Below are positions 1-43,392 of a stretch of 43,392 nt of DNA, piece by piece. Positions within the stretch are counted from its first letter, which is position 1. Every line of letters starts with the position of its first letter. Origin of the DNA: a virus; IMG/VR virus record IMGVR_UViG_3300046559_000385, positions 1-43,392 of that record. One strand, given 5' to 3'. The notes beneath the pieces were generated by a model that ran no database searches, was not told the DNA's origin, and worked only from the letters and a program-made list of their open reading frames with translations. The position numbers and the translations under genes were made by a program.

Positions 1-1408
1 AGAAGCTCCTTGGCGCTGAGAAGCTCCTCGCCGGTGATGGGCGCGGCGCTCGCTCGGGCTCATCCACCTCGACCAGCTCCAGCCCGTACTCGTCCACGCC
101 CTCCGGCACGACGCCCGGCCGCGGAATCAGCGCGTTCCGGCGAAACTGCCGATAGTCCACGTAGTGCTGCCAGCGATGGAACCGCCTGCCGACAGTCGTC
201 ACGTCGGGATGCTGGCGCTTCAGCGACGCGGCCATCCGCCACCGGCCGTCCTTCTCAAGGATGGCGATCCCCTCCGGGCACGTCGGGCTGACGTCGACCT
301 CGCAATCCGGGCACGTCGCGGCATGCGCCTCCCACGCCTTGGCGATCGCCTCCGCGCCGAGATAGATCGGCGTGTTGCCGCCCTTGACCTGCATGGTCGG
401 CATCTTGTAGGCGTTGAAGTTGTTGAACTGCACCGTGCACCATCCGTCCTTCAGCGCGCGGAGGCAGATGTCGGTGTCGTCGTTGTAGACGTCACGGTGC
501 CGATACGGAATCTTGTTGTTGATCAGCGAGTTCGAGTAGACGCGCGTGTTCAGGACGTACGGCGGGAACGACCCGACCTTCCGCGAGATGAACATGAAGT
601 ATTGGAAGCCGGCCACGGCGACGTTCTCGTACCTGTCGACGAAGTCCTCCGCGATCCGCATGCACGTCCCGTCGGCCGTGCGGATCTGCCGGTTCTCGTG
701 GTAGCGATAGAACTCCTTGATGTTGTCGTCGAGCTGCCAGTGTCGCTCCGCGCCAAGCGCGATCGCGTGCTCCATGATCCAGATCCGCGCCGGGACGAGG
801 CCGTCCAGGCCGGCCGGCAGCTCGAGGAACGTGCCGGACTTGACGACACCCTCGTACCGCTGACGCTCCTGCGGCTGGACGACGGCGTAGTACGGGACGC
901 CGATGCGCTCGAGGCACTTGATGGTGTATGCCGAGTCCCACCTGCCCTTCGTCGGAACGTAGACCGGATACCGCGGATTCAGCGGCCGCGTACTCTTCCA
1001 CCGCACGCCGTTCACCTTGTCGATGGCGGCTGGTGGGAACCACGCCGACTTCGTGTCGTCGGTGACCTGGATGCCGACCTCTCGCGCGAACGTCTGCCGG
1101 CCTGCCTGGTCCTTGAAGCGCATGTCAACCGTCTGCCACGGCGTCAGATCCTGATGGTGATATGCCGGCATACCCTGCCACGTGTCGTGCCAGTTTGATG
1201 GAATGTCAAGCAGGTCGGGCTGCGCGACGTCTGTCGTCTCGAGCCACATGAAGTCTGGCGGCAGGCGACTGACAAAGGGATAGTAGAGCGTGTCGCTGAA
1301 CGGCTGGCGGGTCAGCACGAAGAACGCGTGCCTATCCTCTTGCGTCGCGAAGTGGACGAGCAGGTTCAGCTCGTCGGCGACCTCGTCGTCTTCAAGCTCA
1401 AACAGCAT
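1..1408 (-). CDS. TET-associated glycosyltransferase (TAGT), truncated by window edge
   Basis: The ATG at 1408 opens a frame that stays open to the left edge (about 469 residues, no stop). The N-terminal part has two copies of a small unit resembling 'hxFxTxEDRxxF' followed by a W/Y-P-rich strand, near residues 14-45 and 94-126. The catalytic GT-A-like part starts at NPRYPVYVPTKGR (144-156) and continues through VPYYAVVQPQE (171-181), QLDDN (225-229, DxD-like) and YNDDTDICLRAL (308-319) to MQVKGGNTPIYLG (339-351). These are hallmarks I recognise from TET/JBP-associated glycosyltransferases, which add sugars to oxidised pyrimidines in phage DNA; the substrate here is inferred. The start overlaps the upstream gene by 11 bases. 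Oddity: near 40-56 the annotated frame turns into low-quality residues, while the -1 frame gives PITGEELLSAKEL. A frameshift or sequence error close to the edge is therefore possible. Confidence 0.85.
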   Translation of the reverse strand, partial: MLFELEDDEVADELNLLVHFATQEDRHAFFVLTRQPFSDTLYYPFVSRLPPDFMWLETTDVAQPDLLDIPSNWHDTWQGMPAYHHQDLTPWQTVDMRFKDQAGRQTFAREVGIQVTDDTKSAWFPPAAIDKVNGVRWKSTRPLNPRYPVYVPTKGRWDSAYTIKCLERIGVPYYAVVQPQERQRYEGVVKSGTFLELPAGLDGLVPARIWIMEHAIALGAERHWQLDDNIKEFYRYHENRQIRTADGTCMRIAEDFVDRYENVAVAGFQYFMFISRKVGSFPPYVLNTRVYSNSLINNKIPYRHRDVYNDDTDICLRALKDGWCTVQFNNFNAYKMPTMQVKGGNTPIYLGAEAIAKAWEAHAATCPDCEVDVSPTCPEGIAILEKDGRWRMAASLKRQHPDVTTVGRRFHRWQHYVDYRQFRRNALIPRPGVVPEGVDEYGLELVEVDEPERAPRPSPARSFSAPRSF

Positions 1409-1586
1409 TCCGGTTCCTCAAATACTCTTCCTGCTCCCACCTGCCGAGCGCCTTGCTGGCCTTCGCCACCCGCTCCGCCTCGCCGTCAAACACGTTGCGC
1501 TTCATGCTGTAGATGACGCCGAACTTCAGCGCGATCTTCGAGGCGACCTCGATGAGGCCGGGACGGCCGTGCTTCTCAAATCCCAC
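1398..1586 (-). CDS. Small early protein of unknown function (62 aa)
   Basis: GTG start at 1586. The product is a 62-residue mixed-charge protein (GFEKHGRPGLIEVASKIALK at residues 2-21) and its C-terminus looks helical and charged. No family recognised. It overlaps the genes on both sides by 11 bases, as is usual in this operon. The frame has normal amino-acid composition, unlike the R/A-rich frames opposite it. A role in early host takeover is only a guess from position. Confidence 0.65.
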   Translation of the reverse strand: MGFEKHGRPGLIEVASKIALKFGVIYSMKRNVFDGEAERVAKASKALGRWEQEEYLRNRNAV

Positions 1587-1764
1587 GCTGAATCTCGTCG
1601 TCGATGATGCTGCGCACGAGTTCGTTCGGAATGAGCAGGTGCTGAAGTCGGCGGTCTGGGATGCGCGTCACGGCACGGCGTGCGACGGCGTCCGCCTGGT
1701 TGCTGTCGAGCCCGGCAACCTGCGCGCGCTCGTAGGCCCAGACCCTCAGCTGTTCGCGTGTCAT
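1576..1764 (-). CDS. Small helical early protein (62 aa)
   Basis: The ATG at 1764 overlaps the previous stop (ATGA), so I prefer it to a longer frame reaching back to 1812. The product starts MTREQLRVWAYERAQVAG and reads as two or three amphipathic helices with many Arg and Ala residues. No family recognised. Its own stop lies inside the start of the next gene, which implies translational coupling. Confidence 0.65.
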   Translation of the reverse strand: MTREQLRVWAYERAQVAGLDSNQADAVARRAVTRIPDRRLQHLLIPNELVRSIIDDEIQRGI

Positions 1765-2015
1765 AAGCTGTCTACGTACGTCTCGGCGCGACCAAGGTAA
1801 AAATGGCGCCACCAGTCGTTCTCAGCATGCTCCGCACTGTCGCGATCGCGTGCCGCGCAGTAGGACCGCTGCATGGCGGGTGACCAGGAGAGGAATAGGG
1901 CTTGAGGGACTTCGTTCCATTGCCCACCGCTCGGGGCCACACGGTTGTCGGGATGGTCGACATGTGGAAGCACGTCGGCATCCGGAGCTTCAAAATCAAA
2001 CTCGTCTTGGTTCAC
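1761..2015 (-). CDS. Acidic, tryptophan-containing early protein (84 aa)
   Basis: GTG start at 2015, embedded in a GTGA overlap with the upstream stop. The N-terminus is acidic (MNQDEFDFEAPDADV) and the C-terminal half is aromatic (SWSPAMQRSYCAARDRDS, then DWWRHFYLGRAE). A longer frame to 2183 exists, but its extra residues are Arg/Ala-rich out-of-frame sequence. No family recognised. Confidence 0.65.
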   Translation of the reverse strand: MNQDEFDFEAPDADVLPHVDHPDNRVAPSGGQWNEVPQALFLSWSPAMQRSYCAARDRDSAEHAENDWWRHFYLGRAETYVDSL

Positions 2016-2224
2016 AGCAGCCTCTTGACGCGACTCGGCGACAGCCTCAACGCCCGTCCGGCTGCCGCTCGCGCGCAGCGCACGGCGTGCTCGAGGTCGA
2101 GGTCCCACGGTACCAGCTTCGGCGGCCGCTCGACGGCCACCTTGATCGCGAGCACCGTCTCGGTCGCCCAGTAGTCGAGCCACGCGACGTGATCGCGAGG
2201 GTTGCTTGGGATGCTAGACGCCAT
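2012..2224 (-). CDS. Small early protein of unknown function (70 aa)
   Basis: The ATG at 2224 was chosen because the reading frame upstream overlaps another convincing gene. Residues 1-25 (MASSIPSNPRDHVAWLDYWA...) are followed by a Leu/Val/Arg-rich helical segment ending SPSRVKRLL. No family recognised. It overlaps the upstream gene by 11 bases and the downstream GTG gene by 4. Confidence 0.6.
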   Translation of the reverse strand: MASSIPSNPRDHVAWLDYWATETVLAIKVAVERPPKLVPWDLDLEHAVRCARAAAGRALRLSPSRVKRLL

Positions 2225-2393
2225 GGCCGTATCCGTCCTCTCGACGATAGTCCTCTTCGAACTCCACCAGCCGCGGGCTGCGGCAGTCGGGGCAATACTC
2301 CCGCTCGGAGACTTCAAGAGTATTGACGTTAACGAAGCCATCGAGAAAGACGTCGTATCGCTTCCCCTGCCAGCCGCAGAGGCAGGGGCCCAT
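2214..2393 (-). CDS. Small zinc-ribbon-like protein (59 aa)
   Basis: The ATG at 2393 overlaps the previous stop by one base (TGATG). A CLC knuckle near residue 4 and CPDC near residue 34 could bind one zinc ion. Between them lies a beta-rich stretch (YDVFLDGFVNVNTLEVSE). The C-terminus is acidic with Tyr. Such short zinc ribbons are common in phage early operons as protein- or nucleic-acid-binding adaptors; the partner is unknown. Confidence 0.65.
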   Translation of the reverse strand: MGPCLCGWQGKRYDVFLDGFVNVNTLEVSEREYCPDCRSPRLVEFEEDYRREDGYGHGV

Positions 2394-2608
2394 CAATAGT
2401 CTCCATTCGTCAAGATGTGTACCGTTCCGGGCTCGACGCTCAGAAGCGTGGCTGTTACCGGCTCAGGATCACAATTCGGATATTTGCTGCGCCATTCGAG
2501 TCGGAAGTGATCGCACGCCTCGCTTTCGGTTTCGCTATCGCGTGTCGTAGAGATGGCAGCGGAGCCCACAGGATAGATGCCTGTAAATGTAATGCTCCAG
2601 ATCTTCAC
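2393..2608 (-). CDS. Small early protein (71 aa)
   Basis: The GTG start at 2608 is decided by a strong Shine-Dalgarno (GGAGG about 5 bases upstream) and by a GTGA overlap with the upstream stop. The product begins MKIWSITFTGIYPVGSAAIS, a beta-hairpin-like start, followed by an acidic Ser/Thr stretch and a helix with HFRLEW. No family recognised. Confidence 0.65.
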   Translation of the reverse strand: MKIWSITFTGIYPVGSAAISTTRDSETESEACDHFRLEWRSKYPNCDPEPVTATLLSVEPGTVHILTNGDY

Positions 2609-2814
2609 GCCGCCTCCTTCGCTCGATATGGTCCGCGCCGTCCGTTCCCGTGACGCGCCGACCGCAGCCGCGCCTTGTCGAAGTGCTCGCGGCAGTGGAT
2701 CGAGTGCTTCACCTCGCCTGTCGAGATGACGTAGCGGTAGCGGGGCTGCGTGCACTCGCGGCAGAGGCCCTTACTCAGCTGGCGGTCGGCCCAGTACGTG
2801 TGGCGGGAGGTCAC
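2605..2814 (-). CDS. Small Cys/His protein, putative zinc-binding (69 aa)
   Basis: GTG start at 2814 in a GTGA overlap. Residues around 18-45 contain CRECTQPRY and HSIHCREHFDKAR, giving a C-x2-C...H-x2-C-x2-H set that could bind zinc. The C-terminal tail is basic (RLRSARHGNGRRGPYR), which suggests nucleic-acid contact. I recall this layout from small phage proteins without an assigned function. Confidence 0.65.
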   Translation of the reverse strand: MTSRHTYWADRQLSKGLCRECTQPRYRYVISTGEVKHSIHCREHFDKARLRSARHGNGRRGPYRAKEAA

Positions 2815-2990
2815 GCCGCCAACCTCAGGATCAGCTGCGCCTGCTTGAGGACCTCGTCGCGCACGAGGCCGGGGTACTTGAGGGCGAGTGAAATCAACGC
2901 CTTGGCTTCGATGGTGCTCATGACTGACCTTTCTGGTTGACTGAATTCCCAGCGAGCGTTACGGAGGGCGAAGGTGAAGAGGTCGATCAC
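2811..2990 (-). CDS. Small helical early protein (59 or 36 aa)
   Basis: Two starts are credible. The GTG at 2990 sits in a GTGA overlap with the upstream stop and follows a GGAGGGG Shine-Dalgarno. The ATG at 2921 follows AGAAAGG and gives a tidier protein (MSTIEAKALISLALKYPGLV...). The 36-residue core is strongly helical. The longer form adds an aromatic N-terminus (IDLFTFALRNARWEF). No family recognised. Confidence 0.55.
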   Translation of the reverse strand: MIDLFTFALRNARWEFSQPERSVMSTIEAKALISLALKYPGLVRDEVLKQAQLILRLAA

Positions 2991-3382
2991 AACCCCTCCG
3001 TCGGCGACAGCGGCGACTTGGTCGAGCTGAGCACGCCGGCCATTCTGAGCTCGAGGTAGATCTTGTCGAAGAGCTTCGCGTCGGCGGAGATGGCCGCCAG
3101 GACGCCAGTCGGCGACGTCGGGTTGGCGTGGTAGATTGTCACGTAGCCGCCAGAGCCGAACGGGCGGAACCGCGTGTGCGTGCACCTCGGATCGAGCAGC
3201 GCCGCGCGGACCTTTCCGGGGTGCTCATAGTGCTGGCACTCTTCGCGACAGGCCGGGCATTCGGCGTCCGTCGGGGTCGCCGTCTCCATCAGCAGGCCGT
3301 AGATATGCTGGGCCTGGGCGTCGAGGTGACACGCGCAGGTGACCAGCTTGGCGCCGTACTTGTTCAGGATGAGGGTATTCAT
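2987..3382 (-). CDS. Cys/His-rich early protein (131 aa)
   Basis: The ATG at 3382 overlaps the preceding TAA by one base. An N-terminal CAC (about residues 16-18) and CPACREECQHYEH (about 43-55) suggest a zinc site. The middle has basic and aromatic residues (RCTHTRFRPFGSGGYVTIYH), and the C-terminal half is helical. No family recognised. It is the second gene of its operon, so it is probably made early and in quantity. Confidence 0.65.
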   Translation of the reverse strand: MNTLILNKYGAKLVTCACHLDAQAQHIYGLLMETATPTDAECPACREECQHYEHPGKVRAALLDPRCTHTRFRPFGSGGYVTIYHANPTSPTGVLAAISADAKLFDKIYLELRMAGVLSSTKSPLSPTEGL

Positions 3383-3600
3383 TACCGCACCGCCTGGTTG
3401 AGTTCATCGCGGAGCGTGATGGCCAGCGTGTCGCGCTTCATGGAAGACTGCACGATCTTACCGGTCTGCGTATCGCGAACGCGGAATCGCTCGTTCTGTC
3501 CGGTGTGGCAGTGCCGTGTGTAGGATTCGACGATGTAGCGTTCCATCTTTTCCTCCGTGACGGCGCCCGTTGCTTTCGGGTCGCGGTTGACGTTGTTCAT
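3382..3600 (-). CDS. First gene of second early operon (72 or 54 aa)
   Basis: The ATG at 3600 lies exactly where transcription should start from the promoter at 3607-3635, so the mRNA would be leaderless. A second ATG at 3546 (MERYIVESYTRHC...) follows a very good Shine-Dalgarno (GGAGGAAAAG) and may be the start used once the host ribosome needs a leader. The core resembles a small beta-barrel-like domain (ERYIVESY, ERFRVRDTQTGKIV) with a C-terminal helix. No family recognised. Confidence 0.65.
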   Translation of the reverse strand: MNNVNRDPKATGAVTEEKMERYIVESYTRHCHTGQNERFRVRDTQTGKIVQSSMKRDTLAITLRDELNQAVR

Positions 3601-3606
3601 GAAGAC

Positions 3607-3635
3607 ACTATAGCAAATCTAAAAATGTCTGTCTA
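3607..3635 (-). promoter_or_regulatory. Sigma70-like promoter, leaderless, early operon 2
   Basis: On the minus strand there is TAGACA (3630-3635), a 17-base spacer and TATAGT (3607-3612). Each hexamer matches the consensus at 5 of 6 positions. The predicted start site is base 3600, the A of the first ATG. Upstream it shares AAATAGTTGTnnACA with the promoter at 5821-5849. Confidence 0.7.
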
Positions 3636-3682
3636 CAACTATTTGAAGGTGCTTTTGTTGGAGTTTTGGTGGGGATCGTAGA

Positions 3683-3717
3683 AATCGGGCCCTCAGCTGG
3701 TGGGTGAGGGCCCGATT
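3683..3717 (-). terminator. Strong hairpin ending early operon 1
   Basis: A perfect 13-base inverted repeat (AATCGGGCCCTCA, 3683-3695, with 3705-3717) encloses a 9-base loop, just past the last gene of the first early operon and before the next promoter. The T tract on either side is short, so termination may be factor-assisted or bidirectional. Confidence 0.65.
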
Positions 3718-3760
3718 CGTCAATGAGCTAAGATGCCAGGCGCGACCTGAAGGTCCCGCC

Positions 3761-4312
3761 CTACATCGTCGCGACGGCCGCCAGCTTCGCCTTGCGCTTG
3801 GCCAGGTTGGCCTCGGCGCGGGCGATGCGCTCGGCCTCGGTCGGCTTCGGCTTGGAGGCGCGGAGGGCGGCGCGCTCTTCCTTCGTGAGCTTCGGCTTTG
3901 CCTGCTTCACGGCCTTGGCCTTGAACGGACCCTCCAGCGTCGCGGGCGGGTATCCGTCGAAGGCGCCAACTGGAAGGTGGATGCTGATCGCGGCGCCGTC
4001 ATAGATGGCGCGCTTGCCGTTCTTGCTGAGACCCTTGAGTGTCAGTGTCATGTTCTGCTCCTGCTGCGCTGCAGCTGGTTGGTCTGGCTGAATTGCCTCG
4101 ACCCCGATAGGTGATTCTACATCTTTTTCATTCGGCGTGTCTACAACTTTCTCCATCGGCTGCGCGGCGAGGAACGCGACGTACTCGAGCTTCTCGGCCT
4201 GAGACATAAACTGTGTTGGATCTGGTTCCTTTCCTTTCTTCGGCTTCTTGGTCCCGAGCGGCCTCGCCTCGTTCTTCGGCATCTTCTTCCCGTACGTCTT
4301 GATCTTGCTCAT
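3761..4312 (-). CDS. Lysine-rich basic early protein (183 aa)
   Basis: The ATG at 4312 follows AAGGAGG and overlaps the upstream TGA. The first 35 residues are Lys-rich and probably disordered. A Gln/Pro linker follows, then a compact segment (MTLTLKGLSKNGKRAIYDG, then a beta-rich stretch through GAFDGYPPATLEG). The C-terminus is a long Lys/Arg/Ala helix. An internal ATG before MTLTLKG has its own GGAG, so a shorter 98-residue product is possible. Charge suggests binding to nucleic acid or ribosomes. No family recognised. Confidence 0.65.
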   Translation of the reverse strand: MSKIKTYGKKMPKNEARPLGTKKPKKGKEPDPTQFMSQAEKLEYVAFLAAQPMEKVVDTPNEKDVESPIGVEAIQPDQPAAAQQEQNMTLTLKGLSKNGKRAIYDGAAISIHLPVGAFDGYPPATLEGPFKAKAVKQAKPKLTKEERAALRASKPKPTEAERIARAEANLAKRKAKLAAVATM

Positions 4313-4485
4313 CTCTCCTCCTTTGAAGCTCGCATCTTGATCGCGAGGTGAATCCACCACGGCCACGGTTGGCGCATCGGTCCAGCAATCCGCGTGATGC
4401 GTCCGGGCTGTTCGTTGATGAACGCGGCGCACAGCATTCCTTTGCGGAACTGACGCGTTCGACGCTTCTGGGCAGTACGGCTCAT
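4309..4485 (-). CDS. Small basic protein (58 aa)
   Basis: The ATG at 4485 has an AAAGGAG Shine-Dalgarno and shares ATGA with the upstream stop; its own stop overlaps the next ATG in the same way. The product begins MSRTAQKRRTRQFRKGMLCA and has a Trp-rich middle (PWPWWIHLAIKM). It is very basic, so nucleic-acid or membrane-surface binding is plausible. No family recognised. Confidence 0.6.
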   Translation of the reverse strand: MSRTAQKRRTRQFRKGMLCAAFINEQPGRITRIAGPMRQPWPWWIHLAIKMRASKEER

Positions 4486-4811
4486 TGCTTCTCCTTTGTC
4501 TCAAACTGCTTGATGTTATTCGAGGTGATGAGGCTAGCGTTCTTCCCCTGCTGATTGACGATGAACTCCCATCCCTGCTCATCTCTCGTCAGAAAGCCGC
4601 TGACCGTCTTCTTCCCGACGTAGACGCACGCCGGGATGGTGAAGAACGTGTCGGCCTCGGCTGTGGCGAACGCGTTCCGCGCCCTGCCATCTTCGCACGG
4701 ACAGCGCTCGACGCGTGCCACGCTGCCGAACGCGTCCGGCGTGAGGAAGCTGCGCGAGCCGTTCGGGTGCTCGGTACACGTCTCGGCGGCGACAGAGAAT
4801 TTCAGGCCCAT
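4482..4811 (-). CDS. Early protein with Cys pair and beta-rich core (109 aa)
   Basis: The ATG at 4811 is preceded by GGAAGGTG. The start MGLKFSVAAETC leads into a beta-rich region with CPCEDGRARNAF near residue 38. The C-terminal half (ACVYVGKKTVSGFLTRDEQG...) reads as beta strands followed by a polar tail. It overlaps the tiny membrane-protein gene upstream by 10 bases. No family recognised. Confidence 0.6.
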   Translation of the reverse strand: MGLKFSVAAETCTEHPNGSRSFLTPDAFGSVARVERCPCEDGRARNAFATAEADTFFTIPACVYVGKKTVSGFLTRDEQGWEFIVNQQGKNASLITSNNIKQFETKEKQ

Positions 4812-4912
4812 AACACCTTCCACGCCACCAGCAGGGCCGCGGCCATCAGGATCCAGAGCCATCCGTATCGCGTCCGTCGGCTGCGCTCGTCGCCTGTCCA
4901 GACTATTGGCAT
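4802..4912 (-). CDS. 36-residue single-span membrane peptide
   Basis: ATG at 4912, coupled to the upstream TGA by one shared base and preceded by GAGGTGAAG. The N-terminus is charged (MPIVWTGDERSRRTRYG) and is followed by one hydrophobic span (WLWILMAAALLVAWKVLWA) reaching the stop. It is probably an inner-membrane peptide with its N-terminus in the cytoplasm. Superinfection exclusion or host-membrane manipulation is possible but unproven. Confidence 0.55.
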   Translation of the reverse strand: MPIVWTGDERSRRTRYGWLWILMAAALLVAWKVLWA

Positions 4913-5136
4913 CACTTCACCTCTTCTGGCTTTGTTACTACAACCTGGATGGGATACTGACCATCAATGTCAATATCCGTGTTCGACCAATCGGCGCCAC
5001 CTGGAACGCGAAAGAACATCCGCACATCATCCTCTACATCGATCAGCCCAGGGTATCTCGCTACCAGCATCTGGCGTAAGTCGATACCGTCGACCTTCAT
5101 CTCGATACACTGCTTGATTCTCGTCGTCGCCTTCAT
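4912..5136 (-). CDS. Acidic early protein (74 aa)
   Basis: ATG at 5136, sharing one base with the previous stop. The product begins MKATTRIKQCIEMKVDG, continues with a helix-loop (LRQMLVARYPGLIDVEDDVR) and ends in acidic and beta-rich sequence (DIDIDGQYPIQVVVTKPEE). The alternation of strands and helices looks like a small folded domain. No family recognised. Confidence 0.65.
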   Translation of the reverse strand: MKATTRIKQCIEMKVDGIDLRQMLVARYPGLIDVEDDVRMFFRVPGGADWSNTDIDIDGQYPIQVVVTKPEEVK

Positions 5137-5357
5137 CACTTCACCTTCACGATCACGCCGTCCCTGACGGTCGCCTCGGCGTACCACCGATGGGGCTGCG
5201 GATAGTGCGGGCCCTCGAGCGTGACGCGGTGCTCGCCTGCCTGCACCTTCGCGGTATTGCCGAACATGTCGTTCGGCTGGTAGACGCCGACGCGCCTGCC
5301 GGCTGTCACGGCGTCCTTGAGGGCTTTCTTCGAGGGGAAGTTGACATCTGTGTACAT
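5136..5357 (-). CDS. Small beta-rich early protein (73 aa)
   Basis: ATG at 5357. It begins MYTDVNFPSKKALKDAVTAG and ends in beta strands with WYAEATVRDGVIVKVK. The pattern GRRVGVYQPNDMFGN plus 'A(E)ATVxDGVIVKVK' is one I have seen in short phage and plasmid proteins without known function. It is immediately followed by the 74-aa gene with a one-base overlap. Confidence 0.65.
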   Translation of the reverse strand: MYTDVNFPSKKALKDAVTAGRRVGVYQPNDMFGNTAKVQAGEHRVTLEGPHYPQPHRWYAEATVRDGVIVKVK

Positions 5358-5366
5358 GTGCTGCTC

Positions 5367-5501
5367 CTATTCGTGTAAGAGGGTTTCCGCTACCGCCAAG
5401 ATGCGAAAGATGATCCCCGCCGCCACGACGGCCGCGCCGAGCATGGCGAGGAACGTGATCCAGTGCTGCAGGTCAACGAGGGTCGGGATGAGGGGTGCCA
5501 T
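5367..5501 (-). CDS. 44-residue membrane peptide
   Basis: The ATG at 5501 follows AAAGGAG and overlaps the upstream TAA by one base. The sequence is MAPLIPTLVDLQHWITFLAM followed by a hydrophobic run rich in Ala, Val and Ile, then a short charged tail (RILAVAETLLHE). One transmembrane helix is predicted by eye. It is the second single-span peptide of this early operon. Confidence 0.6.
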   Translation of the reverse strand: MAPLIPTLVDLQHWITFLAMLGAAVVAAGIIFRILAVAETLLHE

Positions 5502-5611
5502 TACTTTACTCCTTTGCCTGATAGTGAAGATTTAAGGATTCGCCGCCAGCCGCCGTCCTCGCTTCGGACCCAATCGTGTTTATGTTCGATCGTCGCTTCG
5601 TGCTTGGTCAT
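5501..5611 (-). CDS. 36-residue early peptide
   Basis: ATG at 5611 inside an ATGA overlap. The peptide is polar (MTKHEATIEHKHDWVRSEDG, then GWRRILKSS and a Lys tail). The overlap at both ends and the Shine-Dalgarno of the next gene inside its 3' end support translation. No family recognised. Confidence 0.55.
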   Translation of the reverse strand: MTKHEATIEHKHDWVRSEDGGWRRILKSSLSGKGVK

Positions 5612-5814
5612 TTGGTACCGCCGGACTTGGCCGCGTCGATGCGGTCGATCATCGCGTCGCGCAAGTCGAAACAGTTTTGGACGTGGTCGGTACGCGGCGA
5701 CTCAACGACGACGGCGTCGCAATATGGACAATGCCACGTCGCGCGGCGCCTATTGGCGTCCGTCAACGCGCGGATGCCAAGTTGGTTGATTTGGTCTGTT
5801 AGGGTCTTTGCCAT
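5608..5814 (-). CDS. First gene of early operon 1, zinc-finger-like (68 aa)
   Basis: The ATG at 5814 is the predicted transcription start of the promoter at 5821-5849, so translation would be leaderless. The product has a helix (MAKTLTDQINQLGIRALTDA), then CPYC near residue 29 and HVQNC near 44, a C2HC set that could bind zinc, and a C-terminal helix. This resembles small phage zinc-finger proteins with regulatory roles, but no specific family is recognised. Confidence 0.65.
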   Translation of the reverse strand: MAKTLTDQINQLGIRALTDANRRRATWHCPYCDAVVVESPRTDHVQNCFDLRDAMIDRIDAAKSGGTK

Positions 5815-5820
5815 GCTGAC

Positions 5821-5849
5821 AGTGTAGATCAAGGCCACCTAGTTGTAAA
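5821..5849 (-). promoter_or_regulatory. Sigma70-like promoter, leaderless, early operon 1
   Basis: On the minus strand there is TTTACA (5844-5849), a 17-base spacer and TACACT (5821-5826). The predicted first transcribed base is 5814, the A of the ATG. The -10 to ATG distance is 6 bases (GTCAGC), the same as at the other early promoter (GTCTTC). Confidence 0.65.
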
Positions 5850-5854
5850 CAACT
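5841..5854. promoter_or_regulatory. Palindrome over the -35 box, candidate operator
   Basis: AGTTGTAAACAACT has 6-base arms around a 2-base centre and covers the -35 hexamer of early operon 1. A repressor or activator dimer could bind here. One half-site (AGTTGT) also lies upstream of the other early promoter. Confidence 0.45.
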
Positions 5855-5952
5855 ATTTTTAACCTATTTTAATGGCTATTCCTTCAGGCTTCTGCTCACC
5901 TCCGACATCCGCGAAATCCTTAGACATTTTTCGGCTTCCGCTCCGCCCGTGG

Positions 5953-5964
5953 ATGTGCTATGCT
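5953..5964 (+). promoter_or_regulatory. Weak candidate extended -10 promoter for replication genes
   Basis: TGC directly before TATGCT (5959-5964) forms an extended -10 element 40 bases ahead of the first plus-strand gene. No convincing -35 box lies 16-18 bases upstream, so the call rests on the extended -10 alone. Confidence 0.3.
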
Positions 5965-6003
5965 GTCCTCGCGTCCGGTTGGCTCCCGAAGCCCCGTTGT
6001 GGC

Positions 6004-6264
6004 ATGGCGACACCCCGCCCTGCCAGACCAGACGCCCTTTCCTTTCCACGGGTGCTTGTGGGACAATTCTTCACGTGGCTTGAGCAGCAACGCGGACGGA
6101 CGGACCTGGTCGGAGACTATGCCCGCGCCGCCATCGCGAATATCCGCTATCCACGATCTTCACGCCTGCAAGTCCTCCTGAAATACGAACCCGACGAGAC
6201 GCGTGAAGCCTTGAAGAAGGCACATCGCGAGTGGCGTCGCGTACATGAGCGGAGGGTCGCATGA
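6004..6264 (+). CDS. YozE/SAM-like small protein (86 aa)
   Basis: The ATG at 6004 opens the rightward replication operon. The core FFTWLEQQRGRTDLVGDYAR (about residues 21-40) matches the pattern of YozE-type sterile-alpha-motif-like proteins ('FxxWLxxQxxRxDxVGDxA'). These are short helical proteins common in Firmicutes and phages, and their function is unclear. The C-terminus is a charged helix. The gene overlaps the next ATG by 4 bases. Confidence 0.7.
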   Translation: MATPRPARPDALSFPRVLVGQFFTWLEQQRGRTDLVGDYARAAIANIRYPRSSRLQVLLKYEPDETREALKKAHREWRRVHERRVA

Positions 6265-7214
6265 CGCGTAAGGAGTATCAAGAATATCTTGCAAGTCGAG
6301 AATGGGCGTTGAAGCGTGAAGCGGTACGAGAACGCGCAAACTCTCGATGCGAGCGAAACATCTCCATCCCTTTTAATGGAAATATAGAACATTTTCGATG
6401 TGTCGGCCGTCATGAATCGACACATCATAAGACGTATGCAAACGTTGGACATGAACCGCTCGAAGACTTGATGGCCGTCTGTAACGACTGCCATAGTTGG
6501 CTATCGGGGAAAACTGACGTAGATGCAACGGCTGAGATTTATAAAAAAGTACTCAAAGAAAAAGAGAATGAACTTGGACCTTATGCCCATCCGTTTAATA
6601 CGATCCCGATCTTTAATAACATCTCGTCGTTAAGCGCTGAAGCGCACGACTGTAAACGATGCAAGTTATATCACGAGCGCAAGAAGGTTGTCTTTGGCAG
6701 CGGGAATCCAGAAGCTGATTTAATGTTCATTGGTGAAGCACCAGGTGCAGACGAAGACGAACATGGACTTCCATTTATCGGCCGTGCGGGACAACTACTA
6801 AATAAGATCGTTGAAGCGATGGGTCTCGCGCGCAGTACCGTATATGTCACCAACGTAATCAAATGTCGGCCTCCTCTTAATCGGAATCCGGAATCAGATG
6901 AAGTAGAAAAATGCGAACCTTTCTTGTTTCAACAGATAGATCTGGTTCGTCCGAAGGTAATCGTTACGCTCGGTAAATTTGCTGCACAATCACTACTGCG
7001 AACGGCGGATCCAATCTCAAGTCTTCGCGGTCGTGTGTTTGATTATCGCGGTACCAAAGTCATTCCAACCTTCCATCCTGCCTACCTTCTTCGTAACCCA
7101 GCGGTAAAGAGAGATGTTTGGGATGACATGCGAAAGGTACAGGTTCTTCTTTATCCGCTCGCTGCTGATAAGGACCATGAAGGATCCTCACTTTCTGACT
7201 TCTTAAGCCAGTGA
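6261..7214 (+). CDS. HNH domain fused to family-4 uracil-DNA glycosylase (317 aa)
   Basis: The ATG at 6261 follows GGAGGGTCGC. Residues 1-95 look like an HNH nuclease domain: [18 protein letters not shown], Cys30, Cys47, HHKTY (55-59), [14 protein letters not shown] (65-78). The final His of the usual CxxCHxxxH is missing. Residues 125-300 are a family-4 uracil-DNA glycosylase with [12 protein letters not shown] (158-169), [10 protein letters not shown] (171-180), [14 protein letters not shown] (198-211) and [10 protein letters not shown] (271-280). Cys131, Cys134, Cys202 and Cys218 fit the iron-sulfur cluster ligands. It should remove uracil, or a related base, from DNA. Base composition is clearly more AT-rich than its neighbours, which suggests recent transfer. 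The fusion is unfamiliar to me. Confidence 0.85.
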
Positions 7215-9193
7215 CCGACCGCGCTGCCTTCTTCACCGCACTCCACAAGCACGGCTATCGCGACCTCCGCGCCATCTCGACGGACAAGAGGATCGTGCAT
7301 TCTTATGGGACACCGGTCGCCCAACTGCCGAGAACAGAAGAGTTCGTTCGCCTTGCGATCAACGAGCACCTGAACGTCTACGTCGGCGTCGCCGAACGCG
7401 CGCATGTCAACGGACGCCAGCTGCGCGACTGCTCCGAACTCTGGGCGCTCTTCGTCGACATCGACTTCAAGGCGGTCACGGAAGAGGACGCACATGCCGC
7501 GCTCGCTGCCTTTCCGATCCCGCCGGATATGATCGTCGCGACTGGCGGCGGCTGGCACTGCTACTGGCTCCTCCGCGATCCGATCGACCTGACGAGCGAC
7601 AACGTGCTGGCGCGGCAAGTTCTTCGTGCTCTAGCCATAAAGATCGGCGGCGATCTTGGCGCCGCGACGCCCGAACGCATCCTGCGCGTCCCTGACACGC
7701 TCAACTACAAGTATTCGCCGCCACGTCAAGTCTCCGTCGTTCAGGCGCCCAACGGGCATACGCACGATCTAGCCGACATCCTCTCCGTTCTCGGCCCACT
7801 TCCAAGGGTCGCCGCTCCAAAGGCATCCGTTCCCTTCTCACACAAGCTGACCGTCGAGCAGCGCATCAAGGCCGCGAAGACATGGCTGGAGGATCAGGTT
7901 CCTGCTGTCGAAGGGAACGGCGGCGACGCGTGGACGTATCAGGTCTGCTGTAGCGTCGCCATCGGACACGACCTCTCGATCGAAGACTCGCTGCTCGCCC
8001 TGCCTGAGTGGAATGCACGCTGCACACCACCGTGGGCACCCGAAGACCTCACGCAGAAGCTCAAGAACGCGATCAAGTATGCTGAAGGCACGCGTGGCGA
8101 GCGACTGCGAGAGCCCGTCAAGCGGCGCCTCACGCTCGTCCCGGCAAGTCACATCCAGATCAGGCCGGTTCACTGGTGCTGGAAGGACCGCCTGGCTCTT
8201 GGCAGCTTCGCCCTGCTTGGCGGACGAGAGGGCATCGGAAAATCGATCCTCGCCTATCAGATCGCAGCTGATATCACGATGGGCCGGCTGCCAGGGCAGT
8301 CGTTCGGCACGGCACGGTCCGTCATCGTCGCGGCGACCGAAGATTCGTGGGAGCATACCATCGTACCGCGCCTGATGGCCGCAAAGGCGGACCTGAACAA
8401 AGTCTTTCGCGTCGACGTCGAGAGCGAAGGCATCACGTCGTCACTGTCACTACCACGCGACGTCGCGGCGCTCGAGCAGCACATCGTCGACTATGACGTC
8501 GCGCTCGTGCTGCTCGACCCGCTGATGTCGCGCCTCGATGCCAAGCTCGACAGCCACAAGGATGCCGAGGTTCGCGTGGCGCTCGAGCCGCTGTCACGCA
8601 TCGCGGACAGGACAAACTGCGTCGTGCTCGGCATCATCCATGTCAACAAGTCATCATCCACCGATCCGCTGACGATGTTGATGGGCTCTCGCGCCTTCGC
8701 AGCCGTCGCCCGCGCAGTCCTGTTCGTCATGGCCGACCCTGAAGTGACGAAGGGCCGCATGATGGGCCAGCCGAAGAACAACCTCGGCAAGATCGACGAC
8801 CTGCCGACGCTCATGTTCAAGATCGAAGACTGCAACCTCGGCCAGACTGATGAAGGCGAAGTCCATACAGGCAAGCTGACCTGGACTGGCGAGACAGAGC
8901 GCACCGTCTCGGACGAGATCGAGGTGACCGCTGAAGGCGTCGACCGCTCCGCGATCACCGAAGCCTCTGAGTGGCTCTATGACTACCTGAAGTCGAAGAG
9001 CGGCTATGTCGAGTCAAGCGAGGTCAAGGATGCCGCGAAGCGCAAGCGGTTCTCCGTCATCACGCTGCAGCGCGCCCGCAAGTACATCCACGTCGAGAGC
9101 ATCAATAAGGGCACATTTCCACGTATCACATACTGGTGCTTGCCTGGCGTGAAGCCGATCGACGAAGCTGGCGTACCGGACTTCGGACTCTAG
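7211..9193 (+). CDS. Primase-helicase replication protein (660 aa)
   Basis: GTG start in a GTGA overlap with the glycosylase gene. Residues 1-190 match an archaeo-eukaryotic-type (RepB-like) primase: LFVDIDF (80-86) holds the catalytic Asp pair, GGGWHCYW (112-119) the His, and RVPDTLNYK (159-167) the third motif. A helical linker similar to PriCT domains follows (about 215-295). Residues 325-540 form a RecA/RepA-like helicase: Walker A GGREGIGKS (337-345), Walker B VLLDP (433-437), IIHVNKSS (475-482) and GSRAFAAVARA. The C-terminus (about 585-650) looks like a winged helix. It should prime and unwind phage DNA at the adjacent repeat region. The stop codon lies inside the left arm of that repeat. 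Confidence 0.88.
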   Translation: MTDRAAFFTALHKHGYRDLRAISTDKRIVHSYGTPVAQLPRTEEFVRLAINEHLNVYVGVAERAHVNGRQLRDCSELWALFVDIDFKAVTEEDAHAALAAFPIPPDMIVATGGGWHCYWLLRDPIDLTSDNVLARQVLRALAIKIGGDLGAATPERILRVPDTLNYKYSPPRQVSVVQAPNGHTHDLADILSVLGPLPRVAAPKASVPFSHKLTVEQRIKAAKTWLEDQVPAVEGNGGDAWTYQVCCSVAIGHDLSIEDSLLALPEWNARCTPPWAPEDLTQKLKNAIKYAEGTRGERLREPVKRRLTLVPASHIQIRPVHWCWKDRLALGSFALLGGREGIGKSILAYQIAADITMGRLPGQSFGTARSVIVAATEDSWEHTIVPRLMAAKADLNKVFRVDVESEGITSSLSLPRDVAALEQHIVDYDVALVLLDPLMSRLDAKLDSHKDAEVRVALEPLSRIADRTNCVVLGIIHVNKSSSTDPLTMLMGSRAFAAVARAVLFVMADPEVTKGRMMGQPKNNLGKIDDLPTLMFKIEDCNLGQTDEGEVHTGKLTWTGETERTVSDEIEVTAEGVDRSAITEASEWLYDYLKSKSGYVESSEVKDAAKRKRFSVITLQRARKYIHVESINKGTFPRITYWCLPGVKPIDEAGVPDFGL

Positions 9194-9467
9194 TCGTCTC
9201 AACCCCCTACCCATCTTTGATACCACTAGAAAACATGAGACAACTAGGGGGATCCTTAGTAAAAATAGGTGTTTTCTAGTTATATCATTTGATACCACTG
9301 TGATACGACTAGGAGTGTACTCAAAAGAGTACGACACAGTGGTATCATGGGCCCCCTAGTGGTATCATTTGATACCACTGTGATTCTCTCTCTTTTACTA
9401 ATGATCTCTCTAGTTGTATCACGTTCACAGTGGTATCAAAGATGGGTAGGGGGAATGAGACGACTAG
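9190..9467. repeat. Iteron array and long imperfect palindrome, candidate replication origin
   Basis: Twelve copies of a 12-base motif close to TGATACCACTAG occur in both orientations, at 9190, 9218, 9236, 9276, 9290, 9301, 9336, 9356, 9370, 9410, 9427 and 9456. The outer arms (9190-9227 and 9429-9467) pair over 37 bases with one 1-base length difference, and the next arms (9240-9264 and 9393-9417) pair at 22 of 25. Inner hairpins lie at 9290-9302/9335-9347, 9317-9322/9327-9332 and 9358-9367/9370-9379. Position right after the primase-helicase gene and before an AT-rich stretch (9477-9505) fits an origin. A palindromic mobile element (MITE) is the main alternative. Confidence 0.75.
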
Positions 9468-9494
9468 GTGGTAGCAAAACTTTTTAATCGATTT

Positions 9495-9500
9495 TATAGT
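9495..9500 (+). promoter_or_regulatory. Weak candidate -10 box upstream of the packaging genes
   Basis: TATAGT in an AT-rich stretch (9477-9505) ahead of the small terminase-like gene, the same -10 as early operon 2. The -35 candidate TAGCAA at 9472-9477 is poor. The stretch could equally be the unwinding element of the adjacent origin candidate. Confidence 0.3.
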
Positions 9501-9537
9501 TACGTCGAACTGATTCTATGCTAACTCTGAAGCCACC

Positions 9538-9918
9538 GTGGAGTCAGAGGCTCAGCCAAGCACGCAATTGGTTTCCAAAACAGAACCAAAACGCATTGGC
9601 ACTGGCCTGGCCGGACCCGGCAGACCGAAAGGCGTCGTACCGAAGGCGACGCGCGAGGTACGCGACGCGGCACGTGCTCTTGTTGATGATCAAGACTATC
9701 GCGCTGCACTTCGCGTGCGCTTGAAGGCTGGAACTGCTCCTCACATGGAGACGTTGCTCTGGCATTACGGGTATGGCAAGCCCACTGAGCGGATCGAAGT
9801 TAAGGATACGACGAATGAGTTCGAAGATCTGACCGCTGAGCAGCTGCGTGAACGTGCCCGCCTCATCGCTCACCGCATCATCGATCAACCGCAGCAAGAC
9901 GACCCGAGCGTGCATTGA
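9538..9918 (+). CDS. Small terminase-like / DNA-packaging protein (126 aa)
   Basis: GTG start at 9538 with no clear Shine-Dalgarno. After a polar N-terminus comes GPGRPKGVVPKATREVRDAA (26-45), then DDQDYRAALRVRLKAGT and LLWHYGYGKPTERIEV (73-88). This is the usual pattern of the small basic protein encoded directly upstream of TerL in many siphoviruses. It should bind the packaging site and load the terminase. Its stop overlaps the TTG of the large subunit. Confidence 0.7.
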   Translation: MESEAQPSTQLVSKTEPKRIGTGLAGPGRPKGVVPKATREVRDAARALVDDQDYRAALRVRLKAGTAPHMETLLWHYGYGKPTERIEVKDTTNEFEDLTAEQLRERARLIAHRIIDQPQQDDPSVH

Positions 9919-11363
9919 CATCGTCGCACCTCGATCTGCCAGAGAAGCTTACTGTCACTGAGGCTGCGGCAGAGCTAGCGCGTGTTGAAACTGCGCTCGC
10001 TCGCCTTTCACTCCTCGATTTCACGACATACACGAAGCGCGACTACGAGATCAACTGGCATCACGTCATCGTCGCCGAGGCGCTCGACCGCGTCCTAGCT
10101 GGCCGATGCCGCCGTCTGATGATCTTTGAGCCGCCGCAGAATGGCAAGAGCGAGCAGGTCTCGCGACGCTTTCCGGCTTACGCCTTTGGCAGGCGGCCGA
10201 ACCTGCGTATCATCGCGTGCTCCTATTCAGATACCTTGGCGCAGGATATGAGTCGAGACGTACAGAAGGTGATGGACACGCCGGAGTATCGCGTCCTATT
10301 TCCTCACTCTCGCCTGGCAGAATCGCGCGATGCCGAGAAGAGGACGCAGGGGCAGTTCGACGTCGTCGGTGGCGTCGGCTATTACATTGCGTCAGGTATC
10401 ATGGGGTCGATCACCGGTCGTACGGCGGACATCGGAATCATCGACGATCCTGTCAAGAACCGCGAGGAAGCTGAGTCGGAAGTCTATCGCGACCGTGTCT
10501 TCGAACAGTACAAGTCAGCGTTTGCTACGAGGCAGTTTGGTAGTGACGGAGCGATCATCCTGTGCATGACGCGGTGGAACGAGGATGATCTTGCCGGTCG
10601 CCTGCTGCGGATCGCGGCCGAACATCCAGAAGCCGATCAGTGGGAGGTTGTCAGTCTGCCTGCGATCGCCGAGGAGGTAGACGCGCACCGTCAGGTCGGC
10701 GAGCCGCTGTGGCCCGCCAAGTATCCGCTTGAGGAGCTTGCTCGCAGGCGAGCAGGACTCGGCGCGTATGACTGGGCCGCGCTCTACCAGCAGCGACCGG
10801 CGCCGTCAGGCGGAGGACTGTTTCAAGAATCGTGGTTCGCCAATAGCTTCGTTGACGCCGCGCCTGTCAACGCCCGCCGTGCGCGTGGTTGGGACACGGC
10901 CGGTACCGAGAATGATGGCGACTGGACGTGCGGCGTGAAGATTGCTGAGGCGAACGGCATCTTCTACGTTGAAGACGTGCGCCGGCAGCAGGTCGGGCCG
11001 TCGAAGGTCGATGCACTCATCCGCGTGACGACCGAGGCGGACGGCGTTGCGTGCGCGGTGCGTGAGGAGAAGGAAGGTGGCTCGGCGGGCGTCGCGGTCG
11101 TCGCCGCGAGGGCGAAGACGCTGGCCGGGTTCAACTACGCCGGCGTGCAGATTAGCGGTAGCAAGGTGACTCGGTGCAAGCCGTTCCGCGCGCAGTGCGA
11201 GGCGGGCAACGTGCGCATCGTGCGCGGGCCGTGGAACGCGGCTTACGTCCAGGAGCTGTGCGGGTTTCCGACAGCGAAGCATGACGATCAGGTTGACGCG
11301 TCGTCGTGTGCGTTCAACGCCGTGCTGCTCGAGCCGGTCATCGACGACTGGTTGGTCGTATGA
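9915..11363 (+). CDS. terL: Terminase large subunit (482 aa)
   Basis: TTG start in a TTGA overlap. The ATPase part has a Walker-A-like PPQNGKSE (73-80), Walker B IGIIDDPV (173-180) and the coupling region ILCMTRWNEDDL (215-226). The nuclease part has GWDTAG (325-330), YVEDVRR (351-357) and HDDQVDAS (456-463), giving the RNase-H-like acidic residues. It cuts concatemeric DNA and pumps it into the prohead through the portal. Length and motif order are standard. Confidence 0.93.
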   Translation: MTSSHLDLPEKLTVTEAAAELARVETALARLSLLDFTTYTKRDYEINWHHVIVAEALDRVLAGRCRRLMIFEPPQNGKSEQVSRRFPAYAFGRRPNLRIIACSYSDTLAQDMSRDVQKVMDTPEYRVLFPHSRLAESRDAEKRTQGQFDVVGGVGYYIASGIMGSITGRTADIGIIDDPVKNREEAESEVYRDRVFEQYKSAFATRQFGSDGAIILCMTRWNEDDLAGRLLRIAAEHPEADQWEVVSLPAIAEEVDAHRQVGEPLWPAKYPLEELARRRAGLGAYDWAALYQQRPAPSGGGLFQESWFANSFVDAAPVNARRARGWDTAGTENDGDWTCGVKIAEANGIFYVEDVRRQQVGPSKVDALIRVTTEADGVACAVREEKEGGSAGVAVVAARAKTLAGFNYAGVQISGSKVTRCKPFRAQCEAGNVRIVRGPWNAAYVQELCGFPTAKHDDQVDASSCAFNAVLLEPVIDDWLVV

Positions 11364-13381
11364 GCGCCAAACCCGAAGGCGTCCTCAAGTCCCTCACCTC
11401 GGTCCTCCTCGAGCGCTATCGCTTCTTCCGGCAGGCGGGTGTCAGCTTTGGCGGCGCACGCGACCTCTACGCGGTGCTCGGCTACCAGCGCATCCTGCAG
11501 TACCTCGACTATCGCCTGCGGTACCAGCGCGGCGGCATCGCGAAGCGCATCGTCGAGGCGTATCCGAAGGCGACGTGGCGCGGCGGCGTGGAGCTGTATG
11601 AGGACGAGGATGCCGCGAAGGACACCGCGTTCGAAGAGGCGTGGAAGTCGATTCAAGATCGCCTGAACGTCTGGTCACGCCTGCAGGCCGCCGACATCCT
11701 GGCCGGCCTGAGCACGTTCTCCGTCCTCCTCATCGGCGCGCCTGGCGAGCTTGAGACCGAGCTGCCGCGCGGCACGTCGCCGGACAGGCTGCTCTACCTC
11801 CAGCCCTACTCAGGCGGCGGCGGTCCGCCCACGTCCAACACGCTGCTCATGCAGAACCACACGCAGGGCCTGGACTCGGACTGCTCGATCAAGAACTTCG
11901 ACGTCGATCCCAAGAGCGTCCGCTTCGGTGAGCCGCTGACCTACCTGCTTCGCCGCACGGATATCAACCTACCGGGGCAGATGCGCGAGATCCATTGGTC
12001 GCGCGTCATCCACGTGGCCGAGGGCTGCCTCGACGACAACGTCTACGGCATGCCGACGCTGGAGAACGTGTGGAACCTGCTTGATGATCTGGACAAGGTC
12101 ACCGGCGGCGGCGCTGAGGCGTTCTGGCTGCGCGCGAATCAGGGCTTGCACCTGGACGTCGACAAGGATATGGGGCTGCCTGGTTCCACGAGCGCTGGGC
12201 TGAGCGCCGACGAGCGGAAGGTGCTGCACGAGAAGGCCGAGGAGATCCAGCACCAGCTGCAGCGCGTCCTGGTCACGCGCGGCGTGACCGCCACGCAGCT
12301 CGGCTCGGACGTTGCCAACCTCGGACCGAACGCTGACGCGATCCTGAAGCAGATCGGCGGCAGCAAGGGCATCCCGACACGCATCCTGACGGGTTCGGAG
12401 ATGGGGCAGCTGGCCAGCGGTCAGGACGCCGACAACTGGCGCACGCAGGTCCAGGACCGACGGACGAGCTATGCGGGGCCGATGATCGTGCGGCGGCTCG
12501 TCGACAGGCTCGTCGAGTACGGCTACCTGCCGAAGCCGAAGCAGTACGACATTGCGTGGCCTGTCGAAGAGGATATGTCGGAGCTGGACAAGGCGACGCT
12601 CGCGCTCACGCTGACGAACGTCAATAAGAACTACGGCAGCGACGTGTTCGACGCGGACTTCATCCGCGAGAAGGCGTACAAGCTCGAGCCGCTCGAGGAG
12701 CTGCCGCAGTGGGAGTTCATGTCGGAGCTGGACAAGGCGACGCTCGCCACGAAGCTGGCGATGGTCAACAAGGAGATGGGCATCACCGTCTACACGGACG
12801 ACGAGATCCGCGACATGTCGTTCGGCAAGGCGCCGCTCACAGACGCGGAGAAGGTGCCGATCGGGGCGCCCGAGCGCATCAGCGTGACGCAGCCGCCGGA
12901 GCTGGGGGCGGACGGACAGCCTATACCACAGCCCGCGCTGCCGAACACGCCGGAGATCAAGGCGGCGCTTAGGGCGCTGGAAGAGGCGATCGAGGCGGAC
13001 GATGCGGAAGCCATCCTGAAGATACTTGGTGACGTGCCCGGACATGAGTTCCACGGGAATCAGTGGACCGAAGGCGGCGCGACGGGCATGATCTTTAAGG
13101 AGTACGCTACGACAGGTTATGGACCTGGCGAGCGTGGGGCTGAGAAGGCTCGTGCCGCCGCGCAGGAAGCGCACAAGGCACTGACGAAGGCTGGCTTCGT
13201 GAAGGCGGCACCGACGGAGCATAAGCATATCGCCGGCGAGAAGATGGGCAGGTCGCAGGCGTATTATTCCAGCTCGAAGAAGTCGACGACCGAGTATGCG
13301 CATCCCGACGGGCGAAAGGCATCGTTGCAGGCCACGTACGAAAAGACTAGCAACAGCAGCGTTCGTGTGAAACATTCATGA
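11360..13381 (+). CDS. Portal protein, DUF1073-like, with C-terminal cargo-like extension (673 aa)
   Basis: The ATG at 11360 overlaps the TerL stop. Residues 20-400 match the DUF1073 type of portal (DLYAVLGYQRILQYLDYRLR, then GGIAKRIVEAYPKATWRG and TFSVLLIGAP). Residues 406-500 hold two related 48-residue units, each starting MSELDKATLA. After residue 540 the protein departs from a portal. GDVPGHEFHGNQWT (557-570) introduces a roughly 100-residue basic module ending HPDGRKASL...VRVKHS, whose function I do not recognise. Portals of this family normally end earlier, so this looks like an added domain. It shares its motif with the MuF and protease proteins. Confidence 0.85.
   Translation: MSAKPEGVLKSLTSVLLERYRFFRQAGVSFGGARDLYAVLGYQRILQYLDYRLRYQRGGIAKRIVEAYPKATWRGGVELYEDEDAAKDTAFEEAWKSIQDRLNVWSRLQAADILAGLSTFSVLLIGAPGELETELPRGTSPDRLLYLQPYSGGGGPPTSNTLLMQNHTQGLDSDCSIKNFDVDPKSVRFGEPLTYLLRRTDINLPGQMREIHWSRVIHVAEGCLDDNVYGMPTLENVWNLLDDLDKVTGGGAEAFWLRANQGLHLDVDKDMGLPGSTSAGLSADERKVLHEKAEEIQHQLQRVLVTRGVTATQLGSDVANLGPNADAILKQIGGSKGIPTRILTGSEMGQLASGQDADNWRTQVQDRRTSYAGPMIVRRLVDRLVEYGYLPKPKQYDIAWPVEEDMSELDKATLALTLTNVNKNYGSDVFDADFIREKAYKLEPLEELPQWEFMSELDKATLATKLAMVNKEMGITVYTDDEIRDMSFGKAPLTDAEKVPIGAPERISVTQPPELGADGQPIPQPALPNTPEIKAALRALEEAIEADDAEAILKILGDVPGHEFHGNQWTEGGATGMIFKEYATTGYGPGERGAEKARAAAQEAHKALTKAGFVKAAPTEHKHIAGEKMGRSQAYYSSSKKSTTEYAHPDGRKASLQATYEKTSNSSVRVKHS
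13028..13069 (+). repeat. Module-boundary motif copy 1 (portal)
   Basis: Encodes GDVPGHEFHGNQWT at residues 557-570. Asn uses AAT and the second Gly GGG, as in every other copy. Confidence 0.85.
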
Positions 13382-16002
13382 CCCCTCAACTCGCCGCCCA
13401 GCTGCTCCTCACCGCGCACCGCAACGTGCGGATGCGGCAGCTCGGCGATCTGCCAGGGCATGAGTTTCACGGGAATCAGTGGACGGCGAAGGTGGGTGAT
13501 CTGAATGATTTCCCGCATCTAGCTGCCTTGCGAAAAATTGCTAATGACCCCCGCATTGCGGAGATCGAGGGTGGTGGGTTAGATAGTGGAAGAGTATTCT
13601 TGCATGCTTCTTTAGGGTGGCTTTTCGGGGAGCAGCGTTCAAAGTCTGTCGGAAGCCGTGAAGAAATTAAACAGGCCATGAAGCTATTGCGTCATGAGGT
13701 GCCGAAGACGCTCGGAGATCTGCCCGGCCACGAGTTTCATGGGAATCAGTGGACAGCGTATCACGGAACGACAGCTGAGAACGCAGCGAAAATTTTGAAA
13801 GAAGGGCTCAAGCCAGACAAACAGGGGGACATCTGGACGACGACGGATCTAATTGAAGCGAGAACCTACGCGCGTGCCGCAGGTAATAATTCCGTGATCT
13901 TAAAGATCAATGTACCTGCGCATGATACGACGAAGTATGACGAACGTAAAGGTGGCAAAACGCTTCGCGTATATAAGGAACCACTCAAAGCTGAATACGT
14001 GTCGATGCATTCCGCGCATGTCAGCGGCGGGCCTTTTGGAGAATGGAAGACACTCTCCGCCATCCCCGTCTCCTCCCGCGACCTCACCCCGCTCCACAAG
14101 GCCGCCGACGCGCACTACGCGTCCATCATGCTCGCGGTGAGCGCGGCGTTCATGAGGGGGAAGAAGGCGCTGAGGGCGAGCTTGCGAGGAGCGGAGTTCA
14201 ATCCTGATGAACCGCGTGATGAGAAGGGGCAATGGACGAGCGGCGGCGTTCAACCAGAAGAAAAGGCGATCGCTGAGCGTCTTGGGCTGCCGACGACCTA
14301 TAGCGGTACGGACAGCATGACGTCTCTTAGCGGTCGTTTGAATCCGGAGTCAGCTCGTGCCTACTTTGCGGGTAAGGCAGTTGATAACCCGATTCCGAAG
14401 AACAAGACGCTGACGATGGAGCAAGCTCAGAGGTTGCCCATCATGATGAGCGGCGAGACGAAAGAGGTTAGTATCGCGCCACTCAGGTCAACGCAAGACT
14501 ACATCCAACCGAGTGCTGTTGAAAAGTATAAGAACGGCGAAGGGATGACCTCGCGTCCTGTCGTCGCCACGATCCACGGCGAAGAAGTGCTGTTGAACGG
14601 CAATCATAACGTGTTGGCGGCGCAACTACGAGGCCAGGACACGATCAAAGTTCAGCACCTTGGCGACTTCTCCAAGCATGCCGACTATATCAAGAAGGTC
14701 GACGCGCAAGGCGGCGGATTTACGTCGTTATCTGCTTCTCCGAACATCTCCGCAGCGGTCTCCGCCATCCGCGCCTCGCTCGTCCACGACCTGCCGCCGG
14801 CGCTGGAGAAGGCGTATGTGGCGGGTGGGGGAACGGTTGGCGGGTTGAAGGCTGCCGGCGACGTCGAAGGGCATCCGTTTCATGGGAATCAGTGGACGGA
14901 AGGCGGCGGTACGACGCGCGAAGAGAAGATCGCTCGCATCAAGGAGATCAACACGCAGCTGAAGCCCATCCTCTCTTCAACTGGCGGCAACCTGACGGCA
15001 AAGCAGGCGCTGCAAGTAGAGAAGATGACTGGCGAGATTCAAGGGCACTCGTTTGACATTGCGAAGCCTATCACGCCTGAGAAGGTTGCCGAGAACATCG
15101 CAAAAGCTGGCGGCACAGCAGCGCAGAATACGATGAAGCCGGAGACGATCGCGGTGGCGCAGCACGACCTCCTGCAGAACAAGGACGTCTACTCGGCTAT
15201 CACGAAGTCTGCGACGGGTTCTTGGTTCAATCGCGATACACCCATCGACGACATCATGAACGGCAAGAACCCGAAGGTGAGCGCAGACCAGTTCCGTGCG
15301 ACGTTCGAGAAGACGCGCGAGACGCTGCGAGCACAGTATGGCGACAAGGTGCCAGCATATCGGGCCACAACCAATCAGAGGTCCAAGGCGACGCAGAACT
15401 GGGCGACGACTCGAGAGTTTGCTGCCAACTTCGGCAAGAATATCGTGGAGCGTAGCATTCCGATCAGTTCTATCATCGGAGCGAACGTTGGCTTGCGTGG
15501 CACATATCACGAGTTGATCGTTGATGCGCGAGAGATTAGGGGCGCTGCTACTAAATTCAAGATGCAGTTCGACGCCAAGAACTCTAACGCCGCCACCTGG
15601 GCCCTGACGCACGCCACGCAGATCGCCGACGACATCAGCCAGACCTCGAAGGACAACATCGCGCTGGCCGTCGCGCGGGCGCAGGAAGAGGGCGACCTCG
15701 GCGAGCAGTACGACGAGATCCTGGACGCCGTGGGCGACGAGGCGCGGGCCTCCCTGATCGCGCGCACCGAGTCCATGACCGCCGTCAACGAGGGGCAGCG
15801 CGATGCCTGGGACCAGGCGCTCGAGAAGGGCTTGCTGACGGAAGACAACCGCGTCGTCTGGATCGCCACGTCGGATGCCTGCCCGGAGTGCGAGGAGCTG
15901 GACGGCGAGGAGCGGACGCTGGACGGCGAGTATCCTGGGGACGGTGGAGACGGTCCTCCTCTCCACCCAAATTGCAGGTGCACGGAAGGGATCATAGGAT
16001 GA
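13378..16002 (+). CDS. MuF-type minor head protein with inserted effector-like modules (874 aa)
   Basis: ATG in an ATGA overlap. The MuF scaffold survives in pieces: helices at 235-270 (LTPLHKAADAHYASIMLAVS), 456-493 (AVSAIRASLVHDLPPALEKA) and 731-874, ending in the diagnostic Cys/His tail (DACPECEELDGEERTLDGEY, then HPNCRCTEG). Between these lie extra modules. Motif copies at 23-36 and 113-126 precede a small unknown domain and a domain starting AYHGTTAENAAKILKEGLKP (127-146), which reads as an ADP-ribosyltransferase or Tpt1-like fold. FNPDEPRDEKGQWTSGG (274-290) precedes a ParB/sulfiredoxin-like domain (VEKYKNGEG, VLLNGNHNVLAAQLRG). A motif copy at 494-507 precedes a second ART-like domain (VPAYRATT, NWATTREFAANFG, YHELIVDAREI: R, T/S and E positions). 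MuF proteins are usually 250-400 residues. MuF fusions to toxins are known, but three or more modules in one protein is unusual. Confidence 0.85.
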   Translation: MTPQLAAQLLLTAHRNVRMRQLGDLPGHEFHGNQWTAKVGDLNDFPHLAALRKIANDPRIAEIEGGGLDSGRVFLHASLGWLFGEQRSKSVGSREEIKQAMKLLRHEVPKTLGDLPGHEFHGNQWTAYHGTTAENAAKILKEGLKPDKQGDIWTTTDLIEARTYARAAGNNSVILKINVPAHDTTKYDERKGGKTLRVYKEPLKAEYVSMHSAHVSGGPFGEWKTLSAIPVSSRDLTPLHKAADAHYASIMLAVSAAFMRGKKALRASLRGAEFNPDEPRDEKGQWTSGGVQPEEKAIAERLGLPTTYSGTDSMTSLSGRLNPESARAYFAGKAVDNPIPKNKTLTMEQAQRLPIMMSGETKEVSIAPLRSTQDYIQPSAVEKYKNGEGMTSRPVVATIHGEEVLLNGNHNVLAAQLRGQDTIKVQHLGDFSKHADYIKKVDAQGGGFTSLSASPNISAAVSAIRASLVHDLPPALEKAYVAGGGTVGGLKAAGDVEGHPFHGNQWTEGGGTTREEKIARIKEINTQLKPILSSTGGNLTAKQALQVEKMTGEIQGHSFDIAKPITPEKVAENIAKAGGTAAQNTMKPETIAVAQHDLLQNKDVYSAITKSATGSWFNRDTPIDDIMNGKNPKVSADQFRATFEKTRETLRAQYGDKVPAYRATTNQRSKATQNWATTREFAANFGKNIVERSIPISSIIGANVGLRGTYHELIVDAREIRGAATKFKMQFDAKNSNAATWALTHATQIADDISQTSKDNIALAVARAQEEGDLGEQYDEILDAVGDEARASLIARTESMTAVNEGQRDAWDQALEKGLLTEDNRVVWIATSDACPECEELDGEERTLDGEYPGDGGDGPPLHPNCRCTEGIIG
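13444..13485 (+). repeat. Module-boundary motif copy 2 (MuF)
   Basis: Encodes GDLPGHEFHGNQWT. It is followed by a 76-residue module containing DPRIAEIEGGGLDSGRVFLH, which I recall as a recurring small phage domain of unknown function. Confidence 0.85.
13714..13755 (+). repeat. Module-boundary motif copy 3 (MuF)
   Basis: Encodes GDLPGHEFHGNQWT directly before the first ADP-ribosyltransferase-like module, whose YHGT motif starts two residues later. Confidence 0.85.
14197..14247 (+). repeat. Second linker motif type (MuF)
   Basis: Encodes FNPDEPRDEKGQWTSGG, a linker I recognise as recurrent in phage portal and MuF proteins ('FxPxEPRDExGRWTSGG'). Here it introduces the ParB-like module. Confidence 0.75.
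14857..14898 (+). repeat. Module-boundary motif copy 4 (MuF)
   Basis: Encodes GDVEGHPFHGNQWT, just before the second ART-like module. Two substitutions (PG to EG, E to P) against the other copies; the HGNQWT half is unchanged. Confidence 0.85.
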
Positions 16003-16032
16003 TAATGACCTTCACGAGCGGGGTGCTCAACG

Positions 16033-16383
16033 GTGCCACGGCCTCATGAACCTCACGAGTCGGACTACGTCGTACGGTACAGCGGTCCTGAACGTCGGAA
16101 CGGCATTGGCAATGGCGACTGGACGTCGCTCAAGGCGTGGGCGAACGCGATCGGGATCATCGGCATCCCAGGCGCCATCGCTATCTATCTCGTCTACATC
16201 GGCGCGACGGAGATGCCAAAGTTGGTAGTCAACAGTTCACAGGCGATCGTCGAGATTCAGAAGACGCGCGACACGCTCCGTGACCATATCGTGCAGACGG
16301 ATATCCTCATTCGTGCCATCGAGCGGACGTGCGTTGGCGTCGCGAAGGACTCCGATGCTAGAGCGAGATGCCTTGATAAGTAG
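16033..16383 (+). CDS. Small membrane protein, holin-like by layout (116 aa)
   Basis: GTG start at 16033, after a short gap following the MuF gene. The N-terminus is polar (MPRPHEPHESDYVVRYSGPE). One hydrophobic segment (AIGIIGIPGAIAIYLVYIGA, about 38-57) is followed by a coiled-coil-like tail with two Cys. One membrane span plus a soluble helix is compatible with a holin-associated or virion membrane protein. No lysin neighbour supports a lysis role, so the function stays open. Confidence 0.6.
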   Translation: MPRPHEPHESDYVVRYSGPERRNGIGNGDWTSLKAWANAIGIIGIPGAIAIYLVYIGATEMPKLVVNSSQAIVEIQKTRDTLRDHIVQTDILIRAIERTCVGVAKDSDARARCLDK

Positions 16384-16729
16384 TACCTGGAAGGGGTGGA
16401 TCTGGCGCGTCGGGGTGGCGCTGGTCCTGTGCTTGTGGGCCATCGTCGGGCTGGAGGCCGCGTTCAGCATCCGCGTCATCTACACGAACGCCGCGCAGAT
16501 CGCGGAGGTCAACAGCGAGATCGTCGAGATGCAGAAGATTCATTCGTCAAAGATGACGGAGATGTCCTTGCGTCTCGACATGCTCGAGAAGGTCCTGTTC
16601 GGCGACGTGCTGGCGAAGATCGCCGCGCAGCCGAAGGGCATCGAGACGTGGCAGCAGAATCGTGACAAGGAGATGCGCGAGCGGATCAGCAAGCTGGAAC
16701 TCTGGCGTCTGCATCAGGACGCGCGATGA
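16355..16729 (+). CDS. Membrane-anchored coiled-coil protein (124 aa)
   Basis: The ATG at 16355 overlaps the previous gene by 29 bases. Residues 12-40 hold one membrane span (VGVALVLCLWAIVGLEAAF). The rest is heptad-like (AAQIAEVNSEIVEMQKIHSS, then MSLRLDMLEKVLFGD), a probable coiled coil ending in a basic tail. It resembles the preceding protein in layout, so the two may be partners. Confidence 0.6.
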   Translation: MLERDALISSTWKGWIWRVGVALVLCLWAIVGLEAAFSIRVIYTNAAQIAEVNSEIVEMQKIHSSKMTEMSLRLDMLEKVLFGDVLAKIAAQPKGIETWQQNRDKEMRERISKLELWRLHQDAR

Positions 16730-16730
16730 C

Positions 16731-16916
16731 ATGTCTCTCGATCGCGGACAGGGCGACAAGAAAAAGTTTCCGGCCAAGGACCTTGAGCGGCTCTACAAGA
16801 AGGGTATCGAGCAGCAGAGGATTCGAGGCGATCAGTTGAACGCGATTATCGGCGGGAAGGTCTACGACCCGGACGCCTGGTACGACGTCACCGAGAAGGG
16901 TGTCGAGAAGTTGTGA
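16731..16916 (+). CDS. Small basic protein (61 aa)
   Basis: The ATG at 16731 starts one base after the previous TGA. The sequence MSLDRGQGDKKKFPAKDLER leads into a helix (YKKGIEQQRIRGDQLNAIIG), and the end is VYDPDAWYDVTEKGVEKL. No family recognised. It is conserved-looking in composition and tightly packed with its neighbours. Confidence 0.6.
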   Translation: MSLDRGQGDKKKFPAKDLERLYKKGIEQQRIRGDQLNAIIGGKVYDPDAWYDVTEKGVEKL

Positions 16917-17065
16917 CATGGGCATACCTGGCCGTGGCGTTCGTGGCAGGATATTGTGCAGGGCTGAGCAGGGCACGGCGGCTCATTCGTCAGTTGACAG
17001 AAGACTTGAACCGTAGCGCAACGAACTTACAGGGCGCGGTTGACGCGCAGAAGGATACCAGATGA
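16913..17065 (+). CDS. 50-residue membrane peptide
   Basis: GTG start in a GTGA overlap; stop in an ATGA overlap with the next gene. A hydrophobic N-terminus (MTWAYLAVAFVAGYCAGLSR) is followed by a polar helix (RLIRQLTEDLNRS...). This is the third membrane-anchored mini-protein between the MuF and protease genes. Confidence 0.55.
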   Translation: MTWAYLAVAFVAGYCAGLSRARRLIRQLTEDLNRSATNLQGAVDAQKDTR

Positions 17066-17283
17066 TTCTCGATGATCTCAAGGTGCAGGTGACGGCGACG
17101 ACGGATGTGGAAGCCTCTGCCGTGGTGGCGCTCAACGGTGTAGCAGCTCGCATTCAAGCGGCCGTGGACGCGGCGATCGCGGGCGGCGCGACGGCGGAGC
17201 AACTGGCTCCGGTGCAGGCCGAGGTCGACGCACTGAAGGCATCGTCAGACGCGCTGGCGGCTGCGGTCGTGGCGAATACGTAG
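17062..17283 (+). CDS. Ala-rich helical phage protein (73 aa)
   Basis: ATG in an ATGA overlap. It begins MILDDLKVQVTATTDVEASA and continues with Ala-rich amphipathic helices (VAARIQAAVDAAIAGGATAE). This short 'ILDDLxAQVxATxxVExSAV' type is common in phages next to head genes; its role is not settled. Coiled-coil assembly is likely. Confidence 0.65.
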   Translation: MILDDLKVQVTATTDVEASAVVALNGVAARIQAAVDAAIAGGATAEQLAPVQAEVDALKASSDALAAAVVANT

Positions 17284-17290
17284 ATGAGTC

Positions 17291-17476
17291 ATGGGCCGGA
17301 GGCAGCGCTATTCGACTCCGGATCAGGATGCCTTCATCTATACGCTGCAGGTAGAACTGGTGGCGCTTGAAGACGCTCTTACCATATTGGAGCGCAGAAT
17401 CATGCTACTACGAGACCGAGTGCAAGAGGAACTGGCCAAGAGGTGGGGCAAGGAATGCCCCGTGAAGAAGGCTTGA
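17291..17476 (+). CDS. Small coiled-coil protein (61 aa)
   Basis: ATG at 17291. After MGRRQRYSTPDQDAFIYTL a long charged helix follows (VELVALEDALTILERRIMLL...), which fits a coiled coil. No family recognised. It ends one base before the protease gene, so the two are probably translated together. Confidence 0.6.
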   Translation: MGRRQRYSTPDQDAFIYTLQVELVALEDALTILERRIMLLRDRVQEELAKRWGKECPVKKA

Positions 17477-17477
17477 T

Positions 17478-19727
17478 ATGCCAAATCGTCCTGAGCATAC
17501 CGACAAGATGAAGGCCTGCGTGGCGAAGCTTCAGGACACGCATGATGATTCGTCTGCCTACGCCATCTGTACGGCGTCGTTGCAGAAGGCTGGCGAGCCG
17601 GTCTTCGTGGGGGCTACGGCCGGTGGTGCGGAGGAGATGAGGCTGCTGGGCGATGTTCCTGGACATGAGTTCCATGGGAATCAATACACTGGTGAAGGCG
17701 GGGCTGCAGCACGTCAAGAACGCATCAAAGAAATTGACAAGCAGATCACAAAGATAGCCGTGGGTCCCAATACGCCCCGCGCAATCAAAGAACGCATGCA
17801 GAAGATCGCCCCTTTGGTTCAAGAGCAAGAACTGCATAAAAATGTTCTTGACCCTACGCGGCCACAAGCCATCTTAGCTTCCTCAAAATTGACAAAGCGC
17901 TCGGATGGCGGATATGACGTACAGCATGAAGGCGCGAAGATTGGAGCGCTGGAGCCGGTAAGTTTCACTGGATTCAAGGCCGTTAACAGTGCGCAGCAGA
18001 TGACCAGCCGCGAGGGGTTCAAGGCGCTATACGGCGACAAGATCGTCAACTCGCAAGGTACTCGTAAGGAAGGGCACGAAGCGATCGCGAGAGCGCACTC
18101 AGACGTATTGAGAACCCGACTTACTGGCGCTGAAGGTTATGTATTTGACGACGTCGACATAACTTCTCTGCGTACGCTCCACCTCGTCGGCGCCACAGGC
18201 GTCGTGCGCACCGAGATGTTTGAAGGACGCGAGCACCTCGTCGTCCCGCTCGTCGCGCTGATGGAGGGCGTCATCCACGCCATGAACGCCGAGACGCCGG
18301 AGTTCGTGCCGCTGGCCACGCTGCAGAAGGCGGCGGCAACGTGGAACGGCCGTCCTGTCACCATCGGCCACCCGTCGCGTGGCGGGGTTCAGTGCTCGGC
18401 CAACGACCCCGGCATCCGTGAGTCGCATGGCATCGGCACGATCTTCAACTCGCGCGTCGTGGGCACGAAGCTGCTACAAGAGGCGTGGATCGACAAGGCG
18501 AAGGCGAAGAGGCTTGACCCGGCGATGCTCGCGCGCCTCGTGACAGGCGAACGCGAGGAGGTCAGCGTCGGGGCGTTCGTCATCACGGACGGCACGACGG
18601 GCAGCTACAGGGGCAAGCCGTATCGCGCGCAGTGGCTGGAGACGATCGGCGATCACCTCGCGTTCCTCCCCGGAGGGCGCGGCGCCTGCTCCGTGGAGAT
18701 GGGATGCGGGACGCACCGGGCCGCGATGCGGATGTTAGGAGGATCGATGGAACTGCTGGGATCGATGCCGGACAAGGCGCAGGTCGAGATCAACAAGCCT
18801 GGTCATCCTGCGCACGGCAAGAAGGGCAAGATCACGTCGTCGAAGGGCGACATGCATACTGTCGGCGATTATGGCACGTTCAAGCAGTCGGAGTTGAAGG
18901 CTGCAGCGGATGGCGAGGAGGCCGCCGAGCTTGTCGGCTACAACCTGCTGCGCACGCACCTCGACACGATGGGCAAGGCGTGGGACGAAGCCTCCGGCAT
19001 CGTGAACGAGCTGATCGCCGACGAGACCGAGAACCCAACCGAGACGGCTGCGGAGGAAGATGCCGAAGAGGAGGTCGAGTCGGTACGGCTTGACTCTGTC
19101 ATGTCTCTGATGTCTGTCATCATGGCGATCGCGTCGCAGGCCATGTCGTGCTGTGCGGTCATGAATGCGCCGGAGGCGACAGACGTCATGCCGCGCTACG
19201 GGGCGATGCCGATGATGCCCTGCCCGACATGCGACGGCACTGGTCAGGTGAAAGATGGCAAGCAGTCGGACTGCCCAACGTGCGACGGCACGGGCGAGGT
19301 CGCCAAGTTCAAGGCGGCAGCTGGTTCACGTCACAACAAGAACGACCAGCAGATGGTTCAGGCAATTCACGATCAAGCTCAGGCGCTGGGTGCGCAGTGC
19401 GACCGGGCGAACTACAAGATGCTCCGCGACATCTCGCAGAAACAACGCGAAAGACTTCCGGATGCAGATTTCGCTGGCAAGGGCACGTCCTTTCCCATCA
19501 AGAAGCCGGAGGACGTGTCGGCGGCAGCGAGTTCAATCGGTCGGGCGGGCGCGGGCAACTATTCGACGGACGAGTTGAAGGCGAACATCATCAGGATTGC
19601 CTACCGGAAGGGTGCATCGTTCGTCGCGCAGCTCCCGGAGGCATGGAAGAAGAAAGCGGATCACAAAGCAGCAGCAAACGATCCAAACCGATTCTACATC
19701 GAGTCGGTTCTCAAGGGTGTACGATGA
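17478..19727 (+). CDS. DUF2213-like prohead protease / head maturation protein with extra domains (749 aa)
   Basis: The ATG at 17478 is followed by a short Cys domain (MKACVAKLQDTHDDSSAYAI). GDVPGHEFHGNQYT (58-71) opens an AT-richer module of about 145 residues with no recognised fold. Residues 219-415 are DUF2213-like (HLVVPLVALMEGVIHAMNAE, WNGRPVTIGHPSRGG, SHGIGTIFNSRVVG, GDHLAFLPGGRGACSVEMGC), placed where the head protease is expected. A low-complexity acidic region follows, then two DnaJ-type CxxCxGxG knuckles (CPTCDGTG twice, about 582-606). The C-terminus (RLPDADFAGKGTSFPI, IGRAGAGNYSTDELK, RIAYRKG) resembles the DUF6582 type found in phage head proteins. The family is usually 350-450 residues, so this is a strongly extended form. 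Confidence 0.8.
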   Translation: MPNRPEHTDKMKACVAKLQDTHDDSSAYAICTASLQKAGEPVFVGATAGGAEEMRLLGDVPGHEFHGNQYTGEGGAAARQERIKEIDKQITKIAVGPNTPRAIKERMQKIAPLVQEQELHKNVLDPTRPQAILASSKLTKRSDGGYDVQHEGAKIGALEPVSFTGFKAVNSAQQMTSREGFKALYGDKIVNSQGTRKEGHEAIARAHSDVLRTRLTGAEGYVFDDVDITSLRTLHLVGATGVVRTEMFEGREHLVVPLVALMEGVIHAMNAETPEFVPLATLQKAAATWNGRPVTIGHPSRGGVQCSANDPGIRESHGIGTIFNSRVVGTKLLQEAWIDKAKAKRLDPAMLARLVTGEREEVSVGAFVITDGTTGSYRGKPYRAQWLETIGDHLAFLPGGRGACSVEMGCGTHRAAMRMLGGSMELLGSMPDKAQVEINKPGHPAHGKKGKITSSKGDMHTVGDYGTFKQSELKAAADGEEAAELVGYNLLRTHLDTMGKAWDEASGIVNELIADETENPTETAAEEDAEEEVESVRLDSVMSLMSVIMAIASQAMSCCAVMNAPEATDVMPRYGAMPMMPCPTCDGTGQVKDGKQSDCPTCDGTGEVAKFKAAAGSRHNKNDQQMVQAIHDQAQALGAQCDRANYKMLRDISQKQRERLPDADFAGKGTSFPIKKPEDVSAAASSIGRAGAGNYSTDELKANIIRIAYRKGASFVAQLPEAWKKKADHKAAANDPNRFYIESVLKGVR
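17649..17690 (+). repeat. Module-boundary motif copy 5 (protease)
   Basis: Encodes GDVPGHEFHGNQYT; the only copy with Tyr in place of Trp. Confidence 0.85.
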
Positions 19728-19774
19728 GTTGCGGATGTCCGACGGCGACATGTCGCTGTCATACAGGAGAGGTT

Positions 19775-20329
19775 ATGGAGAATACGACACGCGAGGAATT
19801 GATTGCAGCGCTCGTCACGGATCGGTACAGCGGGTACAAGGACGGCGACGAGACGATGCTCCAGACAGCATCGGACGCGCGTCTGGGCGAGTTCAGGGCG
19901 TCGGCGGAGGCCAACCGGACGGCGGTGAACCGCATCAGCTCGCTGGAGACAGAGCAGCGCAACCTGCAGGCTCGTCTGAAGGTTGCTGAGGATCGCGTCA
20001 AGGCGTCCGAGCAGCCCCTGACGGAGGCCGAGTTCCTGCAGCGCGCGCCGGAGTCGTTCAAGCGCGTGCTTGAGGGACACAAGGCCGAAGAGGACCAGAC
20101 GCGCGACGCGCTCGTGTCGATGCTGAAGGATCTCGGCGCCAACAGCGAGGCCGAGCTGAAGACGAAGAGCATCGCCGAGCTGCAGACGCTAGCCAAGTAC
20201 GCCCGCGTTCAGGTTCCTGATTTCAGCGGCAAGGGCGTGCCGGTCCTGCGCGACGCGGAACGCACGAGCTACGCGGCACCCGATCCTTACGCGGCCGGCC
20301 TCAAGTCGCTGCGCGAGCAGACTCACTAA
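19775..20329 (+). CDS. Scaffold-like coiled-coil protein (184 aa)
   Basis: The ATG at 19775 is chosen for its Shine-Dalgarno (AGGAGAGG, 5 bases). An ATG at 19724 overlapping the protease stop would add a Cys-rich 17-residue leader (MSCGCPTATCRCHTGEV). The middle (residues 45-115) is heptad-rich (SSLETEQRNLQARLKVAEDR), and the C-terminus is Ala/Tyr-rich. Position between protease and capsid genes and coiled-coil content fit a scaffolding protein. Confidence 0.65.
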   Translation: MENTTREELIAALVTDRYSGYKDGDETMLQTASDARLGEFRASAEANRTAVNRISSLETEQRNLQARLKVAEDRVKASEQPLTEAEFLQRAPESFKRVLEGHKAEEDQTRDALVSMLKDLGANSEAELKTKSIAELQTLAKYARVQVPDFSGKGVPVLRDAERTSYAAPDPYAAGLKSLREQTH

Positions 20330-20365
20330 GATTTCGGCGGCTGAAGTCGCCAAGGAGATAGAGAG

Positions 20366-20800
20366 ATGTCAATCACGAGAACGAATCCGAACACGATCTT
20401 TCTGGGAGGCTCGCGTACCGAGGTCGGCGACCTGGCCGCGGCAGCATCCATCACGCCCGGCATGCTTGTCGAGCGCGATGATGTCGGCAGCGTCATTCGC
20501 TGGAAGCTCGCCACGGCCGACATTGCGGGACCGCCCGCGGTGGCGACCGAGCAGGCGTCCGTCAACAAGGGTGTCGACGACGTCTACGCGACGGGTGACC
20601 TGATGGAAGTCTCCATCGGGCACAAGGGCGCTGCGTTCTGGATGCTGATCGCATCAGGACAGAACATCGCGGCAGGCGACCTGCTCGGCTCTGCTGGTAA
20701 TGGCACGCTGAAGTCAGGTGCGACCGTCGCGCGCTTCTCGGCACTCGAAACCAAGGCCACCGTCACCGTGACGACGCGCATCCGCGTCGAGGCACTGTAG
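20366..20800 (+). CDS. Capsid decoration / head-stabilising protein (144 aa)
   Basis: ATG at 20366 with AAGGAG. The product is beta-rich and Gly/Ala-rich (SITPGMLVERDDVGSVIRW, then YATGDLMEVSIGHKGAAFWM and GDLLGSAGNGTLKSG). This is the usual pattern of the decoration protein encoded just upstream of the major capsid protein in many siphoviruses. It should bind the expanded capsid surface. Confidence 0.7.
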   Translation: MSITRTNPNTIFLGGSRTEVGDLAAAASITPGMLVERDDVGSVIRWKLATADIAGPPAVATEQASVNKGVDDVYATGDLMEVSIGHKGAAFWMLIASGQNIAAGDLLGSAGNGTLKSGATVARFSALETKATVTVTTRIRVEAL

Positions 20801-20808
20801 TCAGCTTA

Positions 20809-20822
20809 GGGCTCCAGAGCCC
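20809..20822 (+). other. Short hairpin before the major capsid gene
   Basis: GGGCTC and GAGCCC form a perfect 6-base stem with a 2-base loop (or 5 bases with a 4-base loop), 4 bases before the capsid Shine-Dalgarno. It may protect a processed capsid mRNA or modulate translation. Confidence 0.35.
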
Positions 20823-20838
20823 GACAAGGAGAGATGAG

Positions 20839-21945
20839 ATGGAACAGGAAATGAGATTCACGGCGGCAGCGGCAAACAGCCCGCTGGCCAGCGTCATCAT
20901 GAACGCGTTGAAGGGTAGCGGCGGGTGGTCGGTCGACGCGATGCGCCAGCCGGGCATCGACCTGCTCAACGCGGCAGAGTACGAGAACGGCTACCGGTTC
21001 CGTGCGGCAGGTCCTCTGCAGGACAAGGCGCAGGTCGTCATCGACAAGGCGGTCGTCGAGGTCGGACTGCAGCGCCTGACGATCGCGGCCGACATCATGG
21101 CGGCGGGGCTCACCTACACGCTGTCGGATCCGCTCAGCATCGCGCAGCTGGAGTGGAACTCGATGAGCAAGTCGGGAGCTGCACAGCGCACGATGTCACC
21201 ATCGGCGAGGGGTGAGAACTCGATGCCCATCATCACGGTGAATCGCCTGCCGATCTACCTGACGACGGACAAGTTCGAGATCGACATCCGGACGCTCAAG
21301 ACGTCGCAGCGGATCGGCACGCCGCTCGATACGTCGATGGTCAAGCAGAAGGTGCGGTCGGTGAACGAGGCACTCGAGGACGCGATCATCAACGGCGCCA
21401 CGACGCTGGACGGCCAGGCGCTTGCCGTCTCCGGCTACTCGGCGCCCGGCCTCCTGAACGAGTCGCATGTCAACACGCAGAACCTGACGGCTGCTGCGTG
21501 GACGACGACCCCGAACGGCCTGACGATCCTGACCGAAGTGCAGGCGATGATCACGAAGCTGCAGGCCGACAAGAAGTTCGGTCCATATCGGCTGTACGTC
21601 GGCACGCAGATCTCGAACGTGCTTGACACCGACTATAGCACGGCGACCAACACGGTGACGACGATCCGTGAGCGCCTGCTGATGCTCGACTCGCTGCAGG
21701 CGATCCGCACGGCGGACCTCCTAACCTCGGGCAACGGTGCGACCCCGTCCATCGGCAATAAGGTCATCCTGCTGCAGATGACCTCGGACGTGGTCGACAT
21801 GGTCGTCGGACAGCCGCCGACGGTCATTCCGTGGACGTCGCTTGACGGGTTCACGATTCACAACCTGATCATGGCGATCATGATCCCGCGCGTGAAGAGT
21901 GACTATGAGGGCAACTCCGGCGTGTGCGTCGGGACGACGGCGTAG
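20839..21945 (+). CDS. Major capsid protein, encapsulin-like HK97 fold (368 aa)
   Basis: The ATG at 20839 has AAGGAG 7 bases upstream. It begins MEQEMRFTAAAANSPLASVI. The body has mixed alpha/beta sequence with an N-terminal helix, a long E-loop-like region (SGAAQRTMSPSARGENSMPI) and A-domain-like strands near the end (VVDMVVGQPPTVIPWTSLDG). Length and order (after protease, scaffold and decoration genes) fit the main shell protein. I recall related sequences annotated as encapsulin/linocin-like capsid proteins. No separate scaffold domain is seen at the N-terminus. Confidence 0.85.
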   Translation: MEQEMRFTAAAANSPLASVIMNALKGSGGWSVDAMRQPGIDLLNAAEYENGYRFRAAGPLQDKAQVVIDKAVVEVGLQRLTIAADIMAAGLTYTLSDPLSIAQLEWNSMSKSGAAQRTMSPSARGENSMPIITVNRLPIYLTTDKFEIDIRTLKTSQRIGTPLDTSMVKQKVRSVNEALEDAIINGATTLDGQALAVSGYSAPGLLNESHVNTQNLTAAAWTTTPNGLTILTEVQAMITKLQADKKFGPYRLYVGTQISNVLDTDYSTATNTVTTIRERLLMLDSLQAIRTADLLTSGNGATPSIGNKVILLQMTSDVVDMVVGQPPTVIPWTSLDGFTIHNLIMAIMIPRVKSDYEGNSGVCVGTTA

Positions 21946-21974
21946 TTAAACCGATTCGACGGAGGCGGATTCAT

Positions 21975-22196
21975 ATGGACACACCAACTGAGAAGCCATC
22001 CCTGGATCTCCTCCGTCGAGTATTTGTACCAATTGAGCGACGCACGGTGAAAGGCACGCTCGTCTTCAAGACGCAGGATGGCGACATGTACGCGCGGCTG
22101 GCGGACGGCTCGATTCGACGGACGCACCCGAAGGTTAATGGCAAAGACGCGCGTCGAGCGCGCCAGCAAGCTCGGATGCTTCAAAGAGCATCATGA
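21975..22196 (+). CDS. Small head-region protein (73 aa)
   Basis: The ATG at 21975 follows GGAGG. After MDTPTEKPSLDLLRRVFVPI comes a beta-hairpin (GTLVFKTQDGDMYARLADGS) and a basic end (RRARQQARMLQRAS). No family recognised. It shares ATGA with the following mini-gene. Confidence 0.6.
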   Translation: MDTPTEKPSLDLLRRVFVPIERRTVKGTLVFKTQDGDMYARLADGSIRRTHPKVNGKDARRARQQARMLQRAS

Positions 22197-22345
22197 TGAA
22201 AATTCGCGCAGCGATTGTTATGCTGGCACTCCTCTCCGCAGCGGTCGTGAGGTACCGATGACGCAGCGTGACGCTGTTTGCCGCTGCGCGGCACGTAGTC
22301 GACAACGAGACGTCGCTCACGACCGCCGTCGCGTCCGGCGTCTGA
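22193..22345 (+). pseudogene. Small secreted/membrane peptide interrupted by an in-frame TGA
   Basis: The ATG at 22193 overlaps the previous stop. The frame gives a hydrophobic leader (MMKIRAAIVMLALLSAAVVR), then TGA at 22259. After it the same frame continues with coding-like, GC3-rich sequence (VTLFAAARHVVDNETSLTTA) to TGA at 22343. Either a 50-residue gene carries a nonsense change, or a 22-residue peptide (22193-22261) is followed by a separate GTG-started piece at 22268. The rest of the gap to 22431 shows nothing clear. Confidence 0.4.
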
Positions 22346-22431
22346 GAATAGCGCTCGCATGACTGGACGTAGCGCGGAGGGAAGCGATCGCGGTCCGCGC
22401 CGTTGCCGGAACTTATCAGGAGGTCGGTAGC

Positions 22432-22752
22432 ATGAATACGAATCCGCAGGCCATCGCGTTCGCGAATGGCCGCATCCGCCCCGCCGCAGATCGTCTCGCC
22501 CAAGCCTATTACATGGCGAAGGCGCTGGTAGCGGATTGGAACGCGCAGAACGTGGCGGCGGTGATCATCCCTGGCGATACGGTCAACATCATCAGTGATG
22601 GCTCAGCCACGGACGGGCGGAAACCCATTACCAACGACAACGCCTACGCGATCATCCTGCAGGCCCAAGCCTTGATCACGTTGTATGAGGCGAGCGGTGG
22701 AGCGCCCCTGACCTCCATCCTGCTCGTTGCGCCGAATCCTGCCGTGAAATAG
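22432..22752 (+). CDS. Small structural-region protein (106 aa)
   Basis: The ATG at 22432 follows CAGGAGG. The sequence is helical at the start (MNTNPQAIAFANGRIRPAAD, then LAQAYYMAKALVADWNAQNV), has a short loop with DGSATDGRKPITNDNAY, and ends helical. I recall similar short proteins in environmental phages beside capsid genes, function unknown. Confidence 0.65.
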   Translation: MNTNPQAIAFANGRIRPAADRLAQAYYMAKALVADWNAQNVAAVIIPGDTVNIISDGSATDGRKPITNDNAYAIILQAQALITLYEASGGAPLTSILLVAPNPAVK

Positions 22753-22755
22753 CCG

Positions 22756-24117
22756 ATGGCCGTTCCAACCATTCTGGTCAACTCCTCTACGGGCAGCGAC
22801 TCCGCTGCCAGTGGCGCTGGGCCAGCGACGGCCAAGACCGGGAGTGCGGGTGTCTCGACAGGCACGACGGTGGTCCTTGACGGGTCTCCCGACTTGTCTG
22901 GTGTCGCCACCGACGGGAGCCATGTCCTGTTCTTCAACGACACCACGAGTGGAAATCGGAACTTTGCCGCCATCACAGGGAAAGCCAATAGCGGCACACC
23001 GACCGCCCAAGTGACCGTCGCGCTGGCTTTCGCTGTGACCACGAAGGCATGGGCTATCGGCGGGAAGCGGGCCAGCGTCTATGGGTCACTGCGGCTGGTA
23101 GATAACAACGGGACTGACGCGGACGCGCAGGCGGGCTGGACCGTGCAGATGGAATCGGGCCACACCGAAACCTTCGGCGGGCGGCTGGATGTCCGTGTCT
23201 CCGGCACGACGGTCGGCGCGTTTACGCTGCAGGGCGATCCCGCCGCTAGCGTGACGCCCGTGATCACGACGCCGAATGACATCGTGCCGCGGCAAAACTT
23301 CCAAGCCTACAAATACTTCAGCATCGTCGGCAGTGGTGGTCCCGCGAACGGCTTCATCGAGCTGGCTGGGTATATTCGGTATGAATCGCTGACGTTTTCT
23401 AGCTTTTCAGGGGGCATTAGCCTTGACCTGAGCGGCGGTGGAAACGATCAGGTGATCAACTGCACCTTCACCGCGAATGCCCACGCCATCAGCGTGTCGC
23501 AGGATACGCAGATCATCGGGAACTACTGCGTCAGTCAAACGGGATCCGCGATCAAGTGCAATACCCAGCCGCTGACGGGATTGCTGATCTATGACAATTT
23601 GATTACTGGCGCTGGGGCGGAAGGCATTCAACTCGATCAGTCCCGTTCGGATCTATACGCCGGTGTCCACATCATTGCCAACACCATCGACAGTTGCACG
23701 GCGGATGGCATCAAGTATGTCTCGACGGCGAACGGGGCAGGCAACAGCGAAGGAGCGCTCTGCGTCATCAACAACATTCTCAGCAACAATGGAGGCTATG
23801 GCCTCAATGTGGACTCGACGCTGGCGGCGGCAAACTCCAGAGGGATTGTGGTCCGCAGTAATGATACCTACAACAATTCCTCTGGGGCCTATAGTCCGAC
23901 GGGTCTCGGGGTGGGGGATCCGGCGACGAATCCGGCGTATGTCGGGAGCGGCAACTACACCCCCACGGCGAGTGCCCTGAAGGGGGCCGCGATCCCACTC
24001 TCCTTGAACGGGGCGACGAACTACCAGTGGATCGGCGCGATTCAGGCGCTCGCCCTGATCCTAGCAATACTCGGAGTCACGATTCAAGAACCGGTCATCG
24101 GCAGCAATACCTTCTAA
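22756..24117 (+). CDS. Right-handed beta-helix protein, spike or appendage-like (453 aa)
   Basis: ATG at 22756, three bases after the previous stop. The N-terminal 150 residues are Gly/Ser/Thr-rich. From about 195 on there is a run of short beta rungs with Asn ladders (INCTFTANAHAISVSQDTQI, IGNYCVSQTGSAIKCN, IANTIDSCTADGIKY, INNILSNNGGYGLNV), typical of parallel beta-helix (right_handed_beta_helix/pectate-lyase-like) folds. The C-terminus has a hydrophobic patch (LALILAILGVTIQEP). Such proteins act as tailspikes, adhesins or polysaccharide-binding appendages. Its place beside the capsid gene rather than the tail tip suggests a capsid fibre, but this is inference. Confidence 0.7.
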   Translation: MAVPTILVNSSTGSDSAASGAGPATAKTGSAGVSTGTTVVLDGSPDLSGVATDGSHVLFFNDTTSGNRNFAAITGKANSGTPTAQVTVALAFAVTTKAWAIGGKRASVYGSLRLVDNNGTDADAQAGWTVQMESGHTETFGGRLDVRVSGTTVGAFTLQGDPAASVTPVITTPNDIVPRQNFQAYKYFSIVGSGGPANGFIELAGYIRYESLTFSSFSGGISLDLSGGGNDQVINCTFTANAHAISVSQDTQIIGNYCVSQTGSAIKCNTQPLTGLLIYDNLITGAGAEGIQLDQSRSDLYAGVHIIANTIDSCTADGIKYVSTANGAGNSEGALCVINNILSNNGGYGLNVDSTLAAANSRGIVVRSNDTYNNSSGAYSPTGLGVGDPATNPAYVGSGNYTPTASALKGAAIPLSLNGATNYQWIGAIQALALILAILGVTIQEPVIGSNTF

Positions 24118-24127
24118 AGGAGATAGC

Positions 24128-24757
24128 ATGAGTTTCAAACAGGGCGAGAAGATTCACACGCACGATGGCAAGGTCCACCGTGTCGGAAAGGGCGGCAAGC
24201 TGCCGAAGATGCGCGTGCCCGGAGAGCGGCACGCGATTCGGGGCTTCATCCGAGGGGCGCTGGTCGATTGCCTCTCCGGCGAGGAGCAGGTCGGCGACTG
24301 GCACGAGAACGTCATCACGACATACGGCTTCGGCATCGTGGTTCGCAACTATGCGGGCCTCGCGTCGTCGGCCTCGTCGGTCGCCGCCACCGTCACATCA
24401 GACATGGGCTTTGCCAGGTTCTGGGGCCTGGGCTACCAGACGGAGGCGCAATCCAGCAACTTCAGCACGATGTCGAAGATCGACTCGACGGAGTGGCCGC
24501 TTGCCTCGACAGGTGGCGTCAGCCGCGCGACGGTCTCGGTCGGTTCGCAGCTGCTGAGCGGCACGTACTCGCTCTCGCAGAGCTTCCAGTACGCGAGCAG
24601 CCAGATCAGCCACGCTCAGACCGTGAACTGCATCGCGCAGTACCACCACTCGTCGGTCGGCTCGGGCACGGCGCACTCGCTGGCGACGTTCGCGTCGAGC
24701 ACGAAAGGGACGACGCAGGCGCTCAACGTGACGTACAACTGGGTATTTTCAACTTAG
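24128..24757 (+). CDS. Virion-associated protein of unknown fold (209 aa)
   Basis: ATG at 24128 with AAGGAG. The first 40 residues are basic (SFKQGEKIHTHDGKVHRVGK). The rest is Ser/Ala/Thr-rich and beta-prone (AGLASSASSVAATVTSDMGF, LSGTYSLSQSFQYASSQISH). It resembles small capsid or tail structural proteins that vary between phages. No family recognised. Confidence 0.6.
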   Translation: MSFKQGEKIHTHDGKVHRVGKGGKLPKMRVPGERHAIRGFIRGALVDCLSGEEQVGDWHENVITTYGFGIVVRNYAGLASSASSVAATVTSDMGFARFWGLGYQTEAQSSNFSTMSKIDSTEWPLASTGGVSRATVSVGSQLLSGTYSLSQSFQYASSQISHAQTVNCIAQYHHSSVGSGTAHSLATFASSTKGTTQALNVTYNWVFST

Positions 24758-24812
24758 TAGGGATGCGCCTAGTAGGGAGGCCGAACGGCGCAACCTTCTT
24801 TTAAGGATGGTC

Positions 24813-25040
24813 ATGGCGAAGCAGAAGCAGACAGGACCAGATCCGAAGTTCACCGTTCCTATCGGCACCGAGGGCGCCCCTCTGGAGATCATCTACGGGC
24901 ATAACACGGCGGTCAAGAAGGTGCTGATGCAGTTCAATTTGCTCACCAGCAGTTTGATTTTGACGCCAGAGGATGCCCGCGACGTGGCGCGCAAATTGCT
25001 CCATTATGCCGACATGGCCGACGGAAAGAAGGCCATGTGA
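24813..25040 (+). CDS. Small protein of unknown function (75 aa)
   Basis: ATG at 24813 is preferred to 24807 because AAGG then has a normal spacing. The product has a beta start (KFTVPIGTEGAPLEIIYGHN) and a C-terminal helix (LTPEDARDVARKLLHYADMA). Its stop overlaps the GTG of the methyltransferase-like gene, so it may be co-translated with the first accessory island. Confidence 0.6.
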   Translation: MAKQKQTGPDPKFTVPIGTEGAPLEIIYGHNTAVKKVLMQFNLLTSSLILTPEDARDVARKLLHYADMADGKKAM

Positions 25041-25537
25041 CGCCCAAACTGCGCAAGAAGATCGAGGCCAAGAAGGGGATCCTGCTTGACATCTCCTTCG
25101 GCGGGGCTACTCAACCTCGTAGTATCACCCTCGGTCCGAAGGGCGACATCCGTCAGCCTCCAACCGATACATTTCAACTACGTTCCGCGTGCGTTCATAC
25201 GGCGATCGTGACGCACGTCCTGGAGTTCATTGAACCGCAGAAATACTTTGCGTGGTGGAATAATTTGCACCGCGTGATGTTGAAGGATGGCATCGTCTAC
25301 ATCAGCGGACCCTACGGCGGCGACGAGAGTCAGGGCTGGCTCTCAGACCCGACGCATCGGATTCGGATCGTCGAGCAGAGCTTCGCGTGGCTCGACCCGC
25401 AGACACCGTTCTACGCGCTGCACGAAGCAAGGGGGCGCAAGACGCCGCTGCCGTGGAAGACGTTGACAGTTGCGCGCGTACCCGGCGCGCATGGCACGGT
25501 GACGTACAACGTGACGATGCAGGCGGTGAAGAAATGA
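25037..25537 (+). CDS. Class I methyltransferase-like protein (166 aa)
   Basis: GTG start in a GTGA overlap. GILLDISFGGATQPRSITLG (15-34) is a divergent SAM-binding loop, followed by an acidic strand, a helix (TAIVTHVLEFIEPQKYFAWW) and HRVMLKDGIVYISGPYGG, the usual order of a class I methyltransferase. The fold is small for the class (166 residues). The end is beta-rich. First enzyme of the accessory island; substrate unknown. Confidence 0.65.
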   Translation: MTPKLRKKIEAKKGILLDISFGGATQPRSITLGPKGDIRQPPTDTFQLRSACVHTAIVTHVLEFIEPQKYFAWWNNLHRVMLKDGIVYISGPYGGDESQGWLSDPTHRIRIVEQSFAWLDPQTPFYALHEARGRKTPLPWKTLTVARVPGAHGTVTYNVTMQAVKK

Positions 25538-25869
25538 GCGACAAATCTATTCGCGCTGTCGCAATCGACGATCCGATCTGCCCGATGTGCCGGACACCGA
25601 CACTCGGCGTTGATGAGGGCATTGGTCGCTCGGCATATGAATCCGATGTAAGCGAAGAAGGTGAAGATGAGATGCTCATCACGACTACGATGTGGTGGAA
25701 GACGCGCTGCCACACGTGCAAGACGTCCGTTGAGCGGCATTTACTTGGCGTGGTCGGTTGCCAAGAGGGAGGCTTTGAGCCTAACGTGTCCGAGGAAGTT
25801 GAACCGACACCTCACGGTCTCATCATCAAGGAACTGCGCGAGCTGAAGGAAAGTTTGGCGGTGAAGTGA
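25534..25869 (+). CDS. Zinc-ribbon-like protein (111 aa)
   Basis: ATG at 25534 in an ATGA overlap. CPMC near residue 15 and CHTC near 58 form a two-knuckle zinc ribbon separated by an acidic loop. The C-terminal helix is charged (HGLIIKELRELKESLAVK). A structural partner of the neighbouring enzymes is possible; no family recognised. Confidence 0.6.
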   Translation: MSDKSIRAVAIDDPICPMCRTPTLGVDEGIGRSAYESDVSEEGEDEMLITTTMWWKTRCHTCKTSVERHLLGVVGCQEGGFEPNVSEEVEPTPHGLIIKELRELKESLAVK

Positions 25870-27230
25870 TGGACATCCGCACAATCACCGAACTCTCCAA
25901 GCTACTCGGCTCTCGACGCCCGAAGAGCGTCTACGAGATTGGCAGCCTGAACATCAACGGCAGCGTCCGGACCCTCTTCCGCGACGCGAAGGAGTATCAC
26001 GGCATCGACATCGTCGAAGGCCGGGATGTCGATACAGTCGGCTACGGCTCGACATATGAACCTCCGTTTCGCCCCGACTGCGTCGTATGCTGTGAGGTCT
26101 TCGAGCATACGCCTGACACTGAGGCGATTGTCAATCAGATGGCGAAGCTCGTCGTCCCTGGTGGCATCGTCCTGATCTCCTGTGCCGGGACACAGCGTCC
26201 GCCGCACAGCGCGGTAGATGGAAAGGATCTGCCGGATGACGAGTACTACGCTGGCATCGACCATCTGGTGCTGACCGAATGGCTGAAGGCAGCAGGCCTC
26301 GTCAACCTCCGGCTGATCATCGGCTGTCTGCCGGATACGACAGACCCGGATACCCAGGGCGTGCACGACATCTACATGATCGGGCAGAAGCCGATTGGCG
26401 CTTTGGCCAATCCGTACGACCCCGTCACGATGGGATCGTCGGCCGCGAATGCACCGCCGGCAGACATCGCCACGCCGAAGCAGCTGACGGTCGTCGAGCA
26501 AGGCAAGACGACTCTCGAAGAGCTCGCGCAGTCCGTGCTCGATACGCGGGAGAAGTACGGCGAGGTTCTCCAGGCTTACCACGAAGTCTGGTACAACGCG
26601 CCGCATACGTGGAGCTACACGCAGTTCCTGAATATCGGGGTCATGAAGTCGCCTAACGACATGTGGATCTATCAGGACATCATGGTGAACCACAAACCGC
26701 AGACGGTCATCGAGACCGGGACGTATCAGGGAGGTTCGGCGCTGTGGCTTGCCTCGCTTGCCGACCTGATGGGGATCGACACGAAGATCTTCACCATCGA
26801 CATCAAGGACTTCCGGCGCTGTGCGCATCCACGCATCACGTTCATCCGCGGCGACTCGACAGATCCAGGATTGGCGGCGGACTTGGCCAAGCAGGTTGAA
26901 GGATCGCTGCTGGTGATCCTCGACGCGGATCATTCTGCCGAGCACGTGCGAAAGGAGCTCGAGCTGTACGCGCCGCTCTGCAAGGTCGGCGACTGGCTCG
27001 TCGTCGAAGATACGAACATCGCGTGGCCTGGCGAGCAGGGCGACCGCGGTGCAGCAGGAGGGCTGGCCGACTACCTCGCGCAGCATCCTGGCGAGTGGCA
27101 GCAGGACATCTTGTCCGAGCGGTTCCTGTTGACGATGAATCCCGGCGGGTGGATGCGCCGCGTCGGCGTGTACAGGGAGTTTTACTACGAAGGCGAACTA
27201 CAGAAGCAGCAGCTGGAGAGTGTGAAGTGA
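25869..27230 (+). CDS. Methyltransferase fused to cephalosporin-hydroxylase (CmcI)-like domain (453 aa)
   Basis: The ATG at 25869 is used; a GTG three bases earlier is possible. Residues 1-180 form a class I methyltransferase (KSVYEIGSLNINGSVRTLF near 20, CCEVFEHTPD near 78, PGGIVLISCAG near 97). Residues 230-440 match the CmcI/rhamnosyl-O-methyltransferase family: QDIMVNHKPQTVIETGTYQG, SALWLASLADLMG, FTIDIKDF, FIRGDSTDPG, VILDADHSAEHVRKELELY, WLVVEDTN. That family methylates or hydroxylates sugars and antibiotics. Two methyl-transfer-type domains in one chain, next to glycosyltransferases, suggest tailoring of a phage-made sugar. Confidence 0.75.
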   Translation: MDIRTITELSKLLGSRRPKSVYEIGSLNINGSVRTLFRDAKEYHGIDIVEGRDVDTVGYGSTYEPPFRPDCVVCCEVFEHTPDTEAIVNQMAKLVVPGGIVLISCAGTQRPPHSAVDGKDLPDDEYYAGIDHLVLTEWLKAAGLVNLRLIIGCLPDTTDPDTQGVHDIYMIGQKPIGALANPYDPVTMGSSAANAPPADIATPKQLTVVEQGKTTLEELAQSVLDTREKYGEVLQAYHEVWYNAPHTWSYTQFLNIGVMKSPNDMWIYQDIMVNHKPQTVIETGTYQGGSALWLASLADLMGIDTKIFTIDIKDFRRCAHPRITFIRGDSTDPGLAADLAKQVEGSLLVILDADHSAEHVRKELELYAPLCKVGDWLVVEDTNIAWPGEQGDRGAAGGLADYLAQHPGEWQQDILSERFLLTMNPGGWMRRVGVYREFYYEGELQKQQLESVK

Positions 27231-28186
27231 AGTGGACAAAAGAAGCGGCCATCGCTCATCGAGAGCGCGTAGACGAACGCGCCAACCGCAAGGCTGACGT
27301 CGAGAAGCGAGATTGGGCGGAACACAAGCACGCGCGAAAGCTGAAACGAACGAAGTCCATGCTCGGCGAAGTCTCGAAGGGCATCTTCGTCAACCCGGTC
27401 AACCCGAAGACTGCCGAGAATCAGGTCCAGGTCCTCCTCGGTACGCCGACACTCGGAACGGTGCGCATCGAATGGCACAACATGATGAAGGGCATGGTCA
27501 GCCCGCCGAACTGGTCGCTGATCACCAGCACGCCGACAGGCTATACGGTGCCAGACGCGCAGAACATGCTGGTCGACACGATGCTGCGTGGCAACCTGCG
27601 GGCCTTGCTGCTCATCGAGGATGATACCTGTCCACCTCCGCACGCCATCCTGACATTCGACCGCTGGTTCTGGAAGATGGAGCGTCGACTGGCGCCGCCG
27701 GTCGTCAGCGGCCTGTATCACATCAAGGGTAGCGCGGAGGTGCGGAATGGCAAGAAGGGCGGAGTCGAACTGCTTGGTCCTGAACCACTTGCATACAGGG
27801 GGAGTGGGCAGCGTGCCTATCGTGACTGGAAGATGGGCGATGTCATCTGGGTGTCCGGCGTGCCGACTGGTGCACTCCTTCTCCATCGCTCGATCCTTGA
27901 GGCATGGGCGAAAGAGCCGGACGTCGAAGAGTACGCTGTGCCGGGCTACCCGCACGTCATGAAGCGCATCTTTCAGCAGCCGTCGCACGTCTGGGTAGAT
28001 CCCGAGACGAAGGGCGTGCATGTTGCAAGTGGCACCTCGGACTTGTGGTGGTCGGAGCAGACGATCAAGAGGGGCCTGCTCGAGAAGGCTGGCTGGAAGA
28101 AGTACGCGAAGAAGGAGTTCCCATACATCATCGATACGGGCATGCACTTCAAGCACATCGATCGTGCGACGGGGATGATGTACTGA
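27227..28186 (+). CDS. GT-A-type glycosyltransferase-like protein (319 aa)
   Basis: GTG start at 27227 in a GTGA overlap. A charged N-terminal helix precedes the GT-A-like part: QVLLGTPTLGTVRIEWHNMM, then LLIEDDTCPPPHAIL (about 123-137) with an acidic DD pair as the metal site, and PVVSGLYHIKGSAEVR. The C-terminal half (ALLLHRSILEAWAKEP, then HVMKRIF and DIDTGMHFKHID-like end) has the conserved spacing of phage glycosyltransferases of the GT2 group. Donor and acceptor unknown. Confidence 0.65.
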   Translation: MKWTKEAAIAHRERVDERANRKADVEKRDWAEHKHARKLKRTKSMLGEVSKGIFVNPVNPKTAENQVQVLLGTPTLGTVRIEWHNMMKGMVSPPNWSLITSTPTGYTVPDAQNMLVDTMLRGNLRALLLIEDDTCPPPHAILTFDRWFWKMERRLAPPVVSGLYHIKGSAEVRNGKKGGVELLGPEPLAYRGSGQRAYRDWKMGDVIWVSGVPTGALLLHRSILEAWAKEPDVEEYAVPGYPHVMKRIFQQPSHVWVDPETKGVHVASGTSDLWWSEQTIKRGLLEKAGWKKYAKKEFPYIIDTGMHFKHIDRATGMMY

Positions 28187-28476
28187 TGGTCACGACAGTT
28201 GCATGCCCTGTCTGTACCAAACCACGCGAGGAAGATTCGCCATGTTGGTGGTGTGAGGATGGCCTTTCGAAGACGAAGCACTCGTGGAGTTGGAAGGGTT
28301 GTGGCGTGTGCCACGGATCTTGCCATGGCGGACATTGCGGAAATGGATGTGAGGCATTCGGTGGATGCCGGAAAACTAGATGCATCTGCAGTCTGATCGG
28401 TCCATGTCGCCCGTGGTGGAAGCCGAGATGGCTAGGTAACTGGATGTTTGGAAGGCGAATTCGGAATGTCTACTGA
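28186..28476 (+). CDS. Cysteine-rich protein (96 aa, 13 Cys)
   Basis: ATG at 28186 overlapping the previous TGA by one base. It starts with CPVC and CWWC and continues as a dense Cys/Gly/His run (GCGVCHGSCHGGHCGNGCEA and GGCRKTRCICSLIGPCR), ending in a basic Trp-rich tail. Thirteen Cys in 96 residues suggest several zinc sites or disulfide bonds. No family recognised. The C-terminal part could be a compact zinc cluster that tethers the neighbouring enzymes. Confidence 0.6.
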   Translation: MVTTVACPVCTKPREEDSPCWWCEDGLSKTKHSWSWKGCGVCHGSCHGGHCGNGCEAFGGCRKTRCICSLIGPCRPWWKPRWLGNWMFGRRIRNVY

Positions 28477-28726
28477 CAACATCGGCATCGCTGACCTTGT
28501 CTTCGTCGAGATGCAAGAATGCGCACCACTCGATACCGTTATTGAAGAACAGGTGCATTCAGTAGACGCCGTGCACCCAAGCAACGTGCTCGCCGGCACG
28601 ACGCACCGTGACTGTGGTGGAATCGTGCGCTGGGAATATGAGTCGGACAAGCCTGTCGAGTTCGGGCAGGCGCGGTGTAAGAAGTGCGGACAGGTGGTGA
28701 CCGTGCGAGGCGCGCTAGTTGGCTGA
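28466..28726 (+). CDS. Small protein with C-terminal zinc knuckle (86 aa)
   Basis: The ATG at 28466 is preferred to a TTG at 28448. It overlaps the previous gene by 11 bases. The acidic first half (MSTDNIGIADLVFVEMQECA) leads to HRDCGG (59-64) and CKKCGQ (75-80), a small zinc ribbon. Its stop overlaps the TTG of the repeat fibre gene. Confidence 0.55.
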   Translation: MSTDNIGIADLVFVEMQECAPLDTVIEEQVHSVDAVHPSNVLAGTTHRDCGGIVRWEYESDKPVEFGQARCKKCGQVVTVRGALVG

Positions 28727-31496
28727 TCTCTCAGTAGTCGTCGTCGCCGCGACGCTGGCCCTCTCGGAGACTGTCTCCCCGAGCGGCCTTGGCAGTCGCA
28801 CCCGGTTCTACTTCCCGAACAGTGGGACCGCGGCCGTTTCGCCGTCCGCAGGGACAGGCTGGAACGACACGACGCAATTCGATCGAGTCGCCCTCGCTCG
28901 CTCGCACAAGAACGAAACGGCGGTTACGAAGACTGAGATCTTCAACGGGTCAGTCCCGGCGAAGGTGCTCATGCGGCAGTTCGTCTCCGAGCCTATCTCT
29001 GCGCAGGTCATTTCCGGCTCAGTCAAAGGCCAGCTGCAAGGGCTTACGAGTCAGGTCGCGAAGCTGGGCAACGTAGCCGTTGCCATCCGCATCGTCAAGA
29101 ACGACGGGACGGATTATAACCCCGTCAAAGACCTGATTCAGACGCCAGCAGCCGGCGATCTGGTCGCCGCTCCTCCGCAGTTTAGCACGACGCTCACGAA
29201 CCGCTCCCTGAACAACATCAGCGAGCAGGTCGGCATCGGTCTGACTCCGCAGACGGCAGTTGCTGGAGACCGGATTGTCATTGAGCTGGGCGTGCTGGAC
29301 ACGGTTGCCAACGCGTCGAGAACGCTCGGACTCTCGTTCGGCGGGACGACGATCACCGACCTCGCCGAGGACAACACCACCACCACCGTCAACTATCCGT
29401 GGATCGAGTTCAATACTCCGATCCTGATGGATCCGATTGAGCTGCTCAAGCTCTCGGAAACCGTCACGGCAAAGAGGTATGGCGATGCCACGCCTGCGAA
29501 TGAAGTCCTCCGACTCTCGGATACGGTCACCGTCACGCGCGATCTTGAGACGGGAGGGTTCGACGAGACCCTGCGGTTATCGGACGTAGTTTCGTCAGCG
29601 CTACAGCTGGCCGTCTCAGTCGGGTCAGAAACCTTACGCATAACTGATACCTCAACTCCTGCGATAGAACTATCGACGTCCCTGACGGAGACGTTCCACC
29701 TTGGTGATGGTGGTGCGGTCAACCAACAAGGTATCGTCCGACTTGAAGGCGTCCTTCGCGTCATAGATGGTCCGCCCGTCGCGGAGCTAGGCTTCTTCGT
29801 CGGTCCGGAGGTTCTTGTCCTCTCGGATACGGTCGCTGCCGCGTTAACGAGCGGCGCTAGTGATCTTAATGCCTCCGGATTTGATGAGACGCTCAAGCTC
29901 TCCGAAAGCGTTCAGACAACACTCGATCCGCTGCAGGCAAGCCCCTCAGAGATCATTCACGTTTCGGATTCCGTCCAGACGCTGCTAAATCCGCTGCAGG
30001 CGTCGCAGACGGAAACGCTGAAGCTGACGGATACCGTTCAGGCGCAGCTTGATACGCTACTCGTATCGCTCTCCGAGACGCTCAAACTTTCTGATGCAGT
30101 TTTTGCGTCGACCGACGCACTGAGCGCGTTACTTCAGGAGACGCTGAAGCTCTCAGAAGCGCCACAAGAGACGCTTGACCCGCTGCAGGCATCGCCGCAG
30201 GAGATGCTGAAGCTCTCCGACGTGCTGCAGGCGCAGACGAACCAGCTGAACGCGTCACAAACCGAGACGCTCAAGCTCTCCGAAGCACTACAGGCGCAAC
30301 TCGATACGCTGCTGGCCTCTCTCAGCGAGATGCTGCGTCTATCGGACAGCATCCTGGCGTCACGTGACCTATCAGTTAGCGGCATCGACGAGACGCTCAA
30401 GCTGACGGATGCAGTCTTCGAGACGCTCGATCCACTACAGGCGTCGCCAAGTGAGACGCTCAAGCTGACAGATACCGTCTTCACCACGCTTGACCCGCTT
30501 CAGACGACGCCAAGCGAGATCGTTCACGTCACCGATACGGTCACGCCTGCACTTGAACTGTCCACGTCGCTTCAAGAGACGCTCAAGCTTTCCGAGAGCG
30601 CCTCGGGTATTACGGATCTCCTTGCGACGCTGAGCGAACTGGTTCACGTCTCAGATGCAGTTACGGCGAAGCGTTACGGCGATGCGACTCCGAGTGCGGA
30701 AACGGTTCGGATTGCAGATACCGTCACCGCGTCGATGGGCGAGCTTGCCCTGCCTCAAGGTGAGCAGCTCAAGCTCTCGGAAGAGCTGATCGTTGTGATG
30801 GGGACGGGCGTCTTCCAGGTAGAGACGCTCAGGCTCACGGACACGATTGCCGCTTCCATCGATCCTGAATTCGGCACGGTATCTGAACAGCTGAAGCTCT
30901 CTGACAGCGTGAACGTCGCGCTAGAACTGTCAGCGTCCCTCACGGAAGCGCTTCGGCTCTCTGAGGCGCCAAGTGAGACGCTCAATCCAGAGCAGGTCAG
31001 CCTTTCAGAGACGCTCAGGATAACTGACACCGTCACAGCGGGCCTGGGTGACATCGCCTCGTCACCGACAGAGCAGCTGAAGCTCAGCGACGCGCTGACC
31101 GTCAGTGTTGACCTTTCGGCGAGTACGTCCGAGACGCTGCGGATCGCCGATGCCATATCTGCTTCGCGTGATCTTGATGTTGCGCTTGATGAGGTCTTAC
31201 ACGTCGCGGATACGCTGGATATCATCGAAGACCCAATCGTCATCGAACTTGCAGAAACCCTTCACCTTGACGATCAGGTCGCGGCTGCACTCGATCTTTC
31301 AGCCGCGCTGCAAGAGAGTCTCAGAATTCATGATACGGCGTCGGGACTCGTCTTTGTCCCACAGATCGTCCGCATCCATGTCGTCGGCAACTATCGCCCG
31401 ACGGTCGATGTGGTTGGCAATGTGCGCAAGACGGTGAGCGTGGTCGGTAATGTGCGCAAGACGGTCTCAGTAACCGGAAGCTGGAGTGATGCCTGA
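28719..31496 (+). CDS. Large repeat-containing fibre protein (925 aa)
   Basis: TTG start at 28719. Residues 1-235 form an N-terminal domain with beta-rich sequence (TRFYFPNSGTAAVSPSAG, then AVAIRIVKNDGTDYNPVKD). From about residue 238 to 880 there are roughly 31 repeats of about 21 residues with the pattern E-T-L-K-L-[ST]-[DE]-[AST]-V-x-A-x-L-D-x-L-x-A-S-x-S. One block (AKRYGDATP) occurs twice, far apart. The C-terminus carries three copies of VVGNVRKTVSV-type sequence. The pattern suggests a beta-solenoid or long extended shaft. Ser/Thr content makes it a good candidate for sugar attachment by the neighbouring enzymes. It sits between the two accessory islands and the neck genes, so its place in the virion is not certain. 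Confidence 0.75.
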   Translation: MADLSVVVVAATLALSETVSPSGLGSRTRFYFPNSGTAAVSPSAGTGWNDTTQFDRVALARSHKNETAVTKTEIFNGSVPAKVLMRQFVSEPISAQVISGSVKGQLQGLTSQVAKLGNVAVAIRIVKNDGTDYNPVKDLIQTPAAGDLVAAPPQFSTTLTNRSLNNISEQVGIGLTPQTAVAGDRIVIELGVLDTVANASRTLGLSFGGTTITDLAEDNTTTTVNYPWIEFNTPILMDPIELLKLSETVTAKRYGDATPANEVLRLSDTVTVTRDLETGGFDETLRLSDVVSSALQLAVSVGSETLRITDTSTPAIELSTSLTETFHLGDGGAVNQQGIVRLEGVLRVIDGPPVAELGFFVGPEVLVLSDTVAAALTSGASDLNASGFDETLKLSESVQTTLDPLQASPSEIIHVSDSVQTLLNPLQASQTETLKLTDTVQAQLDTLLVSLSETLKLSDAVFASTDALSALLQETLKLSEAPQETLDPLQASPQEMLKLSDVLQAQTNQLNASQTETLKLSEALQAQLDTLLASLSEMLRLSDSILASRDLSVSGIDETLKLTDAVFETLDPLQASPSETLKLTDTVFTTLDPLQTTPSEIVHVTDTVTPALELSTSLQETLKLSESASGITDLLATLSELVHVSDAVTAKRYGDATPSAETVRIADTVTASMGELALPQGEQLKLSEELIVVMGTGVFQVETLRLTDTIAASIDPEFGTVSEQLKLSDSVNVALELSASLTEALRLSEAPSETLNPEQVSLSETLRITDTVTAGLGDIASSPTEQLKLSDALTVSVDLSASTSETLRIADAISASRDLDVALDEVLHVADTLDIIEDPIVIELAETLHLDDQVAAALDLSAALQESLRIHDTASGLVFVPQIVRIHVVGNYRPTVDVVGNVRKTVSVVGNVRKTVSVTGSWSDA

Positions 31497-31870
31497 TGGC
31501 CATTGATGGAGCACTTGACGGCCTGTTTATCGGTGGTGACAGTGAGGTCGTCTATACGGATAGCGACCCCGTCCCGCCAGACATGGCCGCGTGGAACATC
31601 GTTCTCGATATCAGAAAGAAGGACACGTCGAATTCTCCTGCGCTCTTGTCGAAGATCGGCGTGGTAAGCGGCGTGTATGCCAACACGCAGGCGGCGAATC
31701 AGCAGAAGGTAACATTCACACTGACGGCGGCAGAGTTAGGATCGACGATCTTCAAGGGTGACGATCCACGGATGCGATATTCGATCAAGAGGACGAACGC
31801 GGGTGCCGAGCAGCCGTTGCGCTACGGTGACTGTACCATCATTCGTGTGACGCAGATCGAGGGAGAGTGA
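31496..31870 (+). CDS. Small beta-rich tail/fibre-associated protein (124 aa)
   Basis: ATG at 31496, one base overlap with the fibre gene. MAIDGALDGLFIGGDSEVVY is followed by AWNIVLDIRKKDTSNSPALL and beta strands (QKVTFTLTAAELGSTIFKGD). This is reminiscent of short baseplate-upper-protein-like domains, but I cannot assign it firmly. Likely a partner or cap of the fibre. Confidence 0.6.
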   Translation: MAIDGALDGLFIGGDSEVVYTDSDPVPPDMAAWNIVLDIRKKDTSNSPALLSKIGVVSGVYANTQAANQQKVTFTLTAAELGSTIFKGDDPRMRYSIKRTNAGAEQPLRYGDCTIIRVTQIEGE

Positions 31871-31871
31871 C

Positions 31872-32480
31872 ATGCCGTTAGTCATCGATGCAACTGTTGG
31901 GGGAGTCGCTTCAAACAGCTACGAGACGCTGGCAGAAGCGCAGGCGTATTACGAGTCGCGCCTGCCGCTATCCGGGTGGGAAGACGCGGACAGCCAGGAC
32001 GTGCTGCTGGTCATGGCCACGCGGCTGCTCGAGAACTTCGCGAACTCGCTGAAGGTCCTCGTGCCGGCACAGAACGGCATCGCGGCCTACTACCTCATCG
32101 AGCGTCGATGGACCGGGATGCCTGCTACCGCGACGCAGAAGCTCTCGTGGCCGCGCATCGGGATGTACGACGTTAACGGGAACCCGATTCCAGAGACCGT
32201 CATCCCTCAGGAGCTGAAGGATGCCGAGTCCGAGTTCGCCGGGCAGCTTGGCATAGCAGACCGCACGCTGGACAACGACGTGATCGTGCAGGGACTGACA
32301 TCCGTCAAGGCGGGCAGCGTGGCGCTGACGTTCAAGAATCAATTTCAGCCACAGGTCGTGCCTGACGCGGTGCTGAACCTGTTGCTGCCAGGGTGGCTGA
32401 CCGACGTGGTCGTCGAACCGGCCGTGCCCGCGCTGTTCGACGTCGTATCTGGTCCACGTCATCATGGAGGCTGGTGGTGA
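31872..32480 (+). CDS. Head-tail connector, DnaT-like family (202 aa)
   Basis: ATG at 31872, two bases after the previous stop. The start MPLVIDATVGGVASNSYETL, then AEAQAYYESRL, WEDADSQDVLLVMATRLL and WTGMPATATQKLSWPRIG match phage proteins often annotated as putative DnaT-like ssDNA-binding, which by position act as head-completion adaptors on the portal. The C-terminus has LLLPGWL. Function as connector is inferred from gene order. Confidence 0.7.
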   Translation: MPLVIDATVGGVASNSYETLAEAQAYYESRLPLSGWEDADSQDVLLVMATRLLENFANSLKVLVPAQNGIAAYYLIERRWTGMPATATQKLSWPRIGMYDVNGNPIPETVIPQELKDAESEFAGQLGIADRTLDNDVIVQGLTSVKAGSVALTFKNQFQPQVVPDAVLNLLLPGWLTDVVVEPAVPALFDVVSGPRHHGGWW

Positions 32481-32860
32481 GCATCCTTGATGCGCTGCGC
32501 GCAGGCGTGAAGGTCGCAGACAAGGTGACGAAGCCTCTGCAGCCGTCGGTCTCCTTCGAGCGCTACCTGAGCGAGGATGGATTCGGTACGCGCACCTATG
32601 CATCTGCCGTTCCGCTGAAGGCGATCGTCGAGCATAAGCAGCGAAACGTGAGCACGATGACAGGTGAGCTGGCCGTCAGCCGCGCGTATGTCATGTTCCT
32701 GGACATCGCCGCGTTGGTGATCGCGACGGCAGGGGACGGCGTGGACGTGAATGATAAGATCACGCTGCCGAATGGCGTGACAGGGCCGATCTTGAACTTC
32801 GACGGCTTCGTGGATGCCGGAACTGGACAACCACTTGCGACGGAGATATACCTCGGATGA
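32477..32860 (+). CDS. Head closure (stopper) protein-like (127 aa)
   Basis: GTG in a GTGA overlap. The sequence has an N-terminal helix (MSILDALRAGVKVADKVTK), then a beta-barrel-like body (FERYLSEDGFGTRTYASAVP, and MTGELAVSRAYVMFLDIAAL) and GDGVDVNDKITLPNGV near the end. This is the layout of short head-closure proteins that follow the adaptor gene. It closes the neck before tail joining. Confidence 0.7.
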   Translation: MSILDALRAGVKVADKVTKPLQPSVSFERYLSEDGFGTRTYASAVPLKAIVEHKQRNVSTMTGELAVSRAYVMFLDIAALVIATAGDGVDVNDKITLPNGVTGPILNFDGFVDAGTGQPLATEIYLG

Positions 32861-33930
32861 CCTTCATCGATTCCCGTCATAAGCTCTTCGGCCATCTCGA
32901 CCGCCTCGTCGGCTGGCAGCACGGAGAGCATCCAGCACCGGTGACGGTCGAGTGGGACCTCTCGAACCGCTGCGCGCTCGGGTGCATGGACTGTCACTTC
33001 GCGCACACGCACACACGCGGACCGTGGGCGAGCAAGCCGCGCACCTTACCGATGGCATACGACTCAGGTGGTGACCTGGCTGACATCGACGTCGTGCGAC
33101 GCGGTCTGGACCAGATGGCGCGCATCGGTGTCAAGGGTATCGTGTGGAGCGGAGGTGGAGAGCCGACGACGCATCCGCGATGGCAGGACGTCATCGACTA
33201 CGCCTCGTCGCTCGGTCTGCAGCAAGGCATGTATACGTTCGGCGGACTGTTTGATGAGAAGTCGGCGACACACCTCGCGAGGCATGCTGAATGGGTCGTC
33301 GTCTCGCTTGACGCACCTGACGAGCATACCTACGCGCACGAGAAGGGCGTGCAGTCGTCACGGTTCTTTGCCGCCTGCGACGGTATCGGGTGGTTGGCGC
33401 AGGTGAAGAAGGCGACCGTCGGCGTCTCGTTCCTCTTGCATGCGGACAACTGGACGCGTGCTGGTGAGATGCTGTCGCTGGCACGAGCGCTTGGTGCGAC
33501 CTACATCACCTTCCGCCCAGCCGTTCGTACAACGCCGGATGCACCATCAACGTGTACTGACGACCGCTCGTGGATCACCGCCGCGCTGCCGAACCTGAAG
33601 GACTACGAGAGCGAGCCCGATGTCGAGTGTGACGTCGATCGGTTCCTGCAGTATCGAGATTGGACGACGCGGTCCTATTCGACGTGCCACGGCGTGAAGT
33701 TGACGACGACGATCACACCCGACGGTCGTCTATGGATGTGTCCGCAGCACCGTGGCGTGCCTGGAAGCTGTCTTGGCGACCTCAAGACCGAGTCGTTCAA
33801 GGACATCTGGTATAGGCATGGTGGTACCTATACACAGTTTGACAACTGCCGCGTCATGTGCCGCTTGCATCTGATGAACGAGACGCTTGCACAAGTCTAC
33901 GCGCAGCACGAGCATGGAGCATTTCTGTGA
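32857..33930 (+). CDS. Radical SAM enzyme with SPASM-like C-terminus (357 aa)
   Basis: ATG in an ATGA overlap with the neck gene. The radical SAM signature C-x3-C-x2-C is at 39-46 (CALGCMDC), followed by SGGGEPT (98-104), which binds SAM in this superfamily. The C-terminus has Cys residues spaced as in SPASM domains (CHGVKLTTTITPDGRLWMCP, then GSCLGDL, DNCRVMC) for additional iron-sulfur clusters. The expected chemistry is radical modification of a sugar, peptide or cofactor. It is the first gene of the second accessory island inside the neck genes. Substrate not visible from sequence. Confidence 0.85.
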   Translation: MTFIDSRHKLFGHLDRLVGWQHGEHPAPVTVEWDLSNRCALGCMDCHFAHTHTRGPWASKPRTLPMAYDSGGDLADIDVVRRGLDQMARIGVKGIVWSGGGEPTTHPRWQDVIDYASSLGLQQGMYTFGGLFDEKSATHLARHAEWVVVSLDAPDEHTYAHEKGVQSSRFFAACDGIGWLAQVKKATVGVSFLLHADNWTRAGEMLSLARALGATYITFRPAVRTTPDAPSTCTDDRSWITAALPNLKDYESEPDVECDVDRFLQYRDWTTRSYSTCHGVKLTTTITPDGRLWMCPQHRGVPGSCLGDLKTESFKDIWYRHGGTYTQFDNCRVMCRLHLMNETLAQVYAQHEHGAFL

Positions 33931-34556
33931 TCAACGTCTGTATCACCGTGTTCAACCGTTACGACCTGCTTGCCCGTCTCTTCGCGTCGCTTGGTGCTAG
34001 CACGGTGCAGCCTGACGAGGTCTACGTCATCGATCGCGGAAATGATCCCGTCCGACTGAAGCATGCCGCCAACGGACGCCCGTTCATCACGGTGCCGCTC
34101 GAAGGGCAGAGCCTCCCGGCAGCGTGGAATTGGTTCATGTCGAACGTCGAGGAGGAGCGCGTCATCGTAAGCGATGACATCGAGTTCTTCCCTGAGACGT
34201 TGGAAACCTTCTTGAAGACGCCAGGTGACCTTGTCGGACTGGAGGATGGCAAGTCGAGTCACTTTGCCTGCTTCGCGCCGCGCAACAGCTGTATCAAGAA
34301 GGTCGGGTTCTTCGACGAGTCGCTGTCACCCGACTACATGTATTTTGAGGATAGCGACTATGGCCGACGCATGCTCCTGTTAGGCATACCGATCGTCGGC
34401 ATCTCGTGCATGCATCACGGCTTGGCGCAGTCGTGGGAGAAGAAGACGGAAGCGCAACGCAGCGATCACCATCGGCGGTTCATGATCGCGCAGGACAACT
34501 ATATCAAGAAGTGGGGCGGCATCCCTGGGAAAGAGAAGAAGCATGCAGATCGGTAA
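33927..34556 (+). CDS. GT2-like glycosyltransferase (209 aa)
   Basis: GTG start in a GTGA overlap. The N-terminus MINVCITVFNRYDLLARLFA is the GT2 nucleotide-binding start. VIVSDDIEFFPETLE (about 79-93) holds the metal-binding acidic pair, and FFDESLSPDYMYFEDSDYG is the acceptor-side motif typical of rhamnosyl- and galactosyltransferase-like GT2 proteins. The chain is short (209 residues), so it may work with the GT-B enzyme downstream. Confidence 0.75.
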   Translation: MINVCITVFNRYDLLARLFASLGASTVQPDEVYVIDRGNDPVRLKHAANGRPFITVPLEGQSLPAAWNWFMSNVEEERVIVSDDIEFFPETLETFLKTPGDLVGLEDGKSSHFACFAPRNSCIKKVGFFDESLSPDYMYFEDSDYGRRMLLLGIPIVGISCMHHGLAQSWEKKTEAQRSDHHRRFMIAQDNYIKKWGGIPGKEKKHADR

Positions 34557-35058
34557 CCTCTATCATCATCGCGTACTTGGAATGCTGGCGACGCGGACGC
34601 AGAGCTACCTGGAGATCGGCGTACAGGAGGGTGATTCGCTAGCAGCTGTCGTCGCGGCGAACAGGGAGATCGACGTCACACTCTGCGATCCATGGGATGC
34701 TAATCACGGCGGCACGAACCGTGGCTCACACCACCACATTCAGGAGCGCTTGAACACGCTCGCGCATCGGGGTAAGCGCTGCTACCTCGACGGGTTCTCG
34801 TCTGTGGAGATCCCGAAGATCGACTGTCAGCACTTTGACCTCATTCACGTTGACGGCGATCACTCCTATGAGGGCTGTAAGAATGACCTCAAGATGTGCT
34901 GGCCGATGACGTTACGCTACCTCGTGGTTCACGACGTGTTCTTCCAGGAAGTACGTGACGCGGCGTTTCAGTTTCTCGAGTGGCACCACGCGGAGTTCGG
35001 TGAGGTATCATTCTCTGCATCAGACCACGGGACTCTGGTGATCGAGAGGGAGCGATGA
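34543..35058 (+). CDS. Class I methyltransferase (171 aa)
   Basis: The ATG at 34543 overlaps the GT gene by 14 bases. YLEIGVQEGDSLAAVVAANR (22-41) is the SAM-binding loop, VTLCDPWD follows, and FDLIHVDGDHSYEGCKNDL (about 98-116) matches the Methyltransf_24 pattern with an acidic HVDGDH. The C-terminal part carries further strands. Probably methylates a sugar built in this island. Confidence 0.75.
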   Translation: MQIGNLYHHRVLGMLATRTQSYLEIGVQEGDSLAAVVAANREIDVTLCDPWDANHGGTNRGSHHHIQERLNTLAHRGKRCYLDGFSSVEIPKIDCQHFDLIHVDGDHSYEGCKNDLKMCWPMTLRYLVVHDVFFQEVRDAAFQFLEWHHAEFGEVSFSASDHGTLVIERER

Positions 35059-36299
35059 AAAAGCTCCTCTGGGTCGGCGATGCCTGCGTGAGCTCGGGGT
35101 TCGCCCGAGCGACGCATAACATCCTCGACACGTTGCGCTACGTCTTCGACGTCCAGGTGCTCGGACTGTGTTACAGCGGTGACCCGCACGACTATCCGTA
35201 CAAGGTCTATCCCGCGTACAGTGGTGGAGATGCGTTCGGCGTCGGGCGTGTCAAGGACATCGCGGAGTCATTCAAGCCGGACGTTATCGTCATCCAGCAG
35301 GACCCGTGGAACTTTCCACCATACCTCGAGCAGCTCAAGGGGATCGACGCGCCTATCGTCGGACATGTGGCCGTTGACGGTAAGAACTGCGCCGGAGAGA
35401 AGTTGCAGGGGCTGGCGGCCTGCGTCTTCTGGACGATGTTCGGGGAGGCGGAAGCGAAGGTTGGAGGCTATGTCGGGCCGACAGAAGTCATCCCGCTGGG
35501 CGTCGATCGTAACATCTACAAGCCTCTGGACAAGATAGAGCTGAAGGCGAATATCATAGGCCCCGTCCTGGCCGTGCAGCATCTCCCTGCCGACTCATTC
35601 GTCGTGGGCGTGGTCGGGCGTAATCAGGAACGCAAGCGCCTCGACCTGACGATCCGGTACTTCGCCGAGTGGGTGCGGTCGCACAAGGTTGAAGATGCCT
35701 GCCTGTGGTGCCACGTTGCGCCGACCGGCGATCAGGCGTATGACATGCACCAGCTCGTGAAGTATTACGGGATGGGCGGTCGCGTGTTCGCGCCTTCTAT
35801 CAATCCGGTCTACGGGCTGCCTGAAGCGTCGATGGCAAAGGTGATCAACCTGTTCGACGTGTTCTTCTCGACCACGCAGGGTGAGGGATTCGGTCTGCCG
35901 GCACTCGAGGCGATGGCGTGCGGCGTGCCGCCACTCCTGCCAGACTGGTCGGCGTATGGCGACTGGGCGCGTCGAGGCGCGACGCTCGTGCCCTGCTCCT
36001 CGACCGCCGTGACGCCGCACATCGGCGGCGCGGTACTCGGCGGCATCATGGACGAGGAGAAGGCCATCGAGAAGCTGCACTGCCTCTATGCCGAGAACGG
36101 TCTGCGTGCGCGGCTGTCACGCCAGGCGCTGGACCTTGCCTCGCAGCCCGAGTTCCAGTGGCCGGTCATCGGGGATGCCTGGCTGAAAGTGCTCTCAGAT
36201 GTGCTCCAGAACTGGCCAGGATTGGCTGTGGAAGCTGAAAAGGACGCGGCCGTGGCTAACCCCTTCCAGAGCCAGGCTGTGGCAGAGGTGGCATCATGA
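35055..36299 (+). CDS. GT-B glycosyltransferase, family 4-like (414 aa)
   Basis: ATG in an ATGA overlap. MKKLLWVGDACVSSGFARAT starts the N-terminal Rossmann domain; IVIQQDPWNFPPYLEQ and EVIPLGVDRNIYKP lead into the C-terminal domain. VGVVGRNQERKRLDLTI, then FSTTQGEGFGLPALEAMACG (about 275-294) is the nucleotide-sugar site typical of GT4 enzymes (E-x7-E). It should transfer a sugar onto a phage or host acceptor. The end is disordered and Ala-rich. Last enzyme of the second island. Confidence 0.82.
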   Translation: MKKLLWVGDACVSSGFARATHNILDTLRYVFDVQVLGLCYSGDPHDYPYKVYPAYSGGDAFGVGRVKDIAESFKPDVIVIQQDPWNFPPYLEQLKGIDAPIVGHVAVDGKNCAGEKLQGLAACVFWTMFGEAEAKVGGYVGPTEVIPLGVDRNIYKPLDKIELKANIIGPVLAVQHLPADSFVVGVVGRNQERKRLDLTIRYFAEWVRSHKVEDACLWCHVAPTGDQAYDMHQLVKYYGMGGRVFAPSINPVYGLPEASMAKVINLFDVFFSTTQGEGFGLPALEAMACGVPPLLPDWSAYGDWARRGATLVPCSSTAVTPHIGGAVLGGIMDEEKAIEKLHCLYAENGLRARLSRQALDLASQPEFQWPVIGDAWLKVLSDVLQNWPGLAVEAEKDAAVANPFQSQAVAEVAS

Positions 36300-36715
36300 A
36301 AGGTGCCAGCGAGATGATCGCGAAGGTGAGACTTGTCGCGAAGGCGCAGCCCAACCGCGTAGGCGCGGCACTCTACCTTGAAGGGCAGATCGAGATGACC
36401 GAGTCGAAGCGGCGCTGCCCCGTGTCGCCGACCGCCGCGCAGTTCAAGGCGATGGGCCGGACGATGCCGAAGGGCCTGGTGCCTGGCACGCTGCGGGCGA
36501 GCGGACAGGTGGCCGAGCCGGAATATCAGGGCAACAACATCTCCGTCACGCTATCTTACGGCGGCGCGGCGATCGACTATGCTATCGTGCAGCACGAGCG
36601 TCTCGACTATCACCACACGACGGGCCAGGCAAAATACCTCGAGAGTGTGATCAACGAGTCGCGGCCGTTCATGGCCGCGCGCCTTGCTGCGCGGCTGCAG
36701 TTAAAGGAAGGCTGA
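36296..36715 (+). CDS. HK97 gp10-like neck/tail-completion protein (139 aa)
   Basis: ATG in an ATGA overlap. The body contains GLVPGTLRASGQVAEPEYQG, then ISVTLSYGGAAIDYAIVQHE and LDYHHTTGQAKYLESVINES, which closely matches the HK97 gp10 type of neck protein. It joins the head to the tail terminator. The chain returns the gene order to normal neck genes after the accessory island. Confidence 0.8.
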   Translation: MKGASEMIAKVRLVAKAQPNRVGAALYLEGQIEMTESKRRCPVSPTAAQFKAMGRTMPKGLVPGTLRASGQVAEPEYQGNNISVTLSYGGAAIDYAIVQHERLDYHHTTGQAKYLESVINESRPFMAARLAARLQLKEG

Positions 36716-36816
36716 TGTTCATCTGGATTCTTTGCAGCCGTTGTCGCTGCTGGTTCTCGCGGATTGACCCGGCGATCGAAGTTAAGAATGCCGCTTACTG
36801 CCTGGAGTGTCAGTGA
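36715..36816 (+). CDS. 33-residue zinc-ribbon mini-protein
   Basis: ATG at 36715 sharing a base with the previous TGA, and TGATG with the next gene. MFIWILCSRCRCWFSRIDPA and a C-terminal CLECQ provide four or five Cys for one zinc ion. Similar 30-40-residue ribbons are common in phages. Confidence 0.55.
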   Translation: MFIWILCSRCRCWFSRIDPAIEVKNAAYCLECQ

Positions 36817-37220
36817 TGCCCTTCCTCGATGAGATCGCCGCGAAGCTCGTGACGGCCAGCGTCGGCACGGTCGGCTCGAACATCTTTCTCGGCTCGAAGG
36901 CGATCATCCCGGTAGGCAACGGACCGTATCTCTCGCTGGTCGAGACGGGCGGTAGCGCGCCGACGCGGATTCAGAATGTCGCGACGGCACACACGCAGCG
37001 CCCGACGGCACAGGTATCGGTACGCGCAAAGTCGTATCAAGCGGCCAGGACGATGCTCCAGGCGGCATACGAGGCGCTTGACGGGACGTTCAACACGACT
37101 CTGAGCGGGACGTTCTATCAGAGCATCACCGCGCGGCAGGAACCGACGGACGTCGGCCTCGATGACGCGGGCCGCGCGATGATCGTGTTTAACATAGAAG
37201 TTGAGAAGCAGCCATCATGA
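36816..37220 (+). CDS. Tail terminator-like protein (134 aa)
   Basis: ATG at 36816. The N-terminal helix (MPFLDEIAAKLVTASVGTVG) and beta core (GPYLSLVETGGSAPTRIQNV, then AQVSVRAKSYQAARTMLQAA and YEALDGTF) match minor capsid/tail terminator proteins that cap the tail tube. Position just before the tail tube gene agrees. It is the last protein of the neck block. Confidence 0.75.
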   Translation: MPFLDEIAAKLVTASVGTVGSNIFLGSKAIIPVGNGPYLSLVETGGSAPTRIQNVATAHTQRPTAQVSVRAKSYQAARTMLQAAYEALDGTFNTTLSGTFYQSITARQEPTDVGLDDAGRAMIVFNIEVEKQPS

Positions 37221-37301
37221 AGCAGGAGTGCGGGACATTAGGGCAGCCATCCTGAAGCATTCCCGCTTCTTGAGGCCTGTCTCTTATACAGGAGACGAGC
37301 G

Positions 37302-37751
37302 ATGACGTTACCTCTCAGTGGACATGGTGCTAAGATCGAACGGGCACTAGCAGCGACACCGACAGTCTTTGCCGAGATTGCCGAGATCAAGGACATCACG
37401 CTGCCGGGTCTGGATCACAACGAGTTCGATGCGACCTCGCACAACCGGAACATTGATGCCTACGTCATGGGCGTCCTGCGCCGGGACCTGTTCACCATCA
37501 AGATGAACTTCCTGCCGAGCGACGGCTCGCAGGACCATCTGACGGGTCTGATCAAGGCGGCCATCACGAATCCCGTACCGACGGACGGGTTCAAGATCAC
37601 GTTTCCCGACAACACGAACGTGTGGGTCGCCAGCGGTCAGGTGAAGGCCGTAAAGAACATCGTGCTGCCAGTCGACGGGCTGTCGACGGCGGACGTTGAA
37701 GTCAGGTTCAGCGGATTGATGCTCATCAACGGCGTGGTGATCGGCACGTAG
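37302..37751 (+). CDS. Major tail tube protein (149 aa)
   Basis: ATG at 37302 with GGAGAC upstream. The protein begins MTLPLSGHGAKIERALAATP. IKDITLPGLDHNEFDATSHN is the conserved tail-tube loop, and VDGLSTADVEVRFSGLML closes the beta-sandwich. It forms the hexameric rings of the siphovirus tail. The 81-base gap before it carries a duplicated GCAGCCATC block and a 14-base match to a Tn5 mosaic end. Confidence 0.82.
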   Translation: MTLPLSGHGAKIERALAATPTVFAEIAEIKDITLPGLDHNEFDATSHNRNIDAYVMGVLRRDLFTIKMNFLPSDGSQDHLTGLIKAAITNPVPTDGFKITFPDNTNVWVASGQVKAVKNIVLPVDGLSTADVEVRFSGLMLINGVVIGT

Positions 37752-37768
37752 TCTGCAACGCAGCGTCA

Positions 37769-37814
37769 CTACCTCTCTGCCGGTCTTAGAGAGGTGGCGT
37801 AACTGGAGACCGGC
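37769..37814 (+). promoter_or_regulatory. Predicted RNA pseudoknot or switching hairpins
   Basis: Four arms appear in the order ACCTCTCT (37771-37778), GCCGGTCT (37779-37786), AGAGAGGT (37788-37795), AGACCGGC (37807-37814). Arm 1 pairs with arm 3 (10 bases with the extension to 37769) and arm 2 with arm 4 (8 bases), an H-type pseudoknot topology or two mutually exclusive hairpins. It lies between the tail tube and tail chaperone genes, a place for mRNA processing, attenuation or dosage control. Confidence 0.6.
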
Positions 37815-37841
37815 ATACTAAGGGCAGAAGCAGGAGCAATT

Positions 37842-38036
37842 ATGCTAACGATCAAGCACATCCTCCCTAACGGCAACGAGCGCGTCTTTCCGGTAACGTC
37901 TGTCGAGAGGACGGAGGAGGGCTTGTCGTTCGGCTCTCAAGAGCTCATCACCTCTGGGAAAGTCTACCTCATGAACGACGCGGGCAAGACGGTGGCACTC
38001 TATGATTTCGAGAAGAAGGAGCAGAACAATGGATGA
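37842..38036 (+). CDS. Small protein of unknown function (64 aa)
   Basis: The ATG at 37842 follows AGCAGGAGC. MLTIKHILPNGNERVFPVTS leads into a beta-rich middle (GLSFGSQELITSGKVYLMND) and acidic end. It overlaps the tail chaperone start by 8 bases. Its position between tail tube and chaperone suggests a tail-assembly role; no family recognised. Confidence 0.65.
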   Translation: MLTIKHILPNGNERVFPVTSVERTEEGLSFGSQELITSGKVYLMNDAGKTVALYDFEKKEQNNG

Positions 38037-38391
38037 AACAAAGAAGGTTTACGAGACGCTCGAAGAGATGTTTGCAAGCGGTGCAAGTGACGTCGAGTAC
38101 GCCTATGTTGATGGCTTCAAGCCAGGCGAAAGCGTTCGCATCGGTTCTGTGACGGCCGGCGATATGATCGAGTGGAGTGAGGCGAGCGAGGGCGAGGCGA
38201 AGCGCACGGCTGGTCTACGGCTCATCTGCAAGAGCATCGTGAACTCGAAGGGTGAGCGCATGGCTGATAACAAGAAGAACATCGAGAAGTTCCGTGGCAT
38301 GCGTCACAAGGAGACCGAGCGCATCGTGAAGGAGATCCTGAAGCTGAACGGGATGACCGTCAAGGCGGAAGCCGAAGCAAAAAAAGACTGA
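38029..38391 (+). CDS. Tail assembly chaperone, upstream frame (G-like, 120 aa)
   Basis: The ATG at 38029 follows AAGGAGC with a 7-base spacing. The protein starts MDETKKVYETLEEMFASGAS and has the polar helical composition of G-type tail chaperones (YVDGFKPGESVRIGSVTAGD). It ends KKD just after a run of seven A. Ribosomes that slip by -1 there extend it with the downstream T frame. The unshifted and fused proteins together hold the tape measure before tube assembly. Confidence 0.75.
   Translation: MDETKKVYETLEEMFASGASDVEYAYVDGFKPGESVRIGSVTAGDMIEWSEASEGEAKRTAGLRLICKSIVNSKGERMADNKKNIEKFRGMRHKETERIVKEILKLNGMTVKAEAEAKKD
38379..38386 (+). other. Slippery site for -1 frameshift
   Basis: In zero frame the sequence is GCA AAA AAA GAC, i.e. 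A AAA AAA at 38379-38385, a classical X XXY YYZ site. AAGG 13 bases upstream could act like the stimulating Shine-Dalgarno of dnaX, and GCGG/CCGC around 38393-38403 is a small downstream stem. Confidence 0.75.
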
Positions 38392-38807
38392 AGCGGAGTC
38401 CGCATCGACGATTCGCGTATCAATTGGCTGTGAAGCTGGGGCGAGTCAACGTCGAGGTGATGCTCCGCAGCTTCACAGCCAAGCAGCTCATGTGGTGGGA
38501 GGTCTACGCCAGGATGGAACCGTTCAACGAGCTGAGGGCCGATCATCGAGCGGCGATGATCGCGGCGATGGTCTTCAACATGGCGGTCGATCCGAAGTAT
38601 CGGAAGTCGGCGAACGACAGGATGTTTCAACTCCTTTATGATGAAGAGCCGGAACCGGAGCAGAAGGTCGACCTGTTGAAGACGATCGAGGTGCTCTCGG
38701 TGATCGAGAACGCGAACCCGCAGAAGCCCGAGCTGGTGAACGATGGATCGGGACGCAAGGATCTCGCGGAACAGTTGGCGCGGGCCCGTGCCGCGATGGG
38801 GACGTAG
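38385..38807 (+). CDS. Tail assembly chaperone, frameshifted T-like extension (140 aa)
   Basis: After a -1 shift at the A7 run, translation continues RLKRSPHRRFAYQLAVKLGR VNVEVMLRSFTAKQLMWWEV (split for length). This is the conserved start of T-type tail chaperone domains (SPHRRFAYQLAVKLGRxNV). No good Shine-Dalgarno or ATG opens this frame on its own, so the fusion (about 259 residues from 38029) is the likely product. It ends one base before the tape measure ATG. Confidence 0.78.
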   Translation, partial: RLKRSPHRRFAYQLAVKLGRVNVEVMLRSFTAKQLMWWEVYARMEPFNELRADHRAAMIAAMVFNMAVDPKYRKSANDRMFQLLYDEEPEPEQKVDLLKTIEVLSVIENANPQKPELVNDGSGRKDLAEQLARARAAMGT

Positions 38808-41800
38808 ATGGACATTGGATCGCTCACGGGCAAGATTGAGATTGAGGACCTCGCTACGTCTACCCTTGAGAAGTTCGCCGACCGCGTAAAGGATTTCGCG
38901 GAACACTTCGAGGGCATGGCCAGGGTCGTGGTCGAGGGGTCTGCAGTGGCAGTGGCCGCGATCGCCTCGATAACAGGAGCGGTCATCACACTCGGCGAAA
39001 AGGGCTCGACGATCATCGGTGTGACGGATGCGTTCGATAGGCTTGCGATCAAGGCCGGCACGACCGGAGAGGCGCTACGTTCAGGACTGTCAGAAGGCGT
39101 TAAGGGCACGGTCGATGACCTGAAGTTGATGGAGACGACCTCGCGTCTCCTGACGACCGGCATGAAGCTGACCGAAGACCAGACGCGCCTCATGGGCCAG
39201 GCAGCTCGCGAGATGGGCAAGGCGACGGGCACGGACGCGGCCTCTGGACTGCAGACGCTCAGCACGGCGCTGACCACCGGGAGAACCCGTACGCTGGCGA
39301 TGACGGGCATCGTGGTAGACCTGAAGAAGGCGGAGACAGAATTTGCAGCATCCCTCGGCACGACGGCCGATCAGCTCAACAAGGAAGGTAAGCTGGAGGC
39401 CGACCGCATCGGCATCCTTCAGGCGACGCAGACATACGTCGACAGGCTCGGCGTCTCGCAGCTGACCTTTAAGGAACGCGTTCAGCAGGCACAGGTTGCG
39501 GTCGAGGAGTGGGGCGACAAGCTGGCCGTCTCGGTCGCGTCGTCGCCACACGTGATGGCGGCGCTGGATGCCATCGGCAAGGCGATTACAGATAACTTCG
39601 GCGGTACGGGACAGTCAGCACTTGAGGTGATTACTGGGTGGGTGAACAAGTTTGCTGATGCCGTTGCCGAGAATGGACCGCGTATCATTCAGACGCTCGG
39701 AGAGATCGCCAGCAAGATTCAAGACGTATACCGCGCAGTAAATGAACACCTTGATGATATTGAAACGGCGATCAAAGTTATCGCGGCATATGCAGCGGCC
39801 TGGGCCGTGCTGGAAGTCGGCGGAGTTCTTGTTACTGGCGTGATTGCTGGGATCGATGCTATGACGGCAGCTGCGGTCAGTGCGGGAGCTGCCGGAGGCG
39901 GTAGTGGCCTCATCTCTACGATCCTGTTTGGAAGTGCCGGCGCCGCTGGAGCAGCGGCTGCTGCAGCTCCGGTCGCACTCTTCGTGTCGATCACGGCCGG
40001 CTTGCTTCTGATCGAAAATTCTCTCAAGAGCCTCTACGCCGAATGGACCAGGGGAAGGTCCATGTGGGATATCCTTTTCAAAGCCGAGCCTGGAACCGCT
40101 CTGGGAAACCTGTTCGGAAGGACAGCACCGCTTCCCTCAACGTCGATCGGAATAGCAGGTGCAACTCCACAAGGTGGAAGTGGAGTATTGTCGATCGCTC
40201 CTCCAATAGCTGCGCCAAGCTACATCAAGCCGCCCGATACGAAGGCCGTCGAAGCAGCGACGCAGGCGAGCATCGCCAAGACCTCGGAGCTGTGGGACCA
40301 GTACTTCTCGCTCATCGAGTCGAGGAATGGCAAGACGTTCGAGTCGATGGCCGCCGACGTGGAGAGATGGTACACCGAGCAGCGTGCGACGCTCGACAAG
40401 TCCATTAAGACGAACAAGGACTACCAGAACCAGCTCGAAGCGCTTAATGCGGTAGCAGATGAGAAGCGACGCGCGGTCTCACCGAAGACGTACATGGAAG
40501 CTGCGACACGTGCAACGCAACTGCTCGACGCGCAGATCCACGAGCATCTCATTCCGACGTTCGTCACGCTGGAGAAGAACATCAACGGGATGTTCAACGG
40601 GTTGAACGAGAAGGTTCCGCTTGTCAGCCACGCCCTGCAAGGCGTCTCACAGGTGACGGGACTCGTCGGCACGGAGTTCACGAGCGTCCAGAAGGTCATC
40701 GCGGATACGATGGACAAAAACACGAAGGCGTTCTTTCCGTTGTCTGAGGTCGAGAAGGCGCAGGTGCAGCAGTTGCACGAGCTTGGGTTCGCGGCGGAAG
40801 AGATCGCTCCGATGTTCGGCCGAAGCCTTAGCGTGATCACTCCCATCGTGCAGCACTTCGGAGAGGACCTGAAGAAGGCATTCTCGAACACCATCAAGGG
40901 ATTCCCGGACCTGCTGGTGCAAGCGTTCACGGGCGGTGGCGGATTGTCCGGCGCGTTGTCCGCGATCGGCGCGCAGCTTGGCAACGATCTTGGCGCGGGC
41001 ATCGTTAAGAATTTCGGCAAGTCCATCACGAACGTGCTAGGTGACACGCTGGGCGGCGCCATCAATACCTTCTTGCCAGGCATCGGATCTCTGATCGGTA
41101 CTGGCATCTCTGCACTGTTGAGCATCGGGAAGCCGAGTAAAGAGGAGCTTGACGCTCGATCGAAGCAACTCGATCTCGTGAAGCAGCTGGCGGCTGGCGC
41201 CACGGCGGCAGAAAAGGCCGAGATCGCCCTCAACCAGGCAACGTTCAAGACGGGACCGATCTACTCCACGCTGGCCGTCGTCGGACGTGACGCGATGCTC
41301 GCGATCGGCAAGAGCGCGGCGGAGGCTGGAGAGGTCGTCAAGGGACTCCTGAACACGCACGATCCGGCCGTGTTCGCGGCGGCGATGCAGCAGGTGCAAG
41401 ACGCGCTGACGCTGCAGAAGACGGCGACGAACGCGCTCAACGACGCGCTGTCCCGTTACAAGTTCACGACAGAACAGCTCGGCCCTGCCCTTCGTGCTCA
41501 GAAGCTCGACGAGCAGTCGCAGCAGCTCTACAAGGATTGGCAGGTGCTCACGCAGGCAGGCATCGACGTGTCCGCCGTGACGCAGCAGATGAGTACGGAC
41601 ATTGAGGACTACATCACGACGGCGATAAAGACTGGGACCGAAGTGCCAGAAGCGATGAAGCCGATGCTCCAGTCGATGATCGATCAGGGGCTGTTGACCG
41701 ACCTTGCGGGTAACAAGATCACGGACCTCGCGTCTTCCGGCATCTCGTTCGCGACGACCATGACGCAAGGCTTCAAGGATATCGTGACGAGCGTGAAGGA

Positions 41801-42257
41801 GCTGACGGACGTCTTGCGACGAGGATTGGGTCTGGCGATCGACGAGACGGTCACGAAGATCGGTACCATCCCACGCAGCATCAATGTCGACGTGAACCTG
41901 AACGGGCCCTCGCTACCGGAGGCACCGATTCAGTTCGATAATAGCTACGGTTCGACCGGCGGTACGATCTACGCCGCGATGGGCCGCGTCCTTCCGTTCC
42001 AACCGCGTGGCACCGACGTCGTCCCGGCCATGCTCACGCCAGGCGAGACCGTCAGGACGACGAGTCAGGAGGCGCAGGTCCAGCACGACCTACAGAGGGG
42101 GACCGGCACGGTCATCGACATGCGCGGCTCGATGGTCCTCGACGGTCCGTCGCTCCAGCGCTTTATCGACACGCACGTGTGGAAGAAGATGGGCGACGCG
42201 GTGAACGTAAGGGACGTGGGCGGAGCGACGAACGTCATCAAGAAGGCGGCATCATAA
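38808..42257 (+). CDS. Tape measure protein (1149 aa)
   Basis: The ATG at 38808 follows the chaperone stop directly. The chain alternates long helices with Ala/Gly-rich hydrophobic stretches near residues 315-410 (VIAAYAAAWAVLEVGGVLVT, AGAAGAAAAAAPVALFVSIT), which may cross the host membrane during injection. A region near 645-700 has a helix-turn-helix-like look (LHELGFAAEEIAPMFG). The C-terminus contains LPFQPRGTDVVPAMLTPGE, a very common tape-measure ending. Length sets tail length, roughly 170 nm at 0.15 nm per residue by the usual rule. Confidence 0.88.
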   Translation: MDIGSLTGKIEIEDLATSTLEKFADRVKDFAEHFEGMARVVVEGSAVAVAAIASITGAVITLGEKGSTIIGVTDAFDRLAIKAGTTGEALRSGLSEGVKGTVDDLKLMETTSRLLTTGMKLTEDQTRLMGQAAREMGKATGTDAASGLQTLSTALTTGRTRTLAMTGIVVDLKKAETEFAASLGTTADQLNKEGKLEADRIGILQATQTYVDRLGVSQLTFKERVQQAQVAVEEWGDKLAVSVASSPHVMAALDAIGKAITDNFGGTGQSALEVITGWVNKFADAVAENGPRIIQTLGEIASKIQDVYRAVNEHLDDIETAIKVIAAYAAAWAVLEVGGVLVTGVIAGIDAMTAAAVSAGAAGGGSGLISTILFGSAGAAGAAAAAAPVALFVSITAGLLLIENSLKSLYAEWTRGRSMWDILFKAEPGTALGNLFGRTAPLPSTSIGIAGATPQGGSGVLSIAPPIAAPSYIKPPDTKAVEAATQASIAKTSELWDQYFSLIESRNGKTFESMAADVERWYTEQRATLDKSIKTNKDYQNQLEALNAVADEKRRAVSPKTYMEAATRATQLLDAQIHEHLIPTFVTLEKNINGMFNGLNEKVPLVSHALQGVSQVTGLVGTEFTSVQKVIADTMDKNTKAFFPLSEVEKAQVQQLHELGFAAEEIAPMFGRSLSVITPIVQHFGEDLKKAFSNTIKGFPDLLVQAFTGGGGLSGALSAIGAQLGNDLGAGIVKNFGKSITNVLGDTLGGAINTFLPGIGSLIGTGISALLSIGKPSKEELDARSKQLDLVKQLAAGATAAEKAEIALNQATFKTGPIYSTLAVVGRDAMLAIGKSAAEAGEVVKGLLNTHDPAVFAAAMQQVQDALTLQKTATNALNDALSRYKFTTEQLGPALRAQKLDEQSQQLYKDWQVLTQAGIDVSAVTQQMSTDIEDYITTAIKTGTEVPEAMKPMLQSMIDQGLLTDLAGNKITDLASSGISFATTMTQGFKDIVTSVKELTDVLRRGLGLAIDETVTKIGTIPRSINVDVNLNGPSLPEAPIQFDNSYGSTGGTIYAAMGRVLPFQPRGTDVVPAMLTPGETVRTTSQEAQVQHDLQRGTGTVIDMRGSMVLDGPSLQRFIDTHVWKKMGDAVNVRDVGGATNVIKKAAS

Positions 42258-43084
42258 TGGGCAGCTTCTACTACGCAACAGCAGCAGACCGTTTGGCGGT
42301 GACGTGGGCGCTTGACACGGGCACTGCGCGCACGGGCTACGAGGTCGCCAACCTCAACGCGCTGCCTGGCCTCAACGACCCGAGCTTGCCGCTCTGGATC
42401 CTGGAGAACTCGATTCGCATCACGGCCGACCTCGGATCTGACAAGGTTCTCGTCGGTGCGTTTATCTTCGCGCACACGTTCGACGCGGCGCTCAACGTGC
42501 GCTTCCAAGCCAACGCGTCGAACAGCTGGGGCGCACCGACGCTCAGTCAGCCGCTGACGATCAACAGTCCATATAACAAGTTCACCTGCCACGCAGGCGT
42601 CGACCTGCGCACGGCGCTGCCGAACGCCATCGACCGGACCTTCCGCTACATCTCCATCGCCAACCTCTCGGCGAACAGCAAGACGGTGGCGATCGGCGAG
42701 GTGTGGATCGTCACGGCCTACGCGCCGCTCGGCATCACGCGGGAATTCAGCCTGCCGAAGGATGAGATCACGGTCAGTCAGGATAGCAGGCGCGGTGTGC
42801 AGACGGTCTACGGACTCGGCAGCCGCCGTCGCGACATCGCGGCGAAGATCCGCCTGCCCATCGCTGACGCCAGCCCGGTACTCGACTGGCAGGATACGCA
42901 GCAGGGCAACCTGAACCTGACGGTCGTGCAGCTCGACGCGACGAGCAGCGAGCGCAGGCTGTCCGAGCCGAGATTGTGTCGCTTCACGGGGATGCAGGAT
43001 CCGACGGCGGTGAACGAGATGTCGCAGTACGAGGTGTCCGTGAACCTGCAGGAAGTTGGGCAGGGGGAGCCGGTGAACGCATGA
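42257..43084 (+). CDS. Distal tail / minor tail protein (275 aa)
   Basis: The ATG at 42257 overlaps the tape measure stop by one base. MGSFYYATAADRLAVTWALD, then NSIRITADLGSDKVLVGAFI and GEVWIVTAYAPLG give a jelly-roll-like first half. The second half (GITREFSLPKDEITVSQDSR, then RRDIAAKIRLPIADASPVLD) resembles phage minor tail proteins placed between the tape measure and tail tip. No firm family. Confidence 0.65.
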   Translation: MGSFYYATAADRLAVTWALDTGTARTGYEVANLNALPGLNDPSLPLWILENSIRITADLGSDKVLVGAFIFAHTFDAALNVRFQANASNSWGAPTLSQPLTINSPYNKFTCHAGVDLRTALPNAIDRTFRYISIANLSANSKTVAIGEVWIVTAYAPLGITREFSLPKDEITVSQDSRRGVQTVYGLGSRRRDIAAKIRLPIADASPVLDWQDTQQGNLNLTVVQLDATSSERRLSEPRLCRFTGMQDPTAVNEMSQYEVSVNLQEVGQGEPVNA

Positions 43085-43248
43085 TTCCCATCACCGGTGA
43101 CTCAGTGGCGTACATGGCATTCTGGCTTCGCACCATTATGCTGATATTCGGTATCTTGATAGGCATGCTTGCGGTATTTTTCTTGATGCTGCGCTTCTGG
43201 ATCGTTCCGGCGATCGTGAACCCTATTGTTGCAGCACTTGGAAGATAA
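43081..43248 (+). CDS. 55-residue membrane peptide
   Basis: ATG in an ATGA overlap. MIPITGDSVAYMAFWLRTIM continues into a hydrophobic run (LIFGILIGMLAVFFLMLRFW), then a short tail (NPIVAALGR). One or two membrane spans. Position inside tail genes could mean a holin or a virion-associated peptide, but no lysin is near. Confidence 0.55.
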   Translation: MIPITGDSVAYMAFWLRTIMLIFGILIGMLAVFFLMLRFWIVPAIVNPIVAALGR

Positions 43249-43392
43249 ATGGCTGTTCGCGCTATTGCGCCAACGAATCTTCAACGAAATGGATCGTTCC
43301 TTAATCTTCAGTGGTCGTGGACCATTATGAAGTGGGTAAGGCCTGATACATCCACGCCTGGAGGTGGAGATTATCGGCTGTATTTCTTTCAG
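43249..43392 (+). CDS. Start of a further tail gene, cut by the window edge
   Basis: The ATG at 43249 is the base after the previous TAA. The visible 48 residues (MAVRAIAPTNLQRNGSFLNL...) are followed by WSWTIMKWVRPDTSTPGGGD and a Tyr/Phe-rich end. Too short to assign. A minor tail or tail-tip protein is likely by position. Confidence 0.5.
   Translation, partial: MAVRAIAPTNLQRNGSFLNLQWSWTIMKWVRPDTSTPGGGDYRLYFFQ

What the first reader, a model, noticed from the sequence alone, without database searches (positions are those of the whole stretch)
13028..17690. One short motif marks extra modules in three adjacent head proteins
GD[VL]xGHxFHGNQ[WY]T occurs once in the portal, three times in the MuF protein and once in the DUF2213 protein. 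Each time it lies immediately before a segment that is foreign to the host family. The related linker FNPDEPRDEKGQWTSGG introduces a further module. This looks like a plug-in system that attaches cargo domains to proteins present inside the capsid. The motif could be a protease processing site, a docking signal or a folding spacer. MuF-toxin fusions are known; the shared motif across portal, MuF and protease as a unified cargo system is, to my knowledge, not described.
Basis: partly seen in the sequence, partly recalled or inferred. Interest (0 to 1): 0.9.

Follow-up and report, generated by a model that had tools for sequence, protein, structure and literature searches.

The report
Portable tag on phage cargo cassettes
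A short, strongly conserved protein tag marks swappable effector domains that environmental phages attach to their inner head proteins or make as separate proteins, which looks like an addressing system for weapons carried into the next host cell.

Summary
The five motif copies are real and where stated. The motif is a ~20-residue element, Φ-x-[KL]GD[VL]xGHxF[HR]GNQ[YW]TxGxGG, seen on 253 non-redundant ORFs of IMG/VR phages and nearly absent from bacterial genomes. Near-identical phages show that the mobile unit is tag plus domain: three portals 97-98% identical to the window's stop just before the tag, and the protease gains or loses tag-plus-domain blocks at two sites. Homology breaks fall on tags in both partners 45 of 108 times against 3.7 expected. 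Where modules have matches, these include ADP-ribosyltransferase, Acb1, zeta toxin, GNAT, PI4K/HipA-like kinase and pentapeptide families. Most tagged ORFs have no Pfam match to portal, MuF or protease; 108 of 233 complete-start ORFs are single-tag proteins tagged near the N-terminus, so a pure-linker reading is weak. Phages tend to one dialect, KGD or LGD. I infer a capsid-loading and possibly processing signal, working like T4 CTS or the P1 DarB leader, homology to neither shown. Virion location and cleavage are untested.

The parts
11360..13381 (+). portal protein (ORF opens at GTG 11306; start at 11360 likely) with C-terminal tag and cargo
   Evidence: PF06381 E 3e-19, phrog_146 E 1.3e-52; the ORFs of L251, L250 and L123 start at residue 19
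13028..13069 (+). tag 1, at the natural portal C-terminus
   Evidence: portals of L123, L250, L252 (97-98% identical up to residue 574) stop two residues later
13070..13378 (+). portal-borne cargo domain (103 aa); a similar cargo follows the tag in L253 and L256
   Evidence: similarity to L256 by eye
13378..16002 (+). MuF protein carrying a string of tagged modules, MuF domain last; its ATG overlaps the portal stop
   Evidence: PF04233 residues 760-869; sequence
13444..13485 (+). tag 2 (residues 23-36 of the MuF protein)
   Evidence: homology with L123, L250, L252 ends at 13484-13486
13486..13713 (+). module A, unknown; not conserved in L123, L250, L252
13714..13755 (+). tag 3
13756..14196 (+). 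module B, weak RNA 2'-phosphotransferase / PARP-like match
   Evidence: PF01885 E 0.001 and PF00644 E 0.066, both below Pfam cut-offs
14197..14247 (+). related RDE-type linker FNPDEPRDEKGQWTSGG
   Evidence: 25 RDE-type matches in 253 tagged ORFs against 0.75 after shuffling
14248..14856 (+). module C; ParB-like by eye only
   Evidence: profile comparison with the ParB-like family weak (probability 2.2, E 0.021)
14857..14898 (+). tag 4
   Evidence: homology with L252 ends at 14873 and with L250 at 14893, inside it
14899..15546 (+). module D, ART-like by eye
   Evidence: inference from sequence; no DNA match in L250 or L252
15655..15984 (+). MuF domain
   Evidence: PF04233 E 4.3e-12
17478..19727 (+). 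DUF2213 / head maturation protease-like protein
   Evidence: PF09979 E 2.5e-8; phrog_530, phrog_2229
17649..17690 (+). tag 5
17627..18176 (+). tag-plus-module block present here and absent from near-identical phage L059 (46 bp in its place)

Best explanation
The motif is a portable cargo tag. A cassette of tag plus one domain is the unit of exchange (shown). Cassettes are found at the C-terminus of the portal, inside the protease, in strings ahead of or around the MuF domain, in strings of their own (polyvalent-type proteins), and alone as an ORF with a short leader and the tag near the N-terminus (shown). The cargo with family matches is largely effector-type or counter-defence-type enzymes (shown for a minority of modules; the rest are unknown). 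I infer that the tag is read by an inner-head component during procapsid assembly, most likely scaffold, portal or maturation protease, so that the domain is taken into the head, and that it may be cut there so that domains fused to portal or protease are freed for ejection.
For: Cassette gain and loss in near-identical phages: portal, protease at two sites, MuF modules. Homology breaks on tags in both proteins 45 of 108 vs 3.7 random; decoy masks 0, 2, 1 of 97, 94, 92. Information confined to about -7 to +15. N-terminal tags: 140 of 346 tags in 233 non-redundant ORFs not cut at the 5' end; 108 of those ORFs carry a single tag, near the N-terminus, 77 of them 250 aa or shorter, with recurring leaders; a passive linker has no job there. 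Codon choice among copies in one phage is near codon-usage expectation in 6 of 7 phages, so the peptide is what is kept. At position -5, 16 of 21 contigs use one residue only and none mixes K with L, z 20.5, 0 of 500 shuffles. 50 of 75 copies within 15 kb of portal/MuF vs 31.2 by rotation, P 0.03 per copy, 0.006 per contig mean. Recognised head-protein partners are portal, MuF and protease. The tag has pLDDT about 31-36 ahead of an ART-like domain.
Against: No virion proteomics, no cleavage data, no isolate with the tag found. Tags persist in portal and protease fusions, where a pure targeting signal would be redundant. No Pfam match to a major capsid protein or scaffold among tagged segments. 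The dialect may be plain shared ancestry: only 14 homologous module pairs cross from K to L, 7 of them one module of L188 and 6 the MuF region, and other positions mix within a phage (H or R at +4). Proximity is modest, and G003, G012, G014 and G024 have tags far from the portal. G014 codons are more alike than expected by 3.6 sd.
Confidence: 0.55

Rival explanations
1. A protease processing site only: the head maturation protease cuts at the tag to split strings of domains and free cargo from portal and MuF; uptake is by fusion to, or synthesis next to, head proteins.
For: Explains tags in portal and protease fusions and between domains; genes with matches to maturation-protease PHROGs (not their best matches) lie beside tagged genes in G003 and G014; the tag is predicted disordered in the one usable model; T4 and SPN3US process inner-head proteins (PMC5694885, passages).
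Against: The conserved stretch is longer than the prohead cleavage motifs I know of and has no majority glutamate; no tag in the window's putative major capsid ORF, a usual substrate.
Confidence: 0.2
2. A passive flexible linker that marks domain borders and spreads because recombination is tolerated there.
For: Gly-rich tail; other linker classes (RDE, GGxGSG) occur in the same ORFs; breakpoints fall on it.
Against: Present near the N-terminus of 108 single-tag ORFs; the G-H-x-F-x-G-N-Q core recurs with few variants (the core fixed in part by the search pattern); codons not conserved as a DNA homology arm would need; dialect.
Confidence: 0.17
3. A signal that acts after infection in the host cell or during ejection, not during assembly.
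For: Not excluded by any search; the position ahead of each effector would suit it.
Against: No direct support; fusion to portal and protease points to assembly.
Confidence: 0.08

Closest known systems
T4 capsid targeting sequence (CTS) of internal proteins and Alt
   Same: Short N-terminal element on several proteins of one phage that go into the prohead, Alt being an ADP-ribosyltransferase (passages of PMC5694885, and PMC5512222)
   Different: Here the element is also internal and C-terminal, is fused to portal/MuF/protease, and has no majority glutamate as in xxE cleavage sites
Phage P1 DarB N-terminal packaging signal
   Same: The N-terminal 30 residues direct a reporter to the capsid, and the Dar system is anti-restriction (PMC9024508, abstract and passages)
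   Different: The passages seen do not describe a motif shared across many proteins; no sequence comparison made here
Polyvalent proteins
   Same: Multi-domain phage proteins with ART, GNAT, kinase, ParB-like, peptidase and 2H domains, also fused to MuF and portal (PMC5512222, passages)
   Different: No shared tag in the passages seen ('linker' occurs 0 times); here similar units also stand alone behind the tag
MuF polymorphic toxins
   Same: MuF gene just after portal, with toxin-type domains (PMC5576092, passages)
   Different: Cargo lies ahead of MuF in the window, and portal and protease carry cargo too

Membership tests
T4-type CTS | N-terminal position on proteins of the head interior | tested here: inconclusive
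   140 of 346 tags within 60 aa of the start, 196 internal, 10 C-terminal, in 233 ORFs not cut at the 5' end; head location unknown
T4-type CTS | cleavage after an xxE motif by the prohead protease | tested here: not met
   sequence part only: no position of the tag has a majority glutamate; cleavage itself not testable here
T4-type CTS | sufficient to send a reporter into the head | not testable with these tools
   needs an experiment
Polyvalent proteins | two or more disparate domains in one phage polypeptide | tested here: met
   for part of the set: 73 of 253 non-redundant tagged ORFs carry two or more tags, up to 8; L078 holds GNAT-like, ART and metallopeptidase family members in one ORF. 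Stand-alone tagged ORFs do not meet it
Polyvalent proteins | encoded near packaging or virion genes | tested here: met
   50 of 75 copies within 15 kb of portal/MuF vs 31.2 by rotation, 12 contigs; arrays beside MuF in G001 and G014; moderate effect
MuF polymorphic toxins | MuF gene directly after portal | tested here: met
   window 11306-13381 and 13378-16002
MuF polymorphic toxins | N-terminal MuF, C-terminal toxin (order recalled, not from a call) | tested here: not met
   MuF domain at residues 760-869 of 874
Known Pfam, PDB or printed motif | tag matches a described family or printed string | tested here: not met
   0 Pfam matches for 4 tag/linker peptides, 0 PDB matches for 1, 0 papers of the held library for eleven strings

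The most novel reading that the evidence does not exclude
A general cargo-addressing code: these phages use dialects of one ~20-residue tag, read by a dedicated inner-head receptor or protease, to load a combinatorial arsenal of effector and counter-defence domains into the capsid, whether fused to portal, MuF or protease, strung into polyvalent proteins, or made singly.
Probability: 0.42. Interest if true: 0.92.

Novelty: new variant of a known kind. Interest (0 to 1): 0.82.

Why it matters
If the tag is a loading signal it gives a sequence handle for listing, straight from metagenomes, the proteins a phage carries into its host, many of them unknown and some matching counter-defence families. 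It would explain how polyvalent proteins, MuF fusions and stand-alone effectors interconvert, and offer a portable tag for loading chosen proteins into phage heads.

Tried and rejected
Tag as a DNA recombination site: rejected as main reading, because codon choice among copies is near codon-usage expectation in 6 of 7 phages (G014 is the exception; the window's five copies are 0.600 against 0.518, not simulated). Tag as a metal site: disfavoured, since the second His is often Arg, Asn, Glu or Tyr. Tag restricted to head proteins: not upheld. Bacterial origin: 22 matches in the genome collection, of which I judge by eye only L126, L132 and L137, all MAG contigs, to be tag-like.

Led nowhere: tblastn of a 21-aa tag peptide and of the window MuF against isolate phages found nothing. 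The 2411-aa tagged ORF of G001 matched 3 isolate records at under 60% identity. AlphaFold of the window MuF protein failed (pLDDT 43.1). PDB profile searches of the ART and metallopeptidase families found nothing, the ParB-like family matched mainly protein A constructs and nothing credible, the kinase-like family only weakly PI4K and actin-fragmin kinase. ParB-likeness of module C is not established. The search for a shared untagged partner in eight phages gave only candidates. The masked breakpoint count (184 of 365 vs 7.9) counts pairs in both directions and is inflated by masking, so I rely on the unmasked one.

Rows left out: one search used 12 of the 29 records, those of 40 kb or more with a portal or MuF found; G002 (apparently the same phage as G024), G010, G015 and G023 had no such anchor; a weak MuF match in G019 (E 7.5e-4) was not used; 15 kb was my choice. 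One search used only GD-type tags in contigs with three or more.

Full report
Observation. The motif occurs five times in the window, in frame and on the coding strand, at the coordinates given. The host ORFs are a portal (PF06381, phrog_146), a MuF protein and a DUF2213 / maturation-protease-like protein. The DNA pattern has 0 matches on the other strand and 0 for the reversed control; the record is a virus contig of 43,392 bases.

Extent. They hold 232 motif instances in 171 stop-to-stop ORFs, 174 with distinct context. Information is confined to about -7 to +15 around GHxFHGNQ; outside it columns are near background (the core is invariant there because the pattern demands it). A profile then found variants with R, N, E, Y or G at the second His. 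With the relaxed pattern and the loci of later calls there are 582 tagged ORFs, 253 non-redundant, with 393 tags; 73 ORFs have two or more, at most 8. Leaving out ORFs cut at the 5' end, 233 ORFs hold 346 tags: 140 within 60 aa of the ORF start, 196 internal, 10 within 40 aa of the end; 108 of the 233 carry one tag only, near the N-terminus (starts are the first ATG, GTG or TTG). Single records hold up to 21 exact copies (G001), with no reversed-pattern match in any of 29 records. In 257 billion bases of bacterial and archaeal genomes there are 22 matches, three tag-like by my reading, all in MAG contigs.

The unit of exchange is tag plus domain. Three contigs (L123, L250, L252) encode portals 97-98% identical to the window portal up to residue 574 that end two residues later, where the window has its tag and 103 further residues. 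DNA identity of 94-97% stops at 13002, 26 bases before the tag; it returns at 13402-13484/13486, ending with tag 2; then at 14053 or 14067, running to 14873 in L252 and (last 74 bases at 80%) to 14893 in L250, both inside tag 4, while L123 runs off its contig; then over MuF from 15568 (L250) and 15547 (L252). One block start, 14053/14067, is not at a tag. In L059, whose portal is 99.7% identical, the protease lacks the window's block 17627-18176 and instead has another tag plus about 83 residues at window position 19320-19329; L177 also lacks the window block. L250 and L177 are parts of one contig, as are L252 and L175 and L059 and L174. So cassettes come and go independently in portal and protease. 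More distant tagged portals (43-55% identity) have differing tails, L051 and L062 sharing a 2H-like one (the 2H label is mine, PF13563 matched 2 of 150 modules); three isolate portals end near the place of the tag. Some portal relatives have other C-termini without the tag: L254, L255, L261 and, open at the 3' end, L258 and L259.

Breakpoints. Among the 253 ORFs, 108 internal ends of BLAST matches at 60% identity or more lie away from protein ends; 45 are at a tag in both proteins against 3.7 for random places; at 80% identity 10 of 23 against 1.1; masked decoys give 0, 2 and 1 of 97, 94 and 92. Matches are not independent: 42 distinct tags are involved.

Cargo. Of 150 of 166 downstream segments scanned, Pfam matches were PI3_PI4_kinase 8, Phage_Mu_F 4, pentapeptide 3, ADPrib_exo_Tox 3, GNAT 3, Acb1 2, 2_5_RNA_ligase2 2, HipA_2 2, DRAT 2, and single matches to zeta toxin, topoisomerase IB, NUDIX and others; most segments have no match. 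Of 51 upstream segments: portals 6+3+2, DUF2213 2, MuF 2, Mu-like protease 1, and again zeta toxin, NUDIX, GNAT. Alignments show a kinase-like family, a ParB-like one, an ART one, a GNAT-like one and an HELGH metallopeptidase one; the names rest on sequence pattern, with weak PI4K support and, for the ART family, a model whose best structural neighbours are ADP-ribosyltransferases (Foldseek best E 0.0084; VIA Z at most 5.6, which by the tool's note can be a common arrangement). In that model the tag has pLDDT about 31-36 (six sequences). Families recur in different places, alone behind an N-terminal tag and inside strings.

Genome context. In G001 a MuF gene (51215-52297) is followed by tagged ORFs of 2411, 1280 and 613 aa; in G014 tagged ORFs at 66332-79634 surround the MuF gene and follow portal and protease; in G003 one cluster is by portal and protease and another by terminase. 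Over 12 contigs 50 of 75 copies lie within 15 kb of a portal or MuF gene against 31.2 when rotated (P 0.032; mean per contig P 0.006); G025 has 0 of 1 and G003 2 of 8. The Pfam tallies list no tail or terminase family; the PHROG tallies show only the top 25.

What the tag does. Codons of the invariant residues differ among copies in one phage about as codon usage predicts in 6 of 7 phages; in G014 they are more alike (0.573 vs 0.450, sd 0.034). So the peptide is kept rather than the DNA. At position -5, 16 of 21 contigs use one residue (K 22 of 22, 17 of 17, 10 of 10; L 19 of 19, 4 of 4), five are mixed (the window type is L 4, A 1), and none mixes K with L; mutual information z 20.5, 0 of 500 shuffles (162 tags). 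A recognition partner particular to each lineage would produce this, but so would shared ancestry; homologous modules cross from K to L in only 14 pairs, 7 of one L188 module and 6 of the MuF region. Tags near the N-terminus of single-tag ORFs with recurring leaders such as MSGFTTNELLYPLTKGD or MTNPFSTDALVPNWTxASEILKGD do not fit a mere spacer. Hence I favour a loading signal, perhaps also cut; the argument for cutting is that cargo fused to the portal could not otherwise be ejected (inference).

Known relatives in kind. T4 CTS (passages of PMC5694885); P1 DarB, whose first 30 residues suffice to target a reporter to the capsid (abstract and passages of PMC9024508); polyvalent proteins, including MuF and portal fusions (passages of PMC5512222); MuF toxins (passages of PMC5576092). 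None of the passages seen describes this tag. No paper of the held library contains FHGNQ, RDEKGQW, DEHGRW, GNQWT, HGNQY, PFRGNQ, PFNGNQ, GHEFHG, GNQYTG, PFYGNQ or GHPFHG; that library lacks most subscription papers, and figures and supplements were not searched.

Verdict. The plug-in reading is right and broader than stated; the function as a capsid-loading or processing signal is inferred. Novelty: a new variant of a known kind (capsid targeting plus polyvalent effectors).

Noticed in passing
tagged ORFs across loci, e.g. L182:2746-8274, L066:1802-2224, L220:1435-8178: Further linker classes occur in the same ORFs: RDE type (PRDExG[QR][WF]), KGGxGSGAxPGHxF[NE]GNQ type and GGPGSGNFGHAGRPGEVGGS type; the patterns RDxxGx[WF] and GGxGSG have 25 and 31 matches against 0.75 and 0.3 after shuffling.
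   Followed up: partly
L158:14429-19183 residues 226-341: A ~100-aa domain just ahead of a tag matches the N-terminal part of Roseobacter phage proteins annotated as major capsid protein and of a capsid maturation protease in phage DSL-LC01.
   Followed up: partly
L151:9697-15906 residues 289-486: A relative is gp205 of Rhodococcus phage E3, annotated as structural protein; no tag-like string was found in that locus.
   Followed up: partly
L151:1123-1578, L155:2602-3033, L158:9381-9836, L162:8572-9015: An untagged small protein family (144-152 aa) lies among tagged genes in four phages, a candidate partner of the tag.
   Followed up: no
window 12575-12772: The window portal has an internal duplication (MSELDKATLA... 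repeated) that the L022, L051 and L062 portals lack.
   Followed up: no
L188:1-7446: A 2482-aa ORF with 8 tags has a match to the MuF region in its middle.
   Followed up: no
L031:6760-7257, L065:12262-12762, L068:899-1525: C-terminal tags of the Y type (GHPFYGNQH near the end of the ORF).
   Followed up: no
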